Shown in pieces: positions 1 to 38,317 of a stretch of DNA of 38,317 nt; position 1 is the first letter of the stretch, and the number at the start of each line of letters is the position of its first letter. The position numbers and the translations under genes were made by a program. Below the pieces are notes generated by a model. It worked only from the letters and a program-made list of their open reading frames with translations, searched no databases and was not told the DNA's origin. Location: NCBI RefSeq assembly GCF_000468495.1, contig NC_022444.1, positions 2,006,194 to 2,044,510 on the forward strand, read 5' to 3'. This DNA is from Megalodesulfovibrio gigas DSM 1382 = ATCC 19364 (GTDB taxonomy: Bacteria; Desulfobacterota; Desulfovibrionia; Desulfovibrionales; Desulfovibrionaceae).

Positions 1-27
1 GGGCCGGCAGCGCTGGCATGCCGGCCC
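1..27 (-). terminator. Hairpin at the end of the pst operon
   Basis: A perfect 9-bp inverted repeat (1-9 with 19-27) with a 9-nt loop lies 16 bases after the pstS stop codon in the direction of pstS transcription. It is GC-rich and fits an intrinsic terminator. Any T tract would lie beyond the window edge, so termination is inferred. Confidence 0.55.
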
Positions 28-43
28 GCCTGGACAAGAATGC

Positions 44-1096
44 CTACTTCAGGGCGCCGCAGTCAACGGGGGTCAAGCCCTTGGCTTTGGCAGCGAATTC
101 CTTGCGCTCGGCGTCGGGCATGGGGATCATGCCCTTGGAGGCCAGGTAACCGTCCTTACCCCAGGCCTTTTCGCTGGTGAATTCAGCCAGGTACTCAGGA
201 ATGCCGGGAATGACGGAAGCATGCGCCTTTTTCACGTAGAAGTACAGGGGGCGGGACACGGAGTACTTGCCGGAGGCGATGTTGTCGAAGGTGGGGGCAA
301 CGCCATCCACTTCGGAACCCTGGATCTTGTCGGCGTTCTGGTCCAGGAAGGAGAAGCCGAAGATGCCCAGGGCGCTGGGGTTGGCGTCCAGCTTCTGAAC
401 AATGAGGTTGTCGTTTTCGCCAGCGTCGATGTAGGCGCCGTCTTCACGAATGGTGTGCGCGTAGGCTTTCCACTTCTTGCCGTCTTCCTTTTCCAGGGCC
501 TTCAGGAAGGGGGAGGACTTGGCGCCGACTTCCATCACCAGTTCGAGGAAGGCGTCACGGGTGCCGGATGTGGGAGGGGGCCCGAGCACTTCGATCTTGG
601 CGGCGGGCAGCGCGGGGTTCACTTCCTTCCAGGTCTTGAAGGGGTTGGCGACCATCTTGCCGTCAACTTCCACTTCCTTGGCCATGGCGCGGTACAAATC
701 CACGATGGCCAGCTTGAACAGCCCGGTCTTCTTGGAGTTGGCGATGACAATGCCGTCGTAGCCGACCTTGACTTCCACCACTTCCTTGACACCATTCTTC
801 ATGCAGTCTTCGCACTCGGACTTCTTCATGCGGCGGGAGGCGTTGGTGATGTCGGGGTGGCCCACGCCCACGCCGGCGCAGAACAGCTTCATGCCGCCGC
901 CGGTGCCGGTGGATTCAATGGTGGGCGTCTTGAACTTGCCGCCCTTGCCAAAGGTTTCCGCAACCACGGTGGAGAAGGGGTAGACCGTGGAAGAACCCAC
1001 GACCTTGATGGTGTCCCTGGCGGCCTGGGCGTGCGCGAAGTTCACGCTGGTGGCCAGCAGCAAAGCAGCCGCTGCGACGGTGAGACCTTTCAACAT
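44..1096 (-). CDS. pstS: Phosphate ABC transporter substrate-binding protein PstS
   Basis: This is the periplasmic phosphate receptor of the Pst high-affinity uptake system. The 350-residue protein begins with a Sec signal peptide (residues 1-23, cleavage near AHA). It continues with the family motif VVGSSTVYPF at about 33-42, a TGTGGGM loop and a PTSGTRDAF segment, both typical phosphate-binding loops. The start at 1096 is chosen because GAGGAGG lies 6 bases upstream; an ATG further upstream in frame lacks this. It lies 103 bases downstream of pstA, whereas the textbook order places pstS first. A hairpin in that gap and a separate strong ribosome binding site would allow the binding protein to be made in excess over the permeases. 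Identification is secure. Confidence 0.95.
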   Translation of the reverse strand: MLKGLTVAAAALLLATSVNFAHAQAARDTIKVVGSSTVYPFSTVVAETFGKGGKFKTPTIESTGTGGGMKLFCAGVGVGHPDITNASRRMKKSECEDCMKNGVKEVVEVKVGYDGIVIANSKKTGLFKLAIVDLYRAMAKEVEVDGKMVANPFKTWKEVNPALPAAKIEVLGPPPTSGTRDAFLELVMEVGAKSSPFLKALEKEDGKKWKAYAHTIREDGAYIDAGENDNLIVQKLDANPSALGIFGFSFLDQNADKIQGSEVDGVAPTFDNIASGKYSVSRPLYFYVKKAHASVIPGIPEYLAEFTSEKAWGKDGYLASKGMIPMPDAERKEFAAKAKGLTPVDCGALK

Positions 1097-1199
1097 GATG
1101 TTCCTCCTCAGGAGCATTGTGCAAAGCACGTGTGTTGTTTGCGTTGCTGTATATCCAAAGCTGCCAGGCGGCCCTGCGGAGTGCAGAGGCCGTCGGCCA
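1097..1199 (-). other. pstA-pstS intercistronic hairpin region
   Basis: The gap contains an imperfect hairpin on the minus strand (GGCC-T-CTGC pairing with GCAG-GGCC, about 1165-1185) with no T tract. It then holds the pstS ribosome binding site. It looks like an mRNA-stability or processing element rather than a terminator; function is inferred. Confidence 0.35.
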
Positions 1200-2477
1200 T
1201 TACCAACGACGTTCGAATTTCTTGCGCAGAATCACCGCCAGGGCGTTCATGGCCAGCAGGAAGACCAACAGCACGATGATGGCCGCGCTGGTCTTTTCCC
1301 GGAAGCCGCGTTCCGGCGAGTCCGACCACAGGTAGATCTGCACCGGCAGGGCCGTGGCGGCGTCCGTAATGCCTTGCGGCACGTCCACGATGAAGGCCAC
1401 CATGCCGATCATCAGCAGCGGCGCCGTTTCCCCCAGGGCGCGGGCCATGCCGATGATGGCCCCGGTGAGCATGCCCGGCATGGCCAGGGGCAGCACATGG
1501 TTGAGCACCGTCTGCAACTGGGAGGAACCGATGCCCAGGGCTGCCTCCCGGATGGAAGGCGGCACGCTTTTCAGGGCCGCGCGCGAGGCGATGATGATGA
1601 CCGGCAGGGTCATCAGGGTGAGCACCAGACCGCCCACCAGCGGCGCCGAGCGCGGCAGCTCGAAGAAGTTCAGGAACACCGCCAGCCCCAGCAGACCGAA
1701 CACGATGGAGGGCACGGCGGCCAGGTTGTTGATGTTCACCTCGATGAGGTCCGTCCACTTGTTCTTGGGCGCGAACTCTTCCAGATACACCGCCGCGGAG
1801 ATGCCAATGGGGAACGAGAGCAGCAGCGTGATGAGCAGGGAGTAGAAAGACCCCATCACCGCGCCCCAGATGCCGGCCTGCTCGGGCTCGCGGGAGTCCC
1901 CGGTGGTCAGGAACACGGTGTTGAACTTCCGTTCCAGCAGGCCGCGTTTCTTCAGGGAATCCACCCAGGCAATCTGCCGGTCACTCATGCGGCGCTCGAT
2001 TTCGGGCACGTCGCGGTCGATGTGGCCCTTCACCAGCTGATCCACGTCGTCATCGGCCAGCACCCACAAGGTGACGGACTTGCCGATGAGAGACGGGTCC
2101 GCAAAGACGGCCTTTTCCAGATCAAAGGGCGCGCTGTTGCTGATGAAGTTGTCGATATCGCGCACTTCGCGACGCTCGGTCACCTCGGGAAAATAGCTGC
2201 GGATGGCCTGCTTGATGAACAATGGATAGTTGGCCGCGTTCAGATTCTCGCGGTCGAACTCCGCTTCCGGCAGCGCCACCTCCAGCTTGAGGTACGTCTG
2301 GGTGAAGGCGGGCAAGCCGTCGTACACGATGGTCACGAACAGCAATCCCAGAAAGCACAGGCTGATGACGATGGCCGAGAAGCCGTACAGCCGAAAGCGC
2401 TTCTCCGCAGCATAGCGCTTGGCCAGCCCGGCGTTGACAATGTCGATGGGGCGCGGCTTGGTGGTGGTGTTATTCAT
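1200..2477 (-). CDS. pstA: Phosphate ABC transporter permease PstA
   Basis: This is an inner-membrane permease subunit of the Pst phosphate importer. The 425-residue protein is longer than the usual roughly 300. Residues up to about 190 form an extra N-terminal part with one membrane helix (about 32-53) followed by a periplasmic segment, as in the DUF3333-type N-terminal extension of proteobacterial PstA. The C-terminal half is a standard binding-protein-dependent permease with the EAA-loop signature (REAALGIGSS) and the ARALGETAPLL segment. The start at 2477 overlaps the pstC stop by 8 bases (ATGAATAA), which implies translational coupling. Earlier in-frame starts would sit deep inside pstC. 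Confidence 0.93.
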   Translation of the reverse strand: MNNTTTKPRPIDIVNAGLAKRYAAEKRFRLYGFSAIVISLCFLGLLFVTIVYDGLPAFTQTYLKLEVALPEAEFDRENLNAANYPLFIKQAIRSYFPEVTERREVRDIDNFISNSAPFDLEKAVFADPSLIGKSVTLWVLADDDVDQLVKGHIDRDVPEIERRMSDRQIAWVDSLKKRGLLERKFNTVFLTTGDSREPEQAGIWGAVMGSFYSLLITLLLSFPIGISAAVYLEEFAPKNKWTDLIEVNINNLAAVPSIVFGLLGLAVFLNFFELPRSAPLVGGLVLTLMTLPVIIIASRAALKSVPPSIREAALGIGSSQLQTVLNHVLPLAMPGMLTGAIIGMARALGETAPLLMIGMVAFIVDVPQGITDAATALPVQIYLWSDSPERGFREKTSAAIIVLLVFLLAMNALAVILRKKFERRW

Positions 2478-3861
2478 ACTGTTCCCGATACTTGCGCACG
2501 ACATGCAGGGCGAAGATGTTCAGACACAGCGTCACCAGGAACAGCACCAGCCCCAGGGCGAAGGCCGCCAGGGTCTTCGGGCTGTCGAATTCCTGGTCCC
2601 CGATGAGCAGCGTGACGATCTGCACCGTCACGGTGGTCACGGTTTCGAAGGGGTTGAGGGTCAGATTGGCCGAGAGCCCGGCCGCCATGACCACGATCAT
2701 CGTTTCCCCGATGGCGCGGGACATGGCCAGCAGCACCGAGCCCACAATGCCCGGCAGGGCAGCAGGCAACACCACCTTGCGCACCGTTTCCGAGGACGTG
2801 GAGCCCAGGGCCAAGGCGCCGTCGCGCAGGGATTGCGGCACGGCGTTGATGACGTCATCAGACAGGGAGGAGACAAAGGGGATAATCATGATCCCCATCA
2901 CCAGCCCGGCCACCAGCCCGCTTTCCGAAGAAACACTCAGCCCCACGGCGCTGCCCCAATCCCGGACAATGGGCGCCACGGTAAGAGCGGCGAAGAAGCC
3001 GTATACCACCGTGGGGATGCCAGCCAGAATTTCCATGAGCGGCTTGGCCGTGGCGCGGAACTTGCGCGAGGCGTATTCAGACATGTAGATGGCCGCCATC
3101 AGCCCGATGGGCACAGCCACCACCATGGCGATGATGGAGATGAGCGCCGTGCCCACGAACACCGGGACAGCGCCGAATGCGCCGGACCCGCCCACCTGAT
3201 CTTCCCGGATGGCCATCTGCGGGCTCCACTCCAGCCCGAAGAGAAAATCCTGCACCGGAATGATCTTGAAAAAGCGGATGGCCTCGAACAGCACCGAAAG
3301 AATGATGCCCACAGTGGTGAAGATGGCCAGCATTGAACAGGCGATGAGCAGCCACTTGACCAGCCGCTCCACCTTGTTGCGGGCGCGCAGCTGGGGCGTG
3401 ATGCCCTTGCGCGACAGCAGCAACCCGCCCGCGGCCAGCATGGCGCACACTCCCAGCAGCAGCACCCGGGAATACACGCGCAGCCGGATGAACTCGTCCG
3501 CCGCCTTGCGAAGTTCCGGCGAGGGATCCCCGCTCAGAATGTTGCCGCCCACCAGATTCTTGACGTCGTTGACCACCAGCCCGAGCCGATCCGGCGGCAA
3601 GGCCTGCACCTCTGGCGGCAGATGGGAAACCACCAGCCCGGTGATGACGCCGCCCTCGCTGGCCTGCCATAGTGCAAACACGATGATGGCCGGCCCGAAG
3701 CACCACAGCGCGGTGAGCGCCCCGTAATACCCGGGACGGGAATGCAGGTGGCGCAGCCCGGCAGGACCGCCGGCCACGGCAAACGCCCTGTTCCGCCCGA
3801 GCATGTACGCCACGGCGCTCAAGGCTAGCAACAACAGCAAGATGACATACGCTGGGATCAT
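2470..3861 (-). CDS. pstC: Phosphate ABC transporter permease PstC
   Basis: This is the partner permease of PstA. The 463-residue product has an extended N-terminal portion (about 1-190) with several hydrophobic segments starting at MIPAYVILLLLL, then the transporter core with the EAA motif (RDGALALGST) and SRAIGETMIV. Long PstC forms of this type occur with long PstA forms, so the pair is consistent. The start at 3861 is chosen because it begins the first membrane helix. The upstream in-frame extension (to 3990) is Cys/Pro/Arg-rich and not membrane-like. It is the first gene of the operon and lies downstream of a Pho box at 4034-4062. No ATPase (pstB) or phoU is in view. Confidence 0.92.
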   Translation of the reverse strand: MIPAYVILLLLLALSAVAYMLGRNRAFAVAGGPAGLRHLHSRPGYYGALTALWCFGPAIIVFALWQASEGGVITGLVVSHLPPEVQALPPDRLGLVVNDVKNLVGGNILSGDPSPELRKAADEFIRLRVYSRVLLLGVCAMLAAGGLLLSRKGITPQLRARNKVERLVKWLLIACSMLAIFTTVGIILSVLFEAIRFFKIIPVQDFLFGLEWSPQMAIREDQVGGSGAFGAVPVFVGTALISIIAMVVAVPIGLMAAIYMSEYASRKFRATAKPLMEILAGIPTVVYGFFAALTVAPIVRDWGSAVGLSVSSESGLVAGLVMGIMIIPFVSSLSDDVINAVPQSLRDGALALGSTSSETVRKVVLPAALPGIVGSVLLAMSRAIGETMIVVMAAGLSANLTLNPFETVTTVTVQIVTLLIGDQEFDSPKTLAAFALGLVLFLVTLCLNIFALHVVRKYREQYE

Positions 3862-4011
3862 GGACTGCTCGATGACATGTGCGCTTCTGGAAGTCCCGGA
3901 AGGTTCAGGTTGCCGAATCCGGCCGCAGGTGCCGCACGGCCTGTGCGCTGGAAGCGGCATGCCCGCATTTCCCTCGCACCCGCAGACCATACCAACCGAG
4001 AAAGGTGACCA

Positions 4012-4028
4012 CGTGACAAAACGTCACG
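4012..4028. promoter_or_regulatory. Palindrome CGTGAC-N5-GTCACG in the pst leader
   Basis: A perfect 6-bp inverted repeat with a 5-nt spacer sits immediately downstream of the Pho box, near where the -10 and transcription start would fall. It could be a second operator or an incidental hairpin. No regulator is assigned. Confidence 0.35.
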
Positions 4029-4033
4029 ATTCG

Positions 4034-4062
4034 GCAACAGTTCTGTGACAATATGATGACAA
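4034..4062 (-). promoter_or_regulatory. Pho box (PhoB-type direct repeats) upstream of pstC
   Basis: Reading the minus strand there are three 7-mers, TTGTCAT, TTGTCAC and CTGTTGC, separated by 4-nt spacers (CATA, AGAA), giving an 11-nt period. The known PhoB site is tandem CTGTCAT-like 7-mers with 4-nt AT-rich spacers, so the match in sequence and period is strong. It lies about 170 bases upstream of the pstC start, between a terminator and pstC, so it can only serve the pst genes in this orientation. Confidence 0.75.
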
Positions 4063-4076
4063 TGCCGGCCTTGCCC

Positions 4077-4112
4077 AAAAAAGAACAGGCCGGCGCATGG
4101 GCCGGCCTGTTC
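4077..4112 (-). terminator. Intrinsic terminator of the choice-of-anchor I gene
   Basis: A perfect 12-bp stem (4083-4094 with 4101-4112), 6-nt loop, is followed on the minus strand by T6 (4082-4077). It begins 21 bases after the stop codon at 4133 and separates this gene from the Pho-controlled pst operon. Confidence 0.9.
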
Positions 4113-4132
4113 TCCAAATCGTCACAAATCGC

Positions 4133-5674
4133 TTACTTGCGCGCAGCAAACACGGCCACAGTGCCGCTCACCTCGTTGGCCGTCACCACCAGGGCCTGGC
4201 CGGTGGGGCTGTCCTTGGCGGCGATGAACAGCACGCCTTCGGGCGCAACATCCCCGGCGGCTTCGGATTTCTGGTCGGCTGCGTAGTCGCGGCTGTTGAT
4301 GTACTGCACGAAGCTGGCCTTGGCCGGCTCGGTCACGTCGTACACCATCAGGCCGCCCTGGCGTTCCAGGCCCACGAAGGCATAGGTGCGGCCGTCCACC
4401 ACGCCCACGGTCACGCCCTCGGGCTCGGGGCCCTTGTCGTCGCTACGGTCGTCGAACTTTTCTTCGGCGTTGAAGTATTCCGGTGCCTCCTTGGCGATGA
4501 TGCGCTCGAACTGGTCGGCGCTGTCGAACACCTGCGCCCCGGTGGCGGCGTTCCAGATGGAGAAGGAGCGCGCGCCATAGGCCACGATGCGGTCGGCCAG
4601 GCCGTCGCCGTCCGTGTCCAGCATGTCCTTGACCACCTTGAGGCGGCCAAGCTGCTTGTCGCGGGTGAGCCATTTGGCGTCGGGGAAGATGCGGTCGTTC
4701 AGGTAGACCTTGCCCAGGCGGGCTTCGTCGCTGTAGCCGTCGTAATCGCGGGAGTCACCCTCATTGGCCGTCACCAGATAGACCTTGCCCTTGGCGGCAA
4801 AGGCGGCGACGGAGTCCGGCATGTACAGGCCATGCACCGGCCAGGGCTTGATGTTGATCTTCTTGTCCTTGTCGCTGGCGTCCAGGCCGCCGGCCTTTTT
4901 CCAGTCCTTCATGCCCAGGGGCTTGATGTCCTTGACCTTGGCCGTGGCCACGTCCAGCACGGCGAAGGCGTTGTTCTCCTGCAGGACCACATAGGCGGTC
5001 TTGGAATCCGGGGACACGGCGATATACTCGGGCTCCAGATCCTGGGACACGGTGGCCTTGGGATGGGAGATGCGCACGCCCTTGGCCTGCAGCTGGGCTT
5101 TCTGGGTGTTGAAGCTGTGGAAGTAGGCCATGGTGCAGGTGGCGGCGTCCACGCCCTTGGCGAGGCTGATCACCGCGATGCTGCCTTCGGGGTCCACGCT
5201 GTAGTCTTTGTTGGGTTCGCCTTCGCAGGCGGCCAGCACGTACTTGCCGTCCGGGGTGAAGGCCACCATGTCCGGCAGCGCGCCCACGTCGAAGCGCTTG
5301 CGCACCGTGCCGTCCAGATTCATGAGGATGATCTTGCCGGAATCCTGTTTGGGATCGGCCTCCACAGCCACGGCCACCAGCCCGTTCTTCACGGCCACGC
5401 TGTTGATGCCGCCGCCATGCTCCTTGAGGGAGATGCTGGACTTCTTCACCGGAGCGGCGGGGTTGCTCAGGTCCACCACTTCCACGGCCGTCTCGCCGGC
5501 ATTGACCACGAACAGCAATTTGGACTGGGGATCAAAGCTGCAGATTTCCGCAGCGCCTTCCCCGCCCAGTTTGAGGCCACCGATCTTTTCCAGATGCAGC
5601 GAGGCGGCGCCGGCCGGGGCTGCCGCAAACACCAAGGCCAAACCCAGGGCCAGACGACGAACGAAGGGACGCAT
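4133..5674 (-). CDS. Secreted beta-propeller protein, choice-of-anchor I type
   Basis: The 513-residue product starts with a clear signal peptide (1-23, cut near AGA). It continues as repeated WD/NHL-like blades, for example the FTPDGKYVLAACEGE and SPDSKTAYVVLQENNAFAVLD segments, interspersed with acidic loops (DTDGDGLADR). The EPEYIAVSPDS and GPEPEGVTVG segments and the overall length resemble the choice-of-anchor I / esterase-like phytase-type propellers often annotated loosely as alkaline phosphatase. No C-terminal sorting signal is visible, so it is probably periplasmic or released. AAGGAG lies 8 bases before the ATG. Being next to a Pho-regulated operon is suggestive of phosphate scavenging, but it has its own terminator and no clear Pho box. 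Enzyme activity is not shown. Confidence 0.75.
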   Translation of the reverse strand: MRPFVRRLALGLALVFAAAPAGAASLHLEKIGGLKLGGEGAAEICSFDPQSKLLFVVNAGETAVEVVDLSNPAAPVKKSSISLKEHGGGINSVAVKNGLVAVAVEADPKQDSGKIILMNLDGTVRKRFDVGALPDMVAFTPDGKYVLAACEGEPNKDYSVDPEGSIAVISLAKGVDAATCTMAYFHSFNTQKAQLQAKGVRISHPKATVSQDLEPEYIAVSPDSKTAYVVLQENNAFAVLDVATAKVKDIKPLGMKDWKKAGGLDASDKDKKINIKPWPVHGLYMPDSVAAFAAKGKVYLVTANEGDSRDYDGYSDEARLGKVYLNDRIFPDAKWLTRDKQLGRLKVVKDMLDTDGDGLADRIVAYGARSFSIWNAATGAQVFDSADQFERIIAKEAPEYFNAEEKFDDRSDDKGPEPEGVTVGVVDGRTYAFVGLERQGGLMVYDVTEPAKASFVQYINSRDYAADQKSEAAGDVAPEGVLFIAAKDSPTGQALVVTANEVSGTVAVFAARK

Positions 5675-5796
5675 GCGCGGACTCCTTGTCTATGATGATA
5701 TGCATGGACTGAAGCGACAGTCATGCCATGAACAAGGTGCCGCGCCGTGACGATCAGGCGACGTTTGTGCGGCGGGAATGCGCTAAAGCAAGGCAT

Positions 5797-5873
5797 CTTT
5801 GAAGGGAGTTCTCGGGGGAAAACCTTTCTAAAGAAAGGTTCTTCCCCCGAACCCCCTTTCCAAAGATTTTTTT
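5797..5873 (+). repeat. Long hairpin with T7 tail, terminator-like repeat element
   Basis: The core stem pairs 5813-5828 with 5833-5849 around a TAAA loop (one bulge). An outer stem pairs CTTTG at 5797-5801 with CAAAG at 5861-5865. T7 follows at 5867-5873 on the plus strand. Both neighbouring genes are on the minus strand, so as a terminator it would block antisense transcription or act in both directions. The G5-A-AACCTTTCT design resembles the hairpins scattered through Desulfovibrio genomes. Confidence 0.65.
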
Positions 5874-5919
5874 GGGTATAATTACAAAGAACTGTCAATT
5901 TTCTGGAAGGGGAGCGAGA

Positions 5920-5957
5920 GAGAGGGGAGAACCTTTTGCAAAAAGGTTTCCCCTCTC
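5920..5957. repeat. Dispersed inverted-repeat element, copy 1
   Basis: The left arm GAGAGGGGAGAACCTTTT and its near-exact complement to the right (one bulge) form an approximately 17-bp stem around a 3-nt loop. It starts 21 bases past the ald stop and probably ends that transcript. The same element, reverse-oriented, recurs at the right edge of the window (38287-38317). Confidence 0.7.
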
Positions 5958-5977
5958 GCAACGTACGGCTCCAGACC

Positions 5978-7090
5978 CTACAGGGCCTGGACCACGCCGG
6001 ACAGGGACTCGCAGCTCATGCCGAAGGCCTCGGCCACACCGCTGCAGGTAAGCTGGCCCTGCCAGGTGTTCAGGCCACGGGCCAGGGGGGCATCGTCCCT
6101 CAGGGCCTTGCAGCCCTTGTTGGCCAGGGACAGGGCATACGGCAGGGTCTGGTTCACCAGGGCAAAGGTGGAGGTGCGGGGCACTGCGCCGGGCATGTTG
6201 GCCACGCCGTAATGGACCACGCCATCCACAACATAGGTGGGATCGGCGTGGGTGGTGGCCTTGATGGTCTCCACGCAGCCGCCCTGGTCCACGGCCACAT
6301 CCACAATGACCGAGCCGGGCTTCATGCACGGCAGCATCTCCCGCGTGACCAGCCGCGGCGCCTTGGCCCCGGGGATGAGCACCGCGCCGATCACCAGATC
6401 CGCCTTGCACAGGGCAGCACGGATGTTCGCCTCATGCGACATGAGCGTCACCACGCGGCTGTGGAAGATGTCGTCCAGATACTGCAGCCGGCTGTGGTTC
6501 ACGTCCAGCACGGTCACGCGGGCGCCCATGCCCACGGCAATCTTGGTGGCGTTCACCCCCACCACCCCGCCGCCGAGGATGACCACTTCCGCCGGCTCCA
6601 CGCCCGGCACGCCGCCCAGCAGCATGCCGCGGCCGCCGTGGGGCTTTTCCAGGCACTGCGCCCCCACCTGCGGGGCCATGCGGCCGGCCACTTCGCTCAT
6701 GGGCACCAGCAGGGGCAGCGCGCCATTGTCCAGCTGCACGGTCTCGTAGGCCACGCCGGTGGTCTTGCTTTCCAGCAGGGCTTCGGTCAGCGGCTTGTCC
6801 GCGGCCAGATGCAGGTATGTGAAAAGAAGGAGCCCATCGCGCAGGTACTTGTATTCCTGCTGGATGGGCTCTTTGACCTTGATGACCATTTCTGCGGCCC
6901 AGGCGTCATCCGCCGAGACCAACCGCGCTCCGGCGGCGGCGTACTCCTCGTCGCGCAGGCCGCTGCCAACACCGGCGCCTCGCTCCACCAACACTGTATG
7001 GCCATTGCGCACAAACGCGCCCACCGCGCCGGGCGTCATGGCCACGCGGTTTTCCATGGTTTTGATTTCCTTGGGAATACCAACGATCAT
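5978..7090 (-). CDS. ald: Alanine dehydrogenase
   Basis: This enzyme catalyses NAD-dependent oxidative deamination of L-alanine to pyruvate and ammonia (EC 1.4.1.1) in the cytoplasm. The 370-residue length is normal for the family. The N-terminal [17 protein letters not shown] signature is diagnostic, followed by [16 protein letters not shown]. The Rossmann dinucleotide site [13 protein letters not shown] is followed by an Asp (VLDVN) at the strand-2 end, as expected for NAD. The start at 7090 has AGGAGG 9 bases upstream. The in-frame upstream codons to 7132 are dismissed. The gene stands alone between the sensor-like gene and hairpin repeats. Confidence 0.96.
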
Positions 7091-7147
7091 GCAGTGTGCC
7101 TCCTGGGCAGATCTATCAATAGTGCGGATCAAACAACCAGTTCCACC

Positions 7148-8137
7148 TCATGACCCATCCTTGCCCGGCTGTAAAGAGCCAGAGATCAAGAGAATGCACA
7201 CAGCCGCCACAAGGATGCCGCCCGCCAGCAGCCAGCCCCACAGCCCGGCCGGCGTGGGGGAAATGCGGACCAGCGTCCAGCCCAGGGCGGCATGCGACAC
7301 CCCCAGGACCTCAACGGGGCCCGGATCGCCGGGAAGGTCTTCCAGCCGCGCCGGTCCTTCCACAAGCGCGGTCAGCAGCAGCCGGGACTGCGCTTCCGGA
7401 CTGCCCAGCATGTTGGCGGCCGTGACCGCCCGGACCAGCCGGTTGGAGGCCGGCAACTGCGTGACCGGCGCGCCCAGCAATCGCCCGCGCTGATCCAGCA
7501 GACAAAAGACTGCCTCCCGCGCCGCGTCGGTCTGCGCCAGGAGAGTCAGCAAGGCCTGGGCTTCCTGCGTGCGCAGTTCGCGCTCGCGCCGGGCCGCGTC
7601 CTCCATGTCCAGAAACATGGCCAGGGTCCAGTTGAATTCCGGCAGATGCACCGCCATGCCCAGATGCGGCGTCATGCGGGCGGCGCCCCGGGCCTTCCAG
7701 TCGAACGCCGCCGAGGCGCGCCCCCACTGCCGGGCTTCCTCTCGCAACACGCGCAGCAGGGAGCGGCCGCGACGGTCGCGATAGGGGGACAGATCCAGCC
7801 CTCGCAAGGCGAGTTCGGGATAGGTCAGCGCGATGATGCGCGCATCGTACACAAAGCACAGCACGCCCGGTTCCAGGAACACATCGTCCAGCAGGGCCAG
7901 GGCCAGCGTGCCGGCATGCTCCCAGGTTTCCCGTGGGGGCAGGCGCTGCCGGCGGGCATCCTGCATGGCGAAGTCGGCCAGACGGCGGGCCATGGCGGCA
8001 GTCTGCTCCAGACGCTGCAGGCGCTCGCGCACGAGCAGCCGACGCTCGCCCAGCAGCCGGGCATAGGTCTGCTGCAATTGTCGGGTGACCAGCAGGGGTT
8101 TCGAAAAAAAATTACCAGCGGACCTCAATGCCGGCAT
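7148..8137 (-). CDS. Cache-like sensor protein lacking first membrane helix and output domain
   Basis: The open frame gives about 329 residues from ATG 8137; the true start is unclear, with no good ribosome binding site there. TTG at 8077 is an alternative. The first half resembles a single-Cache (sCache_2) extracellular domain: a helical lead-in (RLQRLEQTAAMARRLADFA), then LDLSPYRDRRGRSLLRVLREEA and PEFNWTLAMFLDME, the place where family members read along the lines of NW.l.tGiY.dd. A second small alpha/beta segment follows, then one C-terminal membrane helix (AGLWGWLLAGGILVAAVCILL). Sensors of this type normally have a membrane helix before the Cache domain and a HAMP, kinase or chemotaxis domain after it; both are missing. 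It may be a decayed receptor or a stand-alone sensor subunit. Confidence 0.5.
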   Translation of the reverse strand: MPALRSAGNFFSKPLLVTRQLQQTYARLLGERRLLVRERLQRLEQTAAMARRLADFAMQDARRQRLPPRETWEHAGTLALALLDDVFLEPGVLCFVYDARIIALTYPELALRGLDLSPYRDRRGRSLLRVLREEARQWGRASAAFDWKARGAARMTPHLGMAVHLPEFNWTLAMFLDMEDAARRERELRTQEAQALLTLLAQTDAAREAVFCLLDQRGRLLGAPVTQLPASNRLVRAVTAANMLGSPEAQSRLLLTALVEGPARLEDLPGDPGPVEVLGVSHAALGWTLVRISPTPAGLWGWLLAGGILVAAVCILLISGSLQPGKDGS

Positions 8138-8624
8138 AGGGGCCGGCGTCTCCCTCGGCGTTGGCCGCCAGACCCGGGGTGATGGACACCCGGCCGGCAT
8201 CCGTCCGCAGGCCTACATAGATGCGGTTCTGGTCGAATACGAAGCCGGCGTTCTGTCCGGGCACGCCGCCGGCGGTGACGGTGAAGCGGCCGTTGGAGGA
8301 GAGTCGCGGCCGCTGGGTGGTCTCGGCTTCCGCCTCCATGGCTGGCGCGTCGCGTTGCATGGCCCGTTCCAGGGTGCGGGCCTGGGCGGCATCTTCCATG
8401 AACACGGTCAGCCGCAGCAGGGGGCCGGCCTCGGTCTCCACGGTCTCCAATTCAGGCAGGCAGCCTTCCAGCAGGTCCGGGAATCGGGTCTTGAGCAGCT
8501 GCCAGCCATCCACGGCGGCGGTTTCCTGACGGTACAGGCCCAGCGGCACGCGGAACTGCTGCGCCCTGATCGGGGTGGGAATCATCAAGGATACAACAAG
8601 ACTGGCGAGAATCGCAGCACGCAT
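8112..8624 (-). CDS. Small secreted protein of unknown function
   Basis: The 170-residue product has a signal peptide (MRAAILASLVVSLMIPTPIRAQ) and no later membrane helix. It contains an acidic helical middle (EDAAQARTLERAMQRDAP) and a C-terminal beta-rich, Gly-rich part (GRFTVTAGGVPGQNAGFVF to the terminal EVRW). Alternating strands and a final aromatic residue recall short outer-membrane or periplasmic beta domains, but I do not recognise the family. AAGGAG precedes ATG 8624 by 7 bases, which decides this start over the longer frame. The stop codon is followed by T8 and lies within the 5' end of the sensor-like gene, so the two are probably co-transcribed. Confidence 0.65.
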   Translation of the reverse strand: MRAAILASLVVSLMIPTPIRAQQFRVPLGLYRQETAAVDGWQLLKTRFPDLLEGCLPELETVETEAGPLLRLTVFMEDAAQARTLERAMQRDAPAMEAEAETTQRPRLSSNGRFTVTAGGVPGQNAGFVFDQNRIYVGLRTDAGRVSITPGLAANAEGDAGPYAGIEVRW

Positions 8625-8745
8625 GACACGCTCCTTTCCGGATGCGAATCCGGGGTTGCCATGCGTAGAGCAATCCATATGCCACAATTTTCGTCTTGCC
8701 AGGTTTTGCAGGGCAGGCCATCATGCAGCAAAGCAAGGAGGCGCC

Positions 8746-8928
8746 ATGTTGCTGCCTGAAAAAGACGCCCGTTTCAAGTATTGCCCGTTGCTGACCACCT
8801 CGGACAACAAGCTGAAATTCTGCCTGGGCAGCCAGTGCATGATGTTCTGCTGGAAGCACCCGGAGCATCGCCAGGAAGATGACCTGGGCTACTGCGGCAT
8901 GGCCGAAAAGCCCATGGGCGCGATGTAG
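8746..8928 (+). CDS. Cys-rich 60-residue protein, probable metal binding
   Basis: This short plus-strand gene has AGGAGG 6 bases before its ATG. The product has five Cys: C13, C26, C31, C35 and C50, arranged C-x12-C-x4-C-x3-C-x14-C, with the segment FCLGSQCMMFCWKH. The pattern C-x-G-S-x-C-M recurs in small Cys-rich proteins of phage and proteobacteria that probably bind zinc or an Fe-S cluster (memory of a pattern, not a search). It is transcribed divergently from the secreted-protein gene with about 120 bases between the starts. No function is assigned. Confidence 0.7.
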   Translation: MLLPEKDARFKYCPLLTTSDNKLKFCLGSQCMMFCWKHPEHRQEDDLGYCGMAEKPMGAM

Positions 8929-8983
8929 CCAGAGAAAAAAAAGGAATTTTTAGGGAGAACTGCGTTCCCCTACGCGCCCTGTG

Positions 8984-9412
8984 TCAGGGAGCGCCGTGCA
9001 GATCCAGGACGCAGCACAGGGGATGCGGGCGAGGAATGGTCGGGAGACAGGGTGACATGACGGAAGCGGCCTTGCCGGCTGTGTCCACTGCTTCTGCCGT
9101 CACGCGGCAGCCCAGCCCGTACGGCGGGAGCAGGGTGACAAGCTCGGGATGGTCGCCGGGCAGCGTCATGCCGTCCAGGGCGGCGCATTGCGCGCAGGCT
9201 CCGGCAGCCACCCGCAGCCGCACCGTTGGGGGGGCTGCATTCAGCAAGTCCACGAGCACCGCCTTCCCGGCCTCGAACTGGTCCAGCAGGGCCTGGATGC
9301 GCGCCTCTGGCAGCTCGTGCTCCTGGAGCAGGTAGAACAGGGCCTGCCCGGTGACGCAGCCATAGAACGGGTGCGCCCGCTTGAGGCTGGATTCGTTCCA
9401 CCAAGGCGTCAT
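8984..9412 (-). CDS. Protein with Mu F-like C-x2-C / CRV signature
   Basis: The 142-residue product carries CAQCAALDG (C73, C76, D80) and then LPPYGLGCRVTA (P96-P97, C102-R103). This C-x2-C-x3-DG then PP-x3-GCR arrangement is the signature of the C-terminal region of phage Mu gpF / SPP1 gp7-like head morphogenesis proteins, where C-x2-C-RALDG is followed by HPNCRC. The N-terminal half (MTPWWNESSLKRAHPFYGC) is unfamiliar and the protein is far shorter than a phage minor head protein. Its ATG overlaps the stop of the upstream GIY-YIG-like gene (ATGA), so translation is probably coupled. No other phage genes are nearby; it may be a domesticated domain. Function unknown. Confidence 0.65.
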   Translation of the reverse strand: MTPWWNESSLKRAHPFYGCVTGQALFYLLQEHELPEARIQALLDQFEAGKAVLVDLLNAAPPTVRLRVAAGACAQCAALDGMTLPGDHPELVTLLPPYGLGCRVTAEAVDTAGKAASVMSPCLPTIPRPHPLCCVLDLHGAP

Positions 9413-9918
9413 TGCAATAGATTCCAGGACGGTTTGACGATGTCCACCAACATGGCATGCACCAGTGGGTTTTCCGTCGTGGGGCAGGGATAAAAGAAGC
9501 AGTGCACCATGTCCCGCCGCTGGAAGGCGCGGTACAGCATGGTGTTCATGCGGCAGATGGCCTGATGCTGCGGCGCGTTGCACAGGGTCTTGGGGATCTC
9601 GCAGTAGTGCTGCAGACGCTGGGCGAAGTCCTCGCAGCGGCCAAAGTAGGCGATCTTGGCGTTGACCAGAAAGAAGTATACCCCCGGTCCGTCCAGGATC
9701 TCTGCTTCCTGCGTCTGCTCGATGAAGCAGAACGGGCCCCAGGTGCGACGCTCCCGGCGCTCATCCTCCACATAGTATTCGATGGCGTCGATGACGCCCT
9801 CGCGCTTTCGGGCCGTCAACCGGCTGACGTGCCGGAAGTTGCAGACCAGCTTCACATCCACGTCGAGGAGGAAGCCGGTCTCGTCGCGGCTGGTCGTGGC
9901 ATTGGAGTAGATGAGCAT
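9409..9918 (-). CDS. GIY-YIG-like nuclease domain protein
   Basis: The 169-residue product has a C-terminal GIY-YIG-like module: GVYFF at 79-83, YFGRCEDFAQRLQHY at 91-105 with the conserved Arg (R101), and a C-terminal MLVDIVKPSWN that mirrors the usual E..LI...P.WN end, although the acidic residue is not obvious. The N-terminal 75 residues (LDVDVKLVCNFRHVSRLTARKREGV and following) are unfamiliar. It lies downstream of lon, across a gap with a 12-bp hairpin. The start at 9918 is the only reasonable ATG after lon but lacks a clear ribosome binding site. It is coupled to the next gene through ATGA. A role in DNA processing is inference. Confidence 0.65.
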   Translation of the reverse strand: MLIYSNATTSRDETGFLLDVDVKLVCNFRHVSRLTARKREGVIDAIEYYVEDERRERRTWGPFCFIEQTQEAEILDGPGVYFFLVNAKIAYFGRCEDFAQRLQHYCEIPKTLCNAPQHQAICRMNTMLYRAFQRRDMVHCFFYPCPTTENPLVHAMLVDIVKPSWNLLQ

Positions 9919-9942
9919 GGCGAGTGTGGCCCAAGTGGTGGT

Positions 9943-9991
9943 CCGGCCCGCGGGGCTCCCCCAAATTTTCTGGAGGAAACCCGCGGGCCGG
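9943..9991 (-). terminator. Hairpin after lon
   Basis: A perfect 12-bp GC stem (9943-9954 with 9980-9991) encloses a 25-nt loop with an inner CTCC/GGAG pairing. It starts 7 bases past the lon stop codon. There is no T tract, so it may slow or process the transcript rather than end it. Confidence 0.5.
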
Positions 9992-9997
9992 GGTGAA

Positions 9998-12433
9998 TCA
10001 GGCAGGGCTTTGTTCCAGGGCAGGGGCCTGTTCCGGCGCAGGGGCCGCCGGGGGTTCGGTGAGGGCCAGGGGCCAGACGTCGCCGATGCGCTCCAGGGGA
10101 TGCACGGTGATCTTGCGGCGCAATTCGGCGGGGATGTCTTCCAGGTCCTTGACGTTTTCCTTGGGGATGGCCACGTGCCCCAGACCCTGGGCCACGGCGG
10201 CGAGGATTTTTTCCTTGATGCCGCCCACGGGCAGCACCCGGCCGCGCAGGGTGATTTCACCGGTCATGGCCATGTTGCCGTTCAGGGGCCGGTTGGAAAG
10301 GGCACTCACCAGCGCGCCCACCAGGGCGATGCCGGCGGAGGGGCCGTCCTTGGGGGTGGCCCCGGCCGGCACGTGGATGTGGATGTCCACCTTGTCCGGG
10401 AATTCGGGATCAATGCCCAGCTCCCTGGCATGGCCGCGAGCGTAGGACAGGGCGGCCTGGGCGGATTCCTTCATCACCTCTCCCAGCTGGCCGGTGAGGG
10501 TCAGCTTGCCCTTGCCGGCCATGGTGGTGGCTTCGATGTGCAGAATCTCGCCGCCGTAGGGCGTCCAGGCCAGTCCCAGGGACACGCCGGGAGGCAGATC
10601 GGTTTCCGCCTTCTCGTCCGTGTAGCGGGGGATGCCCAGCAGCTTGCGCACGCTCTGGCTGGTGACCTTGAAAGGACCGCCCTCGCCCTCGGCCTTCTTG
10701 CGGGCCAGCTTGCGGAAGACGGCGCCCACCTCGCGCTCCAGGTTTCGCAACCCGGCTTCACGGGTGTATTCCTTGACGACCTGCTGCAGCACCGAGTCGG
10801 ACATTTCCACATCCTTCACGCCGAGACCGTTTTCCTTGGCCTGACGGGGGATGAGGTACTTGCGGGCAATCTTGATCTTTTCCTGCATGGTGTAGCCGGG
10901 GATGCGGATGATCTCCATGCGGTCCATGAGGGCCGAAGGGATGGTGTCCAGCTGGTTGGCCGTGCAGATGAACATGACCTTGGAGAGGTCGAAGGGCACG
11001 TTCAGGTAATGGTCCTGGAAGCTGAAGTTCTGTTCCGGGTCCAGCACCTCCAGCAGGGCGGAGGAGGGGTCGCCGCGGAAGTCCGTCCCCACCTTGTCGA
11101 TTTCATCGAGCATGATCACCGGGTTCTTGGTCTTGGCCTGCTTGATGGCCTGGATGATGCGCCCGGGCATGGCTCCGATATACGTGCGGCGATGGCCGCG
11201 GATTTCCGCTTCGTCCCGCATGCCACCCAGGGACATGCGGTGGAACTGCCGGCCCAGGGACCGGGCAATGGACCGGCCAAGGGAGGTCTTGCCCACGCCA
11301 GGAGGCCCCACAAAGCACAGGATGGGCCCCTTCATCTTGGGGTTGAGCTTGCGCACGGAGAGGTATTCCAGGATGCGGTCCTTGACCTTGTCCAGCCCGA
11401 AATGGTCCTCGTTAAGGATGCGCTTGGCTTCCTTGATGTCCAGGCGGTCCCGGCTCTGCTTTTTCCAGGGCAATTCCACCAGCCATTCCAGGTAGGTGCG
11501 GATGACGGAGGCCTCGGACGATTCGCTGTGCATGGCGGAGAGCCGCTTGAGCTGTTTTTCCGCCTCGGCCTTCACTTCCTTGGGCAGGCCGGCCTTGTCC
11601 AGGGCCCGGGCCAGTTCCTCCAGCTCCTCGTTTTCGCCCTCCATCTCGCCCAGTTCCTTGCGGATGGCCTTGAGCTGTTCGCGCAGGAAGTAGTCCTTCT
11701 GGGCCTTGTCCATGCCTTCGCGGGCGCTGGTCTGGATCTTGGCCTGCATGGCCGCCAGCTCCAGTTCCCGGGCCAGCTGGGTGTTCACCAGGTGCAGACG
11801 GTCCAGGGGATCGCGGGCTTCGAGGATCTGCTGGGCTTCGTCCACCTTCATGCGCAGGTTGGAGGCCACCAGATCGGCCAGGCGGCCGGGCTCGTTGACG
11901 CTGTTGAGCACGCCCATGATGTCCCCGGGGGCGATGCCGCGCAGGGAGAGAATTTTTTCGCTCTGCTCACGGGCCGCGCGCATGAGGGCCACGTGCTCCA
12001 GGGAAAGTTCCTTGATGTCTGGCTCTTCCAGCAGGGAAATGCGTGCGGAGGTGAAGGTCTCCGACTGCCGGAACTCCTCCACCGTGGCCCGGGTGACGCC
12101 CTGCACCAGCACCTTGAGCCGGCCGTCGGGCATCTTGAGCATGCGCATGATCTGGCACACCGTGCCCACGGTGTACAGATCTTCCGGCGCGGGATCGTCC
12201 ACCTGCTCGTCACGCTGGGAGATCACGAGCAGATAGCGGTGCGTGTTCAGCGCCTCGTTCACCGCGGCCACGCTCTTGTCCCGGCCCACGAACAGGGGCA
12301 GGATCATATACGTGAAAATGACGATATCGCGCACTGGCAGCACCGGCATTTCCTGGGGCACTTCCTGGAGGCCGCCCAGGGGCTGCTCGGAGAGATCGGG
12401 ATCGTTGGTGGTGATGGGATGGTCCTGACTCAT
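9998..12433 (-). CDS. lon: ATP-dependent protease Lon
   Basis: This cytoplasmic AAA+ serine protease (EC 3.4.21.53) degrades misfolded and regulatory proteins. The 811-residue length is normal. The N-terminal substrate domain starts at PVLPVRDIVIF. The ATPase has Walker A GPPGVGKTS and Walker B VIMLDEIDK. The protease domain contains the catalytic Ser in DGPSAGIAL (S699) and Lys in PVGGIKEK (K740), the Lon Ser-Lys dyad. A Pro/Ala/Glu-rich tail of about 25 residues ends the protein. GAGGAG lies 8 bases before the ATG, and a possible heat-shock promoter is upstream. Confidence 0.98.
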   Translation of the reverse strand: MSQDHPITTNDPDLSEQPLGGLQEVPQEMPVLPVRDIVIFTYMILPLFVGRDKSVAAVNEALNTHRYLLVISQRDEQVDDPAPEDLYTVGTVCQIMRMLKMPDGRLKVLVQGVTRATVEEFRQSETFTSARISLLEEPDIKELSLEHVALMRAAREQSEKILSLRGIAPGDIMGVLNSVNEPGRLADLVASNLRMKVDEAQQILEARDPLDRLHLVNTQLARELELAAMQAKIQTSAREGMDKAQKDYFLREQLKAIRKELGEMEGENEELEELARALDKAGLPKEVKAEAEKQLKRLSAMHSESSEASVIRTYLEWLVELPWKKQSRDRLDIKEAKRILNEDHFGLDKVKDRILEYLSVRKLNPKMKGPILCFVGPPGVGKTSLGRSIARSLGRQFHRMSLGGMRDEAEIRGHRRTYIGAMPGRIIQAIKQAKTKNPVIMLDEIDKVGTDFRGDPSSALLEVLDPEQNFSFQDHYLNVPFDLSKVMFICTANQLDTIPSALMDRMEIIRIPGYTMQEKIKIARKYLIPRQAKENGLGVKDVEMSDSVLQQVVKEYTREAGLRNLEREVGAVFRKLARKKAEGEGGPFKVTSQSVRKLLGIPRYTDEKAETDLPPGVSLGLAWTPYGGEILHIEATTMAGKGKLTLTGQLGEVMKESAQAALSYARGHARELGIDPEFPDKVDIHIHVPAGATPKDGPSAGIALVGALVSALSNRPLNGNMAMTGEITLRGRVLPVGGIKEKILAAVAQGLGHVAIPKENVKDLEDIPAELRRKITVHPLERIGDVWPLALTEPPAAPAPEQAPALEQSPA

Positions 12434-12461
12434 GATTGGCTCCTCGCCGTCTCAAAAAACT

Positions 12462-12484
12462 GTGGGGCAGTGCGCCTTTTTAAG
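12462..12484 (-). promoter_or_regulatory. Possible sigma-32-type promoter of lon
   Basis: On the minus strand CTTAAAA (12484-12478) and CCCCAC (12467-12462) are separated by 10 nt. The heat-shock consensus is CTTGAAA, 11-16 nt, CCCCATNT. The match is partial and the spacing one short. It would start transcription about 20 bases before the lon ATG, consistent with lon being a heat-shock gene elsewhere. Confidence 0.3.
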
Positions 12485-12580
12485 GACTTCCGGGCGCAGC
12501 AGGCCCGGTTTGCCGAAAAAGGAGAGCGATGCAACGGCATTTGTATGCATCACAAGGGCATCTGTCCATAGCGGGGAGCG

Positions 12581-12601
12581 AAAAAACGCCGGAAACGGCG
12601 T
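12581..12601 (-). terminator. Intrinsic terminator of the 19-gene run, after acyP
   Basis: The stem ACGCCG/CGGCGT with a 4-nt loop is followed on the minus strand by T6 (12586-12581). It starts 7 bases past the acylphosphatase stop and marks the end of the long minus-strand gene run. Confidence 0.8.
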
Positions 12602-12607
12602 GCAATC

Positions 12608-12880
12608 TCAGCGCAGGACAACAAATCCGCGCAGGGAGGGGTCTTCAGGCCGGTCGCTGCAGGCCATCGTTGCCACGCGGGCATGGGGCGGGCCGGCCTG
12701 CAGGGCGTCCATGGCCAGGGTCAGGGACTCGTCGGGACCCTGCAGCAGGGTTTCCACGCGGCCGTCGGGCAGATTGCGCACCCAACCCGCCAAGCCCAGG
12801 CGCAGCGCCGTCTCTTTGGTGAACCAGCGGAAGGCCACCCCCTGAACCAGACCGGAGACGAGACAATAGCGCGCGGGCAT
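12608..12880 (-). CDS. acyP: Acylphosphatase
   Basis: This small cytoplasmic enzyme hydrolyses acyl phosphates (EC 3.6.1.7). The 90 residues are typical. The catalytic motif GLVQGVAFRWFT contains the phosphate-binding Arg. GWVRNLPDGRVETLLQG contains the catalytic Asn and the DGRVE signature. AAAGGAG lies 7 bases before ATG 12880. It starts 11 bases after radC and is the last gene of the long operon, just before a terminator. Confidence 0.95.
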   Translation of the reverse strand: MPARYCLVSGLVQGVAFRWFTKETALRLGLAGWVRNLPDGRVETLLQGPDESLTLAMDALQAGPPHARVATMACSDRPEDPSLRGFVVLR

Positions 12881-12891
12881 GGGAATCTCCT

Positions 12892-13569
12892 TTACAGCAA
12901 CCCTTCCTGCTGCAGGCTGCTGTAGTCGTTCTGGGTGACGATGAGGTGATCCAGCACCCGCAGGCCCACGGCCTGGGCGCCCTGGATCAGCTCCTGGGTG
13001 ATGGCGACATCTTCGCGCGAGGGCCGGGGATCGCCGCCGGGGTGGTTGTGAACCAGAAAAATGCCGTGGGCCTGACGCTCCAGGCCGAGCTTGAGCACCT
13101 CCCGCACATAGACCGGCGCATGCCCCACCGTGCCCTTGCTCACCTGCTCCCAACTGATGAGCCGGAGCTTGGCGTCCACCAGGGCCACCCAGAATTCCTC
13201 GGCCTTGAGGGCTCCCAGGCGGCTCATGGCCATGTTTGCCACCACGGAAGGGTGACTCAGGGAAATGCGGGCCTTGGGCGGCTGCTGGTCTGCCCGGGCG
13301 CGGCATTCCTGCAGGAGCTTCCAGAACAGTTCCGTGCCCTGGCCCAGGCCTTCCACGCGGCGCAGATCCTCGGGCTGGGCGGCCAGCACGTCGGCCATGT
13401 TGCCCAGGCGTGCGAGCATGGCCTTGGCGATGGGCTTGGTGTCCCGCCGGGGCAGGGCGTAGGTCAGCAGCAATTCCAGCAATTCATAGTCGGCCAGGCT
13501 GGTGGGGCCGGCGAGAAAGCGCTCCCGCAGCCGCTGGCGATGGCCATGATAATGCGGCGCATCGCTCAA
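12892..13569 (-). CDS. radC: RadC-family JAMM/MPN protein
   Basis: The 225-residue product has an N-terminal helix-hairpin-helix-like part (YELLELLLTYALPRRDTKPIAKAML and LRRVEGLGQG). The C-terminal MPN domain carries the metalloprotease-type motif HNHPGGDPRPSREDV (His, His, Asp ligands) with an upstream Glu. RadC was once linked to DNA repair, but the role of the family is unsettled. The start is a TTG at 13569, which overlaps the holA stop (TTGA). GGAGGT lies 5 bases before it, and the predicted N-terminus SDAPHYHGHRQRLRERF matches the family start, so the non-ATG start is well supported. Confidence 0.9.
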   Translation of the reverse strand: MSDAPHYHGHRQRLRERFLAGPTSLADYELLELLLTYALPRRDTKPIAKAMLARLGNMADVLAAQPEDLRRVEGLGQGTELFWKLLQECRARADQQPPKARISLSHPSVVANMAMSRLGALKAEEFWVALVDAKLRLISWEQVSKGTVGHAPVYVREVLKLGLERQAHGIFLVHNHPGGDPRPSREDVAITQELIQGAQAVGLRVLDHLIVTQNDYSSLQQEGLL

Positions 13570-14603
13570 GGACGACCTCCGGACCGGGGGGACGCCTGAC
13601 GCGCCGGCGGTCCCAGGGCCTGGGCCAGTCCGGCGATGAGCAGCTCAAGGGCCTGGCTGTCGTCCTTCTCGCCGCTTTTGATGCCGCGTTCGGCCTCCAG
13701 CAGCAGTTCCAGGCCCCGGGCAATGGCGGCCTCGGACAGCCGGCGGGCCAGGGCCAGTTTCTTATTGAGGATGAACGGCGGCAGCTGCACCGGCTCGTCG
13801 TGGCGGATTTGCCAGAGGATGCGCAGTTCCCGCGCGGCCACGGCCAAAAACCCGAAGGTGATGGATTGCTGCCCGCCCAGGGCGTTTTCCAGGACCTTTT
13901 TCCACAAGGTCACGGCTCCGGCGGCATCGCCGCCGCCGCCGCGCTGGACCATCTCCAGGAAGGCGAACAGATCCAGATCGGAGGTGTCATTCACCAGGGC
14001 CGCCATGGCCGGGGTGATGACGCCCGTTTCCCGCGAGGCCAGCAGGAGCTTCTCCAGCTCGCCTTCCAGGGCCGAGGCGTTCAGGGGCAGCACGGCCTGC
14101 AGGGCCTGCAGGGCATCGGCGTCCAGGGTCAGGCCTTCGGCGCGCGCCCACTCCTGCAGACGGCGGCGGATGTCGGCGGCGGTCAGTCCGGGGGATTGCC
14201 AGATCCAGCCGCGGTCCACAGCGGCGCTCCAGCAGGGCAGGGGCGGCTTGCCGCGGAAGTCCTTGAGGGGCTCCGGCAGCTTGGGCTTGCCGCGATCCCA
14301 GTCGCCTTCCAGGCAGAAGAACGGCCAGGCCTGGGAGGAGCAGCGGTTCAGCGCGGCGTTGAGGTGCTGCCAGGCGTCCACCTTCAGCTTTTCCGCATGC
14401 CGGACCACCAGCAGCCGTGGCACGCCGAGCATGTTTTCCAGGGTCAGGAGATTCCAGAAGCGGTCGGCCAGGCCTTCTTCACCCCAGAAGACGTGACGCT
14501 CCCAGCCGCTGGCATTGCCGGCAGCCAACTGCTCGATGCGCTCCTGCAGCAGCCGGCTGTCCGGACAGACGAGGAAGAAATATGGCGGGCGTGGTTTGGC
14601 CAT
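13566..14603 (-). CDS. holA: DNA polymerase III subunit delta
   Basis: This is the clamp-loader delta subunit, which opens the beta sliding clamp. The 345-residue length is normal. It has a RecQ/AAA-like N-terminal part without a Walker A motif (as expected for delta), the VPRLLVVRHAEKLK segment, an LPLNASALEGELEKLLLA helix corresponding to the conserved N...L..EL.KL stretch, and the C-terminal collar (TFGFLAVAARELRILWQI). It overlaps the downstream radC start by 3 bases. No strong ribosome binding site is seen before ATG 14603. It lies 96 bases after leuS, an arrangement also seen in relatives. Confidence 0.87.
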   Translation of the reverse strand: MAKPRPPYFFLVCPDSRLLQERIEQLAAGNASGWERHVFWGEEGLADRFWNLLTLENMLGVPRLLVVRHAEKLKVDAWQHLNAALNRCSSQAWPFFCLEGDWDRGKPKLPEPLKDFRGKPPLPCWSAAVDRGWIWQSPGLTAADIRRRLQEWARAEGLTLDADALQALQAVLPLNASALEGELEKLLLASRETGVITPAMAALVNDTSDLDLFAFLEMVQRGGGGDAAGAVTLWKKVLENALGGQQSITFGFLAVAARELRILWQIRHDEPVQLPPFILNKKLALARRLSEAAIARGLELLLEAERGIKSGEKDDSQALELLIAGLAQALGPPARQASPRSGGRP

Positions 14604-14646
14604 GGGGTGAGGACTCGGCCCTTGCGGCCCCTGCCACAGGGTGGAC

Positions 14647-14678
14647 GGAGGAGCCGGCCATGACGGGACGGCTCCTCC
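14647..14678 (-). other. leuS-holA intercistronic hairpin
   Basis: A perfect 10-bp inverted repeat (14647-14656 with 14669-14678) with a 12-nt loop and no T tract lies between leuS and holA. It could be an RNase-blocking or attenuating structure that sets holA expression below leuS. Confidence 0.5.
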
Positions 14679-14699
14679 GAATGCATTGCGATGCGCGTG

Positions 14700-17216
14700 C
14701 TACTTCACCACCACGCTGACCAGTTTGCCCGGCACGTAGACCACTTTCTGCACGGTCTTGCCGTCCAGGTGCTTTTGCACGTTGGGTTCGGCCAGGGCCA
14801 GGGCCTTGATGACGTCTTCGGCGATGTCCGGGGCCACGTCCAGGCGGGCGCGCAGCTTGCCGTTCACCTGGACCACCACGGTGATGGCGTCCTTGACCAG
14901 GGCCGCGGGATCCACCGTGGGCCAGGGGGCGGCGGCCAGCAGATCCGCATGCCCAAGGCGGGACCAGCACTCCTCGCACAGGTGCGGGGTGACGGGCGCC
15001 AGCACCGTGAGCATGGTGGACACGGCCGAGGAGAGCACCCGCGCCCCGGCAGGGGACGCCAGCAGCGCATCCTTGCCCTGATAGATCTGGTTCACCAGCT
15101 CCATGACGGCGGCAATGGCCGTGTTGAACTGGAACTTCTCCCCGATGTCTTCCGCCACCTTCTGGATGGTCACGTGTTCCTTGTGACGCAGTTCGGCAGC
15201 CTCGGGCAGGCCGGCCTCGGCCACGTCGGCCGTGGTGGAGCCGGCGGCGGACAGGGCGGGCAGCGAGTGCCTGAGTTCGTCGATGAGCCGCCAGACGCGC
15301 TGCACGAAGCGGAAGGAGCCCTCAATGCCGGTATCGCTCCAGTCAAGATCGCGCTCGGGCGGCGCGGCGAAGAGCAGGAAACAGCGCACGGCGTCGGCGC
15401 CGTAGCGGGCGGTCATCTCGTCCGGAGAGACGACATTGCCCTTGGACTTGCTCATCTTGGTCCCGTCCTTGAGCACCATGCCCTGGGCCAGCAGGGCCTT
15501 GAAGGGCTCGTCGAACTCCAGCCAGCCCAGATCGCGCAGGGCTTTGACGAAGAACCGGGAGTACAGCAGGTGGAGGATGGCATGCTCCACGCCGCCGATG
15601 TACTGATCCACGGGCAGCCAGTATTTGAGGGCCTCGGGATCAAAGGGCCGGCCGTGCTCCCACGGCGCGCTGTAGCGGATGTAATACCAGGAGGACTCCA
15701 CAAAGGTGTCCATGGTATCGGTCTCGCGGCGGGCAGGCTTGCCGCAGCGGGGGCAGGGAGCCTGGACAAAGGGCGCGTAGTCCGGCAGGGGGGAGCGGCC
15801 GTCCTCGCGGGTTTTGACGTCCAGGGGCAGCACCACAGGGAGGTTTTCCTCTTTTTCGGGCACCACGCCGCAGTCGTCGCAGTACAGTACGGGGATGGGC
15901 GCGCCCCAGTACCGCTGACGCGAGATGTTCCAGTCCCGAAGCCGCCAGGTGACGGCCGGTTCGGCCTTGTCCTGACTCTGCAGATGCTCCACGATGGCCT
16001 TTTTGGCCTCTTCGTTGGGCTGGCCGTCGAAGGCGCCGGAATTGACCAGCACGCCGGGATCCACGTAGGCCGCGGTCATGGCGGCCGGGTCCAGGGTGTC
16101 GCCGGCGGGCTGAATGACCACCTGCATGGGCAGATCGTACTTGGTGGCGAATTCAAAATCGCGCTGATCATGCGCCGGCACAGCCATCACCGCACCGGTG
16201 CCGTAGCCCATGAGCACGAAGTTGGCCACCCAGATGGGCATGCGCCGTCCGGTGAGGGGGTTGATGCAGTACGCCCCGGTGAAGATGCCTTCCTTTTCCT
16301 GATCCTCGGCCCCGCGCTGCAGGCGGTCGGTATTCTTGACTTTGGTGCAGAAGGCGCGCACGGCCTCGGCGTTGGGGGAGTCCTTGATGAGCTGTTCCAC
16401 CAGGGGATGTTCCGCCGCCAGGGACATGAACGTGGCCCCGAAGAGCGTGTCCGGCCGGGTGGTGAAGACGCGGATGTTCGCGGTACCGTCCTCGGCGGGG
16501 CGTTCGAGATCAAAGCTGATGTACGCCCCGGTGGAGCGGCCGATCCAGTTGCGCTGCATGGAGACCACGCGCTCGGGCCAGCCCTGTTCCAGGGTGTCCA
16601 GATCATCCAGCAATTCCTGGGCATAGTCCGTGATGCGCAGGAACCACTGGGTCAGATCCCGCTGGACCACCTGCGAATCGCAGCGCCAGCACTGCCCGTC
16701 GATGACCTGTTCGTTGGCCAGCACGGTGTGGCAGGTTTCGCACCAGTTTTGAGGCGCCTGCTTGCGGTAGGCCAGGCCTTTTTCCAGAAACTTGAGGAAG
16801 AACAGCTGCTCCCAACGGTAGTATTCGGGCACGCAGGTGGTCACCTCGCGCCGCCAGTCCAGGGAGTAGCCCATGCGCTGGAGCTGGACGCGCATGGTGT
16901 CGATGTTCTCGAAGGTCCAGCCGGCGGGGTGTACGCCGTGCTTGATGGCGGCGTTTTCCGCCGGCATGCCGAAGGCGTCCCAGCCCATGGGGTGCAGCAC
17001 GTTGAAGCCTTGCATGCGCTTGTAGCGGGCAAGGACATCGCCGATGGAGTAGACCCGGGCATGGCCGATGTGGATGCGGCCTGAGGGATAGGGGAACATC
17101 TCCAGGACGTAATACTTGGGCCTGGAGGGGTCTGTTTCGCAGTGAAAGACCTTGCGTTCTTCCCAAATGCCTTGCCATTTGGCTTCGATGGACTCTGGAG
17201 AGTAGCCTTCCTGCAT
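14700..17216 (-). CDS. leuS: Leucyl-tRNA synthetase
   Basis: This class I aminoacyl-tRNA synthetase charges tRNA-Leu (EC 6.1.1.4). The 838 residues are typical of the bacterial form. The HIGH box is at residues 49-52 within [13 protein letters not shown]. The KMSKS loop is [13 protein letters not shown]. The CP1 editing region contains [11 protein letters not shown] and [21 protein letters not shown], including the editing-site Asp. Zinc-like CxxC pairs (CETCHTV, CWRCDS, CPRCGKP) are present. It is downstream of an uncharacterised 177-residue gene within the long operon. AAAGGT lies upstream of the ATG. Confidence 0.98.
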
Positions 17217-17241
17217 GAGCGGGGACCTTTGCTCGGGCGCG

Positions 17242-17775
17242 TTAGCGTCCGCGTTTGTCTTTTTTGAAGAGGGAGGAGAGGATGCCGCCGGACTTTTGGG
17301 GCTGGGTCAGCAGTTCCTGTTCCCGTTTGTCGAAGTCGTATTCCGTCGCCGTACGGACGTGGGCGCACTGGTGTTCCCAGAAGGCCACGCCCTTGGCGAT
17401 TTCCTGTCGTTCAATGCCCACCTGCACCAGCACCACGCTGTCCAGGTGATAGTGGGGCCAGAAGGCCAGGCCCCAGCGCTTCATGACTTCCACAATATAG
17501 CGGTTCAGGGCCCGGCCCAGGGTATGGCTGTCCAGCCACCAGTGGGTCCAGCCCAGGTGCTGCAGCGTGTTGGCCATCTTGGGGGCCCATTCTTCGATGC
17601 AGTCCATTTCCGGGGGGACTTCGCAGGCCAGCTCGAAGGTTTGCCCTCCCCTGGGCGTGGGCGAGGAATAGCCCGTGGTGCTGAACTGCCGCAGGCCCGG
17701 GATGGCCTTGACATACACCCGCCGATATTCTGGAGGGGCAAGGAGCCCGTCCTTGATGAAGCCGATTTTCGCCAT
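17242..17775 (-). CDS. Conserved hypothetical protein between nusB and leuS
   Basis: The 177-residue cytoplasmic protein has no signal peptide or membrane helix. It is rich in aromatic residues in the middle ([39 protein letters not shown]) and ends in a basic tail ([11 protein letters not shown]). It starts 3 bases after the nusB stop and ends 25 bases before leuS, so it is co-transcribed with both. I do not recognise a domain. The gene slot between nusB and leuS may hold a lineage-specific protein in Desulfovibrio relatives. Codon use matches its neighbours. Confidence 0.8.
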
Positions 17776-17778
17776 GCC

Positions 17779-18270
17779 TCACGCCTTTGCGGCAGCATCC
17801 AGGATGCCGTTGACGAATGCGCCGGAGTTGTCGTCCCCAAAGGACTTGGCCAGCTCCACCGCTTCGTTGATGGCGACTTTCTTGGGAATGTCGCTTCGAT
17901 GGAGTATCTCATGCAACGCGAGGCGCAGGATGGTCAACTCTATCTTGGCAATTCGTCCCAGTTTCCAGTGCTGGGAGTGACGGACGATTTCTTCGTCCAG
18001 CTCTTTCATGCGCGCCCAGACGCCGTACGTCAGCTCCCAGCCGAATTCCTGGGAAAGCGGACCCAGCTGCAGCAACTCTTCGGCCGGGTCGTCGGCGTTC
18101 AGCTCGCCCAGGGGGGCCTTCAGGTAGCGTCGCTTGAGTTCCAGTTCGCTGGAGACGGGGGCAAAATTGAGCCCATACAACACCTGAAAGGCCCGCTGCC
18201 GGCCCAACCTGCGCGATTCCTGTTTGCCGCCCCCGGCATGACCCGAGGGACCTGCTGACGTGGTGGTCAT
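17779..18270 (-). CDS. nusB: Transcription antitermination factor NusB
   Basis: NusB binds boxA RNA with NusE (S10) in rRNA antitermination. The 163-residue all-helical protein has the RRLGRQRAFQVLYGL N-terminus and the conserved C-terminal IAKIELTILRLALHEIL and KKVAINEAVELAKSFGDDNSGAFVNGILD segments. A short Gly/Ser-rich N-terminal extension (about 17 residues) precedes the fold. It starts 3 bases after ribH; the ribH-nusB pairing is widespread in bacteria. Confidence 0.96.
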   Translation of the reverse strand: MTTTSAGPSGHAGGGKQESRRLGRQRAFQVLYGLNFAPVSSELELKRRYLKAPLGELNADDPAEELLQLGPLSQEFGWELTYGVWARMKELDEEIVRHSQHWKLGRIAKIELTILRLALHEILHRSDIPKKVAINEAVELAKSFGDDNSGAFVNGILDAAAKA

Positions 18271-18273
18271 TGC

Positions 18274-18744
18274 CTACAACTGCTCCAGCACCCGAATGGT
18301 TTCCAGCACGGCATGTGCCGCTTCCACGCCTTTGTTGCCAGCCTTGGAGCCGGCACGCTCGATGGCCTGCTCCAGGGAGTCCACGGTCAGCACGCCGAAG
18401 CCCACGGGCACGCCCGTATCCAGGGACACGGAGGCGATGCCTTTGGAGACTTCCGCCGACACGTAGTCAAAGTGCGGTGTGGCGCCGCGGATGACCGCGC
18501 CCAGGCAGACAACGCCGTCGTACTTGCCGCTGGCTGCGACCTTGCGGGTCACCAGGGGCATTTCGAAAGCGCCGGGAATGCGGATGATGGTCAAATCTTC
18601 CCGCGCTGCGCCGTGGCGCACCAGATAATCCACAGCCCCGCCCACCAGCTTGTCCACAATGAAATCGTTGAAGCGGCTGGCCACCAGGGCGAACCTGAGG
18701 CCCTTGGCATCCAGCATGCCTTCCACGGTCTTGATATGCAACAT
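18274..18744 (-). CDS. ribH: 6,7-dimethyl-8-ribityllumazine synthase
   Basis: This enzyme condenses 5-amino-6-ribitylaminouracil with 3,4-dihydroxybutanone 4-phosphate (EC 2.5.1.78), the penultimate riboflavin step. The 156 residues are normal. Motifs are [41 protein letters not shown] (catalytic His) and [26 protein letters not shown] lies 7 bases before ATG 18744. It is downstream of ribBA, whose product is one of its substrates. Confidence 0.97.
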
Positions 18745-18774
18745 GGTTGTCCCCTTGTTGTGCTCGATGAAAGA

Positions 18775-20025
18775 TTACGCGCCCGTGCTGTCGCCCGAGG
18801 TGCCATTGGTCCCGTTGCCGGGCAGATCCAGCAGGTGCCCCATCTTTTCCTTTTTGGTCAGCAGATATTCTGCATTTGTCTCGCAGGCGTTCATTTCGAT
18901 GGGCACCCGGTCCACCACCTCCAGGCCGTAGCCTTCCAGCCCCACGATTTTCTTGGGGTTGTTGGTCATCAGGCGCATCTTGCGCACGCCCAGGTCAACC
19001 AGAATCTGGGCGCCCAGGCCGTATTCGCGCAGGTCTGCCTTGAAGCCCAGGCGTTCGTTGGCTTCCACGGTGTCCAGCCCCTGATCCTGCAAGGCGTAGG
19101 CCTTGATTTTGTTGGAGAGCCCGATGCCCCGGCCTTCCTGGCGCATGTACAGGAGCACGCCCTTGCCCTCGCGCCCGATCATGCGCATGGCCTGCTGGAG
19201 CTGGCCGCCGCAATCGCAGCGCATGGAGCCCAGCACGTCGCCGGTAAGGCATTCGGAGTGCACGCGCACCAGCACGGGTTCGTCGCTGCTGATGTCGCCC
19301 TTGACCACGGCCAGATGGGTGCGGGTGTCGATGTCGGATTCAAAGGCGATGGCCTTGTAGTCGCCGCCGTAGCAGGTGGGCAGATTGGCCTCGGCCACGC
19401 GCCGCACGCTCAGGGATCCGGGCCGCATGCGGTAGCGGATGAGGTCGCGGATGGTGGCGATTTTGAGGTTCCACTTGTTGGCGAATTCGATGAGGTCCGG
19501 CATGCGGGCCATGTTGCCGTCTTCGCGCATGATTTCGCAAATCACCCCGGCGGCCTTGAGTCCGGCCAGGCGGGCCAGATCCACGCTGCCTTCGGTCTGG
19601 CCGGCGCGGGTGAGCACGCCGCCGGCCTGGGCCTTCAGGGGGAAGATGTGGCCGGGGGTGACGATGTCTTCGGCCTTGGCGTCGTCGGCCACGGCGGTGA
19701 GGATGGTGGTGGCGCGGTCATAGGCCGAGATGCCCGTGGTGACGCCCACGCGCGCCTCAATGGACACGGTGAACGGCGTGCCGAACTTGGAGGAGTTGGT
19801 GGTGGCCATCATGGGCAGCTTGAGGCGATCCACCAGCTGGGGGCCCATGGCCAGGCAGATCAGGCCACGGCCGTGGGTGGCCATGAAATTGATGATCTCG
19901 GGGGTGACTTTTTCCGCGGCGATGGCGAGATCGCCTTCGTTTTCGCGGTCTTCATCATCCACCAAAATGAGCATGCGGCCTTGGCGGAACTCTTCGATGG
20001 CCTCTTCTGGCGTGCAAACTGGCAT
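18775..20025 (-). CDS. ribBA: Bifunctional DHBP synthase / GTP cyclohydrolase II
   Basis: This enzyme makes both riboflavin precursors: the N-terminal domain (about 1-205) converts ribulose 5-phosphate to dihydroxybutanone phosphate (EC 4.1.99.12) and the C-terminal domain opens the GTP ring (EC 3.5.4.25). The N-terminal site is [17 protein letters not shown] plus THGRGLICL and HIFPL. The C-terminal domain has the zinc ligands [14 protein letters not shown] and the QEGRGIGL loop. The 416 residues include a Gly/Thr/Ser-rich tail. AAGGGA precedes ATG 20025. It is separated from ribE by about 99 bases containing a GGGCGGG-rich stretch and no riboswitch. Confidence 0.97.
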
Positions 20026-20124
20026 GGAATTCCCTTCTGGTCGGAGATCTGCGGCTGCGGCGGCCGAATTGGGCGGGCCAATTGGGGCGGGTGGATCGGG
20101 CGGACTGGAAGAACCAGGCGGGGA

Positions 20125-20781
20125 TCAAAACCCGTGGCTGCGCAGGAAGTCCTCGGTAATGGATGGTTTGGCTGGCTCCCCGTTCCAGGCGGCCAGCATT
20201 TTCTGCACGTATTTGGCGATGACGTCCGTCTCCATATTCACCTTGGAGCCCGGCGTCCAGCGACTGATGGTGGTTTCCGCAATGGTGGCGGGGATGATGT
20301 TCACGGCAAGCCAGTCGTCGCCGCAGCCGGTGACGGTCAGGGAGATGCCGTCCAGGGCCACGGATCCCTTGTCCACCACCTGCGGGCCGAAGGCTTGCGG
20401 AAAGCCCAGGGTGAAGCGGGTGGATTCGCCGTCGGGCCGTCGATCGGTCACCGTGGCGATGCAGTCCACATGCCCGGCCACCAGATGGCCGCCCAGGCGG
20501 TCGCCCACGGCGAGGGCGCGTTCCAGATTGACCATGTCGCCCTGGCGCAGCTGCCCCAGGGTGGTCAGGGACAAGGTCTGCCCCGAGGCGTACAGGCCGA
20601 AGCGCCGTTCGCCCACAATGCTGCCGGCTTCCACGGTGAGGCAGACGCCGTTCACGGCGATGCTTTCGCCCACGGTAAGCGTCGGCATGGGCGCGGCCGG
20701 TTCGATGACGAAGCGTCGCTCGTCGCCGCGGGCCTGCACCTGGAGCAGGCGGCCGGTAGTTTGCACAAGGCCGGTGAACAT
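20125..20781 (-). CDS. ribE: Riboflavin synthase alpha subunit
   Basis: This enzyme dismutates two lumazines into riboflavin (EC 2.5.1.9). The 218-residue protein starts with the invariant [10 protein letters not shown] and has two lumazine-binding barrels. The first carries [12 protein letters not shown] and the second [13 protein letters not shown], with GHLVAGHVD in between. Its ATG shares one base with the ribD stop (TGATG), so translation is coupled. The start at 20781 is fixed by the MFTG signature. Confidence 0.96.
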
Positions 20782-21968
20782 CAGGAGTTGTCCAAATCGG
20801 TTGCAGGTGCGGCGGCAGTGCCGGGCAGCACTGGTTTGCAGGTGATGAGCAGATCTGGGCCTACGGGACGGATATCCGTATACCGCAATGCCAGGGCTTC
20901 GTCCATGTGTTGCGGCGCGCGGCCGGAAAGCACGGGGGCGGCGTTGGCGTCTCCCAGCACTTTGGGGGCCAGGAAGAGCAGGAGTTCGTCGGCCATGCCC
21001 TGTTCCAGCAGGGAGCGGCCCAGGCTGCCGCCGCCTTCGCACAGCACATGATGACAACCCAGCTCCGTGCGCAGCAGGGTCAGGGCGGCGCGCAGATCCA
21101 GCCCGCCCACGGAACCCGGCGCCAGGGGCAGCCCCCAGACCGTGGCGCCGCATTCGCGCAGTTGGGTCGCAGCGTGGCCGGTGGCGATGGATTCGGGCGT
21201 GAGGAAAATGGTCTGGCTGGGGCGCGCATTCAGCAGCTGGCAGGCGGAGGAGGGTGGCGGCAGGGAGGAGGTCACCACCACGGCAAAGGGCTGGCAGCAC
21301 ATGTCGTGCCCTTCCAGCCGGCAGGTGAGCAGGGGGTTGTCCACCCGGAAGGTCTGCCCGCCGATCATGATGGCCTGCACCTGGGAGCGCAGCCGGTGCA
21401 CGTATTCACGGGCCGGCGGGCTGCTGATCCACTGGGAGTGCCCGGTGCGCGTGGCGATGCGGCCATCCAGGGTGGACGCCAGCTTGAGCAGGCACACCGC
21501 CCGGGACTGCTGCTGCCAGACGAGGAAGTCGGAAATCAGATCAAGACATTCCTGGGCGCAGATGCCGGTTTCCACGGTCACGCCGTGAGACTGCAGGAAC
21601 TCCAGCCCGCCGGCGGCCACGGGGTTGGGATCCCGCACGCCGATGACCACGCGCCGGATGCCGGCCTCCAGGATGGCCTCGGTGCAGGGCGGGGTCTTGC
21701 CGTGGTGGTTGCATGGCTCCAGGGTGACGTACAAGGTGCATTCGGCGAGGTTCACGCCGTGCTGGCGGGCGTCGGCGATGGCTTCCACCTCGGCATGGGG
21801 CTTGCCGTAGGCCGTGTGCCAGCCGCGTCCCACAATCTGCTCCCTGCGCACCAGCACCGCCCCCACACAGGGATTGGGCGCCGTGACAAAACGGCCGCGC
21901 CGGCCCAGGCGCAGGGCCTCGCGCATGTACAGGATGCAGGGGCTGGTTTCCGCAACGCAGGTGTTCAT
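20781..21968 (-). CDS. ribD: Bifunctional riboflavin deaminase/reductase RibD
   Basis: This enzyme performs the second and third riboflavin steps (EC 3.5.4.26 and 1.1.1.193). The N-terminal deaminase domain (about 10-150) has HAEVEAI and the zinc site [12 protein letters not shown]. The C-terminal reductase domain starts near [13 protein letters not shown] and includes [17 protein letters not shown] and [21 protein letters not shown]. At 395 residues it is slightly longer than average with a Pro/Ala-rich C-terminus. GGGGGAGG precedes the ATG. It lies 9 bases after the dCMP deaminase-like gene, leaving no room for an FMN riboswitch. Confidence 0.96.
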
Positions 21969-21977
21969 GCCTCCCCC

Positions 21978-22466
21978 TTATGCGCCGGGATGCGCAGCCA
22001 GCACGTGGCAGCAGACCCCGGCCTCGCGAAGCATGGCCTCGGCAAGGGGATCGGGGTACGGCTGGGCGTAGTAGATGGCCGTCACGCCGCAGTTTGCTAG
22101 TAATTTCGAGCAGATGAGGCAGGGTTGCGTGGTGCAGTAGATTTCCGCGCCCCGGATGGGAACGCCGTGCACCGCCGCCTGCACCAGAATGTTTTGCTCG
22201 GCGTGCAGGCCGCGGCAGATTTCATGCCGCTGGCCCGAAGGCACGCCGAGCTGTTCTCGCAGGCAACCCACATCCAGGCAGTGGGGCGTGCCCGAAGGCG
22301 CGCCGTTGTATCCCGTGGCCAGGATGCGCTTGTCTTTGACCGCAATGGCCCCCACCTTGCGCCTGAGGCAGGTGCTGCGCTCCGCCACCAGAAAGCAGAT
22401 GCGCATAAAGTATTCCGGCCAGGGCAGGCGCGGATCCTTCTGGGCGGCGTCAGGGAGGGGCTGCAT
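21978..22466 (-). CDS. Deoxycytidylate (dCMP) deaminase family protein
   Basis: This is a zinc-dependent deaminase that probably converts dCMP to dUMP for dTTP synthesis (EC 3.5.4.12). The 162-residue protein has [24 protein letters not shown], the zinc/proton-shuttle motif HAEQN and the PCLIC zinc ligands. These are hallmarks of the ComEB/dCMP deaminase group rather than cytidine deaminase. It sits 3 bases after glyA, which supplies methylenetetrahydrofolate for thymidylate synthesis, a sensible pairing. The ribosome binding site before ATG 22466 is weak. Substrate is by family. Confidence 0.9.
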
Positions 22467-22469
22467 GGG

Positions 22470-23711
<1,242 letters not shown>

Positions 23712-23720
23712 GGCGCACCC

Positions 23721-24965
<1,245 letters not shown>

Positions 24966-25102
24966 CGAATCACCTCATGAAAAAACATCCTCGACGCCGC
25001 GGAACAAGGCAAACTGGCAAAGACCGGCGCAACGAGGGAACGCTGGGTTGGCATGATGCATGACGTCCAGCTCCCGGCGGCCAGGCCTGCACAAGGCGGC
25101 GC

Positions 25103-25162
25103 GCCGGGGCTGGGCGTCTCCAGAATCAATGGCAATACCAAGGCGAAGAAGGCAGCCCCGGC
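25103..25162 (-). other. acpP-fabF intercistronic long stem
   Basis: A perfect 10-bp inverted repeat (25103-25112 with 25153-25162) encloses a 40-nt loop. One arm overlaps the acpP stop codon. It could protect or process the abundant acpP message. No T tract is present. Confidence 0.45.
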
Positions 25163-25392
25163 TATTGCTTGCTTCCGATGTAGTCGATGGCGTCCTGAAC
25201 CTTGAGCAGCTTCTGGGCGTCGTCGTCGTCGATTTCGATGCCGAATTCTTCTTCCATGGCCATGATCAGCTCGGTCAGGTCCAGGGAGTCGGCGCCGAGG
25301 TCTTCCACGAAGGCAGCTTCCGGTTTGACTTCATCTTCGGAGACGCCAAGCTGGTCAACGATGATCTTTTTGACTTTATCGGCTACGGACAT
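25162..25392 (-). CDS. acpP: Acyl carrier protein
   Basis: This small acidic protein carries growing acyl chains on a phosphopantetheine. The 76 residues contain the attachment Ser36 within [12 protein letters not shown], and the acidic recognition helix [13 protein letters not shown]. The start at 25392 (MSVADKVKK) has GGAG 7 bases upstream; a slightly longer frame is possible. It sits between fabG and fabF, the classic order. Confidence 0.97.
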
Positions 25393-25452
25393 AGGATTCT
25401 CCATGCTGCGCACGTCGTTTGAGGGTGAAAAACTTGGCCAATGGCCGGGATG

Positions 25453-26196
25453 TTACATGAACAGGCCGCCGTTCACAGCAAGCACCTGCCCGGTGATGTA
25501 CCGGGCCTGGTCGCTTGCCAGGAAGGCCACGGCCTGGGCCACGTCGTCCGGAGTGCCCACCCGCTTGAGCGGCACACGCGACAAAAACGCGTCCTTGGCC
25601 TGCTCGGAAAGCACGTGGGTCATGTCTGTCTCAATATACCCCGGGGCCACCGCGTTTACGGTGACGTTGCGGGGGGCCAGCTCCTGGGCCGCGGTTTTGG
25701 TCAGGCCGATGAGCCCGGCCTTGGCTGCCACGTAGTTGGCCTGGCCGGCGTTGCCGGTCTGCCCCACCACGGACGCAATGTTGACGATGCTGCCGGCGCG
25801 CTGCTTGGTCATGATTTTGGCCGCTTCCTGCAGACACCAGAACGCGCCCATGAGATTCACCTGCAGCACGCGCTCGAAATCTTCTGGCTTCATGCGCAGG
25901 ATGAGGCCGTCCTTGGTGATGCCGCCGTTGTTCACCAGCACGTCGAGGAAGACTTTTTCCTTGATGTGTTCGGCAAAGAAGGCAGCCACGGCCGGCTGGT
26001 CGGACACGTCCAGGGCAAAGGCCCTGGCCGAGCCGCCGGCAGCGGCGATGGTGGCCACCACTTCTTCGGCCAGCTCCGGGCGGCTGACATAGGTGAGATA
26101 CACCTGACGTCCGGCAGCAGCCAGCGCCAGGGCCACGGCCTTGCCAATGCCGCGGGATCCGCCGGTCACCAGTGCGGTCTTGGGCAATTCGCTCAT
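25453..26196 (-). CDS. fabG: 3-oxoacyl-ACP reductase
   Basis: This NADPH-dependent short-chain reductase acts on 3-oxoacyl-ACP (EC 1.1.1.100). The 247-residue protein has TGGSRGIGKAVA at the nucleotide site, NNGGITKDGL, the catalytic Ser in NIASVVGQTG and the YVAAKAG Tyr/Lys pair. The C-terminus ITGQVLAVNGGLFM is typical of FabG. No fabD is found between fabH and fabG, unlike many operons of this type. Ribosome binding site weak. Confidence 0.96.
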   Translation of the reverse strand: MSELPKTALVTGGSRGIGKAVALALAAAGRQVYLTYVSRPELAEEVVATIAAAGGSARAFALDVSDQPAVAAFFAEHIKEKVFLDVLVNNGGITKDGLILRMKPEDFERVLQVNLMGAFWCLQEAAKIMTKQRAGSIVNIASVVGQTGNAGQANYVAAKAGLIGLTKTAAQELAPRNVTVNAVAPGYIETDMTHVLSEQAKDAFLSRVPLKRVGTPDDVAQAVAFLASDQARYITGQVLAVNGGLFM

Positions 26197-26391
26197 GCGC
26201 TATCCAGTGGTTGTCGAGTTCGAGGGGGTTCCGGCTGCAAGGTGCGAGGGTTGCAGTTCCCAAATACGGGAAACGGTGCAGGCGGGATCTCCACAGCCCT
26301 GCGTGCCGTCTGGCAGCGTGGAATCACGTTGCTCCTACCTCAAACCTTCGCGGTTCGCAAACAAAAAATGCCTGCGCTCGCGCACCAGGGC

Positions 26392-27378
26392 CTAGAACTG
26401 CACCAGGCCTGCGCCCCAGGTGAGGCCGCCGCCGAAGGTGGTCAGCAGGGCCAGGTCGCCCCTCTTGATGCGGCCCAGCTGCCGGGCTTCTGCCAGGGCA
26501 ATGGCCACGGAGGCGGCGGAGGTGTTGCCGTAGCGATCCACATTGACGAACACCTTTTCCCGCGGCACGCCCATGCGGTCGCCCAGGGCCTCGATGATGC
26601 GCAGGTTGGCCTGATGGGGGATAAAGATATCCACATCGTCCAGGGTCTTGCCGCAGTTGCTCAGCACCTTGCTGCAGATGGCGTCCATGTTGCGCACGGC
26701 GTGCTTGAACACCTCGCGCCCGTTCATCTGCACGAAATATTCAGGACCCACCACGTCCCCGGCCCGGTAGGGGTGCCTGGAGCCGCCGCCGATGACGGTG
26801 AGGTGGTCGCCCACATTGCCGTCGCAGCGGAATTCCATGTCCAGGATGAGGCCTTCATCGTCGGCGCCCGTGGTCCGGGTGAGCACGGCGGCGCCGGCGC
26901 CATCACCAAAGAGCACGCAGGTGGTGCGGTCTTCCCAGTTGGTGCGGCTGGTCAGCGCGTCCACGGCCACCACCAGCACCACGGCGTTCTCCACCAGGCA
27001 CACCAGGCCGCGGCCCACCTGCATGGCGTTGAGATAGCCGGAGCAGGCGGCGTTGACGTCGATGGCCATCACCCCGTTCATGCCCATTTTGTTGGCCAGG
27101 GTGGTGGCGCAATTGGGGCAGACGAAATCCGGCGTGAAGGTGGCCACCACCACATGGGTGACGTCCTTGGCGGTGAAGCCGGCTTCCTTGAGGGCGTGTT
27201 CCACGGCGGGGATGGCCAGATCGGAGGAGGCTTCTCCCTCGGCGATGATGTGGCGCTCCCGGATGCCGGTGCGGGTGAGGATCCATTCGTCGCTGGTCTC
27301 GACCATGATCTCCAGCTCCGCATTGGTCAGCACACGGGAAGGGACGTTGAAGCCGAGGCCACGAATGACGATATCCAT
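26392..27378 (-). CDS. fabH: 3-oxoacyl-ACP synthase III
   Basis: This enzyme starts fatty-acid synthesis by condensing acetyl-CoA with malonyl-ACP (EC 2.3.1.180). The 328-residue form from MDIVIRGLGFNVPSRVLTN is the usual length. The catalytic triad is Cys in DVNAACSGYLNAM, His in FIPHQANLRI and Asn in RYGNTSAAS. The ATG at 27378 is chosen on family length; an ATG at 27414 would add 12 residues. Neither has a good ribosome binding site. A short GC hairpin followed by T6 lies just past the stop codon. Confidence 0.94.
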   Translation of the reverse strand: MDIVIRGLGFNVPSRVLTNAELEIMVETSDEWILTRTGIRERHIIAEGEASSDLAIPAVEHALKEAGFTAKDVTHVVVATFTPDFVCPNCATTLANKMGMNGVMAIDVNAACSGYLNAMQVGRGLVCLVENAVVLVVAVDALTSRTNWEDRTTCVLFGDGAGAAVLTRTTGADDEGLILDMEFRCDGNVGDHLTVIGGGSRHPYRAGDVVGPEYFVQMNGREVFKHAVRNMDAICSKVLSNCGKTLDDVDIFIPHQANLRIIEALGDRMGVPREKVFVNVDRYGNTSAASVAIALAEARQLGRIKRGDLALLTTFGGGLTWGAGLVQF

Positions 27379-27502
27379 GCTGCAGGAGGCGGGAACTCGG
27401 GAATTGTGTGTCATGGCGATCCAGATGGGGGCTTGTCCGCAGGACGAAACCGGCAGTGCGGCGCAGGGCACGGCAGGGACCGGGCGAGGGCGGAACCGTG
27501 AG

Positions 27503-28603
27503 CTACAGCTTCATCGCGGCCTTGCCGAAGCGGGAAAGCTCCTCGTTGGCGGACAACTCCGCGATGAGGTGCGCGTTGGCTTTTTTGCGGATGAAGGTGG
27601 CGGCCATGTCGATGGCGCTGGTGATGGCACCCGCGCTGGAGGAGCCGTGGCAAACCACCACGATTTCCTTGAGCCCCAGCAGCGGCGCGCCGCCGTATTC
27701 GGAATAATCCACCACGCGCTTGAGGCGGCGCATGGCGTCTTTGATGAGCAGCCCGCCAATCTTGGAGATCAGGTCGCGCTTGAGTTCGGCCTTGATCATG
27801 CGGGCGATGGACATGGCCAGGCCCTCGGAGAGCTTCAGGGCGATGTTGCCCACAAAGCCGTCGCATACAATCACGTTCACGTTGCCCGTGAAGATGTCCC
27901 GGCCTTCGATGTTTCCAACAAAGTTCAAGGAGTTCGTCATCTTGAAAAGCTCGAACGCTTCCTTGACCTGCAGGTTGCCCTTGCCTTCTTCCTCGCCGAT
28001 GGAGAGCAGCCCCACGCTGGGGGTGGGGATGCCCAGCACGTGCTTGGCCAGCACGTCGGCCATCAGGCCGAATTGGAAGAGGTGGTACGGTTTGCAGTCC
28101 ACATTGGCCCCCACATCAATGAGGGTGATGGGCTGTTTTTCCGTGAAGATGATGGAGGCCAGCGCCGGCCGTTCCACCCCGGCGATGCGGCCAAGGATGA
28201 ACATGCCGCAGGCCACGGTGGTGCCGGAGTGTCCCGCGCTCACCACGCCATGGGCGCGCCCCTCGCGCACCAGCTCGAAGGCCACCTGGATGGAGGAGTC
28301 CTTTTTCCGACGCAGGATTTCGGAGGGTTTTTCGCCCATCTCGGCCACCTGCGTGGTGTGGACAACAGAAATGGCACCGAGCTCGCCGTTGAATTTGGCG
28401 AGCTCTGCCTGAATCTTGACTTCGTCCCCCACAAGAATGAGCTCCACATTGCACGCCTTGCTGGCTGCAAGGGCGCCGGGCACAATCACGGAAGGGCCGA
28501 AGTCCCCGCCCATGGCGTCCACCGCGATGGTGGGGACGACGCCGTCGCGCGTCTCCTCAGCCACCCGGCTCCAGGGCTGGGTCTTGCGACGAAGGCTCGT
28601 CAC
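27503..28603 (-). CDS. plsX: Phosphate acyltransferase PlsX
   Basis: PlsX makes acyl phosphate from acyl-ACP for phospholipid synthesis (EC 2.3.1.274). The conserved core begins TIAVDAMGGDFGP and includes VSAGHSGTTVA, DVGANVDCKP, VGLLSIGEE and VVVCHGSSSAGAITSAI. The likely start is a GTG at 28603 that overlaps the rpmF stop (GTGA) with GGAGAG upstream, giving 366 residues. A GTG at 28564 with GGAG upstream would give 353. Neighbours rpmF and fabH are standard for this gene. Confidence 0.94.
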   Translation of the reverse strand: MTSLRRKTQPWSRVAEETRDGVVPTIAVDAMGGDFGPSVIVPGALAASKACNVELILVGDEVKIQAELAKFNGELGAISVVHTTQVAEMGEKPSEILRRKKDSSIQVAFELVREGRAHGVVSAGHSGTTVACGMFILGRIAGVERPALASIIFTEKQPITLIDVGANVDCKPYHLFQFGLMADVLAKHVLGIPTPSVGLLSIGEEEGKGNLQVKEAFELFKMTNSLNFVGNIEGRDIFTGNVNVIVCDGFVGNIALKLSEGLAMSIARMIKAELKRDLISKIGGLLIKDAMRRLKRVVDYSEYGGAPLLGLKEIVVVCHGSSSAGAITSAIDMAATFIRKKANAHLIAELSANEELSRFGKAAMKL

Positions 28604-28785
28604 GCAGCGCGCTCTCCGGTCTGCAGAAACTGCCGTCCTTTGTACGTGCCGCAGGCCGCACACACCGTATGCGGGCGGGTGGGCTCGCCGCAGGAGCAGA
28701 ACACAACAGCAGGAATGGCCACGCGCTGGTTGGCGCGGCGCATGCCCTTGCGGGACTTGGATTTGCGTTTCTTGGGCACAGCCAT
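28600..28785 (-). CDS. rpmF: 50S ribosomal protein L32
   Basis: This ribosomal protein of 61 residues starts MAVPKKRKSKSRKGMRRAN, the L32 signature. It has a zinc-type ribbon with C-x-C (CSCGE) and C-x2-C (CAACG). It lies between yceD and plsX, an order conserved across many bacteria, and its stop overlaps the plsX GTG start. Confidence 0.97.
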   Translation of the reverse strand: MAVPKKRKSKSRKGMRRANQRVAIPAVVFCSCGEPTRPHTVCAACGTYKGRQFLQTGERAA

Positions 28786-28876
28786 GATGCTTCCCTCTCT
28801 TGAGCCAGAGCGTTTTGCCGCTTCGGGAAGGCCCGGCCACCGCCGTGCCATGCCCGGAGCATGCCATACAATGTTG

Positions 28877-29464
28877 TCAGGAGCGTTTCAACTGCCGCAG
28901 CACGGCCAGGCGCGAATCGCCTTCGTCGCGTTGGCAGTGGCACTGCTCCACGTTTCTGTTTGTCCCGCAGTGCGGGCATAATCCCTTGCATTGGGGCGCG
29001 CACAGCGGCTTGGTGGGCAGCGCCAGCATGAATTGCTGCCACAGGTAGCCCTGCACGTCGAACTCCAGCCCGGACGGTCCCTGCCGCAGCAGATCCGGGA
29101 CAGGATCCTCCTGTGCCGCTTCCGGGGCGCGAGCGCTTTTGCCGCCAGCATCCCCCAGGACTTCCTCTTCGTCGCCCTCCAGGGCTTCGTAGTCGTCCAG
29201 CGCCACATCAAAAACGGCCTCGGCATCTTCGGCGCAGCGATCGCACGTCAGAAGTACCGAGCCGCTCATCTTGCCGCGGATGTGGACGCCGCCGCCGGCG
29301 AGGGCGTCATGCACGGTCAGATGCAGATCGGCCCGCAAAGGCTGACCCATCCGGCAGGGCATGGCAAAATCCTCCCAGATGTCCGACCATAAGGTGGTGT
29401 CTGGAAAAGAAAAGTCCCGGCCTTCGGCCGGGAGGTCATGAAGAGGCAACCAAGTGGAACGCAT
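28877..29464 (-). CDS. YceD/DUF177 family protein
   Basis: This 195-residue protein belongs to the DUF177 family, found next to rpmF in most bacteria and linked with large-subunit rRNA maturation in some. It has VLLTCDRCAEDAEAVFDVALDDYEAL, an acidic linker and a Cys-rich C-terminus: CAPQCKGLCPHCGTNRN then CHC, matching the CKGLCPxCGxxLN signature. ATG 29464 is preferred over an in-frame TTG at 29470. It is the first gene of the long minus-strand run. Confidence 0.92.
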   Translation of the reverse strand: MRSTWLPLHDLPAEGRDFSFPDTTLWSDIWEDFAMPCRMGQPLRADLHLTVHDALAGGGVHIRGKMSGSVLLTCDRCAEDAEAVFDVALDDYEALEGDEEEVLGDAGGKSARAPEAAQEDPVPDLLRQGPSGLEFDVQGYLWQQFMLALPTKPLCAPQCKGLCPHCGTNRNVEQCHCQRDEGDSRLAVLRQLKRS

Positions 29465-29537
29465 ATTCAACCCCGTAAGAGAGGATGCTGTACCCGCGGT
29501 GGGCGGGCATTGTCAAGCAAAAATGCTCTGCTTCTGT

Positions 29538-29571
29538 AAAAAAGCCCTTGCCTTTTCCTGGCGAAGGGGCT
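29538..29571 (-). terminator. Terminator-like hairpin in the yceD leader
   Basis: On the minus strand AGCCCCTTCGCC pairs with GGCAAGGGCT (one mismatch or bulge) and is followed by T6 (29543-29538), about 75 bases before yceD. No minus-strand gene lies directly upstream, so this intrinsic-terminator shape sits in the leader of the long operon and could act as an attenuator, or it may end antisense transcription of rpmB. Confidence 0.55.
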
Positions 29572-29705
29572 AAAGAACGTGCTCTTCATGCGGCGGGCAT
29601 CGGCTGTTGCTGTCGATGTCGCGCTGCTGGGCCGGGCGGCATGGCCGTCTCATTCCGTCACTATCCTTATATCTGAAGCAAAGCCAGCGCTCCAGGAGCA
29701 GATAC

Positions 29706-29915
29706 ATGAGCAAGGTGTGCGAATACTGCGGCAAAGGCCCCGCAACGGGCAACAATGTGAGCCATGCCAACAACAAGAGCCGTCGCCGGTTCATGCCCAA
29801 CCTGCAGCAGGTGCGCGCCCTTTTTAGCGGCGGCACGGTGCGCAAGGTGTGCGTGTGCACCCAGTGCCTGCGCACGGGCGTGGTGGTCAAGCCTGGTCCT
29901 GGCGCCAAGGTTTAA
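29706..29915 (+). CDS. rpmB: 50S ribosomal protein L28
   Basis: This ribosomal protein has 69 residues starting [24 protein letters not shown], the L28 signature, with Cys pairs C-x2-C (CEYC) and C-x2-C (CTQC) of the zinc-binding type. AGGAG lies 7 bases before ATG 29706. It is transcribed divergently from yceD and followed by a strong terminator. A longer in-frame upstream extension is rejected because it lacks L28 similarity. Confidence 0.97.
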
Positions 29916-29940
29916 CGATTTTTCTGCATCGTCATTGTGC

Positions 29941-29966
29941 AAAAAGGGCCTTCACGGCCCTTTTTT
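29941..29966 (+). terminator. Intrinsic terminator after rpmB
   Basis: GGGCC and GGCCC extended by A5/T5 form a stem of about 10 bp around a TTCAC loop, followed by T6 on the plus strand. It starts 26 bases past the rpmB stop. The A5 run on the left allows action in both directions. Confidence 0.88.
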
Positions 29967-29993
29967 GCTAAGATTCCCCGGGGAGTGTCCGGC

Positions 29994-30446
29994 ATGATGC
30001 TTCGACTGTTCCTCGCCTTCACCCTCATTCCGGTGCTGGAGCTGTATCTGCTGGTCAAGGTGGGCACGCAGATTGGCGTGTTCACCACGGTGGCCATCGT
30101 GTTCCTGTCCGGGTTTGCCGGGGCCTGGCTGGCCCGGCGTGAGGGCATGAACGTGGTGCTGCGCATTCGCGAGCAGCTTGCCCGCGGCGTGATGCCGGCC
30201 TCCGAGCTCATGGACGGCGCCTGCGTGCTGGTGGCTGCCGTGCTGCTGGTGACGCCGGGCTTTATCACCGATGCCCTGGGTCTGGCGCTTCTGGTGCCGG
30301 CAGCCCGGACGCTGCTCAAGGTGCAGCTGGTCCGCTGGTTCGAGCGCGCCGTGCAGCGCGGGCAGGTGCATGTGATGCATGGCGGCATGCACCGTGGCCA
30401 GCAGGGCCGCCCCAAGGAGCCGCCGCCGTACGACATCGACGTCTGA
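29994..30446 (+). CDS. fxsA: FxsA family membrane protein
   Basis: The 150-residue inner-membrane protein matches the FxsA family (cytoplasmic membrane protein, linked with phage exclusion in E. coli when overproduced). It has hydrophobic segments near 3-22 (LRLFLAFTLIPVLELYLLV), 28-46 and 80-105 (CVLVAAVLLVTPGFITDALGLALL), with the family signature LVTPGFITDALG and a cytoplasmic, His- and Pro-rich tail. GGGGAG precedes ATG 29994; ATG 29997 is also possible. It is followed after 7 bases by the rhomboid gene. Confidence 0.88.
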   Translation: MMLRLFLAFTLIPVLELYLLVKVGTQIGVFTTVAIVFLSGFAGAWLARREGMNVVLRIREQLARGVMPASELMDGACVLVAAVLLVTPGFITDALGLALLVPAARTLLKVQLVRWFERAVQRGQVHVMHGGMHRGQQGRPKEPPPYDIDV

Positions 30447-30453
30447 TCCCTCC

Positions 30454-31560
30454 ATGCCGTTTCTCTTGCGCCCACGCCGCGTGACGCCACGGCGTGCATC
30501 CGCATCCCGAGTCCCTCTCCCCCTGCCGGCAAGTCCTCCCGAGTTTGTGGATATTCTCCCTGTCCTTTTTGAACGCCTCGGCCACATTCGGCCGTTGCGC
30601 GAATCCTTGCGCCTGTGGTCCCTGGTGCTGGAGGCTCGCGGCGTGGAGCATCGGCTGCGCGATGCCATAGACGTGCCCCTGGGCTGGCGTCTGGAGGTGC
30701 TGGATCCCCTTGCGGCGCACGCGCAGGAGGAAATAGCCGCCTTTGAACGCGAGAATCGCCATGGGAGGGGACGCCTTCTGCCGCCGAGGTCGCCGTCTGC
30801 CCTGGCCCTGCCTGGGGCCCTGGCTGTGGTGCTGGGGTTGATCTGCATGCACGGCCTCACCATCGGCGGCCTGGGTGGCGCCCTGGGTGGTGCCCTGGGT
30901 GGTGCCCTGGGCCGGGTGACCGGGGCGCCTTCGGGGAGCGACGTCCATGAGGTCTGGATGCGTCTGGGTGCCGCCGATGCCCGGCTGATGGTGCATTTTG
31001 GCGAATGGTATCGGGCAGTCACCGCGTTGACGCTGCACGCCGGCCCCGGACACCTGGGCGGCAACGCCTGCCTGGGCGGCGTGTTCCTGGCCCTGGCCGG
31101 TCGGGAGCTGGGCCTGGGCGTGGCCCTGTGCCTGACCGTTCTTTCCGGCACCCTGGGCAACATGCTCAACGCCTGGTTTTATGACTCCATGCATGTGAGC
31201 ATCGGCGCGTCCACGGCGGTGTTCGGCCTGCTGGGCGCGCTGACCATGCATCGCAGTCTGGTGCTGCTGGCCGGGGAAGGCCCGGTGGCGGACCGGCCGG
31301 CCCTGGCCTGGGCCCGGGTGTTCGGCCCGCTGGTGGCGGGTATTTTTCTGCTGGGGTTGTTTGGCACTGGCGGCGGCGAGCCGGACGACGCAGGACGCAC
31401 GGACGTGCTGGCGCATCTGTTCGGCTTTGCGGCGGGCGTGGGGCTGGGCTGGGTGCTGCATTGGTCTGGCGAGTGGACCCGGCGGCCCGGCGTGGGCTGG
31501 GCGCTGGGGCTTGGCAGCCTTGGCCTTGTGGCGGCGGCATGGGGCGTGGCATTGTGCTGA
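30454..31560 (+). CDS. Rhomboid family intramembrane serine protease
   Basis: The 368-residue protein has a 115-residue cytoplasmic N-terminal part followed by about seven membrane segments. The rhomboid signatures are EWYRAVTALTLHAGPGHLGGN, the catalytic Ser in GASTAVFG (S253; the usual GxSxxxFG) and the catalytic His in AHLFGFAAG (H321). An H and an N (H200, N204) precede the catalytic Ser as in active rhomboids, so activity is likely. A Gly-Ala-Leu tandem repeat (residues 140-152) sits before the first rhomboid loop. Start ATG 30454 lacks a strong ribosome binding site. Substrate unknown. Confidence 0.85.
   Translation: MPFLLRPRRVTPRRASASRVPLPLPASPPEFVDILPVLFERLGHIRPLRESLRLWSLVLEARGVEHRLRDAIDVPLGWRLEVLDPLAAHAQEEIAAFERENRHGRGRLLPPRSPSALALPGALAVVLGLICMHGLTIGGLGGALGGALGGALGRVTGAPSGSDVHEVWMRLGAADARLMVHFGEWYRAVTALTLHAGPGHLGGNACLGGVFLALAGRELGLGVALCLTVLSGTLGNMLNAWFYDSMHVSIGASTAVFGLLGALTMHRSLVLLAGEGPVADRPALAWARVFGPLVAGIFLLGLFGTGGGEPDDAGRTDVLAHLFGFAAGVGLGWVLHWSGEWTRRPGVGWALGLGSLGLVAAAWGVALC
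30874..30909 (+). repeat. 12-nt tandem repeat within the rhomboid gene
   Basis: Three copies of GGTGGYGCCCTG encode Gly-Gly-Ala-Leu three times. The second and third units are identical. Copy number changes would keep frame and lengthen a membrane-proximal loop. Confidence 0.85.
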
Positions 31561-31645
31561 TGCAGCGCGCAAGGCCGTTGCCAGGGCCGGAAGATGCAGC
31601 TACGATGCCGGCGTGGCGGTGCACCAATCATGCACAGGAGCAGGC

Positions 31646-31942
31646 ATGCGTCCCGAAGACACCATCCTTTTTTATCGGTACGACAACCACGAAACCATTG
31701 AGGACTTTCTGTACCATCTGGACAGGAAGGATTTGCGCGTGGGCAAGGTCATCGGCAACAAGATTCGCGGACGCACCACCCGGCGTTATGAAATCCGGCA
31801 CATCGAAGACGGCTACATCACCAAAGTTGCGCTGAAACCCGTCACCATCACCATGGTGGACATCATCCTGCTGGTCATCATTGCCAGCCTGGCGTTTGTG
31901 GTGTTCAATGCATTGTCGCCGTTGCTTATCCCGGCTCCATGA
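31646..31942 (+). CDS. Small C-terminally membrane-anchored protein
   Basis: The 98-residue product has a charged N-terminal domain (YDNHETIEDFLYHLDRKDLRVGK) and a single C-terminal hydrophobic helix at about 70-92 (VDIILLVIIASLAFVVFNAL). AGGAG precedes ATG 31646 by 6 bases. It lies between the rhomboid gene and fliM. I do not recognise a family; a tail-anchored small regulator is one possibility. Codon use matches its neighbours. Confidence 0.75.
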   Translation: MRPEDTILFYRYDNHETIEDFLYHLDRKDLRVGKVIGNKIRGRTTRRYEIRHIEDGYITKVALKPVTITMVDIILLVIIASLAFVVFNALSPLLIPAP

Positions 31943-31984
31943 ACGATGATGACAGGCAACTAGCAGGCAGCAAGAGGCACGAGC

Positions 31985-32965
31985 ATGAGCAAGATTCTGG
32001 CCCAGGACGAGGTGGATATTCTCCTGCGGGGACTTTCCGGCGGAGAAATCGAGGTGGAATCCGATGTGGTGGAGGACGATTCCGGCATCGTCCCCTTTGA
32101 CCTGGCCAACCAGGACCGCATCATCCGCGGCCGTATGCCGGTGCTGGAAATCGTCAACGACCGTTTTGCCCGGCTGTGCACCAACGCGCTTTCCAACTCC
32201 GTGCGCAAGCGCGTGGAGCTGAACCCCATTTCCATCGACATGACCAAGTTCGGGGACTTCATGCGGTCCCTGCCGGTGCCCACCTCCATCAACATTTTCA
32301 AGATGGAACCCCTGCGGGGCAACGCCATCATGGTGGTGGATTCGCGGCTGGTGTTCGCCCTGGTGGAGAACTTTTTCGGCGGCGCGGGCTCCCAGCCGAA
32401 GATCGAGGGCCGGGAGTTCACACGCATTGAACAGGCCATCATTGAGCGGGTCATCAAGATTGCCCTGGAAAACATGGAAGAAAGCTGGCGGCCGGTGCAC
32501 GAGGTGCATCTGGAGCTGATCCGCAGCGAAATCAACCCGCAGTTCGCCGCCATTGTGCCGCCCTCGGATGTGGTGGTGGTCATCACGTTCGAAGTGGAGC
32601 TGGAAAACGCCATCGGCTCCATGGTCATGTGCCTGCCGTACGCCACGGTGGAGCCCATCCGCTCCAAATTGCACGCCAGTTTTCAGACGGAACGCCTGGA
32701 GATTGACCATGCCTGGGTGGCGCGCCTCAAGGAACGACTTCTGGAAACCCAGGTGGAGATGGTGGTGCGCTTCGGCCGGTCCAAGCTCACCGGCCGCCAG
32801 CTGCTCAACCTGGACATCGGCGACATCATCATGCTGGACACGGATACGGACGACCTGCTCGAAGGTGAAGTCGAGGGCGTGCTCAAGTACCACGGCATCT
32901 GCGGCACGGTGAAGGCGAACAAGGCATTTCAGATCATTACGGAAGAAGAAATGCGCACTACCTAA
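31985..32965 (+). CDS. fliM: Flagellar motor switch protein FliM
   Basis: FliM forms the flagellar C-ring and binds phospho-CheY. The 326-residue protein has the N-terminal CheY-binding motif MSKILAQDEVDILL, the middle CheC-like domain with DFMRSLPVPTSINIFKMEPLRG and a C-terminal SpoA/FliN-like domain (LLETQVEMVVRFGRSKLTGRQLLNLDIGDIIML). No other flagellar gene is in the window, so it is away from any main flagellar cluster here. A purine-rich AGAGGCACGAG segment precedes the ATG. Confidence 0.95.
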   Translation: MSKILAQDEVDILLRGLSGGEIEVESDVVEDDSGIVPFDLANQDRIIRGRMPVLEIVNDRFARLCTNALSNSVRKRVELNPISIDMTKFGDFMRSLPVPTSINIFKMEPLRGNAIMVVDSRLVFALVENFFGGAGSQPKIEGREFTRIEQAIIERVIKIALENMEESWRPVHEVHLELIRSEINPQFAAIVPPSDVVVVITFEVELENAIGSMVMCLPYATVEPIRSKLHASFQTERLEIDHAWVARLKERLLETQVEMVVRFGRSKLTGRQLLNLDIGDIIMLDTDTDDLLEGEVEGVLKYHGICGTVKANKAFQIITEEEMRTT

Positions 32966-33048
32966 TAATCATTCGCAGCAGTGGCTTTCGCCGGTGCGCG
33001 GTGATAATGTGGACAGGTTTGCTGCTGCAACCTGTGCCGGACGGAATT

Positions 33049-34530
33049 ATGCTGCGACGCGACACCCTTGCTCCCCTTGCCGTCTTGACGATTTGGACCC
33101 TGGCCATCGCCTTTGCGTGCATGCAGCTCGTGGACATCCAACGCAGCGCCACGCGCGAGCAACTGTTGCAGGAAGCCCGGGCGCTGTTCGAACAGATTGT
33201 CCTTTCCCAGATTTGGAATGCCGAGCATGGCGGCGTGTTCGTGCGCACTGCCACCGCCATCTGTCCGTCAACCCCGGCCTCCCCGCCGCCCTTGGTGCTG
33301 GCCGATGGGCAGACGCTGCACCGCATCGATCCTGCCTGCATGGCCCGTCAATTCGCTGCCCTGGCGCAGGCGCAAGGCAATCACCATTCGTTCCGCATGG
33401 TGGGGTTGCCGGACGATGCCGTGGATGAGTCCCGGGGCGACTCCCCAAGTGGTTGGGAGACGGAATCCCTCCGCATGTTTCTGGCCGGCGCGACGGAGCG
33501 TTGGACGGAGGCTGCCGACGCTGACGGCGGGATGAACGCCACCTTCCAATACATGGCGCCCCTGGTAGGCCAGCCGAGTTGCGGCCGTTGCCATGCGGAA
33601 CATCGTTGCGAGCCCGGAGCCATTTGCGGCGGCATTGCCATCACCCTGGCGGCAGATGCCGCGCAAGGCGGCACCCTGGCGGCCATTGCCGGGGTACAGC
33701 GCTGGTTTGTCGCGGTGTGGGCCGTGGGCGGGGCCGGTCTGGTGGCCGGGGTGTGGCTGCTGGTGCGCAGCCGGCGGGCAGCGCTGGAGGCGGGGCGGGC
33801 CAAGAGCGACTTTCTGGCCGCCATGAGCCACGAACTGCGCACGCCCCTCAATGGCATCCTGGGCCTGACGGATCTGGCCCTGGCCGAGGCGCTTTCCGAT
33901 CAGCAGCGCGAATACCTGCTCACCAGCCGCCAGTCTGCGGAGCGGCTGCACCGGCTGTTCACCTTCATGCTGGAATATGCCCGGCTGGACACCCGGGAAC
34001 GCAAGACCCGGCTGGGCGAGCCCTTTGCCCTGGACGACTGCCTGCAGGTGCTGCGGCACGACCTCAAGGCCCGGGCCCTGGAAAAGGGGTTGGCGTTCCG
34101 CATGGTGGTGGCCCCGGATGTGCCCCCCGTGCTGACGGGGGACATGAACATGCTGGTGGTGGCCCTTTCCCAGTTGCTGGACAATGCCGTGAAGTTCACG
34201 GAATCCGGGGCCGTGGAGTTGCGGGTGGCCGTGCGACCGTGCCGGTTTCCCCTGTTGCAGCGGCTGGCCAAAGGGAATCAGGCCCTGCGGTGTTTGGCGT
34301 TCACCGTGGTGGATACCGGTCCCGGGATTTCCAAGGAGTTGGTGGGCAAGCTGTTCGAGCCGTTTTTCCAGGGCGACGCCTCCTTTTCGCGCCGGCATGC
34401 CGGGGTGGGCCTGGGGCTGGCGCTGGCCAGACGACTGGCCCAGGCCATGGGCGGCAAGGTGGTTTTGACGAGCGAGCCAGGGCAGGGCACCACGGTGCAG
34501 CTCACGGCGCAGTTTGCCTTGCCGGAATGA
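33049..34530 (+). CDS. Sensor histidine kinase with periplasmic c-type haem motif
   Basis: The 493-residue protein has a membrane helix at about 8-28, a periplasmic domain (30-215), a second helix at about 219-239 and a cytoplasmic kinase. The periplasmic part resembles the DUF3365/Tll0287-like domain and contains CGRCH (178-182), a CxxCH c-type haem attachment motif, followed by GAICGGIAITL. The H-box SHELRTPLNG holds His261. The N-box QLLDNAVKF, G1 DTGPGIS, F-box FEPFFQG and G2 GVGLGLALARRL are all present. No receiver domain or response regulator is next to it, so it is an orphan. Ligand probably a small diatomic gas or redox state (inference). Start 33049 chosen at the first helix; 33001 or 33007 are alternatives. 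Confidence 0.88.
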   Translation: MLRRDTLAPLAVLTIWTLAIAFACMQLVDIQRSATREQLLQEARALFEQIVLSQIWNAEHGGVFVRTATAICPSTPASPPPLVLADGQTLHRIDPACMARQFAALAQAQGNHHSFRMVGLPDDAVDESRGDSPSGWETESLRMFLAGATERWTEAADADGGMNATFQYMAPLVGQPSCGRCHAEHRCEPGAICGGIAITLAADAAQGGTLAAIAGVQRWFVAVWAVGGAGLVAGVWLLVRSRRAALEAGRAKSDFLAAMSHELRTPLNGILGLTDLALAEALSDQQREYLLTSRQSAERLHRLFTFMLEYARLDTRERKTRLGEPFALDDCLQVLRHDLKARALEKGLAFRMVVAPDVPPVLTGDMNMLVVALSQLLDNAVKFTESGAVELRVAVRPCRFPLLQRLAKGNQALRCLAFTVVDTGPGISKELVGKLFEPFFQGDASFSRRHAGVGLGLALARRLAQAMGGKVVLTSEPGQGTTVQLTAQFALPE

Positions 34531-34541
34531 GTGGTCTGCTT

Positions 34542-34573
34542 TTTCGCAAAAAGGGTTGTCCATTGTTGCGAAA
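34542..34573 (+). other. Inverted repeat between kinase and binding-protein genes
   Basis: TTTCGCAA (34542-34549) and TTGCGAAA (34566-34573) form a perfect 8-bp stem with a 16-nt loop, just past the kinase stop. No T tract follows. It may be an operator or a weak terminator. Confidence 0.35.
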
Positions 34574-34620
34574 GCGGGCATAGGTCAAACATCCCTTTCC
34601 ATAGTATCAAGGAGTAGAGC

Positions 34621-35445
34621 ATGCGGTGCGTCCGTTTCTTTTCCCTGCTGGCGTGTCTGTTGACGATGGTCTTTTCCGCGGCTGCCTTTGCCCAGTCCGC
34701 CAAACCCTTTGATATCTTCACCCAGTCCACCCTCAACCAGGTGGTGCAGCGCGGCACGCTGGTGGTGGGCATGGAGGTGGAGTTCTGGCCCTTCGAATTT
34801 GCGGACGAAACGGGGAACCCCACCGGATTTGACGTGGATATTGCCACCTTGATGGCCCAGGAACTGGGCGTGAAGCTGGAAATCAAGGACATGGAGTGGA
34901 CCGGCCTCATCCCCGCGTTGCAGGGCGGGCAGGTGGATATGGTCATCTCCGGCATGACCGGCACCCTGGAACGCGCCAAATCCATCACGTTCTCGGATCC
35001 ATATTTCGTCACCGGCCTGTGCGCCCTGGTGTCCGTCAAGCGTTCGCCCGACGTGGCCGAGGTGAAGCAGCTCAACGCCAAGGGCAAGGTGCTGGCCGTC
35101 AAGACCGGGACCACCGCGGACCTGAAAGCCACGGCCATGTTCCCCCAGGCCGAGATCCGCCGCTTCAAGGACGAGACCGCCTGTGTGCGTGAAGTGGTGA
35201 CCGGCAACGCCGACGCCTTCTTCTACGATCAGATTTCCATCCACAAACACCAGCAGCAGAACCCCGACGCCACCCGGGCCATCCTCAAGCCCTTCACCTA
35301 CGAGCCGTATTCCATTGCCATGCACAAGGGAGACTTCGACTTCTGGCACTGGACCAACCGGTTCTTGCAGACCATCAAGGCGGACGGACGGTACGATGCG
35401 TTGTACGACAAGTATTTTGCCGGCCTGCCCAAGCCTGCCAACTAG
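34621..35445 (+). CDS. Amino-acid ABC transporter substrate-binding protein
   Basis: The 274-residue periplasmic protein is of the SBP_bac_3 (polar amino acid) family. Signal peptide 1-24 (MRCVRFFSLLACLLTMVFSA then AAFA). The family segments are GTLVVGMEVEFWPFEF, GFDVDIATLMAQELGVKLEIKD, GLIPALQGGQVDMVISGMTGT and the ERAKSITFSDPYF strand. GGAG precedes the ATG. It is followed by one permease gene. The exact ligand cannot be told from sequence. Confidence 0.92.
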   Translation: MRCVRFFSLLACLLTMVFSAAAFAQSAKPFDIFTQSTLNQVVQRGTLVVGMEVEFWPFEFADETGNPTGFDVDIATLMAQELGVKLEIKDMEWTGLIPALQGGQVDMVISGMTGTLERAKSITFSDPYFVTGLCALVSVKRSPDVAEVKQLNAKGKVLAVKTGTTADLKATAMFPQAEIRRFKDETACVREVVTGNADAFFYDQISIHKHQQQNPDATRAILKPFTYEPYSIAMHKGDFDFWHWTNRFLQTIKADGRYDALYDKYFAGLPKPAN

Positions 35446-35466
35446 CCGGAGCATTGGGAACCGTTC

Positions 35467-36219
35467 GTGAACGCCTTGCGCACGCGACTGCTGGTGCGCG
35501 CCCTGCTGGGCGCGACGTTGGTGCTGGTCCTGTGGCAGATGCTGGGAGGCATCGAGTACGTGTGGAACTGGGAGGTGCCCTGGCGGTACCGCTCCCTGTA
35601 CCTCCAGGGTATGGCGTACACGGTGGTGGTGTCTGTGACGGCCATCTGCCTGGGCCTGGCTGTGGGCATTGCCGCCGGCCTGGCCCGGGTCTGGCCCAAT
35701 GTGCTGCTGCAGGAGCTCGCCGGGCTGTATGTGGCCTGTTTTCGCGGCACGCCGCTGCTGGTGCAGATTTATATCTTTTACTTCTGCCTGGCGGCGGTGC
35801 TCCGGCTCCAGAACGCCCTGGTGGTCGGCACGGTCTGCCTGGCCTGCTTCTCCGGGGCTTATATTGCGGAGATGGTCCGCGCGGGGGTGGAGTCCATCGA
35901 CGCCGGACAGTGGGAGGCAGCGCGCTCCACAGGCATGCGCTACAGTCAGGCCATGCGCCATGTGATCTTCCCGCAGGCCTTCCGGCGCATCATTCCGCCG
36001 GTGACGGGGCAGTTCGTGTCCCTCATCAAGGACTCCTCGCTGCTGTCCGTCATTGCCGTGCGGGAACTCACCAAGGCCGCCGAGGTGGTGAACGCCACCA
36101 CCTACAAGACCTTTGAGGCCTACCTGCCCCTGGCGGTGCTGTATCTGCTGCTGACGTACCCGTTTTCCCTGCTGGCCCAGCGCCTGGAACGGCGCATGAC
36201 CAATGGCCGGTGGCGATGA
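35467..36219 (+). CDS. Amino-acid ABC transporter permease
   Basis: The 250-residue inner-membrane permease belongs to the HisM/GlnP type. It contains the signature ELAGLYVACFRGTPLLVQIYIFYF, the EAA-loop (GQWEAARSTGMRYSQAMRHVIFPQAFRRIIPP) and SLIKDSSLLSVIAVRELT. The start is a GTG at 35467, 22 bases after the binding-protein stop. No ATPase gene follows; the partner ATPase must be elsewhere. Confidence 0.92.
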   Translation: MNALRTRLLVRALLGATLVLVLWQMLGGIEYVWNWEVPWRYRSLYLQGMAYTVVVSVTAICLGLAVGIAAGLARVWPNVLLQELAGLYVACFRGTPLLVQIYIFYFCLAAVLRLQNALVVGTVCLACFSGAYIAEMVRAGVESIDAGQWEAARSTGMRYSQAMRHVIFPQAFRRIIPPVTGQFVSLIKDSSLLSVIAVRELTKAAEVVNATTYKTFEAYLPLAVLYLLLTYPFSLLAQRLERRMTNGRWR

Positions 36220-36352
36220 ACTTTTTCCCCGGCAGCCGGCAAGAGAGGATTTGTCAGGCGGCGGGTTCTGAGGTAGGGAATAGCCGTCTGCGCAAGACGC
36301 GCCGCAGGCGTTCCCACCTGCTGCGAATCGAACTCTGAAGGAAGGCGCCTCC
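36220..36352 (+). other. Structured leader before the glutaredoxin gene
   Basis: The 133-base gap contains a nested hairpin: GTAGGGAA pairs with TTCCCAC around about 36271-36320, and inside it CGTCT pairs with AGACG. AAGGAAGG lies just before the glutaredoxin ATG. It may hold a promoter or terminator, but no clear -35/-10 or T tract is seen. Confidence 0.3.
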
Positions 36353-36610
36353 ATGCAAAACAAGGTCATGCTCTACGCCTTGTCCACCTGCATCCACTGC
36401 AAGAACGCCAAAAAGTATCTGGAAGACAACGGCGTGGAATATGAATCCTTGTATGTGGACAAGCTTGAGGGGGACGAGCGCAAGGCCGTCATTGAGGAAA
36501 TCAAAAAGCACAATTCCGCCTGTTCCTTCCCCACCATCCTTCTGGATGGCGGGGAGCGGGTGATCATCGGCTTCAAGCGCGATGAGCTCAAGGAGGCGCT
36601 CGGCATATGA
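36353..36610 (+). CDS. Glutaredoxin-like protein
   Basis: The 85-residue thioredoxin-fold protein has the active site C13-I-H-C16 in TCIHCKNAKKYLEDNGVEY, the cis-Pro strand SFPTILLDGGERVIIGFKRDELKEAL, and the typical NrdH/glutaredoxin length. An AAGGAAGG stretch precedes the ATG. Its stop overlaps the start of the FTR gene (ATGA), so the two are translated together. It is a likely substrate or partner of the FTR catalytic subunit. Confidence 0.92.
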   Translation: MQNKVMLYALSTCIHCKNAKKYLEDNGVEYESLYVDKLEGDERKAVIEEIKKHNSACSFPTILLDGGERVIIGFKRDELKEALGI

Positions 36611-36936
36611 CTCCGGAAACGCTGCTCGAAACCCTGCGCAAGCTCCAGGAGCCCAAGGGCTACTACTTCAACAAGGACACGGAAATGACCCTGGCCTTGA
36701 TGAACAGCCTGTTGGAAAACAAGAAAACCTACGGCTACATGAGCTGCCCGTGTCGCCTGGCTTCCGGGGAATACGAGAAGGACAAGGACATCATCTGCCC
36801 CTGCGTGTACCGCGAGGCCGATGTGCGGGACTATGGCGCCTGCTTCTGCTGGCTGTACGTCTCCAAGTCCTGGAACGAGGACAAGATCGAGCATCAGTAC
36901 GTGCCCGAGCGCCGGCCGCCGGAAAAAGTCATCTGA
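36607..36936 (+). CDS. Ferredoxin:thioredoxin reductase catalytic subunit-like protein
   Basis: The 109-residue protein carries the FTR beta-subunit Cys signature: C47-P-C49, C64-P-C66 and C79-F-C81, which bind a [4Fe-4S] cluster next to a redox-active disulfide. In the plant/cyanobacterial enzyme the third motif is CHC with a catalytically important His; here it is CFC. N-terminal helices lead in with FNKDTEMTLALMNSLLENKKTYGYMSCPCR. It is coupled to the glutaredoxin gene, suggesting ferredoxin-driven reduction of that protein in a non-photosynthetic cell. No variable (alpha) subunit is nearby. Confidence 0.9.
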   Translation: MTPETLLETLRKLQEPKGYYFNKDTEMTLALMNSLLENKKTYGYMSCPCRLASGEYEKDKDIICPCVYREADVRDYGACFCWLYVSKSWNEDKIEHQYVPERRPPEKVI

Positions 36937-36955
36937 CCTGCGACACCAGAACACG

Positions 36956-36996
36956 CAGCAGCCGGCAGGAATGGTATGTTCCTGCCGGCTGTTTTT
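36956..36996 (+). terminator. Intrinsic terminator after the FTR gene
   Basis: A perfect 13-bp stem (36959-36971 with 36979-36991) with a 7-nt loop is followed by T5 on the plus strand. It ends the glutaredoxin-FTR transcript and lies between these genes and the convergent selenoprotein gene. Confidence 0.92.
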
Positions 36997-37020
36997 CATT
37001 GCACTGTAGTGCACGGTAGC

Positions 37021-37039
37021 TGCCGGCGCACGGCCGGCA
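37021..37039 (-). terminator. Hairpin after the selenoprotein gene
   Basis: TGCCGGC (37021-37027) pairs with GCCGGCA (37033-37039) around a 5-nt loop, 15 bases past the selenoprotein stop on the minus strand. No T tract follows, so termination is tentative. Confidence 0.4.
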
Positions 37040-37053
37040 AAGCGCTATACGCC

Positions 37054-37260
37054 TCACGTCCCCCCAAAGCCGACGGTGATGGTCCCGCCGTCCACAATCA
37101 CCGGAACCTGCCGAACGCCTTTGGTCACATCCAGCAGTTTGGAAAGATGCTTCGGATCCGCCTTCACGTCCACGTACTGATGGTCCTTGTAGGCCTCACG
37201 GGCGTTGGACGTGTAGGGTCAGCCTGCCTTGCCGTAGATGGTGATGCGCGCGGTGGCCAT
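37054..37260 (-). CDS. Glutaredoxin-fold selenoprotein (in-frame TGA as selenocysteine)
   Basis: Read with TGA at 37219-37221 as selenocysteine, the frame gives 68 residues: MATARITIYGKAG-U-PYTSNAREAYKDH, then YVDVKADPKHLSKLLDVTKG and VRQVPVIVDGGTITVGFGGT. This is a complete thioredoxin/glutaredoxin fold: strand, active site U14-P-Y-T17 in place of C-x-x-C, helix, and the cis-Pro strand QVPVIV. Codons after the TGA stay clean to a true TGA at 37054. GGAGG lies 7 bases before the ATG and a -35/-10 promoter is upstream. A SECIS-like hairpin follows the TGA. It resembles small Sec glutaredoxins I recall being annotated as UXX-star (seleno)proteins; this was not checked. Selenium insertion genes are not in the window. 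Confidence 0.85.
37183..37210 (-). promoter_or_regulatory. SECIS-like hairpin downstream of the Sec codon
   Basis: On the mRNA, GTCC (37210-37207) pairs with GGAC (37186-37183) and GCC (37203-37201) with GGC (37195-37193), leaving the 5-nt apical loop CGTGA. The loop begins 18 nt after the TGA, the same distance as the SelB-binding loop in E. coli fdhF. The stem is short, so it is a candidate only. Confidence 0.5.
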
Positions 37261-37313
37261 GGTGTCCTCCAGCAAAAGCTATCGATTGAATAGACTATGA
37301 TAATTACATATGA

Positions 37314-37342
37314 ATGATAGATATTATTGATCTCGACGTCAA
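37314..37342 (-). promoter_or_regulatory. Sigma-70 type promoter of the selenoprotein gene
   Basis: On the minus strand TTGACG (37342-37337) and TATCAT (37319-37314) are separated by exactly 17 nt. Transcription would start near 37306, leaving a leader of about 46 AT-rich bases before the GGAGG ribosome binding site. The AT-rich leader (37280-37320) also holds a repeated TATCAT and a CATATG centre, a possible operator. Confidence 0.7.
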
Positions 37343-37475
37343 GGGGCGCAGGCCTGCTGGTGACAAGGCGGTTTCACGCCGCACCACTTGGCGCACACCG
37401 TAGACTCCGTGTACGATCGCGGCCACAAACTCCCACTGCGTTGACTCGCCAATCAACCGGGTGTAGGCCGCGGGC

Positions 37476-38261
37476 ATGCGTACCGATTTCCATACCCACG
37501 CGTTTCATCCCAAGATTGCGTCCAAGGTGTGCGAGCAATTGCACCAGCACTATGGCGCCAAGCCTTCGGGCGATGGCACCGTGGACGATCTGCTGGCCCG
37601 GGCCGAGGCCGCGGGCATTGAGCAGGTGGTGGCCCTGTGCGCCGCCACCGTGCCGGCCCAGGTGCAGCCAGCCAACGATTTCGCCATGCATCTGCAGAAT
37701 ACCTATCCGCAGATCACAGCCTTCGGCACCCTGCATCCGCATGGCGCAGGCTGGGAAGAGGAGCTGGACCGCCTGCGCGCCGCCGGCATCAAGGGGCTGA
37801 AATTTCATCCGGAGTTCCAGGGCTTCTGGATGGACGACCCCATGCTGCTGCCGCTGCTGGAGGCCAGCCAGGACTTCATCTGGATGTTCCATGTGGGAGA
37901 TGCGGCGCCGCCGGAGCAGAACCCCTCTTGTCCCATCAAGCTGGGAAAGATATTGGACAGATTCCCGGACGCCCGGGTGGTGGCCGCGCATCTGGGGGGC
38001 TACCGGCACTGGGATTGGGCCGTGGAGCACCTGGCCGGGCGCGATGTGTGGTTTGACACGTCGTCCTCCATGCCGTTCATCAGGCAGGAGACGCTGGAGC
38101 GCATCCTCCGCAAGCACGATCCGGATCGAATCCTCTTCGGCAGCGATTATCCGCTGTTCGATCCCGTGGAGTCCATGGAGGCGCTGCAGGCCAGGGCCGG
38201 CGTGGACGATGCCACGCTGGAGCGCTATTGGCGCAACGCGGAAACGCTGTTGGCGGAATAG
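37476..38261 (+). CDS. Amidohydrolase family metal-dependent hydrolase
   Basis: The 261-residue TIM-barrel protein is of the Amidohydrolase_2 type. Metal-ligand motifs are HTH near the N-terminus (RTDFHTHAF), KFHP at strand 4, a His after WMFHVGD, AHLGG and GSDYPLF with the catalytic Asp. Substrate cannot be told; members include decarboxylases and hydrolases. ATG 37476 has only a weak ribosome binding site. It is followed by an AT-rich stretch and the hairpin repeat at the window edge. Confidence 0.88.
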   Translation: MRTDFHTHAFHPKIASKVCEQLHQHYGAKPSGDGTVDDLLARAEAAGIEQVVALCAATVPAQVQPANDFAMHLQNTYPQITAFGTLHPHGAGWEEELDRLRAAGIKGLKFHPEFQGFWMDDPMLLPLLEASQDFIWMFHVGDAAPPEQNPSCPIKLGKILDRFPDARVVAAHLGGYRHWDWAVEHLAGRDVWFDTSSSMPFIRQETLERILRKHDPDRILFGSDYPLFDPVESMEALQARAGVDDATLERYWRNAETLLAE

Positions 38262-38286
38262 AATATTTTAATTTTTGAAAAGAACA

Positions 38287-38317
38287 TTGCGAGAGGGGAA
38301 CCCTTTTGCAAAAGGTT
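38287..38317. repeat. Dispersed inverted-repeat element, copy 2 (cut by window edge)
   Basis: TTGCGAGAGGGGAACCCTTTT then GCAAAAGGTT matches the reverse complement of the element at 5920-5962 with only one or two differences. The right arm is cut off by the end of the window. It starts 25 bases after the amidohydrolase stop and probably serves as its terminator. Confidence 0.7.

Follow-up and report, generated by a model that had tools for sequence, protein, structure and literature searches.

A small gene of the double-selenocysteine UXX-star family 1 with two in-frame TGA codons in Megalodesulfovibrio gigas

The window, by which we mean the whole 38,317-nt stretch of Megalodesulfovibrio gigas DNA that was analysed, contains a hidden gene on its minus strand. 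It starts with an ATG at 37260 and, with its stop codon, runs from 37260 down to 37045. The first-pass annotation had located a selenoprotein gene at 37054-37260 and gave these coordinates without a strand; a plus-strand gene in this interval was ruled out, as translation on the plus strand yields nothing. The minus-strand frame carries the TGA that had been reported at codon 14. The features of the locus are as follows.

37314-37342, minus strand: sigma-70-like promoter, TTGACG-17-TATCAT (consensus match only)
37266-37270, minus strand: ribosome binding site GGAGG, read from the sequence and also present in the same-genus homologue
37045-37260, minus strand: predicted coding sequence of a UXX-star family 1 selenoprotein, 71 residues plus TAG, matching NF041114
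37219-37221, minus strand: predicted selenocysteine (Sec) codon 1, TGA, residue 14 in the U-P-Y-T active site (TGA in 55 and TGC/TGT in 45 of 100 homologues)
37183-37210, minus strand: SECIS-like hairpin of Sec codon 1, with its apical loop at 37200-37196, 18 nt past the TGA
37054-37056, minus strand: predicted Sec codon 2, TGA, residue 69, previously taken for the stop (TGA in 100 of 100 homologues)
37045-37047, minus strand: true stop TAG, read from the sequence (TAA in the same-genus homologue)
37020-37040, minus strand: predicted SECIS hairpin of Sec codon 2, 8 bp, with loop CGUGC at 37032-37028, 3' of the stop codon

With both TGA codons read as Sec, the encoded product is MATARITIYGKAGUPYTSNAREAYKDHQYVDVKADPKHLSKLLDVTKGVRQVPVIVDGGTITVGFGGTUGV. 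The ribosome binding site claimed for the gene was recovered as GGAGG at 37270-37266, 5 nt upstream of the ATG, and the claimed promoter with 17-nt spacing is likewise present at 37342-37314, where one promoter-like match was found against 0.3 expected. Rfam at gathering thresholds gave no match over the whole window. The homologue from the same genus is 85% identical, and its frame is intact with both TGAs kept. The hidden gene is real, and the sequence evidence set out below indicates that its product very probably contains selenocysteine.

The comparison rests on 100 distinct homologues from one phylum, with loci drawn from the taxonomic family and from the phylum. They were gathered with NF041114 above its cut-off, a procedure that would exclude any C-site Cys forms belonging to other UXX-star families. 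Within this set, residue 69 is encoded by TGA in every homologue and is never Cys, the frame closes with a stop codon exactly two codons further on in 98, and 97 have V, I or L as their last residue. In the window gene, positions 37056-37045 read TGA GGC GTA TAG, i.e., U-G-V-stop, which gives the C-terminal end GGT-U-G-V. The family conserves this U-x-x-stop ending, so the TGA at 37056-37054 is best read as a second Sec codon and the product as a protein of 71 residues. The complete 68-residue protein described earlier was thus cut short by three residues.

At the N-terminal site, the codon for residue 14 is TGA in 55 of the homologues, TGC or TGT in the other 45, and nothing else, so that Cys or Sec aligns with codon 14 throughout, as had been proposed for checking. 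The alternation of Cys and Sec that was sought is therefore found at residue 14, while the C-terminal site holds Sec alone. The motif across the set is U/C-P-Y/H/F-T, and the invariant positions are P15, T17, A20, P53 (the glutaredoxin cis-Pro position) and G64. A tree calculated without the residue-14 site, which draws on few columns and contains many unresolved forks, implies at least nine changes between Sec and Cys, four of them forced by well-supported branches. Such repeated switches are expected if both chalcogens do related chemistry at this position.

The hairpin behind the second TGA is strong in the window gene (TTGCCGGC-CGTGC-GCCGGCAG, 21 nt past the TGA) and agrees with the published bacterial SECIS model, which demands at least 4 bp and an energy of -7.5 or lower (PMC13188914). 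At this site, 93 of the 100 homologues have a hairpin whose stem counts 5 bp or more and whose loop measures 4-6 nt, compared with 11% of shuffled sequences; the spacing between TGA and loop is mostly 16-21 nt, and compensating changes are seen in the paired bases of the stem. Loop position 3 is G or U in 90 of 100 and loop position 2 is G in 96 of 100, the latter count being partly built in, as the scan demanded a G within the first two loop positions. The shuffled sequences were scanned under the same rule, so that the stem lengths and the comparison with shuffles are unaffected.

In 49 of the 100 homologues (e.g., L085, L087, L088), the final stop is itself a TGA, 9 nt past the Sec TGA. The distance from this stop to the loop is mostly 7-12 nt, under the published minimum spacing, which would account for its reading as a stop. 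Nearby in-frame UGA codons are probably read differently through SECIS spacing.

Behind codon 14, the SECIS-like loop described earlier does lie 18 nt past the TGA, but the stem that carries it is weak. It consists of an outer stem GUCC/GGAC and a 3-bp inner stem, GCC-CGUGA-GGC, and the best energy of the 48-nt stretch is -6.8 kcal/mol, co-optimal with an alternative fold. This hairpin does not reach the stem length and energy that the published model demands. Among the homologues, a stem of at least 4 bp occurs at the expected spacings in 89% of the Sec-type genes compared with 36% of the Cys-type genes. The Arg codon in the loop of 48 Sec-type genes is CGT in 23, AGG in 21, CGG in 4 and CGC in none, whereas CGC leads among the Arg codons in the rest of those genes (41/146; Fisher P = 2.5e-6 against the loop). 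Both the codon and the stem test ignore phylogeny, and independent pairs give too few contrasts for significance. By sequence and predicted folding, the N-site SECIS is thus weak in the window gene and stronger in its relatives.

The genome itself carries the machinery for Sec insertion that the first-pass annotation had named as a check: selA, selB (350 bits in its frame vs a cut-off of 242), selD and the tRNA-Sec, selC (85.6 bits), were all found. The selD gene (L179, G000:C2:2960582-2961499) has one in-frame TGA of its own and matches its own family on readthrough; its product is probably a selenoprotein itself, and the gene is thus an independent sign of Sec decoding in this organism. Across the taxonomic family, selA is present in 57 of the 60 genomes that carry the gene (Fisher P = 5e-4), and the three without it are merely 67-81% complete. 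With Cys- and Sec-bearing homologues aligned and the Sec machinery in place, the proposed identity of the product, a selenoprotein related to glutaredoxins and carrying U-P-Y-T as its active site, is supported.

The 71-residue protein matches NF041114 (UXX-star selenoprotein family 1) over model positions 1-70 of 70 with 106.3 bits against a cut-off of 72; without the C-terminal UGV, the score is 97.4 bits over model positions 1-67. We regard it as nearly certain that the gene is a double-Sec member of this family. With a full-length match above the cut-off, UxxT, two Sec and the U-x-x-stop end, the protein differs from the family in nothing essential. The type is not undescribed, as NCBIfam and reviews already list the family with two Sec: Table 1 of a 2026 review gives 'Distant Grx-like protein 1 (UXX-star selenoprotein family 1)', NF041114, UxxT, two Sec, citing Zhang and Gladyshev 2008 (the GOS study) for this entry and Haft and Tolstoy 2025 for UXX-star proteins (PMC13188914), and a 2022 review has the same family as UxxT under TIGR02196 (PMC9312934). 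The window protein is hence a new sequence of a catalogued, uncharacterised family.

Among the related groups, the protein exceeds the cut-off of the superfamily NF041212, 'Uxx-star family glutaredoxin-like (seleno)protein', which it shares with families 2 and 3 and the fusion (80 bits, cut-off 66). However, it stays below those of UXX-star families 2 and 3 (NF041211, 44.8 of 100; NF047338, 50.7 of 97) and of the HUGP/GUXX-star fusion (NF045501, 40 of 325). The Pfam Glutaredoxin model of ordinary glutaredoxins (PF00462) matches residues 6-58 above its cut-off. Compared with an ordinary glutaredoxin, and with the CIHC glutaredoxin-like protein encoded nearby, the window protein has Sec for the first Cys and Thr for the second; in contrast to an ordinary glutaredoxin, it stops where the last helix would stand and adds a C-terminal Sec. 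The alignment of U69 to ordinary glutaredoxins is ambiguous, the local alignment stopping short of the tail, and comparison with solved structures gave weak Grx1 matches only. A dithiol glutaredoxin was rejected, as U-P-Y-T stands in place of CxxC and Thr17 is found in 100 of 100 homologues.

Sec14 and Sec69 are the only two chalcogen active residues of the predicted protein. The earlier reading as a monoselenol with no resolving residue is wrong in view of the second, invariant Sec, which lies three residues from the C-terminus. Most likely the two form a redox couple, for which a direction, a reductant and a substrate are proposed here. The stand-alone 71-residue protein is predicted to have a glutaredoxin-like fold truncated just past the glycine-rich turn. 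Sec14 heads the active-site helix (U-P-Y-T), where Thr stands in the place of the usual resolving residue. Sec69 lies in the G-G-T-U-G-V tail at the C-terminus and would replace the absent resolving residue. One selenol would attack the substrate, which may be an oxidised thiol, a peroxide, or a persulfide or selenide species, and the other would resolve the resulting bond to form an intramolecular diselenide (a selenenylsulfide in the Cys14 relatives). Cellular reductants of the thioredoxin or ferredoxin-thioredoxin reductase (FTR) type would then reduce the bridge. No Cys or Sec beyond the two sites occurs in 86 of 100 homologues, and in these an intramolecular bond can therefore only join positions 14 and 69. 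An AlphaFold2 model from a two-sequence alignment reached a mean pLDDT of 44, too low for a 14-69 distance, and was counted against the couple. Taken as a whole, mechanism included, we lean towards a double-Sec family 1 protein that acts as a two-centre redox protein.

The two selenols might instead clamp a soft metal or metalloid (Hg, Cu, Cd, As) or act as carriers of selenium or sulfur in reduced form, with the fold serving as a scaffold and not as a redox enzyme. The invariance of Sec69, for which no homologue substitutes Cys, suits a redox role and, no less, a role in binding a metal or metalloid, and metal binding has been named as possible for the Sec of UXX-star proteins (PMC13188914). 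However, no gene family, metal resistance included, recurs alongside the gene across the phylum when neighbours are compared as clusters, and the active-site proline, the threonine and Pro53 of the glutaredoxin are all invariant, as catalysis would predict. We consider this explanation rather unlikely, although it is the main rival of the two-centre redox protein.

It is very improbable that the TGA at 37056-37054 closes the gene and that the product is a single-Sec monoselenol glutaredoxin of 68 residues. TGA is the stop in most genes, and the frame up to that point matches glutaredoxin; yet the U-x-x-stop end of the homologues, the SECIS hairpin after this TGA, the NF041114 score, which is 97 bits for the protein without its tail and 106 bits when the tail is included, and the two Sec given in the review (PMC13188914) all speak for a longer product. 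The idea of a pseudogene or chance frame, in which the TGA of codon 14 is a real stop and only a 13-residue peptide is made, could draw on the weakness of the N-site SECIS in the window gene. It is scarcely credible given that the copy in the same genus, 85% identical, has an intact frame in which both TGAs are kept, that a TGA stands at exactly codon 14 in 55 homologues, and that the full Sec machinery is encoded in the genome.

The analysis thus bears out the hidden selenoprotein and revises where it ends, placing two recoded TGAs in one small gene, the second of which sits where a gene caller would place the stop. The comparative evidence is useful for both Sec sites, while the protein is an ordinary member of a known family. 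With 55 double-Sec and 45 single-Sec forms and an invariant C-terminal Sec, the set allows the function of the family to be put as a testable question, that of a Sec-Sec couple, and these are natural genes for the study of differing readings of two close UGA codons. Going further, we tentatively suggest, while giving it rather less than even weight, that the protein is a natural minimal diselenide redox protein with a Sec14-Sec69 Se-Se bond, and that, in about half of the genes, the C-terminal hairpin sets apart two UGA codons spaced by 9 nt, the upstream one being decoded as Sec and the downstream one ending translation. If true, this would provide a natural test of SECIS spacing setting the meaning of UGA.

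Around the gene, no conserved partner was found beyond close relatives: neighbours within about 6 kb vary over the 100 loci, and the most frequent recurrent cluster appears at 24 of them, such clusters being confined to groups of related genomes and not phylum-wide. No partner is therefore indicated. In the window, an overlapping plus-strand pair converges on the selenoprotein gene. Its first member (36353-36610), 0.4 kb from that gene, encodes a CIHC glutaredoxin-like protein (Pfam Glutaredoxin), and the second (36607-36936) encodes an FTR catalytic beta chain (Pfam FeThRed_B). The latter product is distantly related to the FtrB double-selenoprotein family NF041072, with a score under the cut-off (51.5 bits vs 160), and has Cys. 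The same-genus genome is the only other one in which the pair adjoins the selenoprotein gene. A strong terminator-like hairpin (36957-36993) lies between the FTR gene and the selenoprotein gene, which converge on each other, and probably serves the plus-strand pair. In another genome (G640, L158:5572 and 5997), two UXX-star family 1 genes, both double-Sec, stand in tandem about 0.4 kb apart.
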